Assembly: GCA_002840275.1 (NCBI GenBank) | Contig: PHAB01000006.1 | Span: 62,001-126,000 of the forward strand | DNA: 64,000 nt | Reading direction: 5' to 3' | Source: Firmicutes bacterium HGW-Firmicutes-14 | Lineage (GTDB): Bacteria; Bacillota; Thermincolia; Thermincolales; UBA2595 | In this document: positions 1-64,000 of the stretch, in pieces | Layout: the number at the start of each line of letters is the position of its first letter | How positions within the stretch are numbered: position 1 is the first letter of the stretch | The notes under the pieces: model-generated | What the model was told of the DNA's origin: nothing | What the model saw: the letters and a program-made list of their open reading frames with translations, nothing else | Databases searched by the model: none | Program-made: the position numbers and the translations under genes

Positions 1-1619
1 TTCTTACTCCTTACGAGCCTGCTATTGGCCGGCTGGCTGTTGTAAAGATTGATCAATCTGGGAAAATTGTCCCGGGCTTTGATCTGAAATTTGAGGTGCC
101 TGCCCCTGTTGATTTATCTCTCATCGGAAAATACGTTTTTGTACAGGTCTCAGGCGGCGGTTCTGTCTGCATATTGGATTCATGGGGTAAGAGGGTGCTA
201 AAGTATTCTCCAACTGGAAACAAGGTCTGGGAATACAGTGACTGGACAGCGTTCCCGGAAAACCCGGCCGGTTTCGGTGTTGACACGGAAGGGAATCTGT
301 TTATCGGTGAAGGCGGGACTCTGGGGGGAGGGAGTGACCAGGAGCGGTTTATTCATAAATACAGTCCCTCGGGCGCTTACCTGGGTGCGGTTTCTTTTTA
401 CCGGGGGCATGTGGAAAAGTTACAGGTAGACAAGGGTGACCGGATTTTTGTCTACAATGGGGAAGAAGGAAACCTCACCGTACTAAAACCTGAGAAATCC
501 TATTACAGGTCCCAAAAGAGCCTGCTGCCCGCCGGAACCTATTTTTCCAGGGCCTTCGAAAACCCGTTTCCGGAAATCCCCTGGCACAAGGTGTTATTGG
601 ATGGGGGAATTCCTGATAACACCCAGGTTAAGGTATCATATCTCATTTCTAATGAAAAACAATTTGCCATCAAAGGGGAAATGCATGATCTTGATGATTA
701 TCTCAGCAGGGCTGCGGAACTTCCGGTTGAAGAGCGGGAAGGAAAGGTTGAAGATTTAAACAGTCTGGCCTGGTCCGCTCCCCTGGTTAACCCGGGGGAT
801 GCCCTCATCCATGGCCCGGCGGGCCGTTACCTGTGGCTGAGGATTGAACTCACGGGAAGCGAGCGGGATACTCCTCTCTTAAAGAGCATCCGGGTATATT
901 ATCCCCGTGATTCCTACCTGCGCTACCTGCCGGCTGTTTACCGGGAAGATGAACAGAGCAGGGATTTCCTTGAACGTTTTCTCTCCCTGTTTGAGACATT
1001 TTTTTCCCGGATGGATTTTGAGATCGGCCATATTGAACGTTACCTGGATGCCGAATTTGTGACCGGTGATTTCCTGCGCTGGCTGGGGTCGTGGTTATCA
1101 ATAGCCGTAGATGAAAACTGGACGGATGAAAAGCTGCGGCTGCTGATAAAAAAAGCCCCCGCCCTTTATAAAAAGCGGGGCACCAGGGAAGGGATCCAGG
1201 AGATTATCAGGGTTTATACCGGTGATAAACCGTTTATTATAGAGCATTTTCAGTTAAGGTGCGCCCAGGCTGAAGAGGAATCCCGTGAACTTATGGAAAG
1301 GCTTTACGGGGCGGACCCTTACGAATTTTGCGTGCTGTTGAAACCGTTTCAGGTTAAGACCGGAAATGAACGCCTGACCGTCAGGCGGATTATTGATGGG
1401 GAAAAACCCGCCTATACCCAGGCCAGGGTTGTTCACCTGGAACCGTGGATTTACCTGGATATGCATACCTATCTCGAAGTAAATACTTATCTTTCCAAAC
1501 CCGTTCCGGCCCTTGATTCAGGCGCTGTTATGCCGCGTGACACGGTCTTGGGCGATATTGACGAAGCCGGGCAGGTGGAGAGGCGTTCGAGAATAGGGCT
1601 GGATACAGGTTTGACCTAA
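1..1619 (+). CDS. eCIS/phage tail-like protein with beta-propeller N-terminal part (5' partial)
   Basis: The reading frame is open from base 3 with no stop, so the gene starts upstream of the window; an internal GTG at 96 is not needed as a start. The first part has propeller-like repeats (VLKYSPTGNKVWEY, FIHKYSPSGAYLGAV). The last third, from about YLRYLPAVYRED to IIRVYTGD, matches the tail-protein domain usual in extracellular contractile injection systems and some phages (the TIGR02242 type; P2 gpI-like), recognised by its FLRWLGSWL and KKRGTREG segments. In such loci this protein belongs to the baseplate region. It lies 93 bp before a fibre-like gene in the same direction. I see no capsid or integrase gene, but upstream sequence is missing. 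The family call is from memory of the motif, not a search. Confidence 0.75.
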   Translation, partial: LTPYEPAIGRLAVVKIDQSGKIVPGFDLKFEVPAPVDLSLIGKYVFVQVSGGGSVCILDSWGKRVLKYSPTGNKVWEYSDWTAFPENPAGFGVDTEGNLFIGEGGTLGGGSDQERFIHKYSPSGAYLGAVSFYRGHVEKLQVDKGDRIFVYNGEEGNLTVLKPEKSYYRSQKSLLPAGTYFSRAFENPFPEIPWHKVLLDGGIPDNTQVKVSYLISNEKQFAIKGEMHDLDDYLSRAAELPVEEREGKVEDLNSLAWSAPLVNPGDALIHGPAGRYLWLRIELTGSERDTPLLKSIRVYYPRDSYLRYLPAVYREDEQSRDFLERFLSLFETFFSRMDFEIGHIERYLDAEFVTGDFLRWLGSWLSIAVDENWTDEKLRLLIKKAPALYKKRGTREGIQEIIRVYTGDKPFIIEHFQLRCAQAEEESRELMERLYGADPYEFCVLLKPFQVKTGNERLTVRRIIDGEKPAYTQARVVHLEPWIYLDMHTYLEVNTYLSKPVPALDSGAVMPRDTVLGDIDEAGQVERRSRIGLDTGLT

Positions 1620-1712
1620 GGATAACAGCTTAGAAATTACAGCTTAAATCACAACTAGCTTAAAACGCAACTGAAAATTGCAGCCTAAAGTATATACAAG
1701 GGAGGTTAATGT

Positions 1713-3551
1713 ATGAAAGAGTGTTCGTTTCACCCCTTTGAGAGGAACAGGTATTTTTACGGAAAACTGCTGACGGTCCGGGATTTTGAAACAGAACAGC
1801 GTTATTTCATGGAAAAGGGGCATACCATCAACCGGCTGATTCACGGGATGGGCGTAGTATGCGGGATGGAGGCAAGTGACCCGCTGATAGAAGACGGCCA
1901 ATTGACGGTGATTTTATCTGAGGGCGCAGCCCTGGATTGCTGTGGCAATGAGATTATCAACAGCAAGAATAACCGTGTTCCGGTAAAAGGCAGTTACCAG
2001 GATGGGACAAATTATCTTTACATAAAATATGCTGAAATCGAAAAAGAACCTGTGCCATGTATGGCCAATGCCCCTGCCTGTGCGGAAACCTGCTGTAACA
2101 GCAGGATCCAGGAGGTATTTGAAGTCATGGTAAGCTCAGAACCTCCCGCTGTAATCCCGGAGGGTGAGGAAGAAGATGAAGACGAAGACGGATCCGGGTG
2201 TGTGACCGGTGACGAGCATACCAGACCATATTTGACGGTTAATGATCCCAGGGTCCTGCTGGCAGTGGTGAATATTTCGGGGAATGAGGCAGACATTGAC
2301 GAGGCCAAGACCGGGGAATACCGCTCTATTGTATACAACAACCCCCTCCTGAGCCACCTGCTGGATTGTCTGAAAAAACGCCTGAACAGCCACCTGCAGG
2401 ATTTTGACAATCCTCATCACACAACAGCAGCCCAGACCGGCGCACCGGTCAGTATCGACGGGGTGTCCAACCCGGGCGGCAATATTGATCTGGCAGCCGC
2501 CAACAGTATCCAGATTACCCCCGATGACAGCAGCAATACCATCACCATTGGGGAAAACCATTCATCGGTAGAGGGCAACCCGCACAAAACAGCCCATGGA
2601 CAGACCGGTCCCGAACCGGCTGACCCCGATAGCAGCGGGTCTGAGAGAAACAGGCATGTTTCCAATGATGATGCCGCCAGGTGGAACCGTTCCCTAACCG
2701 GAATCCAGGCAAACGGCGGGACTGTTCTGACCAACCCGGGCGGAGCTGTCAACCTGGCGGCAGGAGCCAATATATCGCTAAATCCTGATGAAACCACAGG
2801 CACTCTGACCATCAGCGCCTCCGGCGGCGGTACCGCTCCGGCGGCCAGGTCAGGACGGGTAGTTCTGGAGACCAACGAAAAAGGATATGGTTCAGTAACG
2901 GTGGATTCGGGGTTTGATGATGAATTCTTCTTTGTCTATACCGGAGTGGAATACAATAGATATGTGGAATACGGCCCCTCTATCGAATATGCCGGACAGG
3001 TTCTTCATCCTATTATAAGAATTCACCGGCCCACCATTGGGCCAACCATTGGGCCAACCATTGGGCCAACCATTGGACCGACAATAATACCTACTATCGA
3101 GCCGACTATAAGGCCGACAATCGAACCGACTATACGTCCGACTCTCAGGCCGCTGGCAACAACGCCCGGGCACTTTGACATTGTTATTAATAACCCTGAA
3201 CTCGGTGAACAGTCAATACCATTCCGTTGGTGCGCGGTACCCGTCCTGTTCCGCACGATACCGACCATACCACCAACAATCCGCCCGACAATCGAGCCAA
3301 CCATAGGGCCCACTATCAGCCCTACTTTCAGGCCGACGATTTCACCTACTGTTGGTCCGATAACAATCCGGCCATTGAGCGAGGTTGCGGGCATTGGTGA
3401 AGTTTATTCCAGTAAGCTGAAAGAGAACGGGATTGGCAGTCTCGAATTACTGGCTGCTGCCGAACCGGCACGTGTGGCTGAAATACTGGAAATCTCAGAA
3501 GTGCGCGCCATGGCTTTTGTTGATGAAGCCAAGCGGTTGTTGAGGGGTTAA
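1713..3551 (+). CDS. eCIS-associated fibre-like protein with Pro-Thr-Ile repeats and C-terminal HhH domain
   Basis: A 612-residue protein with start ATG and GGGAGG upstream. The N-terminal ~120 residues (FERNRYFYGKLLTVRDFETE, RLIHGMGVVCGME) resemble a domain found next to eCIS tail genes. The middle is low-complexity, Gly/Asn/Asp-rich and fibre-like. Two blocks of PT(I/V/L/F)x tetrapeptides follow, about 10 units at residues 440-480 and 8 units at 517-549, separated by a short globular stretch. The last 60 residues (VAGIGEVYSSKLKENGI) form a helix-hairpin-helix-like domain. There is no signal peptide, as expected for a particle assembled in the cytoplasm. A role as tail fibre or receptor-binding protein is inferred from context. 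The Thr-rich repeats could be glycosylated by the next gene's product. Confidence 0.6.
   Translation: MKECSFHPFERNRYFYGKLLTVRDFETEQRYFMEKGHTINRLIHGMGVVCGMEASDPLIEDGQLTVILSEGAALDCCGNEIINSKNNRVPVKGSYQDGTNYLYIKYAEIEKEPVPCMANAPACAETCCNSRIQEVFEVMVSSEPPAVIPEGEEEDEDEDGSGCVTGDEHTRPYLTVNDPRVLLAVVNISGNEADIDEAKTGEYRSIVYNNPLLSHLLDCLKKRLNSHLQDFDNPHHTTAAQTGAPVSIDGVSNPGGNIDLAAANSIQITPDDSSNTITIGENHSSVEGNPHKTAHGQTGPEPADPDSSGSERNRHVSNDDAARWNRSLTGIQANGGTVLTNPGGAVNLAAGANISLNPDETTGTLTISASGGGTAPAARSGRVVLETNEKGYGSVTVDSGFDDEFFFVYTGVEYNRYVEYGPSIEYAGQVLHPIIRIHRPTIGPTIGPTIGPTIGPTIIPTIEPTIRPTIEPTIRPTLRPLATTPGHFDIVINNPELGEQSIPFRWCAVPVLFRTIPTIPPTIRPTIEPTIGPTISPTFRPTISPTVGPITIRPLSEVAGIGEVYSSKLKENGIGSLELLAAAEPARVAEILEISEVRAMAFVDEAKRLLRG
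3030..3152 (+). repeat. In-frame 12-bp repeat block 1 (PTIx)
   Basis: About ten 12-bp units encode PTIG, PTII, PTIE, PTIR or PTLR. The first four are almost identical at the DNA level (CCAACCATTGGG), which points to recent slippage; the later units have diverged. Confidence 0.9.
3261..3359 (+). repeat. In-frame 12-bp repeat block 2 (PTIx)
   Basis: Eight PT(I/F/V)x units in the same frame as block 1, with more divergent codons. Both blocks preserve the reading frame, so copy-number change would alter fibre length without truncation. Confidence 0.85.
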
Positions 3552-3592
3552 ATCGTGAGATTCAGACATTTTAAGGATACGGTTGGCTAAGT

Positions 3593-4483
3593 ATGAAATC
3601 AGGTAAGGTTAGTGTTGTTATTCCCGCACATAATGAGGGTGAAAACTTAATAGACACTGTCAATTATATCTTAAAAAATACTGATTACCCGGCATATGAA
3701 GTGGTGGTAGTGGACGATAATTCTACTGACGGCAGCGGCGATCGTGTCGCCGCTGGTCATAATGGAGACAGCCCGGTCATAGTTATTAAAGCAGATGGGC
3801 TGGGAGTTGCAGGAGCCCGAAACCTGGGCGCCCAGGCAGCCGGAGGGGATATACTGGTATTTATTGATGGACACACCTACACCCCTCCGGGATGGTTGCC
3901 ATCATTAATTGCTCCTCTCACCGACTCCAGGGTGGGTATGGTGGGCCCCGCTTTTGCCGATTTGACTAACAATAATGGGACCAAAGGACTGGGCGCGATT
4001 CTGCGTGATGCCAGCCTGGAGATGGACTGGCTTCCCCAGAAGGCTGACGAATTTTATCCTGTCCCTCTTCTGCCCGGAGGTTGTCAGGTAATGAGGAAAG
4101 CCGATTTTATTAAAATCGGGTGTTATGATACGGGAATGACCAGGTGGGGGAGCGAAGACCTGGAAATCAGCCTGCGCGCCTGGCTGATGGGTTACCGGGT
4201 GGTTGTGCAGCCACAGTCGGTAATATACCACTTGTTTCGCCAGAGCCACCCTTATCATGTGGAATCATCCCAGGTTATTTATAACCGTCTCCGCATGGCC
4301 CTCCTTCACTTCAGTGAAGAAAGGACGGCCCGGGTGTTTGATTATTATAAGGGCATACCCGAATTTGGACAGGTTATGTTACGGCTCATGGAAAGTGATA
4401 CCATGGAACAGCGAAAACAGTTTCGGGAAATCCGCAGCCGGGATGACTGCTGGTACTTTGAGCAGTTTGGCTGTCCATTTTAG
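3593..4483 (+). CDS. Glycosyltransferase, GT-A fold, resembling polypeptide GalNAc transferases (GT2/GT27-like)
   Basis: 296 residues, start ATG. The N-terminal GT-A nucleotide-sugar fold is visible as VSVVIPAHNEGENL, then VVVVDDNSTDG. A DxH metal site is present (IDGH, residues 91-94), where most bacterial GT2 enzymes have DxD. Further on come IGCYDTGM (175-182), WGSEDLEISLRAW (185-197) and HLFR (213-216). This order and spacing recall the catalytic region of mucin-type polypeptide GalNAc transferases (DSH, YDxGMxxWGGENLEISFR, GHVFR). The gene follows the PT-repeat fibre by 41 bp in the same direction, so Thr modification of the fibre is an attractive guess. It could instead act on a polysaccharide. 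No membrane segment is seen. Confidence 0.8.
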   Translation: MKSGKVSVVIPAHNEGENLIDTVNYILKNTDYPAYEVVVVDDNSTDGSGDRVAAGHNGDSPVIVIKADGLGVAGARNLGAQAAGGDILVFIDGHTYTPPGWLPSLIAPLTDSRVGMVGPAFADLTNNNGTKGLGAILRDASLEMDWLPQKADEFYPVPLLPGGCQVMRKADFIKIGCYDTGMTRWGSEDLEISLRAWLMGYRVVVQPQSVIYHLFRQSHPYHVESSQVIYNRLRMALLHFSEERTARVFDYYKGIPEFGQVMLRLMESDTMEQRKQFREIRSRDDCWYFEQFGCPF

Positions 4484-4508
4484 TGTAAATGGAGGCAGAT
4501 ACTCTACA

Positions 4509-4683
4509 TTTTGACTATAACTAAAGGAGGGGCAGATATGTTCCTCTAGGATGAGTCTGATGTCCGTTTGTCCAACATGGCAGCCTTAGCGCTTCAGCGC
4601 TTAGAGCTGCCATGTTGGGTAACAAACTGAATCGTTGCCATTCTAGGGGAACATATCTGCCTCTCCTTTTTCTAAGTTGAAAA
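4509..4683. repeat. Long-hairpin repeat element, copy A
   Basis: About 175 bp able to fold into one long hairpin. The outer arms, 4523-4550 and 4642-4670, share GGCAGATATGTTCC and its complement. The inner arms (GTTTGTCCAACATGGCAGC and its near-complement) close on a loop near 4600. The ends are TTTTGAC-like. It sits between convergent genes and could also end transcription. Related copies lie at 43560, 49848 and 51574. Confidence 0.7.
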
Positions 4684-4763
4684 GAGAAATTGGGCCATTT
4701 ATTTTTGGGACACTCCCATGTATTTCTGCCCACTTTCAGCGACCGTTTCCCTTTTGGGAACTT

Positions 4764-4940
4764 TCACTCTAAGCTAAGGCATGCCACCGGACAATTGTCA
4801 ACACAGGCGCCGCACTCAATACATGCTTCGGGGTTAACCTGTACCGCTTTATCATCCTGAATTTCCCACACTCCCGCAGGACATACATCGGCACAGGTCC
4901 CACAGCCAATACAGCAATCCACGTCAATTCTGGGAGCCAT
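4764..4940 (-). CDS. 2x[4Fe-4S] ferredoxin, 58 aa
   Basis: A short gene read from ATG at 4940 with GGAGGTGATTTGA just upstream. The product, beginning MAPRIDVDCCIGCGTC, has two clostridial-type cluster motifs: CIGCGTCADVCP and CIECGACVDNCP. The length (58 residues) and paired CxxCxxCxxxCP motifs are typical of small bacterial ferredoxins that carry electrons at low potential in the cytoplasm. The gene stands alone on the minus strand, upstream of an SOS-type promoter that faces the other way. The redox partner is not evident; serine dehydratase and the AOR in this window do not lie beside it. Confidence 0.93.
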   Translation of the reverse strand: MAPRIDVDCCIGCGTCADVCPAGVWEIQDDKAVQVNPEACIECGACVDNCPVACLSLE

Positions 4941-5048
4941 TCAAATCACCTCCGGAGTTAATAGTTGGGATTAGTTCTGATTGAATTCGCCATAGTTCTC
5001 TGGTTTCCTTTTTTTATGTTTTTTCCCCATTTTTTTGGCAAAACACTA

Positions 5049-5060
5049 GAACAAACGTTC
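5049..5060 (+). promoter_or_regulatory. LexA/DinR (SOS) box
   Basis: GAACAAACGTTC followed by G matches the Gram-positive LexA consensus GAACNNNNGTTC exactly. It ends 6 bp before the extended -10 TGGTATAAT (5067-5075), so bound LexA would cover the -35 region. Downstream is a strong AAGGAGGTGACAACA plus ATG at 5098, which opens only a 5-codon frame (MVMQY). The next full gene starts at 5222. Confidence 0.6.
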
Positions 5061-5066
5061 GCTTTG

Positions 5067-5075
5067 TGGTATAAT
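5067..5075 (+). promoter_or_regulatory. Extended -10 promoter
   Basis: TGGTATAAT is a perfect TGnTATAAT element. No good -35 is present, as is common for extended -10 promoters; the SOS box occupies that position. Confidence 0.5.
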
Positions 5076-5221
5076 TAAATGGAAGGAGGTGACAACAATG
5101 GTAATGCAATACTAAAATGTAAATATGATTATGCATTAAGAAAGTGATTGATAATGCTGCATATTTTTCTTTAAAAGTAAGGGGCTGAAAGATATAATAA
5201 TAGCTGAGGAGTGAATTTGTT

Positions 5222-5641
5222 ATGGAAGCTATTCTCAAACAAATTTTAGGCAAGGTTGACGGTATCGAAAGGAGTATTATAAGACTTGAGGGCAGGGTAT
5301 CTAATCTTGAGCAGGGCCAGGCCAAACTGGAGCAGGGCCAGGCCAAACTGGAGCAGGGCCAGGCCAGATTGGAGGAAGGCTTCTTCAGACTTGAGGGCAG
5401 AGTGGACAGTCTGGAGCAGGGGCAAGCCAAGCTGGAGCAAGGCCAGCAGTATATTATTCGCAAACTGGATGCAGTTATTGAACAAACCGCGGACCTTCTC
5501 GAATGGCGCACACAGGTTAATTCCAAGTTAGATGATTTGACGGAAAAGCAGGATAACCTGTACAATAATGTGGAGCATTTAGCCGGTGAATTGGCCAAAC
5601 AAAAAATGGATATCGAGTGGCTGAAGAAAAAAATAGTATAA
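5222..5641 (+). CDS. Heptad-repeat coiled-coil protein, 139 aa
   Basis: Start ATG preceded by GAGGAG. Residues ~25-80 consist largely of heptads of the type LEQGQAK (five or more near-identical units) interrupted by LEEGFFRLEGRVD, so a parallel coiled coil is expected. The DNA shows matching 21-bp tandem repeats (around 5308-5375). No enzyme motif, signal peptide or membrane segment is seen. Proteins of this kind are common and mostly uncharacterised in Firmicutes. It is the first complete gene after the SOS-box promoter, so damage-linked expression is possible but unproven. A terminator follows at 5671. Confidence 0.8.
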   Translation: MEAILKQILGKVDGIERSIIRLEGRVSNLEQGQAKLEQGQAKLEQGQARLEEGFFRLEGRVDSLEQGQAKLEQGQQYIIRKLDAVIEQTADLLEWRTQVNSKLDDLTEKQDNLYNNVEHLAGELAKQKMDIEWLKKKIV

Positions 5642-5670
5642 TAATACAATATTAACCGGCCCATGATAAA

Positions 5671-5708
5671 CCCCGCAGCTTTTGGATAAGCTGCGGGTTT
5701 TTATTTTT
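5671..5708 (+). terminator. Rho-independent terminator
   Basis: CCCCGCAGCTT and its complement AAGCTGCGGG, with an 8-9 nt loop, followed by TTTTTATTTTT. It ends the coiled-coil gene's transcript. Confidence 0.9.
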
Positions 5709-5812
5709 GCACAGGCCCTTATTTTTTCCGGCCGGGTTATGATACAATATTAAAAGAGTGGGAAGGTGAGATATTTAAAGAATTGCCATTCGGAAAGGGG
5801 AGAGGACATATT

Positions 5813-6718
5813 TTGGAACGTTTGATACGCATCATATTAGTACTGGCAGTATTAAGCCTCGGCCTCAATATCGCCCTCCTAACGAGGGTCAACAGGCTTG
5901 AAGACTATGTTAACGGCCGCTTTAACATGCTGCAGCAGGAAACCCAGAGAGTGGGGGAGTTGTCCCAGCAAAATGCCGAACGTGTTAACCAGGCCATGTT
6001 GGTATTAGAAACAGAACAGAGATGGGTTACCCCTCTTGACATTGCTACGATTAAAAACGAGAATGGCAACCCGGCGGTGCAGCTGTCCTGGGTTATTAAG
6101 GAATATCCGGCCGGAGCGCCGGTAACCTTTAATTATCGCAGACAGGGTGATCCGGAATTTACATCTCTGGCGGCGGTTTCCTTGGGAGCAGGCAGGTTTG
6201 CCGTTGAGCTAAAGGAAAAGCTCCCGGCAGAACCTGAGATGAAACTTGATGTGAGTTACATCGAAAGCGGTCAGGGTGACAGTAAACAGAGCAGAGCGAT
6301 CCTGGAAAAAAAGACTTCTAAGCCCAAAAGCCTTGAGTACTACATTACGGTCAATGAAGGAAACCGCCTGAAGAGCAGTGAGGTGGGAAGTCTCAGCCTG
6401 GACCAAATCTCCCGGGGTATATATCCCGGTATGGGGGTTGAGGTTGAGGTGAACAAGGTGGCGGAACAATACGGTGTTTTCCTCACGGAATACAGTTCTG
6501 ACCCGCAGCAGGTCAAATTGGCCGGGGTTTATTTGGAGGCATACAGCGGAGATAAGCCGGTAGGGCAGATACGATTGTCCGAGACTGATAACAAGCCGGA
6601 TGGAAGTACACGGGTTTTCCGGGGACAGTGGAATTATGCCGGAGTGTCATATGATCGGGTGGTTCTGAAACTGGAATTTGCAAACGGCGAAGAGTTTACC
6701 AGGGAAATTACCGGCTGA
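5813..6718 (+). CDS. Membrane-anchored protein of unknown function, 301 aa
   Basis: The TTG at 5813 is favoured as start because GGGGAGAGG lies 8 bp upstream; an earlier in-frame TTG at 5783 lacks a good site. One N-terminal membrane helix (IRIILVLAVLSLGLNIALL) is followed by a short coiled coil (residues ~30-65, RLEDYVNGRFNMLQQETQRV). Then comes a ~220-residue extracytoplasmic part rich in beta structure, with no Cys and no catalytic motif that I recognise. It lies 26 bp upstream of the serine dehydratase genes in the same direction and may share their transcript, though a functional link is not evident. Confidence 0.75.
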   Translation: MERLIRIILVLAVLSLGLNIALLTRVNRLEDYVNGRFNMLQQETQRVGELSQQNAERVNQAMLVLETEQRWVTPLDIATIKNENGNPAVQLSWVIKEYPAGAPVTFNYRRQGDPEFTSLAAVSLGAGRFAVELKEKLPAEPEMKLDVSYIESGQGDSKQSRAILEKKTSKPKSLEYYITVNEGNRLKSSEVGSLSLDQISRGIYPGMGVEVEVNKVAEQYGVFLTEYSSDPQQVKLAGVYLEAYSGDKPVGQIRLSETDNKPDGSTRVFRGQWNYAGVSYDRVVLKLEFANGEEFTREITG

Positions 6719-6744
6719 CAGAATCTTTTGGGAGGTGGTACCGG

Positions 6745-7428
6745 GTGACAATTAAGAGTGTCTTTGACATCATCGGGCCTGTTATGATCGGCCCCTCCAG
6801 CTCTCATACTGCCGGGGCGGCAAGAATCGGCAGGATGGCGAGGTCGATTTTGGGGGAGGAACCGAAATCAGCACAGATATATCTCTACGGGTCATTTGCC
6901 AAGACATATAAAGGCCACGGGACAGACCGTGCCCTGATTGGCGGCCTCATGGGAATGGATGCTGATGACAGCAATATAAAGACCGCACCGGAACTGGCTG
7001 CAAAGCACGGGTTGGATGTGGAGATCAGGACCGGTACCGGTTTGGAGGGAACCCATCCAAATACAGTACACATATACCTGACCGGGGTTTCCGGAAGAAA
7101 AGTCTTTGTCGGGGGAAGTTCTGTGGGCGGAGGAAATGTCCTGGTCAGCAGGATAAACGATTTTGATGTTGCTGTCCAGGGCAGGTACCCGACCCTACTG
7201 GTAGAACATACGGACATACCTGGAATGGTCGGCAGGATTACGACAATTCTGGGTGGCAGCGGTATTAATATTGCAGAAATGAGGACAGCAAGGAATGAGA
7301 AAGGGGCCGGTGCTTTTACGGTTATCCAGACCGACCAGCCGGTAACGGAAAAAGTCGTGACAGGTATCGCCGGACTGCCGGATATCATCACTGTCTCAAA
7401 AATACTGCCTTTCAGGGAGGTAATATGA
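6745..7428 (+). CDS. sdaAB: L-serine dehydratase, iron-sulfur-dependent, beta subunit
   Basis: 227 residues, GTG start with GGGAGGTGG upstream. The beta subunit signature IGPSSSHTAGAARIG is at residues 11-25. A C-terminal ACT domain begins near TLLVEHTDIPGMVGRI (about residue 150) and may sense serine or another amino acid. With the alpha subunit it forms the [4Fe-4S] enzyme that deaminates L-serine to pyruvate and ammonia in the cytoplasm. The stop overlaps the start of sdaAA (ATGA), so the two subunits are translationally coupled. Confidence 0.95.
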   Translation: MTIKSVFDIIGPVMIGPSSSHTAGAARIGRMARSILGEEPKSAQIYLYGSFAKTYKGHGTDRALIGGLMGMDADDSNIKTAPELAAKHGLDVEIRTGTGLEGTHPNTVHIYLTGVSGRKVFVGGSSVGGGNVLVSRINDFDVAVQGRYPTLLVEHTDIPGMVGRITTILGGSGINIAEMRTARNEKGAGAFTVIQTDQPVTEKVVTGIAGLPDIITVSKILPFREVI

Positions 7429-8306
7429 GAAAGATACTTTCTGTTGCGGATATTGTCACAGAATCCGAAAACCGGCATTGTACCATATCTGAGATTGTCA
7501 TTGAACGTGAACAGAAACTTCATGAGGCCGGTCGAAAAGAAATATGGGACCGGATGGCAGGTTTATGGGAAATAATGAAACAATCCATGGTGACAGCAGA
7601 GAGAAACCCTGCCCGGTCTCTAAGCGGCTTGGTCGGAGAGGAAAACAAGCTGCTCGTGGAATACATGAAAACAAAGGGGACCCTGGCAGGGGAAGGGACT
7701 GTACAGGCGGCCGCCCGGGCAATGGGGGTGGCAGCCCTCAATGCTTCCATGGGGAAGATAGTCGCCTGCCCGACTGCGGGTTCATGCGGTATCGTGCCGG
7801 CTGTCTTGCTGACAACCGCTGAAAAAACCGGGGCTGGTAAAGAAAAGATAATTGCGGCTCTTTTTACTGCTGCAGGGATTGGGATGGTAATTGATGAAAA
7901 TGCATCCACCTCGGGGGCTGAAGGTGGCTGCCAGGTTGAATGCGGCGCCGCTTCATGTATGGCAGCGGCTGCTGCAGTGGAACTGGCCGGGGGGGCGCCG
8001 GCCCAGGCAGCCCATGCCGGGGCGATAGCACTTAAGAGTGTTATCGGCCTGGTCTGTGACCCTGTTGCAGGACTGGTTGAGGTACCTTGTGTAAAAAGAA
8101 ATGCAATTGGGGCAGGTAATGCCCTGCTGGCCGCAGATATGGCCCTGGCGGGGATAAAAAGTATAATACCTCTTGATGAAGTTATCGGGGCTGCGGCCCA
8201 GGTTGGCAGGATTATGCCGGATTCCCTAAAGGAAACTGCGGAAGGGGGCCTGGCTGCTACCCCGATTGCCAGGGAAATTGCAAGGCGGCTGGGAGTCACC
8301 AAATAA
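7425..8306 (+). CDS. sdaAA: L-serine dehydratase, iron-sulfur-dependent, alpha subunit
   Basis: 293 residues, ATG overlapping the sdaAB stop. It contains the alpha-subunit motifs CPTAGSCGIVPA, QVECGAASCMAAAAAVELAGG and CDPVAGLVEVPCVKRN, whose cysteines include the ligands of the catalytic [4Fe-4S] cluster. Length and motif order are normal, with no sign of truncation. The partner of SdaAB in serine catabolism. A hairpin terminator follows at 8352. Confidence 0.95.
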   Translation: MRKILSVADIVTESENRHCTISEIVIEREQKLHEAGRKEIWDRMAGLWEIMKQSMVTAERNPARSLSGLVGEENKLLVEYMKTKGTLAGEGTVQAAARAMGVAALNASMGKIVACPTAGSCGIVPAVLLTTAEKTGAGKEKIIAALFTAAGIGMVIDENASTSGAEGGCQVECGAASCMAAAAAVELAGGAPAQAAHAGAIALKSVIGLVCDPVAGLVEVPCVKRNAIGAGNALLAADMALAGIKSIIPLDEVIGAAAQVGRIMPDSLKETAEGGLAATPIAREIARRLGVTK

Positions 8307-8351
8307 TTCAGCCCCGTCGGTGTTTTTTTATAACCCATTTTCACTGGTAAT

Positions 8352-8384
8352 GGCGTTTCTTATAATAAGAGACGCCGTTTTTTA
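8352..8384 (+). terminator. Rho-independent terminator after sdaAA
   Basis: GGCGTTTCTTA, a 3-nt loop, and the near-complement TAAGAGACGCC, then TTTTTT. Confidence 0.85.
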
Positions 8385-8427
8385 GTGCCCCAAATCTTTA
8401 AACATTAAATAAATATTAACAATAATT

Positions 8428-8478
8428 ATTTTCCTTGCAGGAAAATATAACTAATTATAGAATATAAGTATAACTAAT
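8428..8478. promoter_or_regulatory. Possible operator region before the XRE-cupin gene
   Basis: A perfect inverted repeat ATTTTCC-TTGCA-GGAAAAT (8428-8446) is followed by two direct copies of TATAACTAAT, starting at 8446 and 8469 (23 bp apart). The placement ahead of a regulator gene suggests autoregulation, but this is only inferred. Confidence 0.3.
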
Positions 8479-8520
8479 AATTTCACTAATAATATAAGTG
8501 GTAATTTTTGGAAAGGATTG

Positions 8521-9090
8521 GTGAGAAAATTGGAAACTGTTGGGGAGAAGATAAGGCAGATTAGAACGGAAAAAGAGATAACCATGACCGAATTGGCTAA
8601 GAGGACCGGTTTTTCCCAGAGTTATTTAAGCCAGGTTGAAAGAAATCTGATTAATCCTTCTGTGGGCGCTTTACAGAAAATCGCTAAGGAATTGGCCCTT
8701 CCCACTGCCTATTTCTTTCAGAATACTGATGAAATAAACAACAAACAAAGCCCCGTAAGAGTGGTAAAAAAGAACCAGAGGAAGGGCTTGGTTTACCCCG
8801 AATCCCAGATGAAGTACCAGCTTTTATCCCCTGATTTACAGGGCCCTATTGAATTACTTTTTATTACCGCTTCACCTGGAGGCGATACCGGTGAAGACGA
8901 ATTTGTACATATAGGACACGAATATGGAGTGGTGTTAAAAGGTATTATGGAGGTTTATGTGGGAGGAGAAAAGTTTCTTTTGGAACCCGGTGATTCCATA
9001 TGTTTTGACAGTTCCCTTCCCCACAAGTGGAGAAATGTAGGTGATGAGGAACTGGAGGCAGTATGGGCAGTAACCCCACCTTCATTTTAA
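8521..9090 (+). CDS. XRE-family transcriptional regulator with C-terminal cupin domain
   Basis: About 189 residues. The start is ambiguous between TTG 8518, GTG 8521 and TTG 8530, all in frame behind GGAAAGGA. The N-terminal helix-turn-helix (IRQIRTEKEITMTELAKRTGFSQSYLSQVE) is of the XRE type. The C-terminal ~110 residues form a cupin (GHEYGVVLKGIMEVYVGGE, LEPGDSICFDSSLPHKW) that probably binds a small ligand. This is the common SinR-like-plus-cupin architecture of local regulators of catabolic genes. It precedes the creatininase, ferredoxin, ABC and AOR genes and is the natural candidate to control them. Confidence 0.9.
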   Translation: MRKLETVGEKIRQIRTEKEITMTELAKRTGFSQSYLSQVERNLINPSVGALQKIAKELALPTAYFFQNTDEINNKQSPVRVVKKNQRKGLVYPESQMKYQLLSPDLQGPIELLFITASPGGDTGEDEFVHIGHEYGVVLKGIMEVYVGGEKFLLEPGDSICFDSSLPHKWRNVGDEELEAVWAVTPPSF

Positions 9091-9121
9091 TCTGTTGACC
9101 CAAAACAATGGGGAGGTGATA

Positions 9122-9286
9122 ATGACAGTTTTGTATGACCCTTTAAATAAAGGACAGAAAGGAGAATGGTTAAGTGCTATTAGAAGACCTTACCTGGGTA
9201 GAAGCCAGGGAACTGGTGAAAAAAGACCCTGTTGTGATTGTCCCTACCGGGTCAACAGAACAGCATGGCCCCCATTTACCCCTTAA
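9122..9286 (+). CDS. Possible upstream ORF overlapping the creatininase gene, 54 aa
   Basis: ATG at 9122 with an excellent GGGGAGGTGATA site opens a 54-codon frame that runs 113 bp into the next gene in another frame. The product (MTVLYDPLNKGQKGEWLS...) resembles nothing I know, and its second half is simply creatininase codons out of frame. It may be a leader that couples translation, or a chance frame. Confidence 0.25.
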   Translation: MTVLYDPLNKGQKGEWLSAIRRPYLGRSQGTGEKRPCCDCPYRVNRTAWPPFTP

Positions 9287-9968
9287 AGTGGATATTGCTT
9301 CTGCAGACTATATCGCCCGGGCCGTGGGGGACAGGACAGGTTCGCTGGTTGCTCCGCCGTTGAATTTCGGATATTCGGAGCTCTGGTGGAATTATCCCGG
9401 TACTATAAGTTTTTCGGCAGAAACATATAAAGCAGCTATCCATGATATCTGTGCCAGCCTGATCCGCTGTGGTTTCAGGAAAATATTTCTTTTGAACGGA
9501 CATAACCCAAACCTGATCCTGTTGCAGGCAGCTGCCTATGAACTGATAGACAAGTATGAGAACCAGAATATTTCTATTGGCGCCGGTACATACATTTTTA
9601 TGGCTAAAGAAGAGTGTGACAAAATAGGGGAAAACTTCACTGACGGGACCCATGCAAACGAGATGGAGACATCCATTATGCTTCACCTGTACCCGGACCT
9701 GGTAAAAATGGATGTGGCCAAGGAATTAGGAAAGAACTACAAGATGCGCCGGGTTATTGCTTTTGACCAGGGTGCCGTTATAGTCAACCGGTGGCCTGAC
9801 TCAGACGTATACAGCGGGGTTTATGGCAACCCGTCACTGGCCTCTGCCGAGAAGGGCAAGGCCTACCTCGAAGCCCTGGTGGACAAGATCTCCGAATTTA
9901 TCGGGAATTTTAGCGAAGGCAGATATAACCCCAGCAGGCCCGAAGGAGTACCGGCTGAGGGAGACTAA
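9174..9968 (+). CDS. Creatininase-family amidohydrolase
   Basis: 264 residues, GTG start with AAAGGAG 10 bp upstream. The family metal-binding motifs are present: PTGSTEQHGPHLPLKVD near residues 24-40, LNGHNPN near 107 and the later TDGTHANEMETS. Members hydrolyse amide bonds in cyclic or linear amides (creatinine, formamides, mycofactocin or riboflavin-pathway substrates), with two metal ions in the cytoplasm. The substrate cannot be named here. It is the first enzyme of a run of same-strand genes ending in an AOR, so it may act on an imported amide. Confidence 0.9.
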   Translation: MLLEDLTWVEARELVKKDPVVIVPTGSTEQHGPHLPLKVDIASADYIARAVGDRTGSLVAPPLNFGYSELWWNYPGTISFSAETYKAAIHDICASLIRCGFRKIFLLNGHNPNLILLQAAAYELIDKYENQNISIGAGTYIFMAKEECDKIGENFTDGTHANEMETSIMLHLYPDLVKMDVAKELGKNYKMRRVIAFDQGAVIVNRWPDSDVYSGVYGNPSLASAEKGKAYLEALVDKISEFIGNFSEGRYNPSRPEGVPAEGD

Positions 9969-9991
9969 AACCTATACAACGGAGGTAAAAA

Positions 9992-10588
9992 ATGGAAAAG
10001 ACAGAATTGACAAGCGGGCTGGATTTCATTATGCTGCCCCGTCCGGTAACCTTGGTGACCAGTATTGATGATGCAGGAAAGCCTGACATAATTACCATCG
10101 GCTGGTCATCTCCCGTATCCCACAAACCGCTGATTGTGGCAGTGGCAATATCACCGAAACGCTATTCCCATTCATTAATTGATAAATCAAAGGAATTTGT
10201 CGTCAATTTCCCGGATATCAGCATGGCTGAAGGTTCCAACTGGTGTGGGCGTAAATCGGGCCGCAGATACGATAAATTTGCCGAAACGAAATGGACCATT
10301 GAGAAATCGGAAAAAATTAAAACCCCGCGTATTGCGGAGTGTTATGCCCATTTGGAGTGTAAGGTGGTACAACAGGTTGTCACAGGAGACCATACAACAT
10401 TTTTCGGTGAGGTAGTAGGAGCTTATGCCAGGAAGGATGCAATCAGGGATGTGACCCACGGCGGCCCGCCTGCCCGCTATTTCGATCCCGGTATTATTAA
10501 GACCCTGCAGCATCTGGGGGGCGACATGTACCTGACAAACGAAAAAGATTACGAGGAATTTGAAGTAACCGGAAAAATCGATGTTTAA
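9992..10588 (+). CDS. Flavin reductase-like, FMN-binding split-barrel protein
   Basis: 198 residues; ACGGAGG upstream of ATG. Motifs of the flavin reductase-like domain are visible: MLPRPVTLVTSIDDAGKPDIITIGWSSPVSHKPLIVAVAISPKRYS, then EFVVNFPD and CHLEC-like AHLECKV. Such proteins bind FMN and act as NAD(P)H:flavin oxidoreductases or as flavoprotein electron carriers in anaerobes. It lies 24 bp after the creatininase gene and is probably co-transcribed. A role in the same catabolic route is inferred from position only. Confidence 0.85.
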   Translation: MEKTELTSGLDFIMLPRPVTLVTSIDDAGKPDIITIGWSSPVSHKPLIVAVAISPKRYSHSLIDKSKEFVVNFPDISMAEGSNWCGRKSGRRYDKFAETKWTIEKSEKIKTPRIAECYAHLECKVVQQVVTGDHTTFFGEVVGAYARKDAIRDVTHGGPPARYFDPGIIKTLQHLGGDMYLTNEKDYEEFEVTGKIDV

Positions 10589-10643
10589 GTCCGGAGTTCA
10601 GGAAACCGAAGGTTGAAAAATCCGGTAGAGGAGGGAGAGCCAT

Positions 10644-10958
10644 ATGCCTGCTGAGGTAGTCAAGGTCAACCAACAACCATGGGGATTGGTAAGGACATAT
10701 CTTAAGAAGACAGTCAACTCAATTTATATTGAGGCTGGGACTTTTGCCTGTGACCCCGGAAAGTCGTTGGAAGAGCATATCCACGAAGAAGGTGACGAGT
10801 ACTGTATGATGTTGAGCGGACAAGGGATTTTCGACATTGAAGGGGTGAAAACAGTATTAAATGAGGGAGAGGTGATATGTATTCCAAAAGGAGCCCAACA
10901 CTATTCGTACAATACCGGGAATGAACCATTTATAAGTGCATACCTTATCTGTCCCTAG
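10644..10958 (+). CDS. Single-domain cupin protein, 104 aa
   Basis: ATG preceded by GGAGGGAGAG. A single cupin fold is indicated by HIHEEGDEYCMMLSGQGIFDIEGV (motif 1 with the H-x-H-E metal site) and GEVICIPKGAQHYSYN (motif 2 with His). No DNA-binding part is present. It could be an isomerase, a metal-dependent small-molecule enzyme or a binding protein. It is in the same run of genes as the creatininase and AOR. Confidence 0.85.
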   Translation: MPAEVVKVNQQPWGLVRTYLKKTVNSIYIEAGTFACDPGKSLEEHIHEEGDEYCMMLSGQGIFDIEGVKTVLNEGEVICIPKGAQHYSYNTGNEPFISAYLICP

Positions 10959-11024
10959 CAGCAAATTAATCCAGGGACATGAATCCCGGGAAAAATGAAT
11001 CAGTACTTAAAGGAGTTGGGAAAA

Positions 11025-11408
11025 GTGCGTCTTGTAGTCTACCCCGACAAATGCACGGGCTGTGGGAAGTGTCTCAAAGCTTGTGCAGGAAGTCACGGAG
11101 TTGCAAGAATCGGTCTAAAAGACAGCGAAAAATCAGGGAAACCCGAGCCTGTCGCATGCAGGCAGTGCAAGAAGCCGGCCTGTGCCCGTGCATGCACATA
11201 TGAACTGATAGAGCGTAACCGGGACACAGGAGCGATGACCGTGGATATGGAAAACTGCCAGGCCTGTCATGCATGTGTGCGGGCGTGCCCGTTTGGTTCG
11301 GTATTTGTTCACCCTGATTCTGATGTGGCATTGATATGTGATTTATGTGAAGGGGGACCTGCCTGTGTGGCTGCATGCCAATATGGGGCTTTAGAGTCCA
11401 GGGCATAG
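11025..11408 (+). CDS. Four-cluster ferredoxin-like electron transfer subunit (CooF/HycB type)
   Basis: GTG at 11025 is preferred because AAAGGAG lies 8 bp upstream; an in-frame ATG at 10995 has no site. About 127 residues with four Cys groups: CTGCGKCLKAC, CRQCKKPACARAC, CQACHACVRACPFG and CDLCEGGPACVAAC. This is the pattern of electron-transfer subunits that bind up to four [4Fe-4S] clusters. A subunit of this type often accompanies AOR-family oxidoreductases, and the aor gene lies 5 kb downstream in the same cluster, so it is the likely partner. Confidence 0.88.
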   Translation: MRLVVYPDKCTGCGKCLKACAGSHGVARIGLKDSEKSGKPEPVACRQCKKPACARACTYELIERNRDTGAMTVDMENCQACHACVRACPFGSVFVHPDSDVALICDLCEGGPACVAACQYGALESRA

Positions 11409-11505
11409 GTCCTAAAGCCTTCCTCTGCCGGCAGGACCCCCTTTACAGTATAACAATGAACATAAATTGTTTGCAACCGGTATTAACAAAAGGAGGTATT
11501 TTTTA

Positions 11506-12762
11506 ATGATGAGGTTCAGGAAAACTGCGGTCCTTCTCGTGGTATTTATCCTGCTTTTTGCCGCCGCCGGCTGTGGCGGTGGAAGCGAAAACGCCCAGAC
11601 CGATGCTGACAGGACCATAAAAATCGGATTCCCGGCTCCTCTAAGCGGTTCTTCGGCCGGGTGGGGAAGCGACATGGAACGGGGTATAACCCTGGCTATT
11701 GAAGAAATCAATGAAGCCGGTGGAGTCCTTGGACACAAACTGGAATTGGTCAAAGGGGATGTAGAAGGCCAGGAACCCAGTACAGTCACCACCGTTGTAA
11801 AGAGACTGATCACCAAAGACAAAGTGGATATCATGGTTACAGGTGTAGCCAACCCGAGCCTGGTAGAACTTGACCTGATGGAACAGTACAAAATGCCGTA
11901 CATTCTCTATGGATACGCCCAGGCCCAGGAAAGACTGGTATCCCAGAATCCTGAAAAATATACATATACCCACAATGCCATACCTTCTTATCAGCGATAC
12001 CGTACAGAATTCCCTGAGATAGTCAGCAAACTGGAGGAGGAAGGCAAATTCACTCCCGCCAACAATAAACTGGCTGTGGTCAAATCCCAGAACGAATATT
12101 CCCTGTACTGCGGGGAAGGTATGCAGGAAACTTTTAAAAATATGGGATGGGAGGTAGTAGTTGATGAAACAATTCCATATGAGCGGTTTACCGAGTTTGA
12201 GCCCATTCTCGCCCAGATAAGGAAGGAAAAGCCGGCGGTTATCATTTACACCGACCATACGGCTGCCAATGCCGCAACATTCTTCTCCAGCTTCCTGCAG
12301 GACCCCACCCAATCCCTGGTCTTTTTACAGGCCACCCCGTCATATCCCGAATTTAGAGAAATCATGAACGGGAAACAGGACGGTGTAATCTGGAACTATG
12401 CCGCTTCCCTTCTGGGAGACAAGGCGGACGAGTTCAAAGCCAAGTATGAGGCCCGCTGGGGCGAAAAACCCAACCCGTACGGCGGCTTCGTATATGATGC
12501 CATGATGCTGGCCGCCGATGCCCTGGAAAAATCAGGTGACCCGTTCAACAAAGAAGCAGTAAATGAAGTACTGAATTCAGCTGATTACTCATATGAGGGA
12601 TATATCGGGACATACAAGTTTGACCCGGATACCCGTCTGGCAATAAGCGGTGAAGGCGGCATCCCCTTCGTCACATACCAGGAATGGGGAGACGAGCACG
12701 TTGTAATTGCACCTGAAAGTCTGGCACAAAAAGAGTTCAAGCTTCCGCCCTGGATCAAGTAA
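11506..12762 (+). CDS. ABC transporter substrate-binding lipoprotein, branched-chain amino acid type
   Basis: About 418 residues, start ATG 11506 (or the next ATG, 11509) with AAAGGAGG. It has a lipoprotein signal peptide with lipobox FAAAGC. The mature part is a periplasmic-binding fold of the LivJ/LivK type (IKIGFPAPLSGSSAGWGSDMERGITLAIEEINEAGGVLG). It captures the substrate outside the membrane and delivers it to LivH-M-G-F encoded just downstream. Context with a creatininase and an AOR suggests an amide, urea derivative or aromatic compound rather than leucine. A hairpin between this gene and livH probably limits read-through. Confidence 0.92.
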   Translation: MMRFRKTAVLLVVFILLFAAAGCGGGSENAQTDADRTIKIGFPAPLSGSSAGWGSDMERGITLAIEEINEAGGVLGHKLELVKGDVEGQEPSTVTTVVKRLITKDKVDIMVTGVANPSLVELDLMEQYKMPYILYGYAQAQERLVSQNPEKYTYTHNAIPSYQRYRTEFPEIVSKLEEEGKFTPANNKLAVVKSQNEYSLYCGEGMQETFKNMGWEVVVDETIPYERFTEFEPILAQIRKEKPAVIIYTDHTAANAATFFSSFLQDPTQSLVFLQATPSYPEFREIMNGKQDGVIWNYAASLLGDKADEFKAKYEARWGEKPNPYGGFVYDAMMLAADALEKSGDPFNKEAVNEVLNSADYSYEGYIGTYKFDPDTRLAISGEGGIPFVTYQEWGDEHVVIAPESLAQKEFKLPPWIK

Positions 12763-12824
12763 ACAGAATAGTAAATTATACAAAACAATATAACAGCATG
12801 AGTTAGCGTTGATATTCAGGTAAA

Positions 12825-12878
12825 GCCGGTGATAAACCGGAAAACTTAATCACAAAGGGTTTATCACCGGCTCTTTAT
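12825..12878 (+). terminator. Attenuator-like hairpin between binding protein and permease genes
   Basis: GCCGGTGATAAACC (12825-12838) and its perfect complement GGTTTATCACCGGC (12858-12871), followed by TCTTTATTA. Weak T-tract, so partial termination is likely; this would leave more binding protein than permease. Confidence 0.65.
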
Positions 12879-12921
12879 TAAAGAAGTAGCGGCAATTAGG
12901 AATGTAAGGGGTGACAAATTC

Positions 12922-13782
12922 ATGGAATCTTTGCTTTTCAGGGGTATTATACTTGGTTCCATATACACCTTGGCATCTATAGGTTTAAGCCTGCAGTGGG
13001 GGGTTCTGAGAAACCTCAACTTTTCCCACGGGGCTGCCATTACCTTCGGGGCCTATATCATGTGGTCCGCTTTTAACCTGGCACATTTTCCCTATCCCCT
13101 TGCCTTTGTTTTGATGATAATATTTGCCTTTATCCTGGGGATAGCGATTGAATGGTTAACAGTACGCCCCTTTTTCGGTAAGAATGATACCAATATTTTT
13201 ATTGGAACTGTGGCCTTATCATCAATTCTGGGCCAGGTATATTTCCTTATCTTCGGCGGGCGCCAAAAGTTTTTGGAGCCGATGTTTGACGGGGTGATAA
13301 AGCTGGGTTCGTTACGGGCAACAATTCATGAGATTTTCACATTGGTAATAACGTTCATTACCCTGATAATAATCTGGTTAGTACTGAACAAGACCAGAAT
13401 AGGCCTGTCGATACGGGCAGTTTCCCAGGACCAGGTTGGTGCGGTCCTGAACGGGATAAACACACGAAAAGTTTACAGCACCACCCTCGGGGTGGCAACT
13501 ATCCTGGCGGGTATAGCCGGTGTGCTTTTAGGACCCATCTATTATGTAAGCCCCCACATGGGGGAAGCCCCAATGGTGAAGGCATTTATTATTGTAATCC
13601 TGGGAGGGCTGGGGAGCCTGCCGGGGACTATCCTGGCTGCATTTATCGTGGCTTTTGTGGAAGTTTTCGTTGGAATAAGCATTGGAGTGACGTGGGCGCC
13701 GTTAAGCCTTTTCATCATTATGGTAATAATCCTTGTGTTCAAGCCGGAAGGCCTGTTGGGGGTCAGCTCCAGAAAAGCTTAA
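12922..13782 (+). CDS. livH: Branched-chain-type ABC transporter permease LivH
   Basis: 286 residues, ATG, with AGGGGTGA upstream. About eight hydrophobic segments. The LivH family features are visible: GIILGSIYTLASIGLSLQWGVLRNLNFSHG at the N-terminus and the cytoplasmic coupling loop TRIGLSIRAVSQDQVGAVLNGI. It forms the membrane channel together with LivM. First gene of a tight livHMGF block. Confidence 0.92.
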   Translation: MESLLFRGIILGSIYTLASIGLSLQWGVLRNLNFSHGAAITFGAYIMWSAFNLAHFPYPLAFVLMIIFAFILGIAIEWLTVRPFFGKNDTNIFIGTVALSSILGQVYFLIFGGRQKFLEPMFDGVIKLGSLRATIHEIFTLVITFITLIIIWLVLNKTRIGLSIRAVSQDQVGAVLNGINTRKVYSTTLGVATILAGIAGVLLGPIYYVSPHMGEAPMVKAFIIVILGGLGSLPGTILAAFIVAFVEVFVGISIGVTWAPLSLFIIMVIILVFKPEGLLGVSSRKA

Positions 13783-13819
13783 AACTTTTAACCGAGATGA
13801 ATGAAGAGGGGGTTAACAA

Positions 13820-14806
13820 ATGCTCACCAAGTCGTCAAACAAAATGCGGCCGGTCTACATAGTCCTGGTTATCCTGCTTCTCCTGGTCCCACTCATTATA
13901 AGAGACGACTATTTAATGCATTTGATAATAATGACATGTGTATGGGGCATTGTGGCGACAAATTGGAACCTTACCCTGGGGTATGGAGGAATGTTTCACA
14001 TTGCCCAGCTGACATTTTTTGCAGTGGGTGGATATGCATCCGGGATAGGTGCAGTGACTTTTGGGGCTTCGCCCTGGTTAGGATTGCTGATCGGCGGAGC
14101 TGCAGCTATGGCGGCAAGCCTTGTGATCGGTCTTCCGTCTCTCAGGGTCAAAGGGATATATCTGATCCTGCTTACATACGCCTTTCATAACGGGGTGAGT
14201 GAGCTGGTAAACCACTTCAGGGATTATACCGGTGGCTCAATGGGTCTTTTGGTCCCTGCCTTTGAGGCCGGCAGTGTCTCCTTCGTGACCCATCCTTCCT
14301 ATTATTATTACATGGTACTTCCCCTGCTCCTGTTCTCCATCATCTCTACCCGGTTAATTGAGAAATCTTTTATCGGAAAAGCGTTGATGGCTACCCGAGA
14401 TTCTGAAGTATTAGCCTCAGTTTCCGGTATCAATCCATATAAATATAAGCTGGTCACTTTTATTACAGCAGCCTTCATTTCAGGGATCGCGGGTGCATTT
14501 TATGCCAGCTACCTGGGAGTAATAGGCCCGGAAATATTCTCTTTTTCCTTGATCGTCAACGGACTTGGAATGATAGTAATCGGCGGAATGGGTACACTGT
14601 TCGGACCCATAGCAGGAAGCTTTATCATTACCTTTTTCATGGAGGTCTTCAGTTCCCTGGAGGATTTCCGGCCTATATTGGTGGGGGCTGTAATCATATT
14701 AGCCTTATTATATGCTCCTAACGGTGTTGTGAATTATTTAGGAGAAATGCTCGCGAAAATTAAATCCAGAAAACTTCCCGGACAGGCCAGAGAATCCGGG
14801 GAATAA
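13820..14806 (+). CDS. livM: Branched-chain-type ABC transporter permease LivM
   Basis: 328 residues, ATG 13820 with GAGGGGG. Multiple membrane segments; LivM hallmarks are NWNLTLGYGGMFHIAQLTFFAVGGYA and the coupling loop FIGKALMATRDSEVLASVSGINPYKYKL. Lies 37 bp after livH and 13 bp before livG. It pairs with LivH in the importer. Confidence 0.92.
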   Translation: MLTKSSNKMRPVYIVLVILLLLVPLIIRDDYLMHLIIMTCVWGIVATNWNLTLGYGGMFHIAQLTFFAVGGYASGIGAVTFGASPWLGLLIGGAAAMAASLVIGLPSLRVKGIYLILLTYAFHNGVSELVNHFRDYTGGSMGLLVPAFEAGSVSFVTHPSYYYYMVLPLLLFSIISTRLIEKSFIGKALMATRDSEVLASVSGINPYKYKLVTFITAAFISGIAGAFYASYLGVIGPEIFSFSLIVNGLGMIVIGGMGTLFGPIAGSFIITFFMEVFSSLEDFRPILVGAVIILALLYAPNGVVNYLGEMLAKIKSRKLPGQARESGE

Positions 14807-14819
14807 GGGAGGTATTTCA

Positions 14820-15587
14820 ATGCAGGAAGCAATGCCGCTGTTGGAGGTAAAAAACGTTTCCCGGTACTTTGGCAGTCTTGCGGCTGTTGATGACCTGAGC
14901 TTTGAAGTCTGCCAGGGAGAGGTCTTTGGCATCGCCGGTCCGAACGGTTCCGGAAAAACCACCGCCATCAATGTGATAACCCAGATTATACCTCCCAGCA
15001 AAGGTGAAATATTTTTTGACGGACACCCGATACACCGCCTCAAGTCCCATGATATCTGCCACCTGGGCATAGCACGGACATTCCAGCAGCCGACTGTTTT
15101 TGAAACCATGTCCATTGCGGACAACATATCGGTAGGTGGTACGTTTGGCAAAAAAGGCGCCCGGGACGGCGCGGCGGAAGCAGAAATATGCCGGCTTCTG
15201 GATTTTGTCGGGTTAGACAAAGACCCGGACACGCCGGCCAAAAAACTCATAGTAAATGACAAGAAAAAACTCATGCTGGCAGTTGCGCTGGCGACAAACC
15301 CCAAACTGCTCATACTGGATGAGCCGTGCGCCGGCCTGACCACTGTAGAATCAAAAGAGATAATAAACCTGATCAAAAAGGTCAATGACCTGGGTACAAC
15401 AGTAATGCTGATTGAACACAATATGCAGGTCTTAATGAACATATCGGACAGGGTCATGATTATCGACCACGGAACCAAGCTCTGCCAGGGGACCCCTGAT
15501 TTCGTATGCTGCGATGCCCGGGTAATTGAGACTTACCTGGGCAGAAATAGTGTGAAGGGGGGTAAAACTTTTGCTGGAGCTGAATAA
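14820..15587 (+). CDS. livG: ABC transporter ATP-binding protein LivG, with unusual signature motif
   Basis: 255 residues, ATG with GGGAGG. Walker A GPNGSGKTT near residue 40; Walker B LLILDEPCAGL; H-loop LIEHNM. The usual LivG signature (YGQQR-like) is replaced by LIVNDKKKLMLAVALA, which lacks the Gly and Gln normally needed. In a two-ATPase importer this would leave one of the two ATP sites degenerate. The stop overlaps the livF start by 17 bp. Confidence 0.9.
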   Translation: MQEAMPLLEVKNVSRYFGSLAAVDDLSFEVCQGEVFGIAGPNGSGKTTAINVITQIIPPSKGEIFFDGHPIHRLKSHDICHLGIARTFQQPTVFETMSIADNISVGGTFGKKGARDGAAEAEICRLLDFVGLDKDPDTPAKKLIVNDKKKLMLAVALATNPKLLILDEPCAGLTTVESKEIINLIKKVNDLGTTVMLIEHNMQVLMNISDRVMIIDHGTKLCQGTPDFVCCDARVIETYLGRNSVKGGKTFAGAE

Positions 15588-16278
15588 CATCAAGGTGCGC
15601 CTGGGAGAGGCGGAAATATTGAAGGGAATTAATTTGAGCCTCAGGAAAGGCGAGCGGATAGGTATCATCGGCCCCAACGGCCATGGCAAAACCACCGCAA
15701 TGATGACTGTTTCCGGGCTGCATAAACCCCATGAAGGTTCCATAATGTTTAAGGGGACACAGGTCAGTAATTTAAGCCCGCAAAAAATTGTTGAACTGGG
15801 AGTCATCCTTGTCCCAGAGGGCGGGCACCTGTTCCCTGATATGACTGTTTATGAAAACCTGCTCCTCGGGGGGTACCCGGCAAGGGCAAGTAAGCATGTA
15901 AAGGAAAACCTGGACCTGGTTTTTACCCTGTTTCCCAAGCTTAAGGTCCTGAGCAGGAAAAAGGCCAACACTTTAAGCGGCGGTGAGCGGCGGATGCTTG
16001 CCGTCGGCAGGGGTCTGATGTCTTCACCTGCGCTGCTGATGCTGGATGAACCGACCCTGGGCCTGTCCCCCAACCTGGTGGAAGAGATGGGCCTAAAACT
16101 GAATGAAATCGGCAAGATGGGTACAAGTGTTATCCTGGCCGATGAGAATATGGACCTGGTATCCGGTTTCGCTGAAAGGGTCTATTTCCTGGAAAACGGT
16201 GAGATCAAACTAGAAGGCCCGACACATGAGGTTTTGAGCAATGATTATGTGAAGAAGACTTATCTGGGTATTGCATAG
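15571..16278 (+). CDS. livF: ABC transporter ATP-binding protein LivF
   Basis: 235 residues, TTG start inside the livG 3' end, preceded by GGGGGG. Walker A GPNGHGKTT, canonical signature LSGGERRMLAVGRGLM, Walker B LLMLDEPTLGL. The H-loop position reads ADENMD, so the conserved His is replaced by Glu-Asn; LivF members often vary here. Energises the importer with LivG. Confidence 0.9.
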   Translation: MLELNNIKVRLGEAEILKGINLSLRKGERIGIIGPNGHGKTTAMMTVSGLHKPHEGSIMFKGTQVSNLSPQKIVELGVILVPEGGHLFPDMTVYENLLLGGYPARASKHVKENLDLVFTLFPKLKVLSRKKANTLSGGERRMLAVGRGLMSSPALLMLDEPTLGLSPNLVEEMGLKLNEIGKMGTSVILADENMDLVSGFAERVYFLENGEIKLEGPTHEVLSNDYVKKTYLGIA

Positions 16279-16342
16279 GTTTAGGCAGTCACGGGTTTCA
16301 GCAGGCTGCTTATGCATTATAATCTAGGCTGGAGGCGAGAAA

Positions 16343-18235
16343 ATGAGTTTTCCGGATGCAAAAATCCTGGATGTAAACCTTGCGAATATGGAGGTCAAAA
16401 CCAGAAGCCTGCCGGGAGATGTTTACCGGCTATACCCGGGGGGGTCAGCCCTGGGGGTGTACCTCATCCTGCAGGAGATGCCGCCCGGTATAGACCCGTT
16501 ATCTCCGGATAACATGCTTGTCTTTTCTGTGTCTCCTTTGACGGGCCTGCCTGTCAGCGGGCAGAGCAGGGTTGTCGTCACAACAAAAAGCCCCCTGACC
16601 GGCACAATAGGTGACAGCCAGGCGGGCGGTTTTTTCCCGGCTGCCCTGAAAGCCAACGGCTGGGATGCCGTTGTTATCAGGGGCAGGGCTGAAAAACCGG
16701 CCTACCTGTACATTGACGGGGACCGTGCGGAAGTCAGGCCTGCGGGCCACCTATGGGGCAAAGTGACAGGAGAAGCCGAAAGGCTTATAAAGAGTGAAAA
16801 CAGTGATGAAAAGCTGGAGGTAGCTCAGATTGGGCCTGCGGGTGAGAACCTGGTCCGGTTTGCATGTATTATAAATATGAACAACAGGGCAAACGGCAGG
16901 AACGGGACAGGGGCGGTAATGGGGTCCAAGAACCTGAAAGCCGTGGTGGTCAAAAAAGCCAGGCGGACTGACATATATGATAAGGAGCTTTTCTCCCAGC
17001 TGGCCGGGAGTGTAAAGCAGAGACTGAAAACCAATGAAGCGGTCAGTGGCCTTGGGGAAAACGGGACTGCAGGAGATGTCACTTTTCTGCAGGAATCGGG
17101 GTACCTGCCCACAAGGAACTGGACTTCGGGACATTTTCCCGAAGGGGCAGACAAAATCAGCGGCCTGGCCATGACAGAGACAATTCTTAAAGAACGTGAT
17201 ACCTGTTTTGCCTGTGCCGTAAGATGCAAGAGGGTTGTGGAAATACCGGGCAAAGTTGACCCCCTGTACGGCGGACCTGAATATGAAACCGTAGCATCAC
17301 TGGGTTCTTACTGCGGGGTATCTGACTTGGAAACAATAGCCCTGGCCAATCAGCTCTGCAATATGTACGGCCTTGATACCATCTCCTGTGGGGGGACCAT
17401 CTCTTTTGCCATGGAGTGCTATGAGAAAGGCCTGATAACAAAGGAACAGACGGGGGGACTTGAACTTAAGTTCGGCAGCGGTGAGGCAGTAGTCAAATTG
17501 GTGGAACTCATTGCCAGGCGTGAGGGCTTCGGGGCGGTCCTGGCTGAAGGAAGCAGGAGGGCAGCAGAAAAAATAGGTAAAGAAGCTCTGGATTACAGTA
17601 TCTCGGTCAAAGGACAAGAACTTCCCGCCCATATGCCCCAGTTCAAGCCGGCGGTGGGCATTATCTATGCAGTCAACCCCTTTGGCGCTGACCACCAATC
17701 GTCTGAACATGACCCGCTTCTAATGTCCCCTGAAGAAAGCAACGAAAGAAAGTGGCTGGCCCAGATAGGCTTATGGAAGGGATATGAAGACCCATATGTA
17801 ATTGATGATGAAAAAATACGTTTTGCCATTGACAGCCAGTGCTTTTTCTCAATGCTTGACACCCTCGGACTCTGCCAGTTTGTATGGGGCTGTTCATGGG
17901 AACTATATGGCCCTTCAGACATTGTGGAACTGTGTAAAGCCGGTATCGGCTGGGAAACTTCTTTATTTGAATTAATGCGGGTGGGAGAACGCCGCATAAA
18001 TATGATGAGATATTTTAATGCAAGGGAAGGATTCACCAGAAAAGACGACTATCTGCCGGACAGGATGTTTGACCCCCTGCCTGATGGGCCGTCAAAGGGC
18101 AGGCAGATGGATAAACAACAGTTTGCAGAGGCCCTGGACACGTATTATAAGTTTGCCGGGTGGGACACGGAGACCGGAAACCCCACCGGAGAAACCCTGC
18201 GCAGGCTGTCCCTGGGATGGCTGCTGCAGAAATAA
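16343..18235 (+). CDS. aor: Aldehyde ferredoxin oxidoreductase family protein (tungsten/molybdenum pterin enzyme)
   Basis: 630 residues, ATG with GGAGGCGAG. The pterin-binding signature is present as NNRANGRNGTGAVMGSKNLKAVVV. The [4Fe-4S] ligands CFACAVRC plus the later DTISCG follow the family pattern (CxxCxxxC ... C). The length is normal. The family oxidises aldehydes to carboxylates, or reduces acids, exchanging electrons with ferredoxin. The exact substrate is unknown; the upstream transporter, creatininase and four-cluster ferredoxin probably belong to the same route. Confidence 0.93.
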   Translation: MSFPDAKILDVNLANMEVKTRSLPGDVYRLYPGGSALGVYLILQEMPPGIDPLSPDNMLVFSVSPLTGLPVSGQSRVVVTTKSPLTGTIGDSQAGGFFPAALKANGWDAVVIRGRAEKPAYLYIDGDRAEVRPAGHLWGKVTGEAERLIKSENSDEKLEVAQIGPAGENLVRFACIINMNNRANGRNGTGAVMGSKNLKAVVVKKARRTDIYDKELFSQLAGSVKQRLKTNEAVSGLGENGTAGDVTFLQESGYLPTRNWTSGHFPEGADKISGLAMTETILKERDTCFACAVRCKRVVEIPGKVDPLYGGPEYETVASLGSYCGVSDLETIALANQLCNMYGLDTISCGGTISFAMECYEKGLITKEQTGGLELKFGSGEAVVKLVELIARREGFGAVLAEGSRRAAEKIGKEALDYSISVKGQELPAHMPQFKPAVGIIYAVNPFGADHQSSEHDPLLMSPEESNERKWLAQIGLWKGYEDPYVIDDEKIRFAIDSQCFFSMLDTLGLCQFVWGCSWELYGPSDIVELCKAGIGWETSLFELMRVGERRINMMRYFNAREGFTRKDDYLPDRMFDPLPDGPSKGRQMDKQQFAEALDTYYKFAGWDTETGNPTGETLRRLSLGWLLQK

Positions 18236-18298
18236 GGGAATTTATAATTTGCCGGCGGATTATATGAGCAGCAATAACGCGGACAGTTGACACAACAA

Positions 18299-18332
18299 GA
18301 GGGCAGCCCAATGGGCTGCCCTCAGATTTTTA
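18299..18332. terminator. Bidirectional terminator between aor and a cytochrome gene
   Basis: GGGCAGCCC, loop AAT, GGGCTGCCC, followed on the plus strand by TCAGATTTTT; flanking A-rich sequence is weaker for the minus strand. It separates convergent genes. Confidence 0.85.
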
Positions 18333-18356
18333 CCAATTTCACTATATTCAGTTTGT

Positions 18357-19373
18357 TTATCTAATCACTGCATTCGGTACATCCTTACCGGTTACCAGTT
18401 TATAGGACTGCTGGAGAAGCTGAACAGTATATATAGGATTGTGGATCCCCTTACTGCCGTCAAAATCTACAAAGAAGTAGTTCCATGCAGCCTTATAAAG
18501 TTCTTCTGACGGGGCTTCTTCAGAAACTTCCTTGGCGGCGTTTTCCCATTCAACACTACCGTGAGAACTGATGAAGGCAACATACTTGCCGTCTGCAGCC
18601 AGTTTCTCATCGATTGCCCCTTTAACAAGTTCCATCAGGCCCTGGACTTCATCCTGGATACCTTCGGCTGTACCGTCACCGTCATAATCAGCGAAAGCCG
18701 TACGATTATAGGTATCTAACCCGTTATGGCACGAGCCACAGGCATTTGCAGCAGTTGCCGGGTCCATTTTGAATGTGTGGCTGCTGTAACCATTGTCATT
18801 TTTGGCCAGGTGGCAGGCAACACATGCGTCGGCAACGGTGGCGTGGGCAGAAGTGAGATATACTTTACCGTCTGCTTCGGCCCCATTAATTCCGGCGAGC
18901 ATGTCTCCCTGGACACTGTGGTGAGGAGATGAAGCGTTATCAGGAACTTTGCCCCGCCCATTGTGACAGGATATACAAAGGTTCGCTTTCCCCAGGGCAA
19001 TTTCCCCGATGGCTGTTTTAACCGAGGCTGCTTCCATGAGGCCCTTTCCGGTTTCACCGTGACAGGTGTCACAGGTAGTGGATTCAACCTCGTTATTTAT
19101 GGCAGCCAAAGTTTCAGCCTTGCCGGCAAAGGCTTTGCCATTATGGCAGGTCATACATTTTCCCTGCTCCCGTAATGCGGGAGAGTCTTCAGCTGTATCG
19201 ACTATGGCATGTCCTGAGGCTTCCCATTCCTTGTTGATTTCTGCCGCCACATCTACTTTGGAATCCGGGGTCTTGGTGTCTTCAGTACCCTTGCTTGTAT
19301 CTCCGCCGGAACATCCGGCAGCCAGAAGCAGGGCAAAAACAACCGTAAATATAAAAAAAAGTTTTCTTTTCAT
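18357..19373 (-). CDS. Pentaheme c-type cytochrome, lipoprotein
   Basis: About 338 residues; the ATG at 19373 (MKRKLFFIFTVVF...) is chosen because GGGGAGG precedes it, rather than an upstream frame extension. Lipobox LLAAGC at the end of the signal peptide. Five CXXCH motifs: CMTCH, CDTCH, CISCH, CVACH, CGSCH. It should be anchored on the outer face of the membrane and move electrons across the envelope. It lies just downstream of the pilus operon on the same strand but behind a terminator, so it is probably transcribed on its own. Confidence 0.9.
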   Translation of the reverse strand: MKRKLFFIFTVVFALLLAAGCSGGDTSKGTEDTKTPDSKVDVAAEINKEWEASGHAIVDTAEDSPALREQGKCMTCHNGKAFAGKAETLAAINNEVESTTCDTCHGETGKGLMEAASVKTAIGEIALGKANLCISCHNGRGKVPDNASSPHHSVQGDMLAGINGAEADGKVYLTSAHATVADACVACHLAKNDNGYSSHTFKMDPATAANACGSCHNGLDTYNRTAFADYDGDGTAEGIQDEVQGLMELVKGAIDEKLAADGKYVAFISSHGSVEWENAAKEVSEEAPSEELYKAAWNYFFVDFDGSKGIHNPIYTVQLLQQSYKLVTGKDVPNAVIR

Positions 19374-19474
19374 GGTTTTCCTCCCCTTTACTAAAATATG
19401 TAATACTATACTCATTCGACATAATTCGCTAAATTCCTACTAAATTAAGTAATAATTTGTGAGTTTTTTTGGAA

Positions 19475-19495
19475 ACTAAAAAGGGAGGCTCCCTG
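19475..19495 (-). terminator. Terminator of the pilus operon
   Basis: On the minus strand AGGGAG-C-CTCCCT followed by TTTTTAG, 26 bp after the pilO stop. Confidence 0.7.
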
Positions 19496-19520
19496 AAGAC
19501 CCTCTCTTTTCGGTATCGTG

Positions 19521-20021
19521 TTAATTTTGGCCCATCGCGAAAACTGTAACCTTCATCATTCCTCTCAGACCATTCTCCAGGGACTGCAACTGCAGGCTTG
19601 AGATTGTGCACAGGCGGGGCTGATTCTCAACCTGGCTTATGAATTCAATCACATCATCCCTGGCACCCTCCAGGATCAGGTTTATCCCAAGACTTCGGAC
19701 TTCACCGGCTGTCACGGGTTTATCCTGGGTGACCTGTATCACCCGGACTCTGTTGTCTTCCGCCAGCTTATTCAGCAGGCTGAGGGATTTCTCGCTCTCC
19801 AACTGCTCCGGCAGGGTTTTTTGCGGCCTCTCCGGTTGAGGTTTGGAGTTGTTTTCAGCTGTGATATCCTGTACCTGGTTCTCCAGGCTGGTTACCAGGG
19901 CTTTCTCGGCGGTAAGGTTAGTACTTACCGGCAGATAAAAGAAGAAATATACCACAAGGATTTCGACTATGAGGACTGTAGAGAGAAGCCTGACATTTTT
20001 TAGAACGCCGCGAAGTGTCAT
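19521..20021 (-). CDS. pilO: Type IV pilus assembly protein PilO
   Basis: 166 residues. One N-terminal membrane helix (VLIVEILVVYFFFYLPV), a short coiled coil (LTAEKALVTSLENQVQDI) and a C-terminal ferredoxin-like part ending with the GLRGMMKVTVFAMG strand. This layout and its place after pilM and pilN identify it. With PilN it forms the periplasm-side alignment complex. The start overlaps the pilN stop by 4 bp. Confidence 0.82.
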   Translation of the reverse strand: MTLRGVLKNVRLLSTVLIVEILVVYFFFYLPVSTNLTAEKALVTSLENQVQDITAENNSKPQPERPQKTLPEQLESEKSLSLLNKLAEDNRVRVIQVTQDKPVTAGEVRSLGINLILEGARDDVIEFISQVENQPRLCTISSLQLQSLENGLRGMMKVTVFAMGQN

Positions 20022-20536
20022 AACCCATCACCCCTTTTCACCGAACCCTGCAGTTCGAAGGAGTAATTTTCAGGGGCTGTTTCCTGGATGGATACCACTG
20101 CAAGCCCCTCAAATCCCGGGTGTTTTTTCAGCTCACCGGTAAAATTGGTTATCTGCTGCTGAGAATTTCCGGTTCCGGAAATGACTATAACCATTGTCTC
20201 GAACCTGGTTAACCGGGTTAGCGTGAATCCGGGCGGTGCCTTTTCAAACACTTCCTTAATTAGGGGGGATATTTCAGGATTTTCAGCGGTCAGCTGTCTG
20301 ATGATTGATACCTGTTTTTCTTTCCCGCCGTCCGGTAATACATTTCCTGTCAATTGGCCGAGGGTACCCTGAAGTACCGCGCTTTTGTTCCTGGCCTGGG
20401 ATAATTCACTGTACAGGGAAAGGATATATATGAAAGAAAATATTAAAATGGAAACAATCAGGGCAATAAGATAGAGCGAAGTATTTTTGCGCGGTGGTTC
20501 GATGTATGACTGGGGGAGCAGGTTTATATCCCTCAT
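20018..20536 (-). CDS. pilN: Type IV pilus assembly protein PilN
   Basis: 172 residues beginning MRDINLLPQSY, the conserved PilN motif (INLLP) that docks into PilM. One membrane helix follows, then a coiled coil and a ferredoxin-like domain. Start overlaps the pilM stop, as in classical pilMNO operons. Confidence 0.9.
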   Translation of the reverse strand: MRDINLLPQSYIEPPRKNTSLYLIALIVSILIFSFIYILSLYSELSQARNKSAVLQGTLGQLTGNVLPDGGKEKQVSIIRQLTAENPEISPLIKEVFEKAPPGFTLTRLTRFETMVIVISGTGNSQQQITNFTGELKKHPGFEGLAVVSIQETAPENYSFELQGSVKRGDGL

Positions 20537-21501
20537 GACCCTGACCCCCTTACTGCCAGCCCAAGGCTCAGGCTTAATGTATAGCTGTGGGTGGCTGCTT
20601 TGGCTTCTGCCTCAGGGGATATATTGAAAACAGGGAAGGGGTTAAGGGCTTCTACCACGGCACCCAGTTCTTTTTCCAGGAAGTCTTCCAGTTCCTTAAG
20701 GACAGACAGGCCGCCGGCCAGTATTATCCCGGAGATATCATCATCCCGGTGCTGGACCTGATAGAACTTGACAGAACGCTCTACCTCATGTACAAGCTTG
20801 CCCACCCAGGAGTTTAATTCACTATCACCAGGGAGTTGGTATCCTCCCAGGGGTATGACCCGGTAAAAACTCAGGCGTGCCTCTTTAAAAAAGCTCAGAC
20901 CGGTAAACCTGTCCCCCAGGTCAATGAGAATGACTGTCCCGGTATCCCAGTTCTTTCTCAGGCCTTTATCCCGGTCGCTTATCCTGTCCAGCCTGCCGAT
21001 CAGGCGGGCCAGGGCCAGTGGTTCAATATCCGCTGCAGTCAGGGTAAAGCCGGCTTCCCTGATACAATCACAGTAGCCTGCTACAGTCTGTTCCTCAGCT
21101 GCGGCCAGCATCACATTCATTGTACCGTTGTCCCCGGGAGTGGTCTGAAAGTCAAAAACGGCGCTGCCGGTAAAAGGGATGTTTTTCGAAAGTTCCCACT
21201 TTAGCGCTTCCCGGGTTTCTTCCCGGTTCATGAGGGGCATTTCCAGGTGCCGGATCACAACATTGAGCGGATTGACAGCAAAGCAAACGCTCTTGTTTTT
21301 AAACCCACCGTCAATTGCTGCTTCCCGGAGGGCTTTGACCAGTTCTTCCGGTTTAGCCACTGCTCCATCGATGATTGTCCCGTCAACCGGCCGGGAGACC
21401 CCAATTTTCTGTATAACGGGTGTGGGTTTGTTTTCTGTTTCGACGGCACGGATAGAATTTGTGCTTATATCAAGTCCTATATGGCCCCTGGTGCCAAACA
21501 T
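20533..21501 (-). CDS. pilM: Type IV pilus assembly protein PilM
   Basis: 322 residues, ATG with GGAGGAGG. Actin-like ATPase fold (HIGLDISTNSIRAVETE at the N-terminus, VILIDLGDRFTGLSFF in the middle, GIILAGGLSVL late). PilM sits on the cytoplasmic face and links PilN to the motor and platform. Length is normal. Confidence 0.92.
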   Translation of the reverse strand: MFGTRGHIGLDISTNSIRAVETENKPTPVIQKIGVSRPVDGTIIDGAVAKPEELVKALREAAIDGGFKNKSVCFAVNPLNVVIRHLEMPLMNREETREALKWELSKNIPFTGSAVFDFQTTPGDNGTMNVMLAAAEEQTVAGYCDCIREAGFTLTAADIEPLALARLIGRLDRISDRDKGLRKNWDTGTVILIDLGDRFTGLSFFKEARLSFYRVIPLGGYQLPGDSELNSWVGKLVHEVERSVKFYQVQHRDDDISGIILAGGLSVLKELEDFLEKELGAVVEALNPFPVFNISPEAEAKAATHSYTLSLSLGLAVRGSGS

Positions 21502-21521
21502 CGTATTCCTCCTCCGGTATA

Positions 21522-22067
21522 CTAGTACTCCTGCCAGCCTGTAATTTCATATTTCTCCAGCCGACCGTCCGGGCCGCCGGTTTCGTTCCTGACTGATGCT
21601 TCAATGGTCCTGACCGTGCCCTGGTAACTGCCCTGGGCCCTGATGACGATATCCACCTGGTTCCTGAACAGTTCAACTGATACTTCCCCGGTTTCTTTCC
21701 CGGCGCTGTCAGTGACCTTCAGGTTGTCGATGTCAGCATCAGGGTCTGTATCCAGGAGAAACCTGTTGGGGTTATCGGGGTCTGAAGTGTCAGGAGAGGA
21801 CTTGAGGATTTTTTGGGATAGACATTCACTTAAGCTTTTCTCCCGGAGTACCCATATCACCCTGTTGATCCCTGCTTCAGCCAGGTAGCCGGCCTGCCAT
21901 TCGGCATAATCGTCCAGCCCCATCCTGAGCTCTGATGCGGCAAAGGTGCCGTAACCCAGCGCCAGTACGGATATGAGGGCGACCAGGGAGATGGCCAGGA
22001 TCAGTGCCGAACCCTTTTTATTTTTAATGAAATGTACCGGTGCCGTCCCGTTGAACAGATTAAGCAC
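21522..22067 (-). CDS. PilX-like minor pilus protein
   Basis: GTG at 22067 is favoured as start (GGGAGGTAACGGA just upstream, 4 bp after the previous stop). About 181 residues: a short basic leader, KNKKGSALILAISLVALISVLALGYGTFAASE as the N-terminal membrane helix, then AGYLAEAGINRVIW, which is typical of PilX_N-type proteins encoded within pilus operons. Probably a minor pilin incorporated at or near the pilus tip. It has no strong prepilin peptidase motif beyond KGSA. Confidence 0.7.
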   Translation of the reverse strand: MLNLFNGTAPVHFIKNKKGSALILAISLVALISVLALGYGTFAASELRMGLDDYAEWQAGYLAEAGINRVIWVLREKSLSECLSQKILKSSPDTSDPDNPNRFLLDTDPDADIDNLKVTDSAGKETGEVSVELFRNQVDIVIRAQGSYQGTVRTIEASVRNETGGPDGRLEKYEITGWQEY

Positions 22068-22071
22068 TCCG

Positions 22072-23190
22072 TTACCTCCCATGGAAGGTGACACTGGATT
22101 TGAGGTTATATGAACTGTTCTGCTTGTTATCCGGGTTCCTGTTCATAAAGGAAAGTTCGATCTCCGCCAGGTTGGGTTTGCTGCTGTCCCGCCGGACCGT
22201 GAATTTATCCAGGCCGTCGGCGACCCTGTACTGCTGTTCCTGGTTCTTGCGATAATACAGTTCCTTGTTTTCCGAGAAATAACTGAAGGAGTTATAGAAC
22301 AGGCTGAGGCCGCTCCAGGATGCTGAAACCACGCCTGTGTCTTCCTGGGTTTCAAGTCCGAGGCGGACAAAGGCCAGGCTGTTTTCTTTTGACCAGGATT
22401 CGTGTTTAACCAGTTCTATAGGGGGTATCTCGGTATTATCCAGGTACAGGGTTACCCATTGGGTGAATTCATTGTACCCGCGCGGTTCAAGTACCAGGCG
22501 CAGGAGGTGCTCTCCTGACAGGTCGACAGGCTTGTCATATGTCCAAACAGTGCTGCCGTTGCCGTTCATATTCTCAACGATATTGAGCACTCCTGAACCG
22601 TCGAGTCTGACCCCGACAAAGTTCTTTTCATTGGGCACAGTCAGGCCATCTTCTGTTGTTGGGCCTATTAGGTAAAGGACCGCTCTGCTTCCGGGTTTCA
22701 ATGAAGACCCGTCTATCTTGGTTTCCACATGAAGGTGTCCCTTCACAGTGGGCTTTACCAGGGCAAAGGGCCCTGAAGTGTCCAGGTGGTATACACTTCC
22801 GGCAACTCCCCGGTTCATCGTGACTGTGAACCGGTTTTTTTCGCGTTTCACTGTCCCGTCAAAGGAACCAGTGCCTTTGCCTGTCCATATCCTTTCATCA
22901 TCGAAGGAGTCTGCCAGTTTGTTGTCGGTGAGGACTTCCAGCCGGAACCCTTGGGCAGTATCAACGGTATGTATTTTGAACCCGTTTCTGACTGCCTTGG
23001 TTATTTTCTGCATTACCAGCCTTCCCTGGTCCTGGTTGTCCGCATATTCGCCACCCCATTTATAGGACCTGGTGGAATAATCATACACGGCCCACAGACT
23101 GACGGTTACCAGGCTCAGTAACAGCACTGCAGCAATAACCTCTACCAGGGTGAGGCCTTTTTGGTTATTTAAATATTTTGCGATCTTCAT
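22072..23190 (-). CDS. Large prepilin-like protein with type IV N-terminal methylation motif
   Basis: 372 residues. MKIAKYLNNQKGLTLVEVIAAVLLLSLVT has the prepilin peptidase site (G-L-T-L-V-E, cleavage after Gly) followed by the hydrophobic pilin helix. The long remainder has a beta-rich LamG/concanavalin-like look (GVRLDGSGVLNIVENMNGNGSTVWTY, LRLVLEPRGY), which suggests a binding domain presented on the pilus. Like PilW/GspJ-type minor pilins but longer. Functional guess only. Confidence 0.8.
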   Translation of the reverse strand: MKIAKYLNNQKGLTLVEVIAAVLLLSLVTVSLWAVYDYSTRSYKWGGEYADNQDQGRLVMQKITKAVRNGFKIHTVDTAQGFRLEVLTDNKLADSFDDERIWTGKGTGSFDGTVKREKNRFTVTMNRGVAGSVYHLDTSGPFALVKPTVKGHLHVETKIDGSSLKPGSRAVLYLIGPTTEDGLTVPNEKNFVGVRLDGSGVLNIVENMNGNGSTVWTYDKPVDLSGEHLLRLVLEPRGYNEFTQWVTLYLDNTEIPPIELVKHESWSKENSLAFVRLGLETQEDTGVVSASWSGLSLFYNSFSYFSENKELYYRKNQEQQYRVADGLDKFTVRRDSSKPNLAEIELSFMNRNPDNKQNSSYNLKSSVTFHGR

Positions 23191-23209
23191 AAAATGACCA
23201 CCTGTGCAA

Positions 23210-23608
23210 TTACTTGCCGGTCACCTGTGTCACCAGGTTTACCGTCTGGTGGGCCTGTTCCCCCCACTTGACGGTAACTTCAACCTGGATCAGGTTGAAG
23301 GACCCGCTGAATAATTCTTTCATCATTACCTTTTTGGAATAACCTGAATAAGGCTCTGCCATCCGGACAAAGCCGGCGCTGCCTTCCCTGTATTCGGGGG
23401 GAATGGTTATCTTAGCGGCTTTGCCCAGGGCTGCCTTTTGGGATTCCATTTCATTCTGGGCCAGGTAGACCGCCTGGCTCTTTTTGCCTGCCTGGATCAT
23501 AGTATTATTGGCATTGGTAATCCCGCCCATAAGGGGCAGGAGTGCAACAGCCAGCAGGGTGACCGCTGCAATTACTTCGATAAGTGTGGTCCCTTTTTCA
23601 TCCCGCAC
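23210..23608 (-). CDS. Minor prepilin, PilV/GspI-like
   Basis: About 132 residues with the methylation motif DEKGTTLIEVIAAVTLLAVALLPLMGG. GTG at 23608 has GAGGTGG at good spacing and gives a short leader; GTG at 23623 is the longer alternative. The size and the later NEMESQKAALGKA fit the PilV/GspI group of minor pilins. Confidence 0.82.
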   Translation of the reverse strand: MRDEKGTTLIEVIAAVTLLAVALLPLMGGITNANNTMIQAGKKSQAVYLAQNEMESQKAALGKAAKITIPPEYREGSAGFVRMAEPYSGYSKKVMMKELFSGSFNLIQVEVTVKWGEQAHQTVNLVTQVTGK

Positions 23609-23619
23609 CGGCTGCCACC

Positions 23620-24207
23620 TCACTTTAGGGTTATCTGGCCCCAGGGTCTGCTTATTTCAACAGATACAGTCTTATTTTCACCTTTAAGGTAGACAAAACC
23701 TGAAACCGTGCCCCAGCTGTCACCGATAATATCCCCGTTATGGTCAAAGGCCAGCTGTATCCCTGGTTTGACCAGGCTCAGGGAGCCGGGAATGTCTTCC
23801 ACAAAATCTACCCCCTCCGGGAGCTCGATATCTTCCACATACCCGTCTTTGTCCAGGGGAGAGGTGTTCCCGAGCTTATCTGCATAGACAATGCGGTACC
23901 GGGCCAGGCCGGGGGTGGTTTCCCCGGTTGCCTCATTGACCGATTCTGTTCCGGGATAGAATATGACCCGTACCGAGATGTTGCCCGAATCATGGTCATA
24001 TTTCATCCGCATGGCTTCCTGCTGGGCATATTTTATATCCCGCACCAGGATCCGGGCAGCAGTATCCAGGTCATATTTCTTTGTGCTCATATACCGCGGT
24101 ATGGCCACTGCCGCCAGGATCCCCAGGATGACAACAACGGCCATTATTTCCACCAGGGTAAAACCATGCCTGTTTTTGACAAAACAAAGTCTCTTTTTCA
24201 GACTCAA
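23620..24207 (-). CDS. Minor prepilin, GspH/FimT-like
   Basis: The TTG at 24207 is chosen because GCAGGTGA sits just upstream and the frame above it runs through pilD. About 195 residues with the prepilin motif NRHGFTLVEIMAVVVILGILAAVAIP. The C-terminal half (ARYRIVYADKLGNTS, FDHNGDIIGDSWGTVSGFVYL) matches the GspH-like pseudopilin fold. Probably part of the tip-complex of the pilus. Confidence 0.85.
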   Translation of the reverse strand: MSLKKRLCFVKNRHGFTLVEIMAVVVILGILAAVAIPRYMSTKKYDLDTAARILVRDIKYAQQEAMRMKYDHDSGNISVRVIFYPGTESVNEATGETTPGLARYRIVYADKLGNTSPLDKDGYVEDIELPEGVDFVEDIPGSLSLVKPGIQLAFDHNGDIIGDSWGTVSGFVYLKGENKTVSVEISRPWGQITLK

Positions 24208-24221
24208 ATTATTCACCTGCT

Positions 24222-24962
24222 TCAAAATCCAATGATATAGTTCAGGTACCATGTAATTATCTGATTGCCCCAAAGCAGGGATATTACCGACCCGGCTGCC
24301 AGAAAAGGTCCGAAGGGGATGTGGCTTTTGCGCCCGGCTTTCCCCAGAACTATTAATGAAACCCCAACGACCGCACCCAGTAAGAAACCCCATAAAAGTG
24401 CAGGGATTAACAGTTTCCAGCCCAGGAACAGCCCCATGACAGCAGCCAGCTTGACATCCCCGCCGCCCATATTGCCCCTGCTCAGAACAGCCAGGGCCAG
24501 CAGCAGTCCGCCGCCCAGGACGAAACCGGCCAGGGAGGGGGTAACCCCTGTCTTTAACGCAAAGAGTGCCCCTGTTACTGCCCCGAAGGCTGTGACCCTA
24601 TTGGGGATTATCCTATGGTCCAGGTCGATGAAGGAAACGGCAATCAGGATTGCAGTAAAGGTCCAGTAGCTCAAAGCCTGCCAGGAGATTCCATAATATT
24701 TATATATCATCAGGAACAAAACCCCTGTTAGCAGCTCAACAAAAAAATAACGGGGTGATATTTTGGCCTTGCAAGAGGCACATTTGCCCCCCTGTACCAG
24801 GAAGCTGGCAAGGGGTATAAGATTGTACCATTTGAGGGTTGTCCCGCAGCCCGGGCAATAGGACCTGGGCCGTGAAACAGAACCACCTGCCGGCAGGCGG
24901 TAGATGACAACATTAAGAAAACTTCCTATACAAAGGCCCAGTAAAAAAACGAAAAGACTCAT
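24222..24962 (-). CDS. pilD: Prepilin peptidase/N-methyltransferase
   Basis: 246 residues, ATG with GGAGG. Integral membrane protein with the cytoplasmic zinc-binding CPGCGTTLKWYNLIPL ... CASCKAKIS and the two catalytic aspartates in FIDLDHRIIPN and GGGDVKLAA. It cleaves the leader of the prepilins in this operon and methylates the new N-terminus. Full length. Confidence 0.94.
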   Translation of the reverse strand: MSLFVFLLGLCIGSFLNVVIYRLPAGGSVSRPRSYCPGCGTTLKWYNLIPLASFLVQGGKCASCKAKISPRYFFVELLTGVLFLMIYKYYGISWQALSYWTFTAILIAVSFIDLDHRIIPNRVTAFGAVTGALFALKTGVTPSLAGFVLGGGLLLALAVLSRGNMGGGDVKLAAVMGLFLGWKLLIPALLWGFLLGAVVGVSLIVLGKAGRKSHIPFGPFLAAGSVISLLWGNQIITWYLNYIIGF

Positions 24963-24981
24963 ATATCCTCCGGAATATTAG

Positions 24982-25317
24982 TTAATGGCCGCTGTGAGTA
25001 ACTTTGCCCGTATTCTTATCATATCCGTAAGGGGAATTTCCGACCGGGTCTTCCGGCACATTTTCCATGTACCCTTTATCGATGAGTTCATTCAGGGTCT
25101 GGGGGAACAGGCCCTCTTCCGCATAAACCCTGTTAACGGTCCGCTGTAATGTGGTAAAATTGGCGTTATCCGTCTTTTCCTTGGCCTTACTGATGGAGTT
25201 CAGCACCTTGGGTACGGCAAAAGCGGTCAATATACCGAGGATGACGACCACGGCCATGAGCTCAACCAGGGTAAACCCTTTATCTTTTCTTTTGAGAGCG
25301 CTAAAAATTCTTAACAC
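24982..25317 (-). CDS. Type IV pilin (probable major subunit)
   Basis: 111 residues, GTG with GGAGG. Short leader ending KDKGFTLVELMAVVVILGILTAFAVPKVLNSISKAKEKTDNA, the classical prepilin helix, then a small globular part. At 111 residues it is as short as the conductive-type or pseudopilin GspG-like pilins; the C-terminal PEDPVGNSPYGYDKNTG is GspG-like. Aromatic residues are few in the helix, so no conductive pilus is claimed. Most pilus-subunit-like gene in the operon. Confidence 0.85.
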   Translation of the reverse strand: MLRIFSALKRKDKGFTLVELMAVVVILGILTAFAVPKVLNSISKAKEKTDNANFTTLQRTVNRVYAEEGLFPQTLNELIDKGYMENVPEDPVGNSPYGYDKNTGKVTHSGH

Positions 25318-25379
25318 CGTGAGTACCTCCGTTTACAGATATTTGATAATCTACCGGCCGCGGTCCTCCGTTGAAAAGA

Positions 25380-26591
25380 TTAACCGGGGACCTGGGTGAT
25401 GATGTCAAACATGGGGATAACGACAGAGAGGAGAATAATACCTACGGCAACCGAAAGGACGATAATGATGGCCGGTTCCAATACTGATGTCAGCCGTTTT
25501 ACGGCCCGTTCGATCTCCTCATCATAAATGTTCGATATTTTTGCCAGCATTTCCTCCAAAGTTCCTGTTTCCTCGCCGATCGCGATCATCTGGGTGACCA
25601 TAGGTGCCAGAACATTGGATTCGGCGAGGGGGGCTGACATGCTTTCACCCTTTTCCATGGCCTCACCGGCCTTCAGGATACTCTCCGAGATAACCGAATT
25701 TCCTGTAAGCCTGTGGACTATTCCCAAAGCCTGCAGTATCGGCACCCCACTCCTTAAAAGAGTGGACAGGGTCCGGCTGAATCTGGAAGTGGCAACCTTT
25801 GCGCTGAGTTCGCCAATGACAGGGAGTTTTAAAATGACCATATCCCGTAATCTTTTCCCCGGGCCGCTCCGCAGCATCACCCTGAACAGGACAAACAGCC
25901 CAAGTACGGCAGAGAGGATGAGGAGGGCATTGGCCTTGACAAAGACAGACAAGTCCAGAAGGAAAGCGGTCAGGGGGGGTATCTCGACTCCCGCTGTATT
26001 AAACATCCCGGCGAAATTTGGGAGGACAAAGTTTAAGAGTACTCCCAGGATAACCAGGGCAAAACCGGTGACTATGGCGGGGTAGAGAGTGGCTGTCACT
26101 ATTTTGTCCCGGAGTTCGCTTTCCTTTTTAAAATATATGGCCAGGTTGTCAAAGGTCTCTTCGAGGAATCCGCCCAGCTCACCGGCTTCCACCATGGTTA
26201 CGGCAATACCGGGAAATGTGTTCCTGTATTTGCCCATAGCCGCTGAAAGGGAAGAACCGCTTTCCAGGTCAGCCAGGAGCCTGGATGAAGCAATCCGGAG
26301 CACTTTATTGGGCGCCTGCCGGGAGAGGATGTTCAGGGTCTGGGTGATGGAGAGTCCGGCGCTCAGCATGGCAGCAAGGTTCCGGCAGTATACCGACAGT
26401 TCCGGGGAGCCGGTCCTGCCGGTCGATATTTCGATATAATCGGACAGTGATTTTACCGGTTCCAGGACGGTAACAAAATATCCCTGTTCGGTCAGGACTG
26501 ATGCGGCTGCTGCCTGGCTTTCCGCACTGATAACCCCTTTGTGGTCCCGGCCTTTGCGGTCTTTGACCACATATCTGAAATTCTGTGCCAA
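25380..26591 (-). CDS. pilC: Type IV pilus inner-membrane platform protein PilC
   Basis: 403 residues, TTG with GGTGGTGA. Two GspF/PilC domains with membrane segments (VTGFALVILGVLLNFVLPNF; IIIVLSVAVGIILLSVVIPMFDIITQVPG at the end). GELGGFLEETFDNLA and GEETGTLEEMLAKI are the paired family motifs. It is the membrane platform that transmits motion from PilB to the pilus base. Confidence 0.93.
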   Translation of the reverse strand: MAQNFRYVVKDRKGRDHKGVISAESQAAAASVLTEQGYFVTVLEPVKSLSDYIEISTGRTGSPELSVYCRNLAAMLSAGLSITQTLNILSRQAPNKVLRIASSRLLADLESGSSLSAAMGKYRNTFPGIAVTMVEAGELGGFLEETFDNLAIYFKKESELRDKIVTATLYPAIVTGFALVILGVLLNFVLPNFAGMFNTAGVEIPPLTAFLLDLSVFVKANALLILSAVLGLFVLFRVMLRSGPGKRLRDMVILKLPVIGELSAKVATSRFSRTLSTLLRSGVPILQALGIVHRLTGNSVISESILKAGEAMEKGESMSAPLAESNVLAPMVTQMIAIGEETGTLEEMLAKISNIYDEEIERAVKRLTSVLEPAIIIVLSVAVGIILLSVVIPMFDIITQVPG

Positions 26592-26635
26592 ATTATCACC
26601 ACCATAGTATAATTACAGAATGGTATAGGCAGAAC

Positions 26636-28297
26636 TTACTCATTGTAAGTCGCTTTCATTACTTCCCGGTATGTGGTTATTCCCTTCAGGGCTTTGGCCA
26701 GGCCATCCCGCTGCAGGGTCTTCATACCGTTTGATATGGCATATTTCAGGATTACATCCCGTGAACTCTTTTCATTGATAAGTTCCTTGATTTTGTTGTC
26801 TACCATAAGGATTTCATGGACTGCTGTCCGTCCGGAATAACCCGTGCGGTTGCAGTGGCCGCAGCCCCTGCCCCTGTAAAGAATCAGTTTTTCTTCCGGC
26901 GGGACGTTGAAGGCACGGCGTTCCGGAGAATCAGGTTCAACCACGTAAGGCTCCTGGCACTGGGTACATATTTTTCTGACCAGCCTCTGGGCGACCACTC
27001 CGATGACCGAGGAGGAAACCAGGAATGGCTCAATGCCCATGTCCAGGAGACGGGTTATTGCGCCTGCGGCATCATTGGTATGGAGGGTCGACAGGACCAG
27101 GTGTCCGGTCAGGGCTGCCCTGATGGCAATGTCTGCGGTTTCAGTGTCCCGGATTTCCCCTACCATGACGATATTGGGGTCCTGCCGCAGTATTGATCTC
27201 AGGCCGTTGGCAAAAGTCAGGCCGGCCCTGGTGTTGACCTGGACCTGGTTAACGCCGCGCAGCCTGTATTCTATGGGGTCTTCAACGGTGATGATATTTT
27301 TTTCAAAGGTGTTGAGCTGGCTCAGGGCTGTATAGAGGGTGCTGGTTTTGCCGCATCCTGTGGGGCCGGTAACCAGAATCATACCAAAGGGATGGTTAAT
27401 CAGGTTGTTAAAATTGGCCAGGTTTAATTCTGAAAACCCGATTTCATGAATGCTGAACAGGAACATGCTCTTGTCAAGAATCCGGATAACCACTTTTTCG
27501 CCGTCCAGGGTGGGCAGGGAAGAGACCCTCAAATCAATGCCCCTGCCGTCAATGTTGATTTCCATTCTGCCGTCTTGGGGCAGCCTTTTTTCAGCAATGT
27601 TCATGTTGGACATGAGCTTTATGCGGGGAATTATCAGCTTTTGCAGGTTTTTGGGGGGAGGGGCTATCACCTGGAGGACCCCGTCAACCCTGAACCGGAC
27701 CCTCAGGTCATCTTCCTGGGGTTCGATATGTATATCACTGGCCCGCAGCCTGATGGCATGGATAAACAGGTTATTTACATACTTGACCACAGGGGCTTCA
27801 TCAACCTTGGTTTTTATCTCATCCAGCTGTTCCTCGGACACTTCTTCCCTGTCTTCTTCATTGAACCCGTAAAACTTGTTTATCAGCCTCTTTATATCTT
27901 CTGAAACGGCGAAGCAGGATTCAACCTGGTACTTGGTAGCTACCGACAGGTCGTCCACAGCCACCAGGTTCAAAGGGTCGGCCATGGCCACATAAAGGAC
28001 CCCGTCTTCGATTTTGTATGCCAGGCAGTTGTATTTACGGGCCAGGGATTCGGGGATTATCCTCACCACTTCGGTGGAAATGTCTATGTCATCCAGTTGT
28101 ACCTGGTGAATGCCCAGCTGCATTTCCAGCAGGTTTACGATATCCTGTTCACTGACAAAGCCCTCATCAATAAGGATTTTGCCCAGTCTTTTCCCTGATA
28201 TCCTCTGGTTGTTGAGGGCGAGGGTGAGCTGGCCCTTGTTGATCAGGCCCTTTTCCAGAAGGATTTCCCCCAAGCGGGGCTGTTTTTCCGAAATCAA
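26636..28297 (-). CDS. pilB: Type IV pilus assembly ATPase PilB
   Basis: About 553 residues. TTG at 28297 is the best-spaced start behind GGGGGG; in-frame starts at 28312 and 28330 lack such a site. N-terminal MshEN/GspE-N-like domain, then Walker A GPTGCGKTS, Asp box, Walker B (MVGEIRD) and His box (GHLVLSTLHTNDA). A CxxC-x(n)-CxxC zinc site is present (CTQCQEPY ... CGHCNRTGY). Extension motor. No pilT retraction ATPase lies in this window. Confidence 0.93.
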   Translation of the reverse strand: MISEKQPRLGEILLEKGLINKGQLTLALNNQRISGKRLGKILIDEGFVSEQDIVNLLEMQLGIHQVQLDDIDISTEVVRIIPESLARKYNCLAYKIEDGVLYVAMADPLNLVAVDDLSVATKYQVESCFAVSEDIKRLINKFYGFNEEDREEVSEEQLDEIKTKVDEAPVVKYVNNLFIHAIRLRASDIHIEPQEDDLRVRFRVDGVLQVIAPPPKNLQKLIIPRIKLMSNMNIAEKRLPQDGRMEINIDGRGIDLRVSSLPTLDGEKVVIRILDKSMFLFSIHEIGFSELNLANFNNLINHPFGMILVTGPTGCGKTSTLYTALSQLNTFEKNIITVEDPIEYRLRGVNQVQVNTRAGLTFANGLRSILRQDPNIVMVGEIRDTETADIAIRAALTGHLVLSTLHTNDAAGAITRLLDMGIEPFLVSSSVIGVVAQRLVRKICTQCQEPYVVEPDSPERRAFNVPPEEKLILYRGRGCGHCNRTGYSGRTAVHEILMVDNKIKELINEKSSRDVILKYAISNGMKTLQRDGLAKALKGITTYREVMKATYNE

Positions 28298-28365
28298 TTG
28301 CAATCCCCCCATTATCAGAAATTTTTTCACTGACCGATATTGGGTTCATCAATAATGTCCCTGGG

Positions 28366-29745
28366 TCAATCAATAATATAATGATCTTTTTCAAAGTAGA
28401 TGTTCTGGGGTACCGGGTCCTTTTCCACCAGGGATTCGAGGTGACAATCCCGGCACCGGGTCGGTGTTGAAGGCCTGGGGTTCTGAAAAACCTCGGGACC
28501 ATGGGGCCATGGGTATTTGTTTTCTGCCGCGTTGCTGCCGTGACATCCCAGGCAGTCCTGGCCGGAATTCCCCAAAATGGAATGACAGTCCTCACAGTTT
28601 CTGGTTGAATGGTCATAAGGTTTTTTATAGTGACAGGTTGTACACGGTGTGTTGGTTTCCTTATCCCTGATCAAAAGGGAGTATTCATACTGCCCAACGG
28701 TGCCCAGCTCGTTGGCAATTTCCGCACGTACGGTATATTGCCCGTCAGGCCTTTCGCCCAGGCTGAATTCAAAATATCCTTTTGAATAATCAGGAGTTTG
28801 GCCGGCCGGGGCACCTTCCTTACTATATACTCCATAAACAAAGGCAAAAACCATGCCGGCATAGTCACCGGTTTCGTTTTCTGTTTTCCTGATACCCAGG
28901 TTAGCGGTATCTTCTATCAGACTGAGATTCTGGAAATCTTCAACTGCTATTACCAGCTTTGTTTCCCCGGGATACCGCACAGTTGCGATTTGACCTGGTT
29001 TTACCTGTTCTGTGGGATTGGTGAATTCCGGTCCGCCGCTGGCAACAGAGAAGGACCAGGATTCTTCAACCCTTTGCCCGTCAGGGGCAGTTACTCTTAA
29101 AAATACCCGGTGTTCACCTTCGGCAAGCCCGCTCCCTGGCCGGTATTCTACGCTTAGCGAATTTGCGGAATACTTATTTGTCACAGGCTGAATACTTTTA
29201 CCGTCAAGGGTCATATAGATGGCAGGCATTGATGTTGATATATCAATATCTTCCACCAGGGCAGAAATGAGCGGCTGCGCGACAGTAACCGAACCCTGGG
29301 GCTGAATGCCTGTTATCCTGGGCTGAACGGGTTCCGCGGGGTCCGGGACCGAAACTGTAAAGTTCCAGGAAATCCGGCTGTAATTGCCTTGCTTGTCAGC
29401 TATATGAAGAACTATGTTATGGAGGCCGCCGGACAGGGTTCCTGCGGCATATTTAATTTCAGCCTGCTTTTGTTCGTTTTCAGTCCGGATCTGGGCTCCG
29501 GTCCGGGCCTCTCCGTCCAGTTCAATATAGGTTGAGGCGGGGTTAATGCCATCCGGGTCGGAGGCGGTAGCCCTTATTTCAACCTGGTATGGGCTAATTG
29601 TAGTATTGGGGACAGGGTAGAGATTGCTGATATCCGGGCCGGAATTTTCGGCATAGGCGGCAATCCCAAGCAGCAGCAATAGGATTATACTGATTACCGG
29701 GTAAATAAATTTCCACTTATATGATGACCTGCTACTGTTGATCAT
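28366..29745 (-). CDS. Secreted tetraheme cytochrome c with Ig-like domains
   Basis: 459 residues. N-terminal membrane segment/signal (VISIILLLLLGIAAYAENSG), then two or three Ig-like beta domains (PYQVEIRATASDPDGINPASTYIELDGE; AQPLISALVEDIDISTSMPAIYMTLDGK; YEYSLLIRDKETNT), and a compact C-terminal cytochrome part with four hemes: CTTCH, CEDCH, CLGCH, CRDCH. The gene ends 68 bp before pilB on the same strand with no obvious terminator, so it is probably the first gene of the pilus operon. Likely a surface electron carrier; binding to the pilus is only a possibility. Confidence 0.88.
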   Translation of the reverse strand: MINSSRSSYKWKFIYPVISIILLLLLGIAAYAENSGPDISNLYPVPNTTISPYQVEIRATASDPDGINPASTYIELDGEARTGAQIRTENEQKQAEIKYAAGTLSGGLHNIVLHIADKQGNYSRISWNFTVSVPDPAEPVQPRITGIQPQGSVTVAQPLISALVEDIDISTSMPAIYMTLDGKSIQPVTNKYSANSLSVEYRPGSGLAEGEHRVFLRVTAPDGQRVEESWSFSVASGGPEFTNPTEQVKPGQIATVRYPGETKLVIAVEDFQNLSLIEDTANLGIRKTENETGDYAGMVFAFVYGVYSKEGAPAGQTPDYSKGYFEFSLGERPDGQYTVRAEIANELGTVGQYEYSLLIRDKETNTPCTTCHYKKPYDHSTRNCEDCHSILGNSGQDCLGCHGSNAAENKYPWPHGPEVFQNPRPSTPTRCRDCHLESLVEKDPVPQNIYFEKDHYIID

Positions 29746-29870
29746 AAAATCCCCCTATATTATTCGAAGAATTATATAATAGGAAGTAATGGTGCTATTA
29801 ACCATAATTCACCAAAAGTCGTGCAAATCCTCTATTCATCTGCATAATCTTTCGTACTAATTGGGGTATT

Positions 29871-29966
29871 ATGATGGCCGATAACAACCGTTTTGGCCAG
29901 GACAAAATAAACCAGGATTCGACAATTTATAAAGAATTTATTAAAAAAACCTTGCAAAAATTATAA
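29871..29966 (+). CDS. Possible small basic protein, 31 aa
   Basis: ATG with GGGG close upstream opens MMADNNRFGQDKINQDSTIY... and stops at 29964-29966, overlapping the -35 of the next promoter. The composition looks protein-like, but there is no homology argument; it could be a chance frame. Confidence 0.25.
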   Translation: MMADNNRFGQDKINQDSTIYKEFIKKTLQKL

Positions 29967-29980
29967 ACTGGGTATATAAT
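29952..29980 (+). promoter_or_regulatory. Promoter of the tandem riboswitch transcript
   Basis: TTGCAA (29952-29957), 17 bp, TATAAT (29975-29980). The start point near 29987 lies about 20 bp before the first aptamer core. Confidence 0.75.
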
Positions 29981-30007
29981 CTAGTTGAATAAAACTGTAT
30001 ATGTGGT

Positions 30008-30086
30008 TCCGATAATAGCAAACCCATCGAGAGGTGGGGACGCAAAGCCACGGGTCTGTAAGTTCAGACAGCCGGGTTGCCGAAGA
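30008..30086 (+). ncRNA. Cyclic di-GMP-I (GEMM) riboswitch, copy 1
   Basis: The GEMM core is present in order: GCAAACCC, GAGAGGTGGGGACGCAAAGC, CACGGGTCT, and the closing CAGCCGGGTTGCCG. By eye the residue aligned with the specificity base just before CAAACC is G, as in c-di-GMP binders; cGAMP-selective relatives have A there. A terminator follows 18 bp later, so ligand binding probably controls termination. Confidence 0.93.
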
Positions 30087-30104
30087 CAAGATTAGGTTTA
30101 ATTG

Positions 30105-30138
30105 CCTGTTCTCGCAACCCGGGAACAGGTTTTATTTT
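30105..30138 (+). terminator. Expression platform terminator of riboswitch copy 1
   Basis: CCTGTTC / GAACAGG stem followed by TTTTATTTTT. Its loop region GCAACCCGG (30114-30122) is the exact complement of CCGGGTTGC in the aptamer (30072-30080), so aptamer and terminator can compete. Confidence 0.85.
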
Positions 30139-30163
30139 TACTAAAAAAAATTAAATAGATAAA

Positions 30164-30242
30164 TCCGATAATAGCAAACCCATCGAGAGGTGGGGACGCA
30201 AAGCCACGGGTCTGTAAGTTCAGACAGCCGGGTTGCCGAAGA
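30164..30242 (+). ncRNA. Cyclic di-GMP-I (GEMM) riboswitch, copy 2
   Basis: Identical to copy 1 over all 79 bases of the core, beginning TCCGATAATAGC and ending TTGCCGAAGA. The specificity base is again G. It is followed by its own, different terminator. Confidence 0.93.
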
Positions 30243-30261
30243 TTTCCAGGTTGAAAATCCA

Positions 30262-30297
30262 CCTGTTTTCTCGGTGTCCCGAGAAAACAGGTTTTTT
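30262..30297 (+). terminator. Expression platform terminator of riboswitch copy 2
   Basis: CCTGTTTTCTCGG and CCGAGAAAACAGG form a perfect 13-bp stem with a 4-nt loop, then TTTTTT. Unlike the first platform, it lacks a complement to the aptamer's 3' strand. The ribosome site of the downstream gene follows at 30310. Confidence 0.9.
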
Positions 30298-30323
30298 AGT
30301 TTATAGAAAAGGAGGTGGAGGCT

Positions 30324-31238
30324 GTGAAAAACATGAGAAACAAAAAGCTGTATATGATAACGGCATATGTACTCATCATGATGTTCATGGCTCTGCCGGC
30401 CCAGGCCGCCCAAACTCTTAACATTAACTGGTTTGCTCCATATTATGATAACACCGCATCAGTGATTCTTCCGGAATCCGGCCAGGCAGACACTTCCTTC
30501 AGCTTCCAGGGAGAAATTGATTCCAAGTACAAGGCAGTACTGGTAAAGATAGTCAAGGGACAGGACAGTGTATATTACTACTATCCCGTCAATAACAATA
30601 CCGTTAGCGGCCAGGTATACCTGAGATTCGGAAAAGGTACATATCAAGTGGAAATCAATGTGGTAAAACCTGACCCCAACCCCGCAGTAATAGCCTTTGA
30701 CAAACTGGCCAGGACCAGTATCGAGAACACCGCGGAAGGTGACGGGAGATATCTCCTCCCTTCCTGGGGAATAGAAAGTGATAACCAGGCCATAGTAAAA
30801 CTGGCTAACCAGATTACCAAAGACATTAAAACCGATTATGATAAGATCAAGGCAGTCCACAACTGGGTCAGCAAAAACATTACTTATGACATGGAGAAGT
30901 ACAAGCAGGGTAAATTCTATGACAATGAGGGTGCGGTAAAAGCCCTGGAAACAAAAAAAGGACTGTGCAGGGATTACTCAAACCTTACAACCGCCCTGTT
31001 GAGAGCAGTGGGAATCGAAGCCAGAACAGTAATTGGGCAGGCAGCAACTAACGGTTCTTGGTACGGCCACGCCTGGACTGAGGCCAAAGTCGGTGACAGG
31101 TGGATAAGCATGGATACCACCTGGGATGCCGGAAATATTAAAAACGGCGGATTCGTCCCCAAATTCAGTGAAAAATACTTTGATATGGCCCAGACTGAAT
31201 TTGACAAGACCCATAAGAAGACCATGGATGTTTATTAA
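30324..31238 (+). CDS. Secreted transglutaminase-like cysteine protease/peptidase domain protein
   Basis: About 304 residues. GTG at 30324 has AGGAGG 8 bp upstream; GTG at 30315 lies inside that site. A signal peptide ends near PAQAAQ. An N-terminal beta domain is followed by a transglutaminase-like domain with a complete triad: Cys in KGLCRDYSNLTTALLRAVGIEARTV, His in YGHAWTEA, Asp in ISMDTTWD. Such secreted enzymes usually cleave or remodel surface proteins. Control by tandem c-di-GMP riboswitches suggests a role in the switch between motile and attached states. Confidence 0.88.
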   Translation: MKNMRNKKLYMITAYVLIMMFMALPAQAAQTLNINWFAPYYDNTASVILPESGQADTSFSFQGEIDSKYKAVLVKIVKGQDSVYYYYPVNNNTVSGQVYLRFGKGTYQVEINVVKPDPNPAVIAFDKLARTSIENTAEGDGRYLLPSWGIESDNQAIVKLANQITKDIKTDYDKIKAVHNWVSKNITYDMEKYKQGKFYDNEGAVKALETKKGLCRDYSNLTTALLRAVGIEARTVIGQAATNGSWYGHAWTEAKVGDRWISMDTTWDAGNIKNGGFVPKFSEKYFDMAQTEFDKTHKKTMDVY

Positions 31239-31266
31239 TAGGTTTTAACAGTATAAAAACTCAACT

Positions 31267-31293
31267 AAAACCCCGGATCTTCCGGGGTTTTTC
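31267..31293 (+). terminator. Terminator after the transglutaminase-like gene
   Basis: AAAACCCCGGA, loop TCT, TCCGGGGTTTT, then TC. Perfect 11-bp stem. The following ~440 bp up to 31736 hold no gene: AT-rich sequence with a weak hairpin (AGCTAC ... GTAGCT around 31388-31422), a promoter and a palindrome. Confidence 0.9.
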
Positions 31294-31596
31294 AATTTCC
31301 GGCAGCGGACAATTAACCGCTGTTTTTTTGTTGACAATTATTTTAACCCTCTTACAAAGTGTCGAAAACAAGAAAAATTCTTATCAAGCTACGTGTTTGG
31401 ACCTCCTGCGAAAGGTAGCTAGTGAATTTGGTAACGATTACTCTCATCTTAAAATCGACATTCTATCGACAATTCAGATCGTTTACCATGTATAAATATG
31501 TGGAAATTTACCGTTTTTATAAAAAATACATTATTTCCCAGAATATTCTCAAATTAGTCAACTGACATATATTTTACGACTTCGACACAAGCCATT

Positions 31597-31605
31597 TGTT
31601 ATAAT
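31597..31605 (+). promoter_or_regulatory. Extended -10 promoter of the cytochrome cluster
   Basis: TGTTATAAT is a perfect TGnTATAAT element 132 bp before the 12-heme gene. No matching -35 is seen. Confidence 0.45.
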
Positions 31606-31646
31606 CGAACCGGAAAATTATTAAAATGTAAAATTATTACTAATTG

Positions 31647-31658
31647 CTACGTTTGTAG
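31647..31658. promoter_or_regulatory. Possible operator, single palindrome
   Basis: CTACGTTTGTAG, flanked on the right by TAATT and on the left by AATTG, lies ~40 bp downstream of the extended -10. The half-site CTAC/GTAG is like those of the triple array upstream of the ccm operon. BlaI/CopY-type repressors use TACAnnTGTA-like sites. Confidence 0.35.
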
Positions 31659-31736
31659 TAATTTAAACAATACTAAACCCATTCTAAAATTGAAAATGCT
31701 TTGCCACAATTGTTGTAGAAAATAGGGAGGACTGGA

Positions 31737-32906
31737 ATGAACATTAAGGACATGGCAATAAAACACAGGTTCATTACGGTCCTGTTCTGTTTTGTCTGCC
31801 TGGTGCCTCTTAACATCACCACAAGAGTTATAATGCCTTCCAAAGTTTGTGCAGGGTGTCATATGATGAAACCTGAGTACAATACCTGGAGGGTTTCTTC
31901 CCATTCCGGCGTGAGCTGTGTGTCATGCCATATTGCCCCAGGGCCGTGGGGGGTGTTAAAAGGTTATGCTGATGGGGTAAAAAACATCTACAGTATGGCT
32001 GTGGGAAATTATGTTTCTCCAATAACTATGCTTACCCCAACCTCTGATGCTGCCTGTGAGAGGTGCCATGATGTAAGGGAACAGAAGAAATCCAAGTCGG
32101 GCAGTCTGGTGGTTGCCCATGAACTTCATAAAAAGATAAAAGTACCCTGTTTTAAGTGCCACAGGGGTATTGCCCACGGCAGGATAAGTGAGCGCAGTGT
32201 TACTTTTGAAAGTGACTACAAGAAATGGGATGTCACCCTTGGTGAATTTATGATGGAAGAAAATCAATATACCGACCCTGAAATGGATATGTGTTTCAGT
32301 TGCCACCGCCTGCGCAATGCGCCCCTGGAATGCAAAGCATGCCATATCCGGTCAGTCCTGCCTGATGCCCATAGGGATGAGGGTTTCCAAAATGGCGGGC
32401 ATGGTAAAAGGGCCGCAGAGAATTTAAAGGCCTGTGACAACTGTCACCGCTTCATGTCAGACCAAAACCAAAATACAGAAGGTCTGAAAGAAGATAAGAC
32501 ATACCTGGAATACATCGGGGCAGCCAAAAAGCAGGAGGATTATGTTTCTGTTATCAGTTATTCCCGGACGAATTCCTTCTGTAAAGCGTGTCATGGAAAA
32601 AGGCCGCCCAGCCATGATTCCCGGTACATAGAAAAACACGGGCCGCTGGCGGAACAGAACAAAAAGCGCTGTGCAACCTGCCATGATAATTACGTGATAC
32701 CGGGGGCCCAGTCCCAGTCCGGCCAGAGTACCATAGTGACCCAGACCGGCTGTAATAAATGTCATCCCAGCATCCATCAATATTCTTACCAGTGGAAAAA
32801 GGGATATCACCCCACCGACCTGCCTGCCAACCCAAGGATAACCAGATCCTGCTACACCTGCCACCCGGAAGGGACCTGCAGCGGGTGTCACGGCAGTTTA
32901 GAATAA
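31737..32906 (+). CDS. Membrane-anchored NapC/NirT-like dodecaheme cytochrome c
   Basis: 389 residues, ATG with AGGGAGG. One N-terminal membrane anchor (FITVLFCFVCLVPLNI). The first ~150 residues resemble the NapC/NirT/NrfH quinol dehydrogenase domain (CAGCH, CVSCH, CERCH, CFKCH, with SSHSGVSC). Eight more hemes follow: CFSCH, CKACH, CDNCH, CKACH, CATCH, CNKCH, CYTCH, CSGCH; twelve in all. It is positioned to take electrons from menaquinol and pass them outward to the cytochromes encoded downstream. First gene of the cluster. Confidence 0.9.
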   Translation: MNIKDMAIKHRFITVLFCFVCLVPLNITTRVIMPSKVCAGCHMMKPEYNTWRVSSHSGVSCVSCHIAPGPWGVLKGYADGVKNIYSMAVGNYVSPITMLTPTSDAACERCHDVREQKKSKSGSLVVAHELHKKIKVPCFKCHRGIAHGRISERSVTFESDYKKWDVTLGEFMMEENQYTDPEMDMCFSCHRLRNAPLECKACHIRSVLPDAHRDEGFQNGGHGKRAAENLKACDNCHRFMSDQNQNTEGLKEDKTYLEYIGAAKKQEDYVSVISYSRTNSFCKACHGKRPPSHDSRYIEKHGPLAEQNKKRCATCHDNYVIPGAQSQSGQSTIVTQTGCNKCHPSIHQYSYQWKKGYHPTDLPANPRITRSCYTCHPEGTCSGCHGSLE

Positions 32907-32934
32907 ATAGTCCACCATTTAAGGAGGTAAAGAA

Positions 32935-33612
32935 ATGTCAGTTACCAACCCGGAAGTAAACCTGAAAGCAGCTGTCAAAAACAAGAACAAGGATGACCGC
33001 TTTACCCTGCTGCAGGCCCTGACGATGATTCTGCTTACACTGGTGATAAGTATAGGTGGGTGGTATGCTGCCGGCAAATATTTTTTCTGGACCAACCTGG
33101 ATATGAAGAGGGTGAAGGCCCAAATAGAATTTTTACAGAAAAAGGTCGAGGCAGAGCCAAAAAACCTCGAACACCGGGTCTCCCTGGGTTACACCTATTT
33201 CCTGAAAGGTGATAATGACACGGCGGTCAAGGAACTGAACCAGGTGCTGGCCATCAACAAAAAGTATCCGGCCGCTTATTACAACCTTGGCCTTATATTT
33301 GAGGATGAAGGAAGACTGGATGAAGCCCTGGAGATGTTCCAGAAGACCATTGAACTGTCTCCCAAGGACTATAAGGCCCACATGCAGAAAGGCATTGTCT
33401 ACCGCAAACTGAAGATGTATAAGGAATCGGTGGAGTCACTGGAAAAAGCCAACAAACTGATGCCGGGCAGGGCCAACATTATTTACGAGATTGGCCGGGT
33501 TGCGGAAGACCAGGGGGACATTAAGTCTGCTGTCTTAATATACAAGGAAGCCCTGGGATATGACCCGCTGTTTAAAGAAGCGGCAGAAGCCCTGAAGCGT
33601 GTGGAGAAATAA
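32935..33612 (+). CDS. Membrane-anchored TPR protein
   Basis: 225 residues; AAGGAGG before ATG. One membrane helix (ALTMILLTLVISIGGWYAAG) and then four or more tetratricopeptide repeats (VSLGYTYFLKGDNDTAVKELNQVLAI; AYYNLGLIFEDEGRLDEALEMF; AHMQKGIVYRKLKMYKESVESL; YEIGRVAEDQGDIKSAVLIY). TPR proteins with an anchor are usual in clusters that assemble extracellular cytochromes. Probably a scaffold or export/assembly helper. Confidence 0.88.
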   Translation: MSVTNPEVNLKAAVKNKNKDDRFTLLQALTMILLTLVISIGGWYAAGKYFFWTNLDMKRVKAQIEFLQKKVEAEPKNLEHRVSLGYTYFLKGDNDTAVKELNQVLAINKKYPAAYYNLGLIFEDEGRLDEALEMFQKTIELSPKDYKAHMQKGIVYRKLKMYKESVESLEKANKLMPGRANIIYEIGRVAEDQGDIKSAVLIYKEALGYDPLFKEAAEALKRVEK

Positions 33613-33663
33613 CAGGAGGGAAGTATTTCCGGAGGAACCATTTCTAGTGGAGGAGGCATTCAG

Positions 33664-34662
33664 GTGGAAGAGGCTGTCAATGCAAAAAGGACGATAAAAA
33701 AGGTCCACGTTTATAATGTTATGCTGCTGGTTTTCCTGGCAGTATCCGCAGTCTTTGGTTACCTTTTCTATACCCAGACAGAGGTTACGGCATTATCAGA
33801 TATAGCAAACCCCAATGGACCGCCAACATACAGTCGTATGATATATGGCGGGTTTGGCGAAGAAGCCCTGGATAAACCCATGGATGTGGCGGCCATCGGT
33901 CAGTTCATATATGTTACCGACACAAATAATAAGAGGGTCCAGGTATTTGACCTGGGAGGGTCTCCCATGTTCCGTTTTGGAAAGGAAGGGGCCAGGCCCG
34001 GTGAATTTATGTTCCCATATGGTATAGCAGGCGATCCCCAGGGCAATGTCTATGTGGCGGACCTGTATAATGGCTGTATTTCCGTCCACGATGCCAAGGG
34101 AAAATTTATAAAATACTTTGCCGAGAAAGACCCGGATGAAAAGACCCTGGAATCTCCCGGAGGGCTGAGGATAGTGGATAACAAGGTCTATGTCACAGAC
34201 ATTACCAAGTGCAGGGTCTTTGTCTTCGACCTTACAGGCAAGAAACTGCTTGAATTTGGAAACATGGGTGTTAACCCCGGTGAACTCAGGGCGCCCAATG
34301 CGGTAACCGCGGATAAGGAAGGAAATATCTTTGTGGTAGATACAGGCAACCAGAGGGTCCAGGTCTTTGATAAAACCGGAAAATTCCTCAGGATAATTAA
34401 CGGCTCACCGGGCGGGAAAGGACCGTCAGCCTTTGTCAACCCACGGGGTATTGGGATTAATTCCCGGGGGGTCATTTACGTGGTCAGCAACCTAACCAAT
34501 TACCTGTATGGTTTTGATAAAGACGGGAAACAGCTGTTTGCCCTTGGCGGGTATGGGGGCGGCATGGACCAGTTTAACCTGCCCAACGGGCTTTTTGTAG
34601 ATGAAAATAATAATATTTATATCACAGACACTGTGAACCAGAGAGTTGCTATTTATGAATAA
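33664..34662 (+). CDS. Membrane-anchored NHL-repeat beta-propeller protein
   Basis: 332 residues, GTG with GAGGAGG. One membrane helix near the N-terminus (YNVMLLVFLAVSAVFGYLFY). Five or six NHL repeats follow, such as FRFGKEGARPGEFMFPYGIAGDPQGNVYVADLYN and LLEFGNMGVNPGELRAPNAVTADKEGNIFVVDTGNQRVQVFD. A six-bladed propeller outside the membrane is expected. NHL proteins recur in cytochrome clusters of Geobacter-like organisms; the exact role is unknown. Confidence 0.88.
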   Translation: MEEAVNAKRTIKKVHVYNVMLLVFLAVSAVFGYLFYTQTEVTALSDIANPNGPPTYSRMIYGGFGEEALDKPMDVAAIGQFIYVTDTNNKRVQVFDLGGSPMFRFGKEGARPGEFMFPYGIAGDPQGNVYVADLYNGCISVHDAKGKFIKYFAEKDPDEKTLESPGGLRIVDNKVYVTDITKCRVFVFDLTGKKLLEFGNMGVNPGELRAPNAVTADKEGNIFVVDTGNQRVQVFDKTGKFLRIINGSPGGKGPSAFVNPRGIGINSRGVIYVVSNLTNYLYGFDKDGKQLFALGGYGGGMDQFNLPNGLFVDENNNIYITDTVNQRVAIYE

Positions 34663-34784
34663 CGAAAGCAATCCCATTATATGGGGTGATGGTAACCTCC
34701 GGCCGGAATATGCACGGGAGAGGAGGTGTTTTCCAGTGTATGGCTGAGAGGATACATACCAATAAAAAAATAGGAGGAAGAAAA

Positions 34785-36518
34785 ATGCGGAGACTGTTTG
34801 TACTGCTTTTTACACTGATCTTTTTAATTTCCATTCCCGCCACTGCATTTGCTGCATTTGACACGAACAACCCGGATGACCCGTCTACAAACGTTCCGGC
34901 CCCCGGTCAGCCTTATGACCCTGATGCCCTGACCGATGGGGATACCCAGGACAACAGTATCGGAAACGCCAACCGTTCCGGTGGTGACATTAGCAATGTT
35001 GAAATCCAGGCGGAATTTGATTTGAGCAACATGGATGGCAATAACATTATCAAGTCTAAAAACATGAGGATGAATGATTACACTAGCACAGGGACCCAGA
35101 GAACCCACGGCACATACCAGAACAATACCAACTCATGTGCCAGCTGCCACCAGACCCACACCGGTGCGGGCAAAGACCTGCTGATCAAAAAGGGTGTGTA
35201 CAACACCTGTTCAGCCTGCCATGACGGCACCCTTGGGTTCTATAACGTATTTTCACCCTCAACTGCCGGTACTTTCGGCGGCACCCATTCACCGGTTGAC
35301 GGCAACCCGTCTGTCCACCTGGCCAATGGGACCCTGCCGGTAAGCGTGGCCCCCGGTTTCAATGACTATTCGTCAGGCAACCCGGTACCCGCTGATGCTT
35401 TTGACTGTGCAGGCTGTCATGCCCCCCACGGTTCCTACAGTGACCGGATCCTGCATTACAGCCCTAACGGCATGGCTAATATCAGCATCGACCAGAAGGG
35501 GAAAAAGCTGGTAGGCAAGACTATCATGGATGACCCGCTTCTCCTTCCAGCCCCGAATTCTCCCTCCCCCAACGAATCTGACAAGTATGTCGTATTCCGG
35601 GGAGCCAACGGTTCAAGCGCTGATGACATGATTTATGTCCCGCAGGAAGCTGCAGGTACCCAGGTAGTTGTCGTGCTCAAGAAAACCCAGGTTGACGATG
35701 GGACCGGAACCCTTATATGGGAATGGAAAACCGACGATAACCCGTGGGTTGCCGGATTTGAGCACCAGGCAAATGATATGAATACCTATACCCTTATGTT
35801 CACCCAGTTCTATAATGCAGCCGATACCGCCATTACCGAAGATGCTGACGAAGACGGCGATATTGACCGTGATGATAAACTGGCCATGGACATCAGGTAC
35901 GGCCATTCCTATGCCAAGGGTACAGCTATTGCTGATGCAACCAAGGCTGACATCGCCCGCGCTTATGTTGTAAAACTGAGCGGTGTTGCCGGGATGAACC
36001 CCTCAACCATCGCTGATTTTGGCGGAATTGCAATTACTGCGATTAACCCTGATATTTACGATGAGCAGGGCATCGGTCTTGAAATCAGCCGTTATTGCGG
36101 CGCCTGCCATACTGATTATATGACCCATTCCACCAGAGAACTCGGTGACTGGATTTACCGTCACAGCACCGATAAGGATCGCTTCAACTGTCTGAAGTGC
36201 CACTTTGCCCATGGTACCGATGTAATGATCATGAAGGATGCCAGGGACAGGGATATCAATTACCTGACAGATGTAGAACTTTTACCGGAAGCTGATGCTG
36301 TTGCCTACCTCCTGGATAACAACCCGTCCTCCGCTCTCAAGAGGTATACGAACATGGCAGTCTGCTGGAAGTGCCACAGCGGCGTATCCGGTAAGTCCAG
36401 CAAGCTCATGAACAACACCAATGTATGGGATGATTATGAAAATAATCCCTGGGGCGGCCTGAATCCTGACACAGGTATTCCTCTTGAAGCTAACTGGACC
36501 AATAACAGTTGGGAATAA
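34785..36518 (+). CDS. Secreted hexaheme c-type cytochrome, 577 aa
   Basis: ATG at 34785 has AGGAGG and gives a normal signal peptide (RLFVLLFTLIFLISIPATAFA). Six CXXCH motifs: CASCH, CSACH, CAGCH near the N-terminal third, then CGACH, CLKCH, CWKCH near the end, with ~200 residues of heme-free sequence (DDMIYVPQEAAGTQV) between. The first three follow the doubled-CXXCH style of cytochrome c3-like domains. Likely an extracellular or wall-associated electron carrier. The heme count is that of some nanowire-forming cytochromes, but the spacing here is not compact. Confidence 0.88.
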   Translation: MRRLFVLLFTLIFLISIPATAFAAFDTNNPDDPSTNVPAPGQPYDPDALTDGDTQDNSIGNANRSGGDISNVEIQAEFDLSNMDGNNIIKSKNMRMNDYTSTGTQRTHGTYQNNTNSCASCHQTHTGAGKDLLIKKGVYNTCSACHDGTLGFYNVFSPSTAGTFGGTHSPVDGNPSVHLANGTLPVSVAPGFNDYSSGNPVPADAFDCAGCHAPHGSYSDRILHYSPNGMANISIDQKGKKLVGKTIMDDPLLLPAPNSPSPNESDKYVVFRGANGSSADDMIYVPQEAAGTQVVVVLKKTQVDDGTGTLIWEWKTDDNPWVAGFEHQANDMNTYTLMFTQFYNAADTAITEDADEDGDIDRDDKLAMDIRYGHSYAKGTAIADATKADIARAYVVKLSGVAGMNPSTIADFGGIAITAINPDIYDEQGIGLEISRYCGACHTDYMTHSTRELGDWIYRHSTDKDRFNCLKCHFAHGTDVMIMKDARDRDINYLTDVELLPEADAVAYLLDNNPSSALKRYTNMAVCWKCHSGVSGKSSKLMNNTNVWDDYENNPWGGLNPDTGIPLEANWTNNSWE

Positions 36519-36695
36519 AAAATAAGCTGACAAAATAATATGCCAGCTTAAAGAGTAGTGAATAACATCCGGCTAAGGTATTATGCCCACCATAATACCT
36601 TAGCCATTTCCTTAAAAATATTTCTCTGTATCTAATAATTGTATTTAAATTGGCGGATTTTGTCAATGAACAGATCAGCCGGGAAGGGGGCATTA

Positions 36696-38594
36696 ATGAA
36701 GCAGAAGATGCGCTTGAGAAGGTTGTTTGGCTGGGGCGCTGTTTTTTTCGTCTGCCTGTTTATAACTGCATACCCTGTTCCCGCGCTGAGGAAACTGGTT
36801 TATTTTGTGGTGCCCGACATTGTGCTGGCGGCCATGCCTCCTGCAATTACTATAACCGGCCCGGTGGATGGCCAGGCATTAAATACCACAACAGTGGATG
36901 TGACGGGGACAACCGAGCCCGGGGTGATGGTCAGTGTATATATGGACAGTGTTTTCACCGGTTCAATAGCGGCAGATGGAAGCGGAGGCTGGACCCTGGC
37001 TGCCGGGCCCCTCTCTGAAGGGTTACACACTGTCTTTGCCACGGCTGTCGATTTATCAGGCAGCCTGGGGACTTCTGAGACGGTTTCCTTTGAGGTGGAT
37101 ATTACACCTCCTGATATCAGCATAACAAGTCCTGTTGACGGGGGATATGTCAACCGGCCGTTAATTGAAGGCCGGACAGAGCCGGGAGCGGCAGTGGCGG
37201 TTCACGTTTATGGCCGTGAGATCCTGGTGACAACCGATGAGACCGGATACTGGAGCTGTTTGGATGTCCTCATGACAGAAGGCAGCTATTCCGTATATGC
37301 CGCAGCTACTGACAGGGCCGGAAACAGCCAGAGTTCGGGGACCAATTCTTTTGTTCTGGATACCACCCGCCCGGTTATCCTGCCTGAAATCAGTCCACCT
37401 AATGATATGACAAGGGTCTCCCTGGAAGTCACGGCATGGGTCTGCCTGGTGGAGAAGAACCCTTTGAACCCTGAATACCTGGATACAGCCATTATCCTGA
37501 CTGAAAAAGGGGGCAGTGTCAGTACAAGTGTTTACGGGACGGTTTATACCGCTGTTTACAATGATGCCTATGGTGACCCGTATTATAAAATTTCCTTCAG
37601 GCCGGACCTGCCTTTAAAACCTGCCGCAAAATATATGGCAGCTGTTAACCCGCTGCTGTCAGATGCAGCCGGCAACCCTGTCCACCCCAGGACCTGGAGT
37701 TTTACCACCGTATCTCCGTCAGCAACAGAAAACCCTCATGGGAATTACCTGGACAATGTTAATACATGTGTAAACTGCCATACGACCCATAGAGGGACTG
37801 CACCCAGGCTGGTTATCTCAAGGGACCCCCTCTATTCGGAAATAGATGCTTACTGCAATGCGTGCCATGACGGGACAGCTGCACCTATCCCGGAAAACTG
37901 GCCTAAAGCCGTCCGGCATGATTATAAAGTAAACATTGAAGGCATCAGGGGGATTAGTGCGTGTACCTCATGCCACAACCCCCACCTGCCGTGGACACCG
38001 GTAAACCCGAACTTTCTCCAGGACTATTATTATTTTGACCACAATGATCCGACTAACCCCTATCTTCCCGATTCCAGCGAAGAATCCATGTGTGAACTAT
38101 GCCATGCCTATACCATTCTGGATGACCCCAGGGTTTCTTACGTCAGGTATCAATATAACAAGCGGCACACAGCCACAGGCAGCCTGGAAGATTACAGCCT
38201 GTGCCTGCGCTGTCATGATGGAAGTAATGCCACTGATATTAAAACCTATTATGGGAGCCCATCCAGGCATATTATCACAGCCGGTGACGAAAGTCCCTTA
38301 AGCGGGCCGATACCTTGTGCCGATTGCCATAACACCCATGGGTCGGGAAATCTCAGGCTGTTAAAAGAGGAACTGGGGCATAACCGGACCCGGACATTTC
38401 AGACTGCAGGAGATGTTTGGGATGCAGCCGCTGAACGCATATTTTGCACCGGGTGCCATAACAATTCCACTGAGCTTTATGGAATTGTTGCCGGTTTTGT
38501 CTATAATATCCCCGGTCATGAAGACACCTGTACCGAGCCGTGCAGCAGCTGTCACGGTGGGTCTCCGGCGGCAGCGGCCCATGCACCGCAGTAG
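36696..38594 (+). CDS. Octaheme c-type cytochrome with bacterial Ig-like domains
   Basis: ATG at 36696 (GGAAGGGGG upstream), 632 residues. A signal/anchor helix (LFGWGAVFFVCLFITAYPVPAL) precedes two Ig-like domains of the type ITITGPVDGQALNTTTVDVTG / ISITSPVDGGYVNRPLIEGRTEPG and a third SbsA-like Ig domain (VILPEISPPNDMTRV ... AAGNPVHPRTWSFTTV). Eight hemes fill the C-terminal half: CVNCH, CNACH, CTSCH, CELCH, CLRCH, CADCH, CTGCH, CSSCH. A surface cytochrome with adhesive or stalk-like domains. Confidence 0.9.
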   Translation: MKQKMRLRRLFGWGAVFFVCLFITAYPVPALRKLVYFVVPDIVLAAMPPAITITGPVDGQALNTTTVDVTGTTEPGVMVSVYMDSVFTGSIAADGSGGWTLAAGPLSEGLHTVFATAVDLSGSLGTSETVSFEVDITPPDISITSPVDGGYVNRPLIEGRTEPGAAVAVHVYGREILVTTDETGYWSCLDVLMTEGSYSVYAAATDRAGNSQSSGTNSFVLDTTRPVILPEISPPNDMTRVSLEVTAWVCLVEKNPLNPEYLDTAIILTEKGGSVSTSVYGTVYTAVYNDAYGDPYYKISFRPDLPLKPAAKYMAAVNPLLSDAAGNPVHPRTWSFTTVSPSATENPHGNYLDNVNTCVNCHTTHRGTAPRLVISRDPLYSEIDAYCNACHDGTAAPIPENWPKAVRHDYKVNIEGIRGISACTSCHNPHLPWTPVNPNFLQDYYYFDHNDPTNPYLPDSSEESMCELCHAYTILDDPRVSYVRYQYNKRHTATGSLEDYSLCLRCHDGSNATDIKTYYGSPSRHIITAGDESPLSGPIPCADCHNTHGSGNLRLLKEELGHNRTRTFQTAGDVWDAAAERIFCTGCHNNSTELYGIVAGFVYNIPGHEDTCTEPCSSCHGGSPAAAAHAPQ

Positions 38595-38664
38595 ACATAT
38601 GCAGGTACAGAAATGTGCTGCCATTGAAGGGGTTACCGGAAATATTGGGAGGGATGGCCGGAAA

Positions 38665-39261
38665 ATGTTGTTAGGCTGGAGATTTGCAGTGTCACTGGTT
38701 TCTATAATGATAATGGTTACCCTTGGTTGGTTTATGCCGGTTAAAAAGAGCCAAACAGGGAAAGAAAAACTCGGATTTGCCAAGGCTGCAGTCCGGCAGG
38801 ACAGGAAAATCGCTGTGGGAAAAGGTGACCGGAATAAGACACAGGGTTCCCGGGATGGGCATGGAATACCGCGCGCCTGGCCGGTCCCGGCAGGAGAATT
38901 TGAAATTACCGGCTGGTTCAACGAGGTCAGGGAAACAGGCAGGCACAGGGGAATAGATATCGGTGTCCCGGTTGGGACCCCGGTGTCGGCTGCTTTTCCG
39001 GGGAAGTTTTATAAGGGTTATGAGGGAGAAAACAATGGATTTGGCAGGTATGTGTACCTGGTCCATGAAAATGGGCTGACCACTTATTACGCCCATCTTA
39101 GGGAATGGGCATCCATTGAAGAAGGGTCAGAAGTAGCTGCCGGGGATTTCATCGGATGGTCTGGAAATACCGGTTACAGCACCGGCCCACACCTTCATTT
39201 CGAAGTGAGAAACGGCGACAGGTGCTTAAACCCATTGGAGATAACCGGTATGCGGCAGTGA
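38665..39261 (+). CDS. M23-family peptidase (LytM-type), membrane anchored
   Basis: About 198 residues from ATG 38665 (GGGAGGG upstream); ATG 38581, which overlaps the previous gene, is an alternative. One membrane segment (LVSIMIMVTLGWFM), a linker, then a Zn-peptidase domain with HRGIDIG (HxxxD), YYAHL and HLHFEV. Such enzymes cut peptidoglycan crosslinks. Its place between large surface cytochromes suggests it opens the wall for them. Confidence 0.88.
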   Translation: MLLGWRFAVSLVSIMIMVTLGWFMPVKKSQTGKEKLGFAKAAVRQDRKIAVGKGDRNKTQGSRDGHGIPRAWPVPAGEFEITGWFNEVRETGRHRGIDIGVPVGTPVSAAFPGKFYKGYEGENNGFGRYVYLVHENGLTTYYAHLREWASIEEGSEVAAGDFIGWSGNTGYSTGPHLHFEVRNGDRCLNPLEITGMRQ

Positions 39262-39420
39262 AATGGTCAAAAATCAGTAATTAAGATATTTTATCGAAAG
39301 GAATGTTTGACCAACAAAATAAATACTATTTAACATAAGCACTTGGGGGGAGGGGAGATATGGGTATTTCGGTAAAAAGCTAGTGATTCTTTACCAATTT
39401 TCAAAACGAGGAGGTGTAAT

Positions 39421-42400
39421 ATGAAAAAACTTTGGAAGCCTGGATTGATTATTCTGCTGGTACTGGTGGTAATAACTGCAGGTATTTATGGAGCCAGTGC
39501 CGCCACCGGAGTGGTATCAGGGTTAGCTGTCAGTCCTGACCCGGTCAAGATAGGCTCAACTGTTACTATCCAGTATTCTTTGGCCCAAAATGCGTACATA
39601 ACCATAAAAGTATATAAGGATACAGGAGAGCTTGTACGGACTGTGGCCAATAATGTGGTTAAATATGCAGGCAGCCAGTTCCAGAACTGGGACGGGAAAG
39701 ATGACAGCGGCCAGTTGGTTTCAAACGGTACATACAGGTTTGAGGTCCAGGCAAAGGATTCATCAGAGGCAGTTATCGGACAGGAGGAAGTTACAAGGCT
39801 GGCCGCCCGTGTTCCGGCCATAAGCGATGTAACCGCTGTACCGGCAACTATCAATCCTCTGAATGGGGAGAGTACAACAATAAGCTATACCATTTCTACT
39901 GATGCTATAGTAACAGTTACTATATTGAATGGATATACCGCTGTCAGGAACCTGACTGCTAACGAACTGCAGACTGCCGGTGCCAAAACTGTGGTCTGGG
40001 ACGGCAAAGACAGCAACGGTAATGTTGTTAATGATGCTTCATACACATGCCAGATAGATGCTGTAAGCCCGCTGGTTTCAACCTTCAGGAGTACATATAA
40101 GGGTACCGTCAATGTTGAAAAAGGCGGGCCCCAGATTACAGGTTTTGCGGCAAACCCCAACCCACTGAAGCTTGGCAGCAGTACTCTGAGCATTTCTTAT
40201 ACCCTGAGTGAAAACTCATATGTTACCTTAAACATTCTGGACAGTACAGGGGTTGTGAAAAGGACACTGCTCAGTTCAACAGTCAAATATGCCGGAACCA
40301 ACATATCTTCCTGGGACGGCAAGGACAGCCCGGGGAATTTAGTGCCCGAAGGAGTTTATACGGTTTCCCTTATTGCCGTGGATTCTGCCGGCAACTCATC
40401 AGGGGAACAGACCCTGCCGGTTACCGCCGGTTACCAGCCGGCCATAACCAATGCCGCGGCTTCTCCGGACCCGTATAATCCTTCAGACCCGGCCAATAAT
40501 ACCCTCACTGTGAGCTACAACCTTTCAAACGACTCCAAGGTTACTGTGCAGATTTTCAGCGGTTATACTGCTATTAAAACTCTTGTCGATAACCAGATAC
40601 AGACAGCCGGAAACCGGTCGGTCACCTGGGATGGCAGGGACAGCAGCAACAATTTGGTTACTGACGGTTCATACAGTTTTCAGATAACTGCTGTCAGCCC
40701 CACTGTCAGCTCCTTTACTACAACTTACAAGGGTAATTTTACTGTAGAACAGGGGCCGCCGGGAGTTACCCAGTTGAATTTAAGCCCGTCTCCTTTCAAG
40801 CTCGGCTCCGGTAACATGACCATAAGCTATAACCTGAGTGAATCTTCAACGGTTAACATCACTGTCTGGCAGGAGACTACCCTGGTGAAGACCCTGCTGG
40901 CCGACATCGCTAAAGGTGCCGGGTATAACTCCTGCACCTGGGATGGCAAAGACGGCACAGGCAGCCCGGTCGGTGAAGGAATATATACTGTGAAGATAAC
41001 AGCAGTTGACAGCGCCGGGAACAGCGGAGAGGCCTCCGCCAATGTGACAGCCGGATATCTGCCGGCCCTGACCGGTATAAGTCATGCCCCTGAACCTTTC
41101 GACCTGGCCGCAGGCAGCGTAACGATCAACTTCAGTCTATCCAGTAATGCCAAGGTGACAGCTACCATTTTACAGGGCTATACGACTGTCAGGACCATGT
41201 CACTGGGGACAGTGGCCTCAGGTGCCAACAGTGTTCAGTGGGACGGTAAGGATGGCAGCGGGAAGTATGTTGCGGACGGTCCGTATACGTACCAGATAGA
41301 CGCTGTCAGCCCGACTGTGGACAGTTTCAGGAGCACCTATAAGGGGATTGTCAATGTTGAAAGCGCCAGTCCGCAGGTAACCGGCCTCAGTATCAATCCT
41401 GTTCCGGTCAAGATAGGGTCCAATGCAACTATAGCCTACACTATCAGCGAACCGGCAACTGTCACTGTCAGTATTATGAACCAGCAGACCGGGGCGGTTA
41501 TCCGCGAATGGCCTGCCCAGAATAAGACCGCAGCCGGAAGCTACTACATGTCATGGGATACCAAAGATAATGCAATGAACTTAGTTACCACGGGAGACTA
41601 TCAAGTGAAGGTAACTGCAGTTGATTCGTCCGCCAATACCGGCTCTGCCGAGGCTGCCTTCAAGGCTGCCGCAGTGCCCAGGATTACGGACGTTTCAGCA
41701 AACCCGGCAAACCTTGATGTCGAAGCTGGGATAACCACTTCCACCATTTCCTATTACGTCTATGAAGACTCTTATGTAACGGTAAAGGTATTTGATACCA
41801 ATAATCAGCTGTGGAAGACTCTGTGTTCCAGCAAGAGAGTGTCAGGTCCGGATTCAGTAAGCCTGAATGTGGTGGACGAAAACGGTCAGGCAGTGACGGG
41901 GAATCTCACCTTTACTGTCGACGCTTCTTCGGTAAGCGGGTACTTTAGGGCTCAACAGGCTTCAGGTACCATTGTGGTCAGCGGACCGGGTGTCAGCCCC
42001 TCAGACTGCACAAGCTGTCATACCGGCTATCCTGGGATCCACCCAATGACAAACTGTTACGGTTGCCACGGGAATGATGTGCCTGTCCAGAACTGTGCTG
42101 CTTGCCACGCCAATTTTACCCACAATGACGGCCTGGTCCTGAAGAAGTTCCAGTGTGTTTACTGCCACAATGAAACATTCAGCTATAAAATTCCCGGCCA
42201 CGGTGACATTACAACTCTGCATGACACCGGCCTTTCTGCCGATTGTCAGAACTGCCACGACCCGAACCTTACTGTGGAACACCCAAAATATACAGACCCT
42301 GTCACCTTGCTGCCATATGACTGCAATACCTGCCATGAAAGTACAGTGGCAGAGGTGGCGTATGCTATTGAAAACAACCTCAGGAACTGTGATGCATGCC

Positions 42401-43038
42401 ATGTCGGGCAGAGCCACGACCAGCTGCATGCCACCGATTATCTTGACACCAACTGTGAAACATGCCACATCGATAACCTGACCCAGGAACACCTTACCAA
42501 TGAGACAACACAAAAAGACCCTGTTACCGGCCTGTTTAGTCCCAAGGACTGTGCAGCCTGCCATGACAGCAGCAGCCCGACAGTAACCGGGGCAGTCTAT
42601 ACAGAGAACATGCAGTGTGCGGCCTGCCACCGTTCGGGCCACAATATGAACTTCGTCGAAAAAGTGTGTCCCGATATTGTTCAATATCCCGGATATGACT
42701 GGTCGCCGCCCCAGGATGCTTCCATCTGGGCCGGGGAGTCATGGATGCCCGATGAATTCCTGTTGGGCGGGAAGCTGATCATATCCAACCGGCGCCAGTC
42801 GGCTAACGGTATTGTTGACCCGGCTTATGGCGCGGTTTATGATTACTACCATACCAATATGCTCTCCAACGGATGGACAGAAGTCTCATATACTACGGGA
42901 ACTGACCAGTATTTCACCGCAACTTATACCAAGCCTGATAACCATAAAGCCATAGTCTGGTTCTACGGCGGAATCGACCATAATCCCGATTCACTTCCGC
43001 TTAGCACCGGCTACAGGATAGAAGTCCTGTATAAATAA
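39421..43038 (+). CDS. Giant secreted decaheme cytochrome c with eight FlgD-type Ig repeats, 1205 aa
   Basis: ATG with GAGGAGGTG. A signal peptide (PGLIILLVLVVITAGIYGASA) precedes about eight ~100-residue repeats of the FlgD Ig-like type, recognised by WDGKD(S)xGxxV (NWDGKDDSG, VWDGKDSNG, SWDGKDSPG, TWDGRDSSN, TWDGKDGTG, QWDGKDGSG, SWDTKDNAM). Two kinds alternate, one ending AVDSAGNSG and the other AVSPTVxxFRSTYKG. A ten-heme part lies at residues ~862-1075 (CTSCH, CYGCH, CAACH, CVYCH, CQNCH, CNTCH, CDACH, CETCH, CAACH, CAACH). A ~130-residue C-terminal domain is unrecognised. Likely a long stalk that carries hemes away from the cell surface. Confidence 0.9.
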   Translation: MKKLWKPGLIILLVLVVITAGIYGASAATGVVSGLAVSPDPVKIGSTVTIQYSLAQNAYITIKVYKDTGELVRTVANNVVKYAGSQFQNWDGKDDSGQLVSNGTYRFEVQAKDSSEAVIGQEEVTRLAARVPAISDVTAVPATINPLNGESTTISYTISTDAIVTVTILNGYTAVRNLTANELQTAGAKTVVWDGKDSNGNVVNDASYTCQIDAVSPLVSTFRSTYKGTVNVEKGGPQITGFAANPNPLKLGSSTLSISYTLSENSYVTLNILDSTGVVKRTLLSSTVKYAGTNISSWDGKDSPGNLVPEGVYTVSLIAVDSAGNSSGEQTLPVTAGYQPAITNAAASPDPYNPSDPANNTLTVSYNLSNDSKVTVQIFSGYTAIKTLVDNQIQTAGNRSVTWDGRDSSNNLVTDGSYSFQITAVSPTVSSFTTTYKGNFTVEQGPPGVTQLNLSPSPFKLGSGNMTISYNLSESSTVNITVWQETTLVKTLLADIAKGAGYNSCTWDGKDGTGSPVGEGIYTVKITAVDSAGNSGEASANVTAGYLPALTGISHAPEPFDLAAGSVTINFSLSSNAKVTATILQGYTTVRTMSLGTVASGANSVQWDGKDGSGKYVADGPYTYQIDAVSPTVDSFRSTYKGIVNVESASPQVTGLSINPVPVKIGSNATIAYTISEPATVTVSIMNQQTGAVIREWPAQNKTAAGSYYMSWDTKDNAMNLVTTGDYQVKVTAVDSSANTGSAEAAFKAAAVPRITDVSANPANLDVEAGITTSTISYYVYEDSYVTVKVFDTNNQLWKTLCSSKRVSGPDSVSLNVVDENGQAVTGNLTFTVDASSVSGYFRAQQASGTIVVSGPGVSPSDCTSCHTGYPGIHPMTNCYGCHGNDVPVQNCAACHANFTHNDGLVLKKFQCVYCHNETFSYKIPGHGDITTLHDTGLSADCQNCHDPNLTVEHPKYTDPVTLLPYDCNTCHESTVAEVAYAIENNLRNCDACHVGQSHDQLHATDYLDTNCETCHIDNLTQEHLTNETTQKDPVTGLFSPKDCAACHDSSSPTVTGAVYTENMQCAACHRSGHNMNFVEKVCPDIVQYPGYDWSPPQDASIWAGESWMPDEFLLGGKLIISNRRQSANGIVDPAYGAVYDYYHTNMLSNGWTEVSYTTGTDQYFTATYTKPDNHKAIVWFYGGIDHNPDSLPLSTGYRIEVLYK

Positions 43039-43185
43039 TTAAACCGGCGGATTTGACCGGTAAGCAGCAGGAGGGCGGCGAGGTGCTGCTCTCCTGTCTG
43101 CCGTTATGATAAAGAAGTTATTGATAAGGGCAGACTTTATTTGAAACAGCTTTCCCAGGATATATAATGGTATAGATATGCCTGT

Positions 43186-43214
43186 TTGACAAGCCCGGGG
43201 ACAGAGTATAAAAT
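43186..43214 (+). promoter_or_regulatory. csoR promoter
   Basis: TTGACA (43186-43191), 17 bp, TAAAAT (43209-43214). A G/C palindrome-like site follows at 43231. Confidence 0.6.
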
Positions 43215-43230
43215 TGACTTAAAAAAAGGG

Positions 43231-43246
43231 CCGCCCCGGGGGAGGG
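43231..43246. promoter_or_regulatory. Possible CsoR operator upstream of csoR
   Basis: CCGCCCCGGGGGAGGG is an imperfect C-run/G-run palindrome just after the csoR promoter, like the better copy ahead of copA. Confidence 0.45.
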
Positions 43247-43268
43247 GTGCCGGAGGAGCCGTGGTGAT

Positions 43269-43541
43269 ATGGATAGATCGGATAAGTACAAGAAAGACCT
43301 TTTAAATGGATTGAAGACCGTGGAGGGCCAGGTGCGCGGCATTGCCAAGATGGTTGAGGAAGACAGGTATTGTGTGGACCTGCTGGTCCAGCTTGCCGCC
43401 GTAAAAGCCAGGATAAACAAGATGGGCCTTTCTATCATTGAGTCCCATACCAGGGGCTGTGTTTCCATGGCTATAAAGGCAGGGCAGGGAGACGAATATA
43501 TTGAGGAGCTTGTGGACATTATTTCGAAATTTGTCAAATAG
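43269..43541 (+). CDS. csoR: Copper-sensing transcriptional repressor of the CsoR family
   Basis: 90 residues, ATG with CCGGAGGAG. All-helical DUF156/CsoR fold: [40 protein letters not shown]. The Cu(I) ligands C-H-C are at RYCVDLL, ESHTRGC. It leaves DNA on binding Cu(I) and thereby releases copA/copZ expression. C/G-run palindromes lie before both csoR and copA. Confidence 0.92.
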
Positions 43542-43559
43542 ATTTTAAGGGCCCGTATC

Positions 43560-43633
43560 AAGGCTTATTGATCTGGTTATTGCCGAAAGGACCGGGCCGG
43601 TCCTTTATCACAAAAATTTTGTCTCAAAAGCCT
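43560..43633. repeat. Deletion derivative of the long-hairpin repeat, copy D
   Basis: AAGGCTTATTGA and AAAGGACCGGGCCGGT match the arm of the full element at 51574 with almost the same spacing. The right half then continues directly as CCGGTCCTTT, so the inner ~100 bp are missing and the arms meet. It may serve as the csoR terminator. Confidence 0.55.
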
Positions 43634-43652
43634 GTCAAGGGCCCTTTTCTAG

Positions 43653-43681
43653 TTGACAAACCGGTATTGATAGGATATTAT
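43653..43681 (+). promoter_or_regulatory. copA promoter
   Basis: TTGACA (43653-43658), 17 bp, TATTAT (43676-43681). The copper operator begins 12 bp downstream of the -10. Confidence 0.75.
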
Positions 43682-43692
43682 AAAGGCAAAGA

Positions 43693-43709
43693 CCACCCCC
43701 CGGGGGTGG
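43693..43709. promoter_or_regulatory. CsoR operator of copA
   Basis: CCACCCCC-C-GGGGGTGG is a perfect 8-1-8 palindrome of the C-run/G-run type bound by CsoR regulators. It covers the expected transcription start. Confidence 0.75.
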
Positions 43710-43735
43710 GGAGCAGGCGAGAGGGGGCAGAAGTA

Positions 43736-46288
43736 ATGGACAGAAAAAATCACGTTATACTGCCTGTTGAGGGCATGACATGTGCTTCTTGTGTGGCCCA
43801 TGTGGAGAAAGCCTTATTGGGACTGCCGGGTATATCAAAAGCCAGGGTCAATCTGGCGACCGGCAAGGTGGCAGTGGAATATGATGCTGTTAAGGTGGGA
43901 ATACCTGAAATGGTCCAGGCTGTTGCAGACATTGGTTTTACGGTAAGTACCGAAGAATATTCCTTTAAAATAACGGGGATGAGCTGTGCTGCCTGTGTGA
44001 ACAAGGTTGAAAAGGCTCTCAGGACGGTCCCGGGAATTGCCGGGGTTGTTGTCAGCCTGGCCGGTGAAGGGGCAAAAGTCCAGATTTACCCCGGTGTGGC
44101 TGATAAGAGCCGAATACGTATGGCTGTTGAAGGGCTGGGATTCGGATTTGAGGAAAGGGCAGATGCCCGGTCGGAACTGGACCGGGAGCAGGAAGCCAGG
44201 GAAGCCGAAATCCGGAAACAACGCCGCAATATGTGGATTACATGGCCCCTGAGTATAGTTGCCATGATAGGGACAATGCGTGAAATGTGGATTCTGGACA
44301 CATTTATACCCGAATGGCTGGGAAGTAACTACATTCTCCTGCTTCTAACCACCCCGGTAATAGTGTTTGGGGGCTGGCAGTTTTTTGTCAAAAGCTGGCG
44401 GGGACTTAAACGCGGAGTAACTGACATGAACCTGCTGTATGCCACGGGGATAGGGGCTTCCTACCTGATTGCAGTAATCAACACTGTTTGGCCTGATGCG
44501 GGTTTTGGCGGACCGCAGGCAACCTTCTATGAATCGGCGGCTATGCTGACGGCTTTTATCGTTCTCGGACGCTACCTGGAGGCCCTGACCAGGGGACGGA
44601 CATCTGAAGCTATCCGTAAACTGATCAGCCTGCAGGCCAAGACTGCCCGGGTAATCAGGGACGGCAGGGAAGCCGAGGTGCCGGTTGACGAGGTCCAGGC
44701 CGGTGATATCATTTCTGTCAGGCCGGGTGAAAGTATCCCCGTAGACGGGCAGGTATCTGCCGGGTATTCTGCTGTGGACGAATCCATGATTACCGGTGAG
44801 AGTATTCCGGTGGAGAAAAAAGAAGGTGACGAAGTCATTGGCGGGACAATAAATAAGACGGGGTCATTTAAGTTCACGGCAACGAAAGTCGGCAAAGAGA
44901 CCGCTTTGGCTCAGATTATAAAGATGGTTGAAGATGCCCAGGGGTCAAAAGCCCCGATACAGAAAATTGCCGATGTTGTCGCCGGGCACTTTATCCTGGG
45001 AGTCCATCTCCTGGGGCTGGCAGTGTTCCTGTTTTGGTTCTTTTTCGGATATGCCCAGTGGTTCACCCCTGACAGTACATTTTTACTTTCGACTACTACC
45101 ATAGGTAGCATTGGGGTATTTGGGTTTGCCATGTTATTGAGCCTGACTGTGCTGGTAATATCATGTCCCTGTGCAGTGGGACTGGCAACACCTAGCGCCA
45201 TTATGGCCGGTTCAGGCAAGGGTGCGGAAAACGGTATTCTGTTCAAGGGTGCCGAAGCCATAGAATCAACCGCCAAGGTTAATGTGGTGGTATTTGACAA
45301 GACCGGGACCCTGACAAAGGGTGAGCCATCCTTAACCGATATTGTAGCCGCATCCGGGTTTTCCGGGGATGAGATTCTCAGATTGGCGGCATCGGCAGAA
45401 AACAATTCCGAACACCCCCTGGGAGAAGCAATAGTAAGGGGGGCAGAAGAAAGGAACCTGGAAATTATACCGGTTAGTGCTTTTAATGCCGTGCCTGGGC
45501 ATGGCATAGAAGCCGAAATAGAAGGTTACCGGGTACTTCTGGGCAACAGGAGGCTTATGCAGCAGCAGGGAATCGATTTTGCCGCCCACCTGGAGAATGT
45601 CGGGGAACTGGAGAGTGCCGGGAAAACGGTTATGTTTATGGGAATCGATGGGCAGTTTGCCGGGCTTATAGCTGTGGCAGATACCCTGAAGGAAAGTTCT
45701 GTGGAAGCGGTTTACCGCCTTAAGCAGATGGGAATCAGGGTAGGGATGATTACCGGTGATAACATCCGTACCGCAGAAGCTATTGCCAGGCTGGCGGGGA
45801 TTGACCAAGTGCTGGCAGAGGTGCTGCCGGAAGACAAGGCCAATGAAGTTGTTAAGCTGCAGAAGGAGAATAACAGGGTTGCCATGGTGGGGGACGGGAT
45901 AAATGACGCTCCGGCCCTTGCCCAGGCAGATGTCGGCATAGCCGTCGGGAGTGGAACCGATGTGGCTAAGGAGACCGGTGATGTGATTTTGATCAAAGGT
46001 GACCTCCGGGATGTGGTTGCAGCCCTTGAAGTAGGCAGGGCTACCATGAGGAAGGTCAAACAAAACCTATTCTGGGCATTCGGGTACAATTCCCTGGGAA
46101 TTCCTATCGCCGCCGGATTGATTTATCCCTGGACTGGGTGGATTGTCAGTCCTCAGCTGGCAGCACTCTTTATGGCGTTAAGTTCCTTTTCCGTAACCAT
46201 GAACACACTTCTCCTGAAGGGGTTTAAACCAACGATTAAAAAGCAGGAATCCGGTTCCCAGACCCCGATTGAACCCAAAACGGCATAA
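43736..46288 (+). CDS. copA: Copper-exporting P1B-type ATPase, two HMA domains
   Basis: About 850 residues from ATG 43736 (GAGGGGG upstream). Two N-terminal metal-binding domains with GMTCASC and GMSCAAC. Membrane metal site CPC in VISCPCAVG; phosphorylation site [19 protein letters not shown] hinge; six to eight membrane segments. It pumps Cu(I) out of the cytoplasm. Controlled by the CsoR site just upstream. Confidence 0.95.
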
Positions 46289-46302
46289 AGGAGGCATGTT
46301 TT

Positions 46303-46524
46303 ATGAATAAAGAGAAAACAGCCGCTATCAGTGCAGTAATTTATACCGGGATTTCCCTGGGTATTGCTGTGGCTTTTTACCTGGCAGCCGGCTTGGGCAG
46401 ATATGATGCAATAGCCCGTTTTGGAGGGGCTGCCTGGGTTTTTATCCTCAGCATGATCATAACTATGCCGGTTGTGATTCCCCGGGTGAAAAGCAGGCAA
46501 CAGCAGGGTGAAAACAATAACTAA
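46303..46524 (+). CDS. Small membrane protein, 73 aa
   Basis: ATG with AAAGGAGG, 15 bp after copA. Two hydrophobic segments (AAISAVIYTGISLGIAVAFYLAAGL; WVFILSMIITMPVVIP) and a charged tail. No Cys/Met/His metal motif is visible. The position between copA and copZ suggests a role with copper export, but there is no direct evidence. Confidence 0.7.
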   Translation: MNKEKTAAISAVIYTGISLGIAVAFYLAAGLGRYDAIARFGGAAWVFILSMIITMPVVIPRVKSRQQQGENNN

Positions 46525-46570
46525 TTGCGAAAATATGCAAGGGATGCAAGGACCCAAAGGGGGTGAAATT

Positions 46571-46780
46571 ATGTCGATGACTGCTGCTCTTAATGTTAAT
46601 GGCATGACCTGCGGTCACTGTAAGGCCACCGTTGAAAAGGCCGTTTCGGCTGTTGATGGTGTATCTGAGGTTGCGGTGGACCTGGCCGCAAAGACAGTAA
46701 CCGTTTCATATGACCCGGATAAAACCGGGGAAGCCAATCTTAAAAGGGCTATTGAGGACCAGGGTTACAGTGTTCTTTAA
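46571..46780 (+). CDS. copZ: Copper chaperone CopZ
   Basis: 69 residues, ATG 46571 with AAAGGGGGTGA. A single HMA domain: [24 protein letters not shown], with the MxCxxC Cu(I) site. It hands Cu(I) to CopA and to CsoR. Its stop overlaps the stop of the convergent copA-like gene. Confidence 0.94.
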
Positions 46781-48993
46781 GCTAAATCGCCATATGGATT
46801 AAACCGCTTTAATCTGAGGGAATTTGTTACGACTGATACTGAGCTGAAAGCCATAGCTGCACCTGCAAGAACGGGTGACAAAAATCCCATAGCTGCAATC
46901 GGAATACCCGCTGAATTATATGCCAGGGCCCAAAACAGGTTTTGTTTGATATTACGCATGACAGCCCGGCTGAGTTTTATTGCTGCGGGAATCCCACGGA
47001 GGTCTCCGCGCATCAGGGTGATATCCGAGGCCTCCATTGCCACATCTGTGCCGGTCCCGATAGCTATACCCAAATCTGCAGTCGCCAGGGCCGGGGCATC
47101 ATTGATACCGTCTCCGACCATACCTACAACCTTACCCTGGTGGCGGAGTTTCTCTACCTGTTCAGCTTTGTCCCGGGGAAGCACCTCGGCCAGTACCCGG
47201 TCAGAAGGGATTCCTGCCTGGCGGGCGATAGCCTCCGCGGTACGCCGGTTATCTCCGGTAATCATCCAGACCTCAATACCCATCTTTTGCAGGGAGGTAA
47301 TTGCTTCGGTTGAGTGTTCCTTTACCGTATCAGCGACAGCGATTATTCCAGCTGCTTTTTCGCCAACTGCCACCAGCATTGCCGTTTTTCCTTCCTTTTC
47401 CAGTTGGGCGGCTTGTTCAGCTATGCTTGAGATATCCACTTGTTTCTGTTCCATGAGTTTACGGTTCCCGATGTATAGCTTCATATCCTTTACATGGGCC
47501 TCGATTCCGTGCCCCGGAATGGCCGAAAAGTCTGTTATGTCCTCAAGTTCCAGGCCCAGTTTTCTGGCATGTTTAACAATTGCCAGCCCAAGAGGGTGTT
47601 CTGACGAATTTTCCACAGATGCTGTGAGTTTCAGGAGGTCATTTTCCGAGAACCTGGAATCTGCGACGACCACGTTAGTTACGTCAGGTTCTCCTTTGGT
47701 AATTGTTCCTGTTTTATCCAAAACAACTGTAGTTATCCGGTGGGCCTTTTCCAGGTGTTCACCACCCTTGATGAGGATACCGTTTTCCGCGCCCCTGCCT
47801 GTGCCTACCATGATGGAAGTGGGGGTTGCGAGACCCAGGGCACACGGGCAGGCGATGACAAGGACCGCAGTAAAATTAACCAATGCGCGTGCAGTGCTTC
47901 CCGGGTCGGCAATGAAGTACCAGCCCAGGAAGGTGATGGCAGCGATAACTACAACAACAGGCACGAAATACCCTGAGATAATGTCAGCCATCCGCTGTAT
48001 AGGGGCCTTCGATCCCTGGGCTTCCTCCACAATCTTTATAATCTGGGCCAGTGCAGTATCAGACCCCACCTTGGTGGCTTTAAAGCGGAAAGTACCATGT
48101 TTATTGACGGTAGCTCCGATAACCTCATCCCCCGATTTTTTATCAACTGGTATGCTTTCACCGGTCAGCATGGATTCATCAACTGTTGAGAAACCTTCTT
48201 CAACAATACCGTCAACAGGGATTTTTTCACCCGGCCGGACGATTACCAGATCTTCAACCCGTACATCTTCCACGGGAATGTCTTGTTCTGTTCCGTCGCG
48301 TATTACCCTGGCCGTCTTGGCCTGGAGGCCCATCAGTTTTCTGATGGCTTCCGAAGTCCGGCCTTTTGCCGCTGATTCCAGCAGTTTACCGAGAATAATC
48401 AGGGTGATTATTATAGCACCGGTTTCATAGTAAACATGCCCGGGAATAAAAAAGGTGGTTGCAACACTGTAAAAATAAGCTGCTGAGGTCCCTAGGGCAA
48501 TAAGGACATCCATATTGGCACTGCCGTGCCGGAGATTCTTGTAAGCCCCCCTGTAGAACTGCCACCCGGCAATAAACTGTACCGGGGTCGCCAGGACAAA
48601 CTGAACGGTCTTGTTGCTAAAAAGGACCGGAACAGGAAGATGGAACATCTCACGGAACATGCCCAGAAGCAGGGGAAATGATAAACCCGCAGAGAGGGTC
48701 AACAGGTAGATCTGCCTTCTGGTTTCCTTCCGGCGCTCCAGCTTTTCCCGGTCCTCATCGAAGCGGACCCGTTCCGGCTGAGCTTTATACCCCAGGTCTG
48801 TTACTGTAGATATTATCTTCTCTTCCGATATAACTGACGGGTCATATTCCAGCGTGGCTTTTTCCATGGCCAGGTTTACACCGGCGTATTTGACCCCTTC
48901 GAGACGGCCCAGGCTCTTTTCTATCCGGGAAGCACATGCGGCACATGTCATGCCACTTATTTTGAGTGTAGTTTTTTGATCAGATCCAGGCAT
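46777..48993 (-). CDS. copA: Second copper-translocating P1B-type ATPase, one HMA domain
   Basis: 738 residues, ATG with TGGAGG. One N-terminal HMA domain ([16 protein letters not shown]). CPC site (VIACPCALG), [13 protein letters not shown] motif (SSEHPLG), [10 protein letters not shown]. Standard CopA layout. No CsoR-like site is seen before it; a hairpin at 49010 lies just upstream of its ribosome site. Could export Cu(I) or, since cytochrome and cupredoxin genes are near, deliver it to extracytoplasmic proteins. Confidence 0.93.
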
Positions 48994-49009
48994 GGGTTTT
49001 CCTCCATTT

Positions 49010-49035
49010 AAAGAGCCATTATGGCTCTTTTTTTT
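49010..49035. other. Hairpin in the divergent copA/coat-gene intergenic region
   Basis: AAGAGCCAT/ATGGCTCTT followed by TTTTTTTT. On the plus strand this is terminator-like, yet no plus-strand gene ends before it. On the minus strand it falls directly before the copA ribosome site. It may block antisense transcripts or affect copA translation. Confidence 0.45.
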
Positions 49036-49125
49036 ATGTCCCCAGCAGGTTTCTTTTATGATTTCCTTTCAGGGCCATAATAATTCCTGTTCCCGGTGAA
49101 GATAATATAACCGGAGGTGAAAGAG

Positions 49126-49446
49126 ATGTTGTCAGAAAAAGAAGTAATTGAACTCGCTGACCGGGCAGTCAGCCACATCACTCTGATCGAGAAGTTTTCA
49201 GCCTATGAAAGGCAGTGCCCTGACCCCCAGGTGAGGGAAACCCTCTTCAGGCACCGGCAGGTCCTTCAACAGCATTATCAGATGATAATGGTATTCCTGC
49301 ACGGGGCCCAGGGGATGGGCGGGGGAGTTGCCGCCCAGGATATTAACGCTTTTTCAGCCGGGCAGTCTGCATATTCATCCCAGGGATTCCAGGCGCCCCC
49401 GATTCCCCAGGCTTTACCGTCAGTCTCAGGCATGAAGCAGTTTTAG
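49126..49446 (+). CDS. Spore coat protein, CotF-like
   Basis: ATG at 49126 with CCGGAGGTG just upstream (an in-frame GTG lies inside that site). 106 residues: MLSEKEVIELADRAVSHITLIEKFSAYERQCPDPQVRETL, then a coil-rich RHRQVLQQHYQMIMVFL and a Gly/Gln-rich tail. It resembles the short coat-F-associated proteins of sporeformers. It is followed 15 bp later by another coat-like gene, and the pair is probably expressed in the mother cell during sporulation. Confidence 0.65.
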   Translation: MLSEKEVIELADRAVSHITLIEKFSAYERQCPDPQVRETLFRHRQVLQQHYQMIMVFLHGAQGMGGGVAAQDINAFSAGQSAYSSQGFQAPPIPQALPSVSGMKQF

Positions 49447-49461
49447 GAAGGAGATATAATT

Positions 49462-49788
49462 ATGTTTGAAAATCAACAGATGACACCTGCCGCCATGACC
49501 TTTGACTGTATCAGCAGTACCAGGTTCCTGGCGCTGTGTGACACGTACGGGGCAATGCAGAGCTCCTCGCACCAGCTCAGACAGGCATATGCGCGCATGG
49601 CCCAGGACCATCTTTCCCTGGTCGATGAATGGTACAACCTGGCCCAGAGCAAGGGATGGCACAGTGTGCCTGACGCCGGCGCCGGCAGTGTTACCCAGGC
49701 TATTAACCGGGTCCGGAATGTGATGTCAGTGACTTCGGGTCAGACTGGAGGGACAGGTCAGCCGCTTTATTACAGTGGTCAGTATTAG
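49462..49788 (+). CDS. Spore coat protein, CotF-like
   Basis: 108 residues, ATG with GAAGGAG. A four-helix ferritin-like coat F pattern (SSTRFLALCDTYGAMQSSSHQLRQAYARMAQDHLSLVDEWYNLAQSKGWHSVPDAG). The sequence HLSLVDEWYNLAQSKGWY-like segment and its terminal part are typical of the family. Coupled to the preceding coat gene. Confidence 0.75.
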   Translation: MFENQQMTPAAMTFDCISSTRFLALCDTYGAMQSSSHQLRQAYARMAQDHLSLVDEWYNLAQSKGWHSVPDAGAGSVTQAINRVRNVMSVTSGQTGGTGQPLYYSGQY

Positions 49789-49847
49789 TAATACTTACCA
49801 GAATTAATTAGCACAGTATTAAACGGGAGTGTTTCATTAGATGGAGA

Positions 49848-50017
49848 CCTGTTGACAAATCAACGGGGTGATAAAAGGGGATGGGCATGTTCCAAAAGGG
49901 CGAGTCTGTCATCCGCCCGGCCGATGACCCGCAAAGCGGGAGGCGTTGCCGGCGGAGACGTTGCCGCCCGTTGGAACGTGCCCATCCCCTTTTTAGAATG
50001 ATAATTTTGTCAATAGG
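49848..50017. repeat. Long-hairpin repeat element, copy B
   Basis: About 170 bp with ends CCTGTTGACAAA and TTTTGTCAATAGG. The arms AAAAGGGGATGGGCATGTTCC and GGAACGTGCCCATCCCC pair almost perfectly. The centre shares CCGCAAAGCGGGAGGCGTT with copy C. It follows the coat genes. From 50018 to 50270 there is no gene: AT-rich promoter-like sequence, then GCACCGGTGC and a C-rich leader I cannot assign. Confidence 0.7.
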
Positions 50018-50270
50018 CCTCTTTATGTGGAGAAACTCCCATTCTTTATGATATGGCAGCTAATTTGTTCGCAAAAAGTTCACAAATTAATCACAGTTTC
50101 ACTAAATTTTAATGATAAATTATATATATCCGATGATGTATTGTACCGATTTTCCGCACCGGTGCCGGAGGAATCTAACCTTGCTCCTGGCGAAGTCACG
50201 GACTAAACCTCACCAGATTCCCTCCCGGTCATTTCCGAGAGACTTAATTGAAATAAAAGGAGGAAAAAGC

Positions 50271-50534
50271 ATGAAGAAGGACTGGTTTAAGGGGCATAAT
50301 CTGATAATGCTTCTCTGTATGGTGCCCATGATTTTAGCAGTGGTCTATTTTCTGGGCGGGAGGGGCAGCCAGGGGTCGGGAGGGAGCAATTCCGCCCTGA
50401 TACTTATGCTTTTGCTGTGCCCGCTGATGCATTTATTTATGATGGGTAGGGGACATTCTCACAGTCACCGGGATGAACCGAAGCCTCCCGATGAGAAAAA
50501 CCAAGCTGGGAGCCAACAGACCCGGGGTCAGTGA
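50271..50534 (+). CDS. Small membrane protein with His-rich tail, 87 aa
   Basis: ATG 50271 with AAAGGAGG. Two membrane segments (NLIMLLCMVPMILAVVYFL; ALILMLLLCPLMHLFMM) with Cys and Met inside, then HSHSHRDEP. It resembles the DUF2933-type small proteins that accompany copper/heavy-metal genes. Met/Cys/His content would suit a metal, but no function is established. Confidence 0.65.
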   Translation: MKKDWFKGHNLIMLLCMVPMILAVVYFLGGRGSQGSGGSNSALILMLLLCPLMHLFMMGRGHSHSHRDEPKPPDEKNQAGSQQTRGQ

Positions 50535-50919
50535 ACCTCCCCCGCCTGCACTTTCGCCGCATGGGGACAACAGCGGTGCAGGCAGTGAACCGGATAACAA
50601 TACTAGCCCGGGGGAAGACTATTTTCGCACAGACAACGGTGAAGGCGGTACTCAGGTAAGTGCATTGTTTGGAATTGACAAGCAGACGGAAAAAATTGTT
50701 ATGCAGGTTGACAAAACACCGGTAAAGCCGGTCAAATGGGACGTCATAAATCGCGATTCTCATCACCTTTCCGGCAACCTGGTTTTCCCGGAAAAAGACA
50801 GCAGCGGAAACCCGCTGATCAAAGCGGATTCAAAGGTCAGGTTAATAATCAGGGACCTCAGGAATGTCAATGAAAGGGTACTCACATGGGAAAATCCGCC
50901 GGTCAGGCCGGAAGGTTAG
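50473..50919 (+). CDS. Hypothetical protein, up to 148 aa
   Basis: The frame overlaps the 3' end of the preceding gene; ATG at 50473 or 50491, neither with a clear ribosome site. The first ~50 residues are Pro/Gly/Asn-rich and unlikely to fold. The last ~85 (FGIDKQTEKIVMQVDKTPVKPVKWDVINRDSHHL, RLIIRDLRNVNERVLTWENPP) look like a small beta-domain. Continues into the methyltransferase region on the same strand. Unrecognised. Confidence 0.45.
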   Translation: MNRSLPMRKTKLGANRPGVSEPPPPALSPHGDNSGAGSEPDNNTSPGEDYFRTDNGEGGTQVSALFGIDKQTEKIVMQVDKTPVKPVKWDVINRDSHHLSGNLVFPEKDSSGNPLIKADSKVRLIIRDLRNVNERVLTWENPPVRPEG

Positions 50920-50944
50920 AGAATCCGGACAGGGGGTTTATAAA

Positions 50945-51547
50945 ATGTCTGCAACTGAAATTATCCGGAAACGGTATGACCGGACTGCCCGGTTCTATGA
51001 CTGTATGGATTTTATGATCAGGGAGGAAACAAGAAAAAGGGTTATTGAAATGGCCCATGGCAGGGTGCTTGAAGTTGGGGTGGGAACAGGTAAAAATCTC
51101 AGGTTTTATCCTGCGGGCTGTGAGGTGACAGGCATAGATTTCAGCCCCGGTATGCTCAGGAGGGCAGAACAGCGTGCCCGGGAAATTTCAAATATAACTC
51201 TTATGGAAATGGATGTTCAGGATCTTAAGTTTCCGGATAATTCGTTTGATACCATTGTGGCCACGTGTGTTTTCTGCTCTGTACCGGACCCGGTCAGGGG
51301 ACTGGAGGAGCTTAGAAGGGTCTGTAAACCCGATGGGCAGCTTCTCTTCCTGGAGCATATCAGGAGCACCCGAAGGCTTTTGGGTCTGATGATGGATTTA
51401 TTTAATCCCCTCACAGTCAGGATTATCGGATCCAATATAAACCGGAGGACCCTGGATAATATGAAGGCCGCCGGCCTGCACCTGAAAGCGGTGGATACAA
51501 TAAGTATGGAGATATTGAAACTTGTTGCGGCCCAGCCAAACAAGTGA
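50945..51547 (+). CDS. Class I SAM-dependent methyltransferase
   Basis: 200 residues from ATG 50945 (CAGGGGG upstream). SAM-binding motif I VLEVGVGTGKNL, acidic loop VTGIDFSPGM, motif MDVQDLKFPDNSFDTIVATCVFCSVPDP and LEHIRS. It is UbiE/Methyltransf_11-like; the substrate could be a quinone, lipid or small thiol. No quinone-biosynthesis genes lie nearby, so no name is given. Confidence 0.88.
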   Translation: MSATEIIRKRYDRTARFYDCMDFMIREETRKRVIEMAHGRVLEVGVGTGKNLRFYPAGCEVTGIDFSPGMLRRAEQRAREISNITLMEMDVQDLKFPDNSFDTIVATCVFCSVPDPVRGLEELRRVCKPDGQLLFLEHIRSTRRLLGLMMDLFNPLTVRIIGSNINRRTLDNMKAAGLHLKAVDTISMEILKLVAAQPNK

Positions 51548-51573
51548 GAAAGGTTAAAAAGGAGCCGGCTAAG

Positions 51574-51745
51574 GCCTGTTGACAAATGTTTAGCAGCAGG
51601 ACCGGGCCGGTATGTTCCTAAGCGGGGCTAAAATCGTCCATCGGTCGGCGAACCGCATAGCGGGAGCCGTTCCCGATGGAGATTTCGCCCAGAGCGTGGA
51701 ACATACCGGCCCGGTCCTTTGTCGAAATGTTTTTGTCAATAAGCC
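51574..51745. repeat. Long-hairpin repeat element, copy C
   Basis: About 172 bp. The arms pair over ~63 bp if the flanking GGAGCCGGCTAAGG/CCTTAGCCGGCTCC is counted (51559-51759). Ends GCCTGTTGACAAA and TTTTTGTCAATAAGCC; inner arm GGACCGGGCCGGTATGTTCC; centre CCGCATAGCGGGAGCCGTT. It lies between convergent genes and probably also terminates both. Confidence 0.75.
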
Positions 51746-51757
51746 TTAGCCGGCTCC

Positions 51758-52201
51758 TTAGATGACTTTAATGGTCCCGGAGGACATTTTCATTTGGCAG
51801 GTAAACCTGAAAGTCCCTGTCTTGTCAGGAGTGAAGGTGAAGGTATCAGAACCGGTATCCAGGGCCACATTAACTCCAAAATCAGGTATCATGATGCCCC
51901 TGACACACCCTGCGTCAGCGGTGGAAGTAGTTCTCACCATGACGGGCAGCCCTTTTTTGACCATAAAACTGTTTGGATTGTAGCCGGCTGTACTCAGGTT
52001 CATGATAACCACCTGTATACCGTCCTTTTCTTCCGCAAGAGGTCCGTCTGCCTGTGGGGCGGACGGAGACCCGGCAAGACCTGTAACTATCCAGATAAAC
52101 AGGCCCACCAGGATAATCCCCATCACTATCAGAGGGGCAGAGTTATTCTTTCTGGGGACTTCGTGTTTACGGGGCAGCGCGCCCCGGTTTTTTTTGCCCA
52201 T
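51758..52201 (-). CDS. Membrane-anchored cupredoxin-domain protein
   Basis: 147 residues. An N-terminal membrane helix (APLIVMGIILVGLFIWIVTGL) and a cupredoxin fold (GYNPNSFMVKKGLPVMVRTTSTADAGCVRGIMIPDFGVN, TFTFTPDKTGTFRFTCQMKMSSGTIKVI). The Cu ligands seem to be C-x-M-x-M in the last strand plus an earlier Cys. Last gene of the long minus-strand ccm run; it may carry or hold copper outside the membrane. Confidence 0.85.
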   Translation of the reverse strand: MGKKNRGALPRKHEVPRKNNSAPLIVMGIILVGLFIWIVTGLAGSPSAPQADGPLAEEKDGIQVVIMNLSTAGYNPNSFMVKKGLPVMVRTTSTADAGCVRGIMIPDFGVNVALDTGSDTFTFTPDKTGTFRFTCQMKMSSGTIKVI

Positions 52202-52246
52202 GTGTTAATCCTCCTGTATTAAACCTCCTGCCTGCACAGGCCGGCA

Positions 52247-52882
52247 TCAGCTTTCAAACTGTTCCATTTCATCGGTGAAATACCGTGGTTGCCAGTTGCT
52301 GAGACTTGATTCATCTATAACAATTTTGCCATTTTCCACAGAATATTTGAATTCCTCGGGGGCATAATTCACACAGCCGCCGAATTTGCCCATGAGGTCA
52401 TCCAGGCGCCAGTGAGTACCACAGGCAACACATACCAAATCCTCGTTTTCTATATAAAACTTGGTCCCGTAGCACGGCTCACAAATGCTGGCTGCCAGGA
52501 CAGCCCTGCCGGCCGGGGTGATAAGCGCAGTCAGCGGGAGGTATTCCAGGTTACCGTAATACTTTCTTTTCTCACCAGTATATTCGGTGTACAGAATCTT
52601 CTCCTCCAACAGCTTTTCCAGGGAGATATATGCCTTACCGTCTTTTAACTCCAGCGGTATTTCAGTCATTTCTACCTTTTGCCCTTTATAGTTCTGGGTT
52701 TCACCAATATTAAAGTTTCCTCCCCTGGGATTTTCATATGGCCTGCTCAGGTATGAAAACAGGGCTACCCCGGCAATAACCAGGAGTGTTACAACACCTA
52801 GGATTTTCCTGTTTCGTTTCTTTCTGGCTGTGTCTTGATCTTCCAGGAACCTGGCACGTTTTTCTTCTCTGGTTGTTTCCAT
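52247..52882 (-). CDS. DUF2318-like Fe-S/metal-binding membrane protein
   Basis: 211 residues from ATG 52882 (GAGGAGG upstream). One membrane segment (RKILGVVTLLVIAGVALFSYL). The later CEPCYGTKFYIENEDLVCVACGTHW has the CxxC ... CxxCG arrangement of DUF2318 proteins. These often occur with FTR1-type iron or metal uptake systems; here it lies between the ccm genes and a cupredoxin, which suggests metal or heme handling. Confidence 0.7.
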   Translation of the reverse strand: METTREEKRARFLEDQDTARKKRNRKILGVVTLLVIAGVALFSYLSRPYENPRGGNFNIGETQNYKGQKVEMTEIPLELKDGKAYISLEKLLEEKILYTEYTGEKRKYYGNLEYLPLTALITPAGRAVLAASICEPCYGTKFYIENEDLVCVACGTHWRLDDLMGKFGGCVNYAPEEFKYSVENGKIVIDESSLSNWQPRYFTDEMEQFES

Positions 52883-52908
52883 GAATATACCTCCTCGTTC
52901 CGGAGTCA

Positions 52909-53496
52909 TCAAAATGCTTCCATGATTTCCTCAAGGGCTTTTACCGGGTCGACCCCTTCTGCTGCGATCCAATATACTTTTGAACCTATCCAATAATAGT
53001 AGTTTTCCATGCCCATTCCTTTAACAGCTGCCACATCGACACCGTTTTTCTCCATAGTCCGGCGGTCGGTAAAAGGCGGGCCCTGGGACTGCCCGGAAGG
53101 CTGCTGGGCTGCAATTATCTTCTGGTCCATAATATCAAAAAGCTGTTTTGCTTCATCTTCACTGCCGGATTCGGATATCCAGACGGTTACCTGGCCCCGG
53201 TCACCGGCATAATTGATGATATAACCCTGCTTTATTTGAATGTCAGTCCCATGAAGCTGACTTATCATGGCTATGGCTTGCGGCCCGGAATCCGCACCGG
53301 CCAGGGCAAGGCCGCTGACAGTAGCCGGGAACCGGGAAGTATCGGCAGTTTCACTGCCCGGCGAAACTGTACCTTGAGGGCTGCTGCCGGTTAAATTACC
53401 GTCTCCTGCGTAAAGGCCGAAAATCAGGATCCCGGCAGCCAGGAACGCGGCTAGCCCCAGGACGATACCGGCAATTTTTAATGTTTTGTCTGTCAA
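52909..53496 (-). CDS. Unrecognised membrane-anchored protein, 195 aa
   Basis: The TTG start at 53496 overlaps the ccmD stop (TTGA), so translation is coupled. One N-terminal membrane helix (IAGIVLGLAAFLAAGILIFGLYAG) is followed by an extracytoplasmic part (QAIAMISQLHGTDIQIKQGYIINYAGDRGQVTVWISESGSEDEAKQLFDIMDQ), an alpha/beta layout with no Cys. Its tight place in the ccm operon suggests an accessory role in cytochrome maturation. I recognise no known domain. Confidence 0.75.
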   Translation of the reverse strand: MTDKTLKIAGIVLGLAAFLAAGILIFGLYAGDGNLTGSSPQGTVSPGSETADTSRFPATVSGLALAGADSGPQAIAMISQLHGTDIQIKQGYIINYAGDRGQVTVWISESGSEDEAKQLFDIMDQKIIAAQQPSGQSQGPPFTDRRTMEKNGVDVAAVKGMGMENYYYWIGSKVYWIAAEGVDPVKALEEIMEAF

Positions 53497-53630
53497 TTTT
53501 TGTTCCTCCCAACAGTTTTCTTCAGGAGGAATAATTCTTCCTGAAGTTGTTTTTCCCTGCGGCCCAGAATTAAGGTATAGGCAAATATCAGTATCCAGAT
53601 GGCCAGGTAAGCAGCAAACAGGTAGCTCAT
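53493..53630 (-). CDS. ccmD: Heme exporter protein D (CcmD), 45 aa
   Basis: ATG at 53630 with GGGGGAA-type site. Product MSYLFAAYLAIWILIFAYTLILGRR... : one membrane helix followed by a basic coil, the complete CcmD pattern, immediately downstream of ccmC. CcmD helps release holo-CcmE from the CcmABC complex. Confidence 0.88.
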   Translation of the reverse strand: MSYLFAAYLAIWILIFAYTLILGRREKQLQEELFLLKKTVGRNKN

Positions 53631-53676
53631 AAGGGGTTCCCCCTTTCCCAAGAGTAAGTTTCGATCAAAACCTGTC

Positions 53677-54384
53677 TCAACTGTTTTCTTCTGTTATCCT
53701 CTGTTTCAGCAGTTCAACCTGGGAACGTATCCTCTGGACAAAGATGCCTTTCTCCAATAGGTAGAAATAGAGGACCGTAAATGCTGCCAGGCTTGCCAAC
53801 AGGGTCTGGACCATGGACGGGTCCATGGCAAAACCGCCGGAGCTGACAATGTTGGGGTGGATGGTCCGCCACCACCGGATGGACATCCAGACGATGGGCA
53901 CATCAATAAACCCGATAATGCCGAATATTGCAGAGAACCTGGCCTTCTTTTCCTCTTCATTGAAGGCTGACCGGATCATCAGGTAGGCTACATATATGAA
54001 CCACAGGATAAGAGTGGTTGTCAGCCTGTGGTCCCAGGTCCACCACGCGTTCCAGGAGGCCCTGCCCCATATCGGGCCGGTGACCAGGACAATTGTTGTA
54101 AAAAGTACCCCTACCTCAGCGGAAACATGTGAAATAATATCCCATTTCAGGTCTTTTGTCTTAAGGTAGGCGATACTGCATACCATGACGACAAAAAAGG
54201 CAAAGAATGCCAGCCAGGCTGATGATACATGAAAATATATTATCTTTGATACCGGCCCCTGGATTTTTTCATTGGGCACCCACATGAAAATGAGGTAGAG
54301 GGCCGCAGATACCGTCAGAAAAGCTGTCCAGGCCAGGATATTATGGTATTTCCATTTCCGGGGTGTTTCATAATCGTATTTCAT
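53677..54384 (-). CDS. ccmC: Heme ABC transporter permease CcmC
   Basis: About 235 residues; ATG 54384 has AGGAGG upstream. Six membrane segments and the tryptophan-rich WWD-type motif in GRASWNAWWTWDHRLTTTLILW. CcmC binds heme on the outside and loads it onto CcmE. The order ccmA-B-C-D is the classic one. Confidence 0.93.
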   Translation of the reverse strand: MKYDYETPRKWKYHNILAWTAFLTVSAALYLIFMWVPNEKIQGPVSKIIYFHVSSAWLAFFAFFVVMVCSIAYLKTKDLKWDIISHVSAEVGVLFTTIVLVTGPIWGRASWNAWWTWDHRLTTTLILWFIYVAYLMIRSAFNEEEKKARFSAIFGIIGFIDVPIVWMSIRWWRTIHPNIVSSGGFAMDPSMVQTLLASLAAFTVLYFYLLEKGIFVQRIRSQVELLKQRITEENS

Positions 54385-54404
54385 CACAAAAAACCTCCTA
54401 ATCC

Positions 54405-55085
54405 TCAAACCTCCAGGATGTATTCGAAAAGAACAAGGGGGATTGCCAGGAAAATGGCGTCAAAGGCTGCCAGTATCTTTATCCATGAAATCCACTCCGC
54501 GGCCGGCGCCATTGCCAATACTGCCGCGGATGCCTGGACTGCTCCCAGGATTACCGGCACCATAATGGGAAAGAGGATGACGGGAAGAAGGATTTCACTG
54601 CTCCGGGCATTGGCTGAGAGGGCGGATAGAAATGTGCCCACAGCAATGAAACCAAGACTTCCCAGGAATATGACCAGTACCAGCGGCAGGACAGCCTTTA
54701 ATGGAATCCGGTAATTAAAAAGGACGGCAAAGAGGGGGAGGGTTACTATCTCGACAATACTGATGTATATAAGGTTTGCTGTCATCTTGCCGAAATAAAT
54801 GACACTCCGGTCAACCGGGCACAGGATAAGGCCGGTGATACAGTCATTGGTCTTTTCAGAGACAAAAGACCGGTTCAGGCCGAGGATTCCGGCAAAAAGG
54901 AAACAGACCCAGACCATGCCCGGGAATACCTGTCTGACGATATCCTTTGTCGGGTCAAAAGCGAAGACAAAGACAATAATGGTAAGGACTGCAAATATCA
55001 GCATAGAACTCAAAAGTTCTTTTGTCCGGAATTCTGAGGCCAGGTCTTTCCAGATTATGGCCCTGATGCCGTTCAATGTGTTCAA
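54405..55085 (-). CDS. ccmB: Heme exporter permease CcmB
   Basis: 226 residues, TTG start 2 bp after the ccmA stop. CcmB-type protein: WKDLASEFRTKELLSSMLIFAVL at the N-terminus and then five to six membrane helices, with LPVILFPIMVPVILGAVQASAAV. Together with CcmA it powers release of holo-CcmE. Confidence 0.92.
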   Translation of the reverse strand: MNTLNGIRAIIWKDLASEFRTKELLSSMLIFAVLTIIVFVFAFDPTKDIVRQVFPGMVWVCFLFAGILGLNRSFVSEKTNDCITGLILCPVDRSVIYFGKMTANLIYISIVEIVTLPLFAVLFNYRIPLKAVLPLVLVIFLGSLGFIAVGTFLSALSANARSSEILLPVILFPIMVPVILGAVQASAAVLAMAPAAEWISWIKILAAFDAIFLAIPLVLFEYILEV

Positions 55086-55086
55086 T

Positions 55087-55791
55087 CTATGCCGCTCCTT
55101 CCACTTTCCTCAGGTAGAGGTTTCTTAACTCATCCTTTTTCAGCTCCTGTTTTTGACCGTCATAAACTATCCTGCCTTTAACCACAAACAGGACCCGGTC
55201 ACTCATTTCAAATCCTTCCTCAAAGTTATGGGTTATAAGGAATACCGTTCTCCTGTCCAGGTTCAGGCGGCGCAGTACACTATTCAGTATCTGGATGGCA
55301 TGAGGGTCCAGGCCGGTATAAGGTTCATCCAGGAACAGTAAGGCTGGGTCATGAAGGATAGCCCTGGCAATGGCCAGTCTTTGCTGCATGCCCCGGGAAA
55401 ATGTGCGGACCGGTTCATTAAGGGATATTTCCAAACCTACTTCACTTAGGACATCAAATATCCTGTCCTTCAATTGAGGGACGCGGTACATCTGCCCATA
55501 GAAGGAAAGGTTTTCCCTGGCGGTAAGGTTATCATAGAGAAACGTCTGGTGGGAGATGACCCCGATTTGCTGCCTGATTACATCAGCGTTTTTCCGAATG
55601 TCCAGGCCATTGATGAGAATATTCCCGGAAGTAGGTTTGCTGATTAAAGCCAGGGTTTTAAGCAGGGTGCTCTTACCGGCCCCGTTCGGACCAAAAACAG
55701 TGACGAACCGGCCTTCCGGTATATGGAGGTCAATCCCGCGGAGTATTTGCTTGTGTCCTATGGTTTTAGTAAGTCCTTCGGCTTTTATCAA
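55087..55791 (-). CDS. ccmA: Heme exporter ATP-binding protein CcmA
   Basis: 234 residues, TTG. Walker A FGPNGAGKSTLL, Q-loop, signature FSRGMQQRLAIARA, Walker B LLFLDEPYTGLD, and the H-loop FLITHNFEEG. Standard CcmA. It precedes ccmB directly. Confidence 0.93.
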   Translation of the reverse strand: MIKAEGLTKTIGHKQILRGIDLHIPEGRFVTVFGPNGAGKSTLLKTLALISKPTSGNILINGLDIRKNADVIRQQIGVISHQTFLYDNLTARENLSFYGQMYRVPQLKDRIFDVLSEVGLEISLNEPVRTFSRGMQQRLAIARAILHDPALLFLDEPYTGLDPHAIQILNSVLRRLNLDRRTVFLITHNFEEGFEMSDRVLFVVKGRIVYDGQKQELKKDELRNLYLRKVEGAA

Positions 55792-55822
55792 TTAATACAA
55801 CTCCAGTCTATAAAACTCCGGT

Positions 55823-56863
55823 CTAATAAGCTCCCGCTTCCTCCAGGTTTTCCAGTTCCTTTTTTTTTAATTTGATCCTGACAAGTTTGTCCATATACTG
55901 TTTTCTTAGATCACCGTATTCCTCAGGACCTATTTCTCCGCCTTCATTTTTTCTGTCCAGAGAATCAATTTTGTTGAGAAGCTTTTTCTGCCTGATTACC
56001 AGTTCATCCAACAGCCCCGCCAGGCGTTCCTCTTTTTCCTTCAGCCTTTGTTCGCGGTGTTTCCTCTTCAGGTAATAACCACCGGCGGCCACTGCGCCGA
56101 AGAACAGGATGATGATTACGGCAACCCACATATGGGGATCGGTGGCAGCCAGGGGGGAACTGTTCCACCTCTGCAGGTGGGAGATACTGTGAAAACCGGA
56201 TTTTTCGGTGTAGCCCCGGCCAACCCTGTCAGGGGACATGGTCAGGGTGAATTCCCGGTCCGGAAGGGCCTTTTCTATCAGGAATACCCGGTACTCCGTG
56301 CCCTCCAGGTTCTGTGTCCCATAATCGAGTATGCCCTGATCACCTTTAAGGTCGAGCTGCCCCTTGGGGGAGAGGACATACAGTATCTCTGTCGGGTAAT
56401 TAACGGTTTTGGCAAAAACCAGTTCACTGCTGCCGATAGGCATCTCATAGGAAAGTACCACCTGGGTGGTGCCTGGTACCAGGGGAGAAGTCAATACTAC
56501 CCGGTCAGGACCGGCAACCACGGATTCTTTGGAATGGCTGCTGACCTGCAGGCTGGTATAGCCTCCCGGCAGGGAAACGGTGAATGCCGCCTTTTTGTCC
56601 CCGTCAACAGCCTCTTCTCCCTCAAAGGCCTTTTTCAGAGAATTATTAACAGTGAGGACTTCTCTTACTGTCACAGTATTGTTATCTGCTGATTCGAGGA
56701 GGATATGGTGAAGGTCCACACTGATGCCTTCACCCGCAGACTTGAGGGGCACTGCGGCGGAGTCCGGCTCGTAGGCCCCGGCTGATGAGGTACCTGATAT
56801 GAACAGGGCCAGCGCCAGGAATATAATAAGGATTTTTCTGTTTGGCTTTATCATCTGTTTCAC
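55823..56863 (-). CDS. Unrecognised ccm-operon protein: beta domain, one TM, short cytoplasmic tail
   Basis: 346 residues, GTG start. Signal helix (ILIIFLALALFISGTSSAGA), an extracytoplasmic beta-rich part (residues ~40-240), a membrane segment (MWVAVIIILFFGAVAAGGYYL), and a basic helical tail ending GGEIGPEEYGDLRKQYMDKLVRI. The layout equals that of the first gene of the operon. It may hold apocytochromes or heme near CcmF. No Cys or His cluster is seen. Confidence 0.75.
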   Translation of the reverse strand: MKQMIKPNRKILIIFLALALFISGTSSAGAYEPDSAAVPLKSAGEGISVDLHHILLESADNNTVTVREVLTVNNSLKKAFEGEEAVDGDKKAAFTVSLPGGYTSLQVSSHSKESVVAGPDRVVLTSPLVPGTTQVVLSYEMPIGSSELVFAKTVNYPTEILYVLSPKGQLDLKGDQGILDYGTQNLEGTEYRVFLIEKALPDREFTLTMSPDRVGRGYTEKSGFHSISHLQRWNSSPLAATDPHMWVAVIIILFFGAVAAGGYYLKRKHREQRLKEKEERLAGLLDELVIRQKKLLNKIDSLDRKNEGGEIGPEEYGDLRKQYMDKLVRIKLKKKELENLEEAGAY

Positions 56864-56868
56864 CCCGG

Positions 56869-57360
56869 TTAAGACTTTTCAGTGGCAGAGCGGCTTTGAC
56901 GCAGTGCCTGCAGTTCGCGTTCTATCTCTTCTTCAATATCTGCTTCTGCCGTTGTCAGCGCTGTGAGCGGCAGTGCTTCGGTTTCAAGTTCAGATTCATC
57001 CTCCCGGTGAAGAAGTTCCAGGGCCTTTTGTTTATACTGTTCCTTCAGGACATGGTAGTCATCATCGGAAAGCTTTTTCATGGCATAATCAAATTCAATT
57101 TCATTTATTGTGGTAAATATGGCTTCCTTGATGTTTTCCAGGTCACCCTTCGGGGTATCTCCCTGTTTATCATCCCAGGTATCTCCCGGGTTTTCTTCCG
57201 GCAGGACCGGGTCTGATAACACCGAATCTGAGATGTCCGGGTCCGATAACATCGGATCCGGGAGCATCAAGTCATACCTACTGTCCCTGCGGACAAGGGG
57301 TAGAATCACCAGGTATGCAACTATAGCAAGGATTATGAAAAGCGATATCCCTGTAAACAT
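56869..57360 (-). CDS. CcmI-like short membrane protein
   Basis: 163 residues, ATG. One N-terminal membrane helix (GISLFIILAIVAYLVILPLV), an acidic repeat-rich linker (DPMLSDPDISDSVLSDPVLPEEN) and a helical part (NIKEAIFTTINEIEFDYAMKKLSDDDYHVLKEQYKQKALELL) that resembles the N-terminal helical pair of CcmI/CycH. The TPR part of CcmI is absent. Probably a stripped-down assembly factor. Confidence 0.65.
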   Translation of the reverse strand: MFTGISLFIILAIVAYLVILPLVRRDSRYDLMLPDPMLSDPDISDSVLSDPVLPEENPGDTWDDKQGDTPKGDLENIKEAIFTTINEIEFDYAMKKLSDDDYHVLKEQYKQKALELLHREDESELETEALPLTALTTAEADIEEEIERELQALRQSRSATEKS

Positions 57361-57420
57361 TCCGCTGTCCCTCCTCTATACCTCAGGGTTATACCCCGGG
57401 TTTATGCCCCGGGCTGTTGC

Positions 57421-57972
57421 CTAGAGGTATTTTTTCAGTTCGTCTTCCAGCCTGTCTTCATATTCCGAATAGTCAACATGTTTTTTGACCGGTTTTTCTT
57501 CCTCATCCATCCGGGCCAGCCTGGCCTGGAAAACCCACTTTTCAAGGACAAAGTAGACCAGGAGCCCCCCGGCGGTTATAGCAATGAACGGAGTTACCCA
57601 GGCTGTAATGTTAAAACCCTCAGCGGGAGGAGCAGCCAGGACTTTTATGCCGTAGATACTTACGAAATAACCCATTATTTCATCTTTTGACTGGCCTTTG
57701 GAGAGGCGGTCAATGATTATTTTGCGCATATATTCAGCTGTCTGGTTTTCACATGCCGAAAGGATCATTCCACACCCGTCCTGGCATATGAGGGATTCTT
57801 CAATTTCCTTCTGCAGGGTCTGGTCAACTTCAGCGGCCCATGCCGATGAAACCGGTAAGACCGGAGTGACGGCAAAGGCCAGGATGGATGCCAGGGCCAT
57901 AATCATCAGAAATGCTGCAGTTTTTCTGACCTTTCCGGCTGGGAGGGTTGTTCCGGCGGGGGCTATTCTCAT
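57421..57972 (-). CDS. CcmH-like cytochrome c maturation protein with altered Cys motif
   Basis: 183 residues from ATG 57972 (GAGGGGG upstream; TTG 57981 is an alternative overlapping the ccmF stop). Signal/anchor, a CcmH-like helical bundle (IIIDRLSKGQSKDEIMGYFVSIYGIKVLAAPP) and a C-terminal membrane helix. The usual LRCxxCQN motif is replaced by C63-QDG-C67-GMILSA-C74-ENQ. It may still reduce the heme-binding thiols of apocytochromes. Confidence 0.82.
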   Translation of the reverse strand: MRIAPAGTTLPAGKVRKTAAFLMIMALASILAFAVTPVLPVSSAWAAEVDQTLQKEIEESLICQDGCGMILSACENQTAEYMRKIIIDRLSKGQSKDEIMGYFVSIYGIKVLAAPPAEGFNITAWVTPFIAITAGGLLVYFVLEKWVFQARLARMDEEEKPVKKHVDYSEYEDRLEDELKKYL

Positions 57973-57977
57973 AAAGA

Positions 57978-59939
57978 TCAACCCCCTCTCACATATTTCG
58001 GACCGATTTCAGCGCCCCGGCCGGGCCATAGGGCAAAAACAGTGCCTGCCACCATGACATAGCCGCCAATCCACATCCAGGCTACCAAGGGGTTGACCAG
58101 GATCTTCAGTGTGGCCCTGCCGTCTTTTTCCCAGCCGGCCAGGATCACATAGAGGTCTTCCACCAGGCCGCCAAGAATCGCCACTTCAGTTGAAGGGTTT
58201 GGGTGAGTGGAATAAAACACTTTTTCAGGCTGAAGAGTGCCAATTGGCTTACCGTCTTTGGAAGCGGTAAGTTCTGCATATACCACATCATTCTTGCCGT
58301 CCCTGCGCTCGGCAAGGTGCTGGTAAGTTATCTCATAATTATCGATCCTGATGGTTTCGCCGTAGGCAACGGTTTTTTCTACCACCCGGTCATAGGTTTG
58401 GGAGCCGATTATTCCTGCAATCAGCATTATAGTTCCCAGGTGAATAATGTAACCGCCATACCGTCTCCGGTTCCTTACCATCAGCTTGCCCAGGGCTGCC
58501 AAAGGGTTTTCGCCTGTCATCCTCATCCGGACCGTTGTCCCTTTGACAAATTCAGCCAGGGTGGCTATGGTAACGAACGCCAAGGTCGTGAAAGCCAGGA
58601 GGGCATATGGTTTCTTAAGCCCCAGGGCATAAGCCGCTGCGGCGAAGATCACGGAACCCGCCAGGGGAACAAGGAAGTTGTCCCTCAGGTTTTTGGCTGA
58701 TGATTTCCTCCAGGCAATGAGAGGGCATATACCCATAAGCAATACCAGCAAAAGGCCCAGGGGGGCATTGACCGTATTAAAATATGGAATGGATACCGTC
58801 GGCCTGGTCCCGGTGAATACTTCCCCGATTAATGGGTAGATGGTGCCGAAAAAGGTGGTAAAAGCAATTCCTACCAGGATAAGGTTGTTCAGGAGGAAGC
58901 TGCTTTCCTTGGATATATAAGATTCAAATTCCCGGGTTTCTTTAAGCATGTGCAGCCTGTCAAATATCAGCCAGAAGGAGGCGATAAACACCAGGCCGGT
59001 AAATACCAGGAAGAACATACCAAGACTGGAATTTCCGAAGGCATGGACCGAGGTAAGGATGCCGCTCCGGACCAGGAAGGTCCCAAACAGTGTCAGAAGG
59101 AACGTTACAGTAATCAAAGACACGTTCCATATCTTGAGCATGTTTTTGCGTTCCTGGATCATGACTGAGTGCAGGAAGGCGCTTCCCGTCAGCCACGGCA
59201 TAAAAGAGGCGTTTTCCACCGGGTCCCAGGCCCAGTATCCACCCCAGCCCAGTTCCACGTACGCCCACTGGGCGCCGTATAGGTTGCCGAGGGTCAGGAA
59301 CAGCCAGGCCAGGATTGTCCATTTCCGGGTTAATTTGATCCACCGGTCATCAGTCTTTTTAATAATCAGGGCTGCCATGGCGAAGGCAAAGGGGATGGCA
59401 AACCCTACGTAACCCAGGTATGTGGTAACCGGGTGCATAACCATCCCGAAATTCTGCAGCATCGGGTTCATCCCCGCACCCTCTGCCGGGTTGAATGCCA
59501 GTTTTTCGAAAGGGTTGGACACAAAGGCCAGGATAAAATAGAAGAATACCGCGTTCCCCATCAGGATTGAAGATACATACGGGGTTAGCTCCTCTATTTT
59601 GTCAGCATAGGTGACCACCGCCGTATAGATTACCAGGACCCAGAGCCAGAGAAGAAGGGAACCTCCGTTCCCGGCCCAGAGGGCTGCAATCTTGTAAAAG
59701 AGCGGCAGGTCAGTGCTTGTATAATCATATACATACTTGATAGAAAAATCGCTGGTTACCAGCAGCCAGACCAGGGCCAGGGAAGAAACGGTAGCCAGTA
59801 ATGCTGTTGCCAGCACGGCACCCCGGGCGCTTTTCACCAGGCTGCCGCTGCCCAGCCGCCTGCCGGCCAGCTGACCGGCAATAGCGTAAACAGATAAAAT
59901 AAACCCGATAACCAGTGAAATATAACCGATATCAGCCAT
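57978..59939 (-). CDS. ccmF: Cytochrome c-type biogenesis protein CcmF (heme lyase)
   Basis: 653 residues, ATG with GGGGG. Around 14 membrane segments; WWD-type motif WGGYWAWDPVENASFMPWLTG and conserved outer histidines (MVMHPVTTYLGY, SAFLHSVMIQERK). It ligates heme to the CXXCH sites of the apocytochromes outside the membrane. Full-length. Confidence 0.95.
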   Translation of the reverse strand: MADIGYISLVIGFILSVYAIAGQLAGRRLGSGSLVKSARGAVLATALLATVSSLALVWLLVTSDFSIKYVYDYTSTDLPLFYKIAALWAGNGGSLLLWLWVLVIYTAVVTYADKIEELTPYVSSILMGNAVFFYFILAFVSNPFEKLAFNPAEGAGMNPMLQNFGMVMHPVTTYLGYVGFAIPFAFAMAALIIKKTDDRWIKLTRKWTILAWLFLTLGNLYGAQWAYVELGWGGYWAWDPVENASFMPWLTGSAFLHSVMIQERKNMLKIWNVSLITVTFLLTLFGTFLVRSGILTSVHAFGNSSLGMFFLVFTGLVFIASFWLIFDRLHMLKETREFESYISKESSFLLNNLILVGIAFTTFFGTIYPLIGEVFTGTRPTVSIPYFNTVNAPLGLLLVLLMGICPLIAWRKSSAKNLRDNFLVPLAGSVIFAAAAYALGLKKPYALLAFTTLAFVTIATLAEFVKGTTVRMRMTGENPLAALGKLMVRNRRRYGGYIIHLGTIMLIAGIIGSQTYDRVVEKTVAYGETIRIDNYEITYQHLAERRDGKNDVVYAELTASKDGKPIGTLQPEKVFYSTHPNPSTEVAILGGLVEDLYVILAGWEKDGRATLKILVNPLVAWMWIGGYVMVAGTVFALWPGRGAEIGPKYVRGG

Positions 59940-59970
59940 GAATGAATACCCCCTGTTTCATAGGATGGTT

Positions 59971-60369
59971 TTACTGTTCCTTCGTCTCAGCTTCGTATTT
60001 CGAGGGGCATTTAACCTTAACATTCTCAGCCACAAATTCTGAGCTGCTGTTGAACCTTCCCTCCACGATAATCGGGTAACCCGAATCAAAATTATCTGGT
60101 TTAACCCCATTATGGACAATATCCAGCTTGTTTTCGCCGTCTGTCAGGGCAAACCTGAGTTCAATTTTCCCGGCATCCCATTTTGTACTGCCTTCCACCA
60201 GATTACCTTCCATCTGTATATACTTGTCTGTGGAAGAACTTCGGACAGCCAAAGCTTCATTGATAGTGAGGTATGACCCGGTATTGTTCTTTAACCCGCT
60301 ACCTATCAACAGGAACATTGCCCCGGCTATGACAATGATGGCGGCTATCACCTTTATTTTTTTGTTCAT
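59971..60369 (-). CDS. ccmE: Heme chaperone CcmE, CxxxY variant
   Basis: 132 residues, ATG. N-terminal anchor, OB-fold (KYIQMEGNLVEGSTKWDAGKIELRFALTDGENKLDIVHNG ... YPIIVEGRF). The heme-binding site is C121-P-S-K-Y125 and not the usual HxxxY; this CxxxY form is the one known from archaea and some sulfate reducers. Heme is then held through the Cys. Confidence 0.92.
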   Translation of the reverse strand: MNKKIKVIAAIIVIAGAMFLLIGSGLKNNTGSYLTINEALAVRSSSTDKYIQMEGNLVEGSTKWDAGKIELRFALTDGENKLDIVHNGVKPDNFDSGYPIIVEGRFNSSSEFVAENVKVKCPSKYEAETKEQ

Positions 60370-60433
60370 GTGTCCCTCGCTCCTTTGTGTATCTTAACAC
60401 GGTTTAAGCCTGCAATTTTTTAGCCTGCAAGGT

Positions 60434-61453
60434 TTAAGCCTCATTTTCAATATCAGCAAGCAGTTCCCTGTAAGTTTCTTCAGTTATTTTCCCATCCAGC
60501 AGCATCTGGCGGATCCGTTTTTTCTCCTTTGACATCTGGGGGGATGAGTTGTGCCTTCCCCGGTTTTTGGAGTTTCTGGGACTGCCGTTTCTGCCGGAAC
60601 GTCCGGGACCGGAATGGTGCCGGTTGTTGGAATTATTCAGGGCGTAGAAGATGAAAATTCCCAGTACAATTATAAACAGGATTACCGGAATGAGAACTTC
60701 AGGCTTCTTCCATGCCGATGTCCCCAATGGTGCCGCAGTATCCTGCTGCTGGTTGGCGTTGGGGTCGGGCGGGTCTACCGAAGGGTCTTTTTCGGACCGG
60801 GTGTAGCTGATATTCAGTTTCACCGGTTTATTCGAATCAAGGTCTCGGAAATTATACATATAGTTATTAAAACCTTCTCCATCCTGACCGGTGGTGGTTG
60901 GCGCAGGGTCTATTTTAAAGTCCGAAGATTTAAGAGGTTCTTTTACAGTTACCTTCATATCCAGGGTCTTATAATAAGGTGTGAAATCCATGGCCATGGT
61001 CTTATCTGGGTAACCATTCAATGCGCTGTAGTAATACTCGAGCCAGATGGGGTACTTTTCTCCCGGGGCCAGGGTCCTGGTTATTTTCCAGCTCAGTACC
61101 TGATAATCACCCTTGTCTTCCAGTTCATACGGCTGGCAGGAATGCTGACCGCCGTTGATTAGTTCACAGGCCATTTTGACTTCGATATCCTTTGGCACAT
61201 TGAAATAAACCCTGCCCTGATATTCTTTGCCTGACACATTGGTCAGGGTGCCGTTAAAGATGGCCAGGACCCTTGGGTCATCGTATTCGGGCCAGACCTG
61301 CAGGTCGAGTTCTGTCATCTCCAGGGCGGCGGAACCGGTCTGGTCTGCGGCGGCTGCGGAGACCGGTGCTGGAAGAATGGAGGTAACTGCCAGCCCCAGG
61401 AACAGTGAAAACAATAGCAGAGTAATACCCGAAATCCTAACAATCTTGTGCAT
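60434..61453 (-). CDS. Unrecognised first gene of the ccm operon
   Basis: About 339 residues; ATG 61453 has GCAGGAGGT upstream. Signal helix (ISGITLLLFSLFLGLAVTSIL), a large extracytoplasmic beta-rich part (LEMTELDLQVWPEYDDPRVLAIFNGTLTNVSGKEYQGRVYFNVPKD), a membrane helix (LIPVILFIIVLGIFIFYAL) and a tail with MLLDGKITEETYRELLADIE, a SHOCT-like motif. It is directly behind the triple-operator promoter. Function unknown; likely an accessory factor for maturation. Confidence 0.78.
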   Translation of the reverse strand: MHKIVRISGITLLLFSLFLGLAVTSILPAPVSAAAADQTGSAALEMTELDLQVWPEYDDPRVLAIFNGTLTNVSGKEYQGRVYFNVPKDIEVKMACELINGGQHSCQPYELEDKGDYQVLSWKITRTLAPGEKYPIWLEYYYSALNGYPDKTMAMDFTPYYKTLDMKVTVKEPLKSSDFKIDPAPTTTGQDGEGFNNYMYNFRDLDSNKPVKLNISYTRSEKDPSVDPPDPNANQQQDTAAPLGTSAWKKPEVLIPVILFIIVLGIFIFYALNNSNNRHHSGPGRSGRNGSPRNSKNRGRHNSSPQMSKEKKRIRQMLLDGKITEETYRELLADIENEA

Positions 61454-61495
61454 TAATATGACCTCCTGCAATTAATGTTTTCGTAATCACTATTT

Positions 61496-61514
61496 CTACT
61501 GCAGAAAATAGTAT
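61496..61514. promoter_or_regulatory. Operator palindrome 1 of the ccm promoter array
   Basis: CTACT-GCAGAAAAT-AGTAT, centre 61505; the weakest of three similar palindromes spaced exactly 25 bp apart. Confidence 0.5.
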
Positions 61515-61520
61515 GTTATC

Positions 61521-61539
61521 CTACTACAAAGCATAGTAG
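61521..61539. promoter_or_regulatory. Operator palindrome 2 of the ccm promoter array
   Basis: CTACTACAAAGCATAGTAG, centre 61530; six-base arms pair exactly. Confidence 0.65.
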
Positions 61540-61545
61540 AACAAC

Positions 61546-61564
61546 ATACTACGAAATGTAGTAA
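61546..61564. promoter_or_regulatory. Operator palindrome 3 of the ccm promoter array
   Basis: ATACTACGAAATGTAGTAA, centre 61555. The core TACTAC...GTAGTA is like BlaI/MecI/CopY operators. It overlaps the expected transcription start of the ccm promoter. Confidence 0.65.
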
Positions 61565-61571
61565 CGATTTA

Positions 61572-61600
61572 ATTATACCCGTATGTTCCTAAATGAACAA
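61572..61600 (-). promoter_or_regulatory. ccm operon promoter
   Basis: On the minus strand TTGTTC (61600-61595), 17 bp, then a perfect TATAAT (61577-61572). The start point near 61565 falls on palindrome 3. No other gene lies in 61454-61759. Confidence 0.75.
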
Positions 61601-61759
61601 GCCTATTTTTTCACTTTTTGAAGTACTGTTCTGTTTTTATCCGTCTAAAAAGGTGAGAGAGGCCTGTAAAATTGCGGGTTTCAATTATTGTTCATTATTT
61701 GTTGATTACTGCCTGTTATCCTTATGTTTAAGGACAGAAAACCGTAACCGGCGCGCAGT

Positions 61760-62245
61760 TTGAAGCGGATATTTGCAGGGATAGTTAAAAAGGATAAGGG
61801 AGATGGTGGTTTGCAGCCGGCTATTATAAAATCCATAATTTTTAAATTGAAGAATTTAAAATTGAAGAATAAGAAGCTGGGGGCCGGAATTGGGATTGCA
61901 GTCATCATTTTCGCTGCCGGGCTGTTTTTCTTCAGCGGGGATTCGGGGGCATCAGCAGAGGTGGTAAAAGCCGGCCGGCAGGACATTGAAGAATATGTGC
62001 TGGCTAACGGCCGGGTTGAAGTGCCTTCCAGGCAGGATTTTGTTGCCCGTTCCAGCGGCCTGGTGGAGGCGGTCCTGGTCAGGCCCGGAGACAGGGTTAA
62101 AGCCGGACAGGTCTTGCTAAGGCTTGACGATGATGAGCCTTTTATGAATCTCAGGCAGGAGGAGGCAAGTCTTGCTGCCCGGCGGGCTGAACTGGCCAGG
62201 CCGGGGCGGCCGCAAGACCCGAAGAAGGACATGCCGGGCGCATAA
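61760..62245 (+). pseudogene. Truncated MacA-like membrane fusion protein
   Basis: A periplasmic adaptor N-terminal half: a membrane helix (LGAGIGIAVIIFAAGLFFFSG) and the biotinyl-lipoyl-like part (RQDIEEYVLANGRVEV, ARSSGLVEAVLVRPGDRVKAGQVLLRLDDDE). Normal MacA proteins have ~350-400 residues; here the frame ends after ~160, with the last dozen residues (PGRPQDPKKDMPGA) out of frame with the following ATPase remnant. A deletion has removed the rest. Confidence 0.85.
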
Positions 62246-62352
62246 TCCGGTTCAGGGACGGTATGATGGTGCAGGATGAAGAGGTTGCCCAGCCGACAGA
62301 TGCCCTTTTGTGCCTGGCGGAAATCAAGAACAGGGGGGTGGCCGCTCCGTGA
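62227..62352 (+). pseudogene. C-terminal remnant of a MacB-type ABC ATPase
   Basis: In the frame of 62236, GHAGRIIRFRDGMMVQDEE matches the end of MacB/LolD-like ATPases (RIxRxRDGxI). The Walker A, signature and Walker B regions are missing. It is fused directly to the macA remnant and its stop overlaps the GTG of the permease remnant. Confidence 0.75.
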
Positions 62353-62727
62353 GTGTGTGGGAGAGTTTCCGCATTGCCTTTGAAGGGGTGTGGACCAATA
62401 AGATGCGTTCAGCCCTGACTATGCTGGGGATCGTTATAGGGATTGCATCTGTTATTGCCGTTGTGGCCATTGGTCAGGGAGGCCGGATTCTATTGGAGAA
62501 GGAAGTCAGCAGGGTATTGGGGGTTAATGTTTTCCGCATCTATATAAACTGGTCAGAAGGTGAGGTGCGGGGTCTGAAATTGCCGATCACCACATGGCAG
62601 GACATACTTCATACCAAACAGCGCCGTTGCCTTCGCCTTTTCCAGCGCTCTGGGTATATTTTTCGGGCTTTATCCTGCCGGCAAGGCGGCGAACCTCGGT
62701 CCTATTGAAGCGCTGAGATTCGAGTAA
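62349..62727 (+). pseudogene. MacB-type permease remnant with internal deletion and frameshift
   Basis: GTG 62349 gives WESFRIAFEGVWTNKMRSALTMLGIVIGIASVIAVVAIGQGG, a classic MacB/FtsX N-terminus. After ITTWQDI the frame changes; from 62623 a different frame reads [21 protein letters not shown] and ends IEALRFE, the canonical C-terminus. About 250 central residues are gone. Confidence 0.85.
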
Positions 62728-62931
62728 AATGAATTGACATAAAAATTGCATGGAATAAACATTTAAAAAGTATTAATATTTCATTAATATTTACATAAGT
62801 ATTAATTAATCTCTGTTTGGTAACATACTGTTAACCTATAATCGTTAATAATCAGGGAACATATCTTGCCACAACAACGTCTGATTAATAGATACTAAAT
62901 TTCTTAAATAACAGTGAAAGGTGGGGTTGTG

Positions 62932-63048
62932 ATGACATTTAGTATTAGCGCGGGACTGGTGCTGTTTTTTGTCCTGTCAGTTACAGCAATGCTTTTCCTC
63001 AGGGAGAGGTCGGGATATGAGGAAGGCACGACCCGGCCTGAGAACTGA
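62932..63048 (+). CDS. Small membrane protein, 38 aa
   Basis: ATG with AAAGGTGGGG; MTFSISAGLVLFFVLSVTAM... has one membrane helix and a charged tail (RERSGYEEGTTRPEN). No known family. The 200 bp before it are AT-rich and hold no gene. Confidence 0.5.
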   Translation: MTFSISAGLVLFFVLSVTAMLFLRERSGYEEGTTRPEN

Positions 63049-63092
63049 TGTTTATAAAATACGGAAAACAAAAAACCTCCTTCTTATCCGAG

Positions 63093-63119
63093 GCCCCCGT
63101 ACTGTGTGTGCGGGGGTTT
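63093..63119 (+). terminator. Possible terminator after the small membrane gene
   Basis: GCCCCCG and CGGGGG pair around a 10-nt loop, followed by TTT only; weak. The rest of 63120-63434 shows no gene or clear signal. Confidence 0.4.
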
Positions 63120-63434
63120 CGGAGTGTAAAATGATAAATTATGTTACAAAACCGGCGCCTGAATTTCCTATGACAGTGGAGTGTCGTCCTGTTTAACTTT
63201 TTCCCCGGACCGGCAAAGATCAACAATTGTGAACGAATGCTGGCACAGATTAGGAAACTGAGAAAATCAAGATAATATGGGAAATACTATACCTATCGCG
63301 TACCTGTGGTACAGCATGTTCTATTGAAACATTACATATATTTACAGCCATAATGGCAGGAAATTATGAAACAATAATATTGAAATACATCGGCTCACCG
63401 GGAATGGAGGGCCGAAGACCGGGGGTGTCGCAGT

Positions 63435-63950
63435 TTGCAGGAGATTGGTGAAAAATACTTCATAGGGGCTGTTGCAGGGCTGGTGGGAATAACGGCAAAA
63501 AATTTAGCAGACCTTGTTTTTCGCCGGGGAAGGGACGGTGAGGGAGAAGTCCGGACGGAAGAGGATTCCCAGGGTAAATTTATATTAGGCCTGATAAAAT
63601 ACGGAACAGGTATACTGGGAGGTATCGGGGCTGCCGGTTATCTCCGGAAGGCAGGCAGGGACAGGCTTGTCTCCAAGGGGGTTATTACAGGACTGGCGGT
63701 CGGGTCAGTTACAGATTCATTAAACAGGCTGGCTGAACCCGGAAAGCGCCAAAAAAGACGGGACAGCCTGGCCGGGTTCATGGCAAATGCTGCCTACGGC
63801 TTAGTTACAGTCGCGGTTGCGGCCAGGTTTGAAGCACCCCGCCGCAACTCGGATTCCCTGGATGAATATATTAAACAGACCAGGAATGAGGTGGAAAAGG
63901 AAAGGATAAAACAGACCCCGGTCAGATACAGGAAGTATGCGGTGAAATAA
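63435..63950 (+). CDS. Unrecognised membrane-associated protein, 171 aa
   Basis: TTG at 63435 with GGGGGTG upstream. Two or three weak hydrophobic segments (YFIGAVAGLVGITAKNLADLVF; FILGLIKYGTGILGGIGAAGYL; AGFMANAAYGLVTVAVAARF) and a long charged tail rich in Lys and Arg. It has no Cys and no motif I know. Another gene follows at once. Confidence 0.65.
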   Translation: MQEIGEKYFIGAVAGLVGITAKNLADLVFRRGRDGEGEVRTEEDSQGKFILGLIKYGTGILGGIGAAGYLRKAGRDRLVSKGVITGLAVGSVTDSLNRLAEPGKRQKRRDSLAGFMANAAYGLVTVAVAARFEAPRRNSDSLDEYIKQTRNEVEKERIKQTPVRYRKYAVK

Positions 63951-63992
63951 TTTCAGGGCAGAATTCAGGAACAAACTGTTTGGAGGAAAACT

Positions 63993-64000
63993 ATGGTATT
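63993..64000 (+). CDS. Start of a further gene (3' partial)
   Basis: TTTGGAGGAAAACT then ATG GTA, with an ideal ribosome site; only two codons lie in the window. Confidence 0.5.

Follow-up and report, generated by a model that had tools for sequence, protein, structure and literature searches.

The window, by which we mean the whole stretch of 64,000 nucleotides that was analysed (G000:C2:62001-126000), opens at the 3′ end of an eCIS operon. The body of this operon lies just upstream, on the same contig (L002, G000:C2:42001-62000). Its genes begin with Pvc16_N, two sheaths, tube proteins, eCIS_core and LysM/CIS_tube, and continue with a VgrG split in two pieces, PAAR, gp25, two baseplate-J proteins, CIS12, CIS13 and a transferase. 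Sheath, tube, eCIS_core, VgrG/PAAR spike and baseplate are all encoded in this one locus, and the preliminary description was right to call it an eCIS, most genes of which are situated upstream of the window.

The first gene seen in the window is the C-terminal part of a CIS12-family baseplate protein (positions 3..1619, plus strand; NF053768 3.6e-69, TIGR02242 7e-31, Tail_P2_I). Its full gene (L004:484-2619, 711 aa) starts upstream of the window and ends at position 1619. The last two genes of the operon follow on the same strand: a CIS13-family fibre or adaptor protein of 612 aa with Pro-Thr (PT) repeats (1713..3551) and a polypeptide GalNAc-transferase-like GT-A glycosyltransferase (GT) of 296 aa (3593..4483). 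Both reading frames and the 41 bp between them are exactly as first described.

Directly 3′ of the transferase gene lies a 147-bp element (4523-4669) that resembles a MITE or a strong terminator: its terminal inverted repeats are 31 bp long and 90% complementary, and between them is a perfect hairpin of 13 bp. Downstream of the operon, a small ORF on the minus strand (about 4770-4940), below the length limit of the ORF list, codes for a two-cluster 4Fe-4S ferredoxin. The first clear gene on the strand of the operon starts at 5222; this coiled-coil ORF (5222-5641) contains a 21-bp tandem repeat (EQGQAKL) at 5309-5374. Far from the operon, at 39421-43038, we found an unusual surface multihaem protein of 1205 aa with seven FlgD_ig domains and multihaem cytochrome c7-type domains.

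The CIS13 fibre and its repeats

The match of the fibre to NF053767 (2.2e-38, 132.5 bits) covers only its N-terminal region (aa 8-249) and does not reach the equivalog cut-off of 370 bits, while orthologues are found at 59-62% identity. Judged by its sequence, the 612-aa fibre is related to CIS13 but differs in its C-terminal half. The N-terminal CIS13 region (1734..2459; FERNRYFYGKLLTVRDFE...) is common to all CIS13 loci and is presumably the part that binds the baseplate.

The C-terminal half starts with a beta-rich domain (aa 378-516; 2844..3260), for which hhalign shows a similar domain in the Phycisphaerae partner described below; its beta strands are predicted at low confidence only. PT block 1, a candidate O-glycosylation tract of ten PT[IVLF]x units (3030..3149; PF04886 PT repeat), is inserted in this domain. 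PT block 2, with eight such units (3261..3356), links the beta domain to a C-terminal HHH_5-like domain (aa 553-607; 3369..3533), a candidate docking site for the transferase (HHH_5 8.4e-6, just below the curated cut-off). The HHH domain has a pLDDT of 76-89 in AF2 and is the sole reliable part of the whole CIS13 model, which was built from a five-row alignment and reaches a pLDDT of 43, so that neither the fold of the beta domain nor disorder of the PT tracts can be claimed from it.

The estimate of about 18 repeat units proved accurate: exactly 18 were counted, in blocks of 10 and 8 and with strict four-residue spacing. In 10,000 shuffles of the protein this number was never attained, and the maximum was 7. 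All four Pro and all four Thr codons are in use in the repeat, which shows that it has been maintained at the protein level and is not a recent product of DNA slippage. Chance and slippage were both rejected on these grounds. The five complete orthologues, this fibre included, have 17-23 PT dipeptides, nearly all in the four-residue register. Their synonymous codons are likewise mixed, and in some lineages most units have shifted out of block 1 and into block 2. In the orthologue comparison no Ser stands in for Thr at the PT positions of either block, and position 3 of the repeat is mostly occupied by a hydrophobic residue in all five. The fixed hydrophobic residue is a hint of a structural function, which a mucin tract can do without.

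The transferase and its relatives

The motifs reported earlier for the transferase were all confirmed: DGH at residues 92-94, YDTGM at 178-182, WGSEDLEIS at 185-193 and HLFR at 213-216, to which HPY at 219-221 can be added. D92-G-H94 (3866..3874) is the DxH metal-site motif, whose D and H are invariant in 44/44 family members and are present in GT27 too. WGSEDLEIS (4145..4171) aligns with WGGENLEIS of GalNAc-T2. HLFRQSHPY (4229..4255), which holds the third metal-binding His and the catalytic loop, aligns with HVFRKQHPY of the same enzyme. The alignment of 44 relatives shows D92, H94, H213, R216 and Y221 to be invariant, and the counterparts of D92, H94 and H213 bind Mn2+ in Toxoplasma GalNAc-T3 (PMC11074326). 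Among the long general GT2s from the loci, 10/18 carry Asp where the DxH motif has its His.

Domain models placed the protein broadly. The best Pfam model was the general GT2 one, Glycos_transf_2 (7e-30), together with Glyco_transf_7C, and the best NCBIfam match was MftF (TIGR03965, 2.9e-26, far below the equivalog cut-off). Searches against the PDB gave polypeptide GalNAc-transferases as best matches, at 1.5e-23 with the single sequence; with the profile (hmmsearch) they were the top 15, at 125 to 90 bits (best 2.4e-35), followed by chondroitin synthase at 83 bits (2e-22). The AF2 model built with the 44 relatives has a mean pLDDT of 94.6, and its best 50 Foldseek matches in the PDB were all polypeptide GalNAc-transferases (TM 0.78-0.85 over the query, E to 1.7e-23), viral matches being far weaker. 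The protein stops after the catalytic domain, and no Pfam lectin model matched within its 296 aa.

The tree separated four GT27 sequences from the GTs of eCIS and Phycisphaerae as two clades with support of 100/100 each, its deep forks being weak. Membership of GT27 by descent was rejected on these separate clades and the missing lectin domain. Fold, profile and the DxH/HxFR/HPY signature uphold the earlier view of a GalNAc-transferase-like enzyme, but its place inside GT27 is contradicted by the tree; the transferase would work like a GT27 enzyme without being a member. An ordinary polysaccharide synthase of the general GT2 type is disfavoured, as neither fold nor motif groups the transferase there, yet in Pfam the general GT2 model fits it best. 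For GalNAc as the transferred sugar the analysis gave no support: the Asn of the GT27 motif WGGEN is Asp here, the lectin domain is absent, and the SgtA/BclA3 precedent discussed below uses UDP-GlcNAc.

Relatives at about 40% identity and with the same DxH/HxFR signature are widespread: 43/113 genomes of one class had a match, mostly outside eCIS. The GTs paired with a fibre form a 100/100 clade apart from these orphan GTs. Some of the orphans (L050-L067, L220-L239) lie near Pro/Thr-rich proteins of surface or spore type with CAP, PG-binding or SPOCS domains, and small CNA-B-like proteins are also among the neighbours of some. Pro/Thr-rich neighbours numbered 7/135 near the orphan GTs and 3/265 far from them (p = 0.035), a weak difference from observations that are not independent. 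It is possible that these orphans are putative general protein O-glycosyltransferases of these anaerobes, and the comparison suggests that the eCIS enzyme was recruited from a bacterial family of that kind. In viral contigs all GT2s were distant, the best at 33% over most of the length, and CIS13 or HHH had no relatives there. No close GT was found on plasmids and phages (best 37%), and the plasmid CIS13 matches were N-terminal only. Among 392 genomes of Planctomycetota, the GT profile had a sole match, in the Phycisphaerae genome itself.

Pairing of fibre and transferase

We searched 399 sampled genomes of Bacillota, and 113 from one class, for the N-termini of CIS13 and obtained 20 readable loci and one decayed remnant. 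A PT-repeat CIS13 followed by the transferase was present in 6/6 loci of one eCIS subclade (G000, G004, G383, G475, G459 and G492). The other 14 CIS13 loci lack PT repeats, HHH and GT alike; the downstream region is visible in 12 of them, and two (L083, L186) are cut by contig ends. The resulting 2×2 table of PT repeats against transferase is extreme, and its six positive loci are one subclade, so that the pairing in eCIS counts as one origin and not as six independent events. The expected co-occurrence was therefore seen in every locus of one subclade, but not across eCIS in general.

Within the subclade the pairing is retained down to 52-62% protein identity. The transferase is 60-62% identical across the loci, as high as the CIS12 and baseplate-J proteins (52-58%), and the genes downstream vary. 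Its start lies no more than 41 bp from the stop of the partner gene, or overlaps it, in four eCIS loci and in the Phycisphaerae locus. In G459 the fibre and the enzyme lie 850 bp apart, with another gene between them; that gene (L180:3615-4190), which takes this position in G459 only, codes for a CxxCxxCC (PF03692) protein with a metal-chelating domain. Within the sampled genomes the HHH subtype occurs only in G000, G004, G383, G459 and G475, the corresponding region of G492 being hidden by a 100-N assembly gap.

The decayed remnant of a PT-type CIS13 gene (L187:7379-7663, genome G487) has no GT nearby, and fibre and enzyme appear to have been lost together there. Directly after fibre and transferase, genome G004 carries on the minus strand (L048:2236-4532) a 531-aa protein with a C-terminal SsdA-type DNA deaminase domain, and then an Imm5 immunity protein. 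This pair suggests antibacterial targets for the eCIS subclade.

A second context was found in a Phycisphaerae MAG (locus L005). There a protein with the beta domain, a VGPTNPPTPTPFF linker and an HHH is encoded ahead of two enzyme genes in tandem, with identities of 52 and 59%; the first of these overlaps the partner gene by 4 bp. The C-terminus of this partner matches aa 378-612 of the CIS13 fibre with an hhalign probability of 97.2 (E 3.6e-11) and by BLASTP at 29% over 123 aa. The 5.9-Mb genome gave no match to eCIS_core, but control genomes gave none either, and the absence of an eCIS is to that extent unproven. The Pro/Thr linker is short in L005 (3 PT), which marks the HHH, and not the PT repeats, as the constant partner of the enzyme. 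L005 is the strongest evidence that the enzyme and the C-terminal module belong together irrespective of eCIS.

Possible function and known systems

Because the fold match is joined by a pairing conserved in related bacteria, the injection particle probably has its own, putative, sugar-coating step. We give a probability of about two in three to the prediction that a dedicated cytoplasmic O-glycosyltransferase modifies the Thr of the Pro-Thr tract of the fibre, with the HHH as its probable means of recruitment. On this view the operon ends with the genes for a substrate and for the enzyme dedicated to its modification. The N-terminus of CIS13 would attach the fibre to the baseplate, and its C-terminal module would offer the beta domain, Pro-Thr tracts of about 17-23 units and the HHH. 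The soluble, lectin-less GT-A enzyme would bind this module in the cytoplasm before or during assembly of the particle, most likely by the HHH, and place one sugar residue, donated by a UDP-sugar (GalNAc, GlcNAc or Glc), on each of many Thr of the tract; a single residue is proposed because the locus has only one transferase gene. The released particle may thereby gain a mucin-like stalk that is stiff, hydrophilic and resistant to proteases. Enzyme activity, Thr acceptors, HHH docking and a stiffening or shielding role of the glycan are what we infer in this scheme.

The strict four-residue period and the mostly hydrophobic third position in all five complete orthologues would also suit an unglycosylated structural stalk, with P and I/V/L turned towards a trimer core and T and x outward, while the GT modifies the beta domain, the HHH or another particle protein. 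The constancy of the HHH instead of the PT in the non-eCIS locus L005 agrees with this as well. However, in its fold and loop residues the GT corresponds to enzymes whose acceptor is Thr beside Pro, a Pro/Thr linker is present even in L005, and Thr is never replaced by Ser; we regard a bare stalk as improbable. It is also conceivable that the enzyme, as a paralogue of the widespread orphan family, has an acceptor unrelated to the particle (a cell-surface glycan or another protein) and is its neighbour by accident. Relatives at about 40% do lie in varied non-eCIS neighbourhoods in most of the 43 matching genomes (of 113), and the best Pfam model is a general GT2, but an incidental neighbour is quite improbable given the complete pairing in the subclade, start codons that overlap or nearly so, the strict co-occurrence with the HHH, the independent pairing in Phycisphaerae and the clade of paired GTs apart from the orphans.

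Toxins are often encoded at the 3′ end of eCIS operons, as the deaminase and Imm5 right after the GT in G004 illustrate, and a glycosyltransferase effector of eCIS is on record (PMC10598620). The GT might accordingly be injected as a payload into the cells of a target, in the manner of the Afp18-related eCIS toxin that glycosylates Rho. This is very unlikely: cargo varies among the loci whereas the GT is as conserved as the baseplate proteins, it is doubled in L005 where no eCIS is visible, and its 296 aa are a catalytic domain only, with no fused eCIS_core or delivery domain. The payload toxin was disfavoured by this conservation and by the occurrence in L005.

Glycosylation of the Pro-Thr tract can be extended to a bolder proposal, possible but doubtful in our judgement, of a portable cassette of substrate module and enzyme. 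It would be a true bacterial mucin-type system, in which a cytoplasmic GalNAc-transferase-like enzyme places alpha-GalNAc on many Thr of Pro-Thr tracts and HHH docking replaces the lectin domain; Bacillota would use it for injection particles and Planctomycetota for a different protein.

If glycosylation of the fibre is true, it adds a maturation step to eCIS delivery machines. The enzyme would be a compact, lectin-free bacterial tool for Thr-Pro glycosylation with a possibly transplantable docking tag, and could serve as a bacterial outgroup in tracing where the enzymes of mucin-type O-glycosylation came from. In the literature searched we found no eCIS particle described as coating its own fibre with sugar, and the eCIS glycosyltransferase described there is a toxin payload (PMC10598620). 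The CIS13 proteins of other eCIS (NF053767) share the N-terminal region and the operon position with our fibre, but its C-terminal half consists of the beta domain, PT tracts and HHH, and the others sampled have neither PT tracts nor HHH.

The eukaryotic enzymes of CAZy family GT27, such as GalNAc-T2, which in animals attach the first sugar of mucins to Thr, resemble the transferase in the GT-A fold over its full length (TM about 0.8), in DxH, WGxE[N/D], HxFR and the HPY loop, and their preferred acceptor, Thr near Pro, fits the repeats of the neighbouring fibre. The transferase differs from them by the lack of a C-terminal ricin-type lectin domain, by the N to D change in WGGEN, by an identity of about 25% and by its separate clade; it is bacterial and cytoplasmic, and the likeness rests on sequence and fold. 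The mycofactocin glycosyltransferase MftF, the best NCBIfam match, also acts on a peptide-derived substrate, but has a different acceptor, is a longer protein and has no fibre partner. Mycobacteriophages glycosylate their own capsid and tail-tube proteins, according to a passage of PMC12363180 that cites Freeman 2023. As described in that passage, a phage-like particle is modified by its own transferase, although the substrates are capsid and tail tube instead of a PT-repeat fibre, the particles are true phages, and they are likened to ours by description.

In C. difficile, SgtA, whose gene adjoins bclA3, O-glycosylates Thr in GPT repeats with UDP-GlcNAc as donor and in beta linkage (PMC7157674). 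BclA3 is a spore protein with collagen-like GPT repeats, not an injection particle, and the two systems are likened by description. In both, however, a bacterial GT gene lies beside that of a Thr-Pro-repeat surface protein, to the Thr of which SgtA adds an O-linked sugar, and here too the GT gene is kept beside the repeat-protein gene in several genomes.

Follow-up and report, generated by a model that had tools for sequence, protein, structure and literature searches.

In the 64-kb stretch of DNA analysed here (the window), two GEMM-I (c-di-GMP-I) riboswitches lie one after the other upstream of a gene for a predicted secreted transglutaminase-like enzyme. We propose, with a probability of roughly 60%, that the pair is a serial two-stage OFF switch for this enzyme and that its ligand is most likely c-di-GMP. 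Without ligand, the 3′ strand of each aptamer, including its C92-equivalent, would pair into the nascent terminator and block terminator formation. With ligand bound, the aptamer would retain this strand, the terminator would form and RNA polymerase would stop. Two identical OFF stages would leak less and respond somewhat more sharply than one. The pair would be part of a widespread Bacillota GEMM-I/transglutaminase regulon, and in this lineage a terminator may have replaced the usual ribosome-site second stage while the two aptamers were homogenised.

A cmscan search of the window at the gathering score returned two GEMM-I matches, both on the forward strand (Table 1), and no other Rfam element. 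For each the best model was RF03167 (c-di-GMP-I-GGC), at 70.9 bits against a gathering score of 59; four overlapping, weaker hits to other families in its clan were excluded. The E-value of 8.6e-15 places both aptamers far beyond chance, and the sequence-only reading had assigned them to the right class. It had also reported that the copies are identical over 79 bases. The identical run is exactly that long (30008-30086 = 30164-30242) and breaks at the next base on either side. Each aptamer has a terminator of its own, as had been claimed, with a hairpin and a U-rich tail. The further statement that the two expression platforms are unrelated comes close to the truth. The one stretch they have in common is the 10-nt AACAGGTTTT, a match that 33 of 1000 shuffles equalled, and beyond it the comparison gave no support for a shared ancestry of the platforms. 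The scan found one promoter-like site on the + strand upstream of the transglutaminase gene and, between the aptamers, no internal promoter for riboswitch 2. The riboswitches thus lie in series and, like pseudo-cooperative tandems, comprise two complete units of aptamer and platform behind one promoter. Given the identical aptamers, both units are likely to be similarly sensitive to one ligand.

Table 1. Features of the tandem riboswitch locus (window coordinates). Vc2 positions 20, 47 and 92 were put onto both aptamers by hand.
Feature	Positions	Strand	Remarks
Promoter-like site, sigma-70-type	29952-29980	+	TTGCAA-17-TATAAT; consensus match only
GEMM-I aptamer 1	30008-30085	+	A20-equivalent 30017, A47-equivalent 30044, C92-equivalent 30080
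Aptamer 1 3′ strand, CCGGGUUGC	30072-30080	+	Aptamer pairing, or predicted antiterminator 1 with 30114-30122
Intrinsic terminator 1	30104-30140	+	Stem 30104-30130, 11 pairs, TTTATTTTTA, U-rich tail
Antiterminator 1 partner, GCAACCCGG	30114-30122	+	Inside terminator 1
GEMM-I aptamer 2	30164-30241	+	A20-equivalent 30173, A47-equivalent 30200, C92-equivalent 30236
Aptamer 2 3′ strand and antiterminator 2 strand, GCCGAAGA	30235-30242	+	Predicted to pair with 30269-30275 before terminator completion
Intrinsic terminator 2	30261-30298	+	Stem 30261-30292, 14 pairs, TTTTTAGTTT, U-rich tail
Shine-Dalgarno AGGAGGU	30310-30316	+	3′ of terminator 2, outside the aptamer; read from the sequence
Transglutaminase-like gene	30324-31238	+	304 aa, GTG start; signal-like N-terminus; GLCRDY, GHAW and MDTTWD catalytic-type motifs

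Predicted folds suggest how each unit could switch. The free fold of riboswitch 1 (-46.0 kcal/mol) pairs the 3′ strand of the aptamer with its partner inside terminator 1 as an antiterminator, and with the aptamer enforced (-37.7 kcal/mol) terminator 1 is present. For the transcript ending at 30122, the gap between antiterminator and aptamer is 14.6 kcal/mol. In riboswitch 2 the corresponding pairing is found in prefixes ending at 30277-30287, where it removes the C92-equivalent from the aptamer. The antiterminator fold is ahead at 30282 (-43.8 versus -30.3) and terminator 2 is dominant by 30292. Full-length riboswitch 2 forms terminator 2 with and without the aptamer constraint, so its control must be kinetic. 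Both terminators are downstream hairpins that contain no aptamer sequence, and each can form alongside its aptamer. Each antiterminator uses the strand of the aptamer that carries C92, a base that pairs with the ligand, and repression by ligand is thus predicted. Since the energies describe secondary structure only, with ligand and tertiary contacts left out, we infer the OFF direction: the ligand probably switches the downstream gene off. The sequence-only reading had named no direction of switching. Two observations count against this logic. The lowest-energy fold retains the terminator in five orthologous first riboswitches (G004, G005, G006, G007 and G008), and the alternative pairing of the riboswitch 1 type is imperfect in G005.

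Both platforms have the layout of Cd1, the OFF switch of Clostridioides difficile described in PMC9262584, although the sequences of the two platforms differ. In Cd1, too, the terminator is compatible with the aptamer and the antiterminator consumes the ligand-pairing strand, opening the binding pocket. Unlike the window pair, Cd1 as described there is a single riboswitch with a G at the pocket position and a flagellar target. Two terminators in series had been expected to steepen the response, which is correct in sign but small in size. By calculation, two independent identical OFF stages narrow the 90-10% range from 81-fold to 40-fold, with an apparent Hill coefficient of 1.19, a modest gain.

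At the position equivalent to Vc2 G20, where the pocket discriminates between bases, both window aptamers have an A, as is typical of GEMM-Ib riboswitches that bind cGAMP, instead of the canonical G; the sequence-only reading had taken c-di-GMP as the ligand. A47 and C92 are canonical in both. In the cmscan alignment the RF03167 consensus GACGCGAA has a G at the A47 position, where the window copies have an A (GACGCAAA). The family name, in which GGC presumably stands for G20-G47-C92, is therefore not to be read as a ligand class. The host genome (99.96% complete) has at least 20 GEMM-I matches with an E-value of 0.01 or better, from 150 of 435 first-look candidates that were scored. Position 20 is G in 17 of these 20 (L017 read by eye) and A in three, the window pair and L020; the other 18 aptamers of the genome thus have 17 G and one A. 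L020 (1501-1586, G000:C21) is a single aptamer before a different secreted-protein gene and scores lowest of the 20, at 50.6 bits. Aptamers L003 (1501-1670) and L010 (1501-1669) are about 170 nt long, with a long insert of repeated CAGTT-type units in the P3 loop.

An A at the G20 position is "commonly observed" in c-AMP-GMP-responsive variants (PMC9481103) and is linked to cGAMP binding in PMC6274999 as well. PMC9481103 reports that a single change at position 20 of a Desulfobacca acetoxidans aptamer gave markedly better c-AMP-GMP binding, with c-di-GMP binding perhaps slightly weaker. When A or C replaced the equivalent G in Cd1, stability was neither greatly raised nor greatly lowered in the assay used (PMC9262584). 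From these results, A20 broadens or shifts specificity and does not prove a cGAMP sensor. We favour c-di-GMP as the most likely ligand, bound by a detuned pocket that perhaps holds c-di-GMP less tightly and accepts cGAMP to some extent. In the literature searched, we found no description of A20 pockets in GEMM-I/transglutaminase arrays.

We also examined which cyclic dinucleotides the host could supply. Hypr GGDEF enzymes have a Ser in place of the Asp equivalent to PleD D344 (PMC6456294, PMC7288161). The host genome encodes 17 GGDEF domains; each was read, and all 17 have Asp at the specificity position with none of the Hypr type, making c-di-GMP the likelier ligand. A search of the same genome for SMODS cyclases had no matches while its control searches were positive. 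The DncV model also had none there, but no control matched either. Across Bacillota, a bare A20 aptamer pattern, which misses AGCAAAAC forms (L020, G310, G353), matched 82 of 398 genomes. We kept 36 by eye as P2-hairpin-like and dropped 46. The G20 aptamer pattern matched in 30 of the 36 as well. A Ser-type Hypr pattern, not calibrated on a known Hypr enzyme, matched none of the 36 and the Asp-type pattern 35, although the Asp form finds only 14 of the 17 host GGDEF domains, so about 18% may be missed in other genomes. One Hypr candidate, in G358 with one mismatch, was discarded because the residue is Asn (AAT), not Ser. The contrast of 0/36 with 35/36 indicates that, as far as sequence patterns can tell, A20 is widespread among Bacillota that have no recognised enzyme for making cGAMP.

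The product of the downstream gene, whose GTG start was picked by comparison with orthologues, has a Transglut_core domain (E 1.5e-29). Among solved structures the closest chain, at E 1.3e-09, is 3isr, described as a "transglutaminase-like enzyme, putative cysteine protease". Together with the signal-like N-terminus, the domain agrees with the secreted transglutaminase-like target named earlier, secretion being a prediction. Calling it a protease goes too far, as the evidence reaches only a transglutaminase-type domain with Cys, His and Asp motifs; the likeness drawn to clostridial surface proteases is one of analogy, not homology. A type IV pilus cluster adjoins the riboswitch locus and includes, at 26636-28330 on the reverse strand, a gene for a PilB/GspE-type ATPase with an MshEN domain (PF05157, E 1.2e-19). 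The MshEN domain is a c-di-GMP binder, and we count this neighbour as support for the c-di-GMP explanation. Multihaem cytochrome genes (Cytochrome_C7, NapC/NirT-like, doubled CXXCH) lie on either side of the transglutaminase gene in 28366-38594, with genes for TPR and NHL proteins interspersed among them.

Close homologues of the transglutaminase (55-69% identity) are encoded in five other genomes of the family, all with aptamers upstream. In three of these, from one genus (G004, G007 and G008), both aptamers have G20 and the second runs directly into the Shine-Dalgarno sequence. G005 has A20 in both aptamers and the same ribosome-site second stage. In G006, aptamer 1 has A20 and there is a second terminator like that of the window, the second aptamer being truncated next to an assembly gap. 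Copies 1 and 2 are 100% identical in the window, 93% in G005 and 90-91% in the G20 genus. Within that genus the first copies of different species are 94-98% alike, more than they resemble their own second copies, so the tandem predates the split. The sequence-only reading had taken the perfect identity to mean a recent duplication or gene conversion. A recent origin by duplication does not fit a tandem that is found in four of the family's genera and also outside the family; the window aptamers appear instead to have been homogenised from an older pair. A tree of eight transglutaminases did not separate the order of G000, G005, G006 and genus g5, so the direction from G20 to A20 rests on parsimony. 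Three loci have a further GEMM-I aptamer just 3′ of the transglutaminase gene (L041 1120-1202 in G004, L043 1176-1258 in G007 and L040 2635-2718 in G005). The spacer between riboswitches 1 and 2 is longer in G004 (L041) and includes a palindromic segment resembling a small insertion.

To determine how common this arrangement is, we matched a profile of three such transglutaminases against 398 Bacillota genomes. It matched 47 (E 1e-40), and loci were examined for 30. GEMM-I lies upstream of the gene in 27 of the 30, the exceptions being L137, L138 and L143. With the three loci of the G20 genus, 33 of the 47 matched genomes were covered, and 30 of these 33 homologues have the riboswitch. L137 (G385) has a c-di-GMP-II riboswitch at 2552-2635, 3′ of its transglutaminase gene. 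The 30 GEMM-I-bearing loci comprise 20 arrays, among them G006 despite its truncated second aptamer, and 10 single aptamers. In 22 of the loci (21 by pattern, G221 by eye) a Shine-Dalgarno-like stretch directly adjoins the last aptamer. Exceptions with a downstream second terminator are the window and G006, and neither arrangement is plain in six loci (G093, G116, G138, G158, G191 and G215). A20 is found in nine of the 20 arrays (G000, G005, G006, G215, G292, G310, G353, G358 and G376) and in none of the 10 singles (one-sided Fisher p 0.012). Counted by family, the figures are five of eight for arrays and none of nine for singles (p 0.009), a comparison in which f32 belongs to both groups and relatedness is taken into account only in part. 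G20 and A20 aptamers occur together in four arrays, namely L126 (G215), L116 (G358), L141 (G310) and L142 (G353), as though successive aptamers differed in ligand or in affinity. Neighbouring aptamers are also identical in G138 (100% over 84 nt), making the identity in the window unusual but not unique. In L126, L129 and L130 (G215, G191 and G138) a U tract directly follows the last aptamer, for example GGTTTTTTTA, unlike the type that abuts the Shine-Dalgarno sequence. These may possibly have a terminator built with aptamer sequence, of the ON type.

Tandem c-di-GMP-I riboswitches before COG1305 genes are reported as enriched in Bacillota, 94% as doublets and 6% as triplets (PMC12452182). They have the same aptamer class, number, target family and phylum as the window pair, confirming that the arrangement was already known; the window adds an example that varies in its pocket and platform. 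The passage on these tandems in PMC12452182 gives counts only, with no pocket change, platform types or switching direction. For c-di-GMP-I, PMC9481103 lists 347 doublets and 12 triplets, with the remark that its evaluation of tandems is not comprehensive. The pseudo-cooperative tandems it describes are likewise complete riboswitches in series for one ligand, the window pair being of the terminator and terminator type. Most homologues, with the last aptamer abutting the Shine-Dalgarno sequence, look bi-mechanism or ribosome-site controlled, whereas the bi-mechanism examples presented in PMC9481103 are from SAM classes only. Geobacter has tandem cGAMP riboswitches before OmcAHG (PMC6456294). 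The GEMM-Ib riboswitches there resemble the window pair in the A of the discriminating pocket, the tandem and nearby genes of the extracellular electron-transfer type. The window differs in its Gram-positive phylum, its OFF-type platforms and the lack of a Hypr GGDEF among those found.

A rival explanation makes the two A20 aptamers genuine GEMM-Ib sensors, with 3′,3′-cGAMP from an unrecognised synthase controlling the enzyme beside multihaem cytochromes and type IV pili. Both copies have A20 where 17 of the 18 other aptamers of the genome have G, and the contacts reported for the cGAMP riboswitch in PMC6274999 (A9, A11, A12, A14, A41 and C75) have possible counterparts here in GAUAAUA, A47 and C92. 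The improved c-AMP-GMP binding of the Desulfobacca aptamer (PMC9481103) and the neighbouring genes, whose functions are under cGAMP control in Geobacter (PMC6456294), point the same way. However, the host has neither a Hypr GGDEF among its 17 nor a SMODS cyclase, the Hypr pattern is absent from all 36 A20-bearing Bacillota genomes while the canonical form is in 35, and the equivalent G to A change had no large effect on stability in Cd1 (PMC9262584). We regard a cGAMP sensor as unlikely. Slightly less likely still is a wider version, in which some aptamers of the GEMM-I arrays upstream of secreted transglutaminase genes, all of them or one of two or three, became cGAMP readers in several Bacillota lineages. 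The mixed G20/A20 arrays would then be two-input gates for c-di-GMP and cGAMP, served by a synthase that current motifs miss.

The direction and number of the switching stages may also be other than we propose. Ligand-stabilised aptamers could prevent termination at both stages, as in Geobacter pilM. The cGAMP riboswitches of Geobacter are ON switches (PMC9262584, PMC6456294), and PMC12452182, assuming ligand-promoted transcription, suggests that both aptamers of tandem c-di-GMP switches must be bound for transcription. The pilM terminator, by contrast with both terminators here, consumes an aptamer strand (PMC9262584), while those of the window coexist with the aptamer, and we consider an ON switch improbable. 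To the same degree we doubt that only one stage switches, with terminator 2 too strong, aptamer 2 decorative or a fail-safe, and the identity a passive by-product of recombination. The full-length fold of riboswitch 2, with its terminator in either case, agrees with this. Against it, the riboswitch 2 antiterminator, C92 included, is seen shortly before terminator closure. Moreover, aptamer 2 is complete and matches aptamer 1 exactly, and different families have retained arrays. The serial two-stage OFF switch remains our preferred reading.

The pair offers a clean natural test of tandem riboswitch evolution. A double sensor of the same gene is kept across families while its pocket shifts from G20 to A20 and its second platform from ribosome-site to terminator control. 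If the A20 aptamers of Bacillota read c-di-GMP only, A20 alone would be unfit for annotating cGAMP sensing. Should they read cGAMP instead, Bacillota would have an undiscovered cGAMP pathway.
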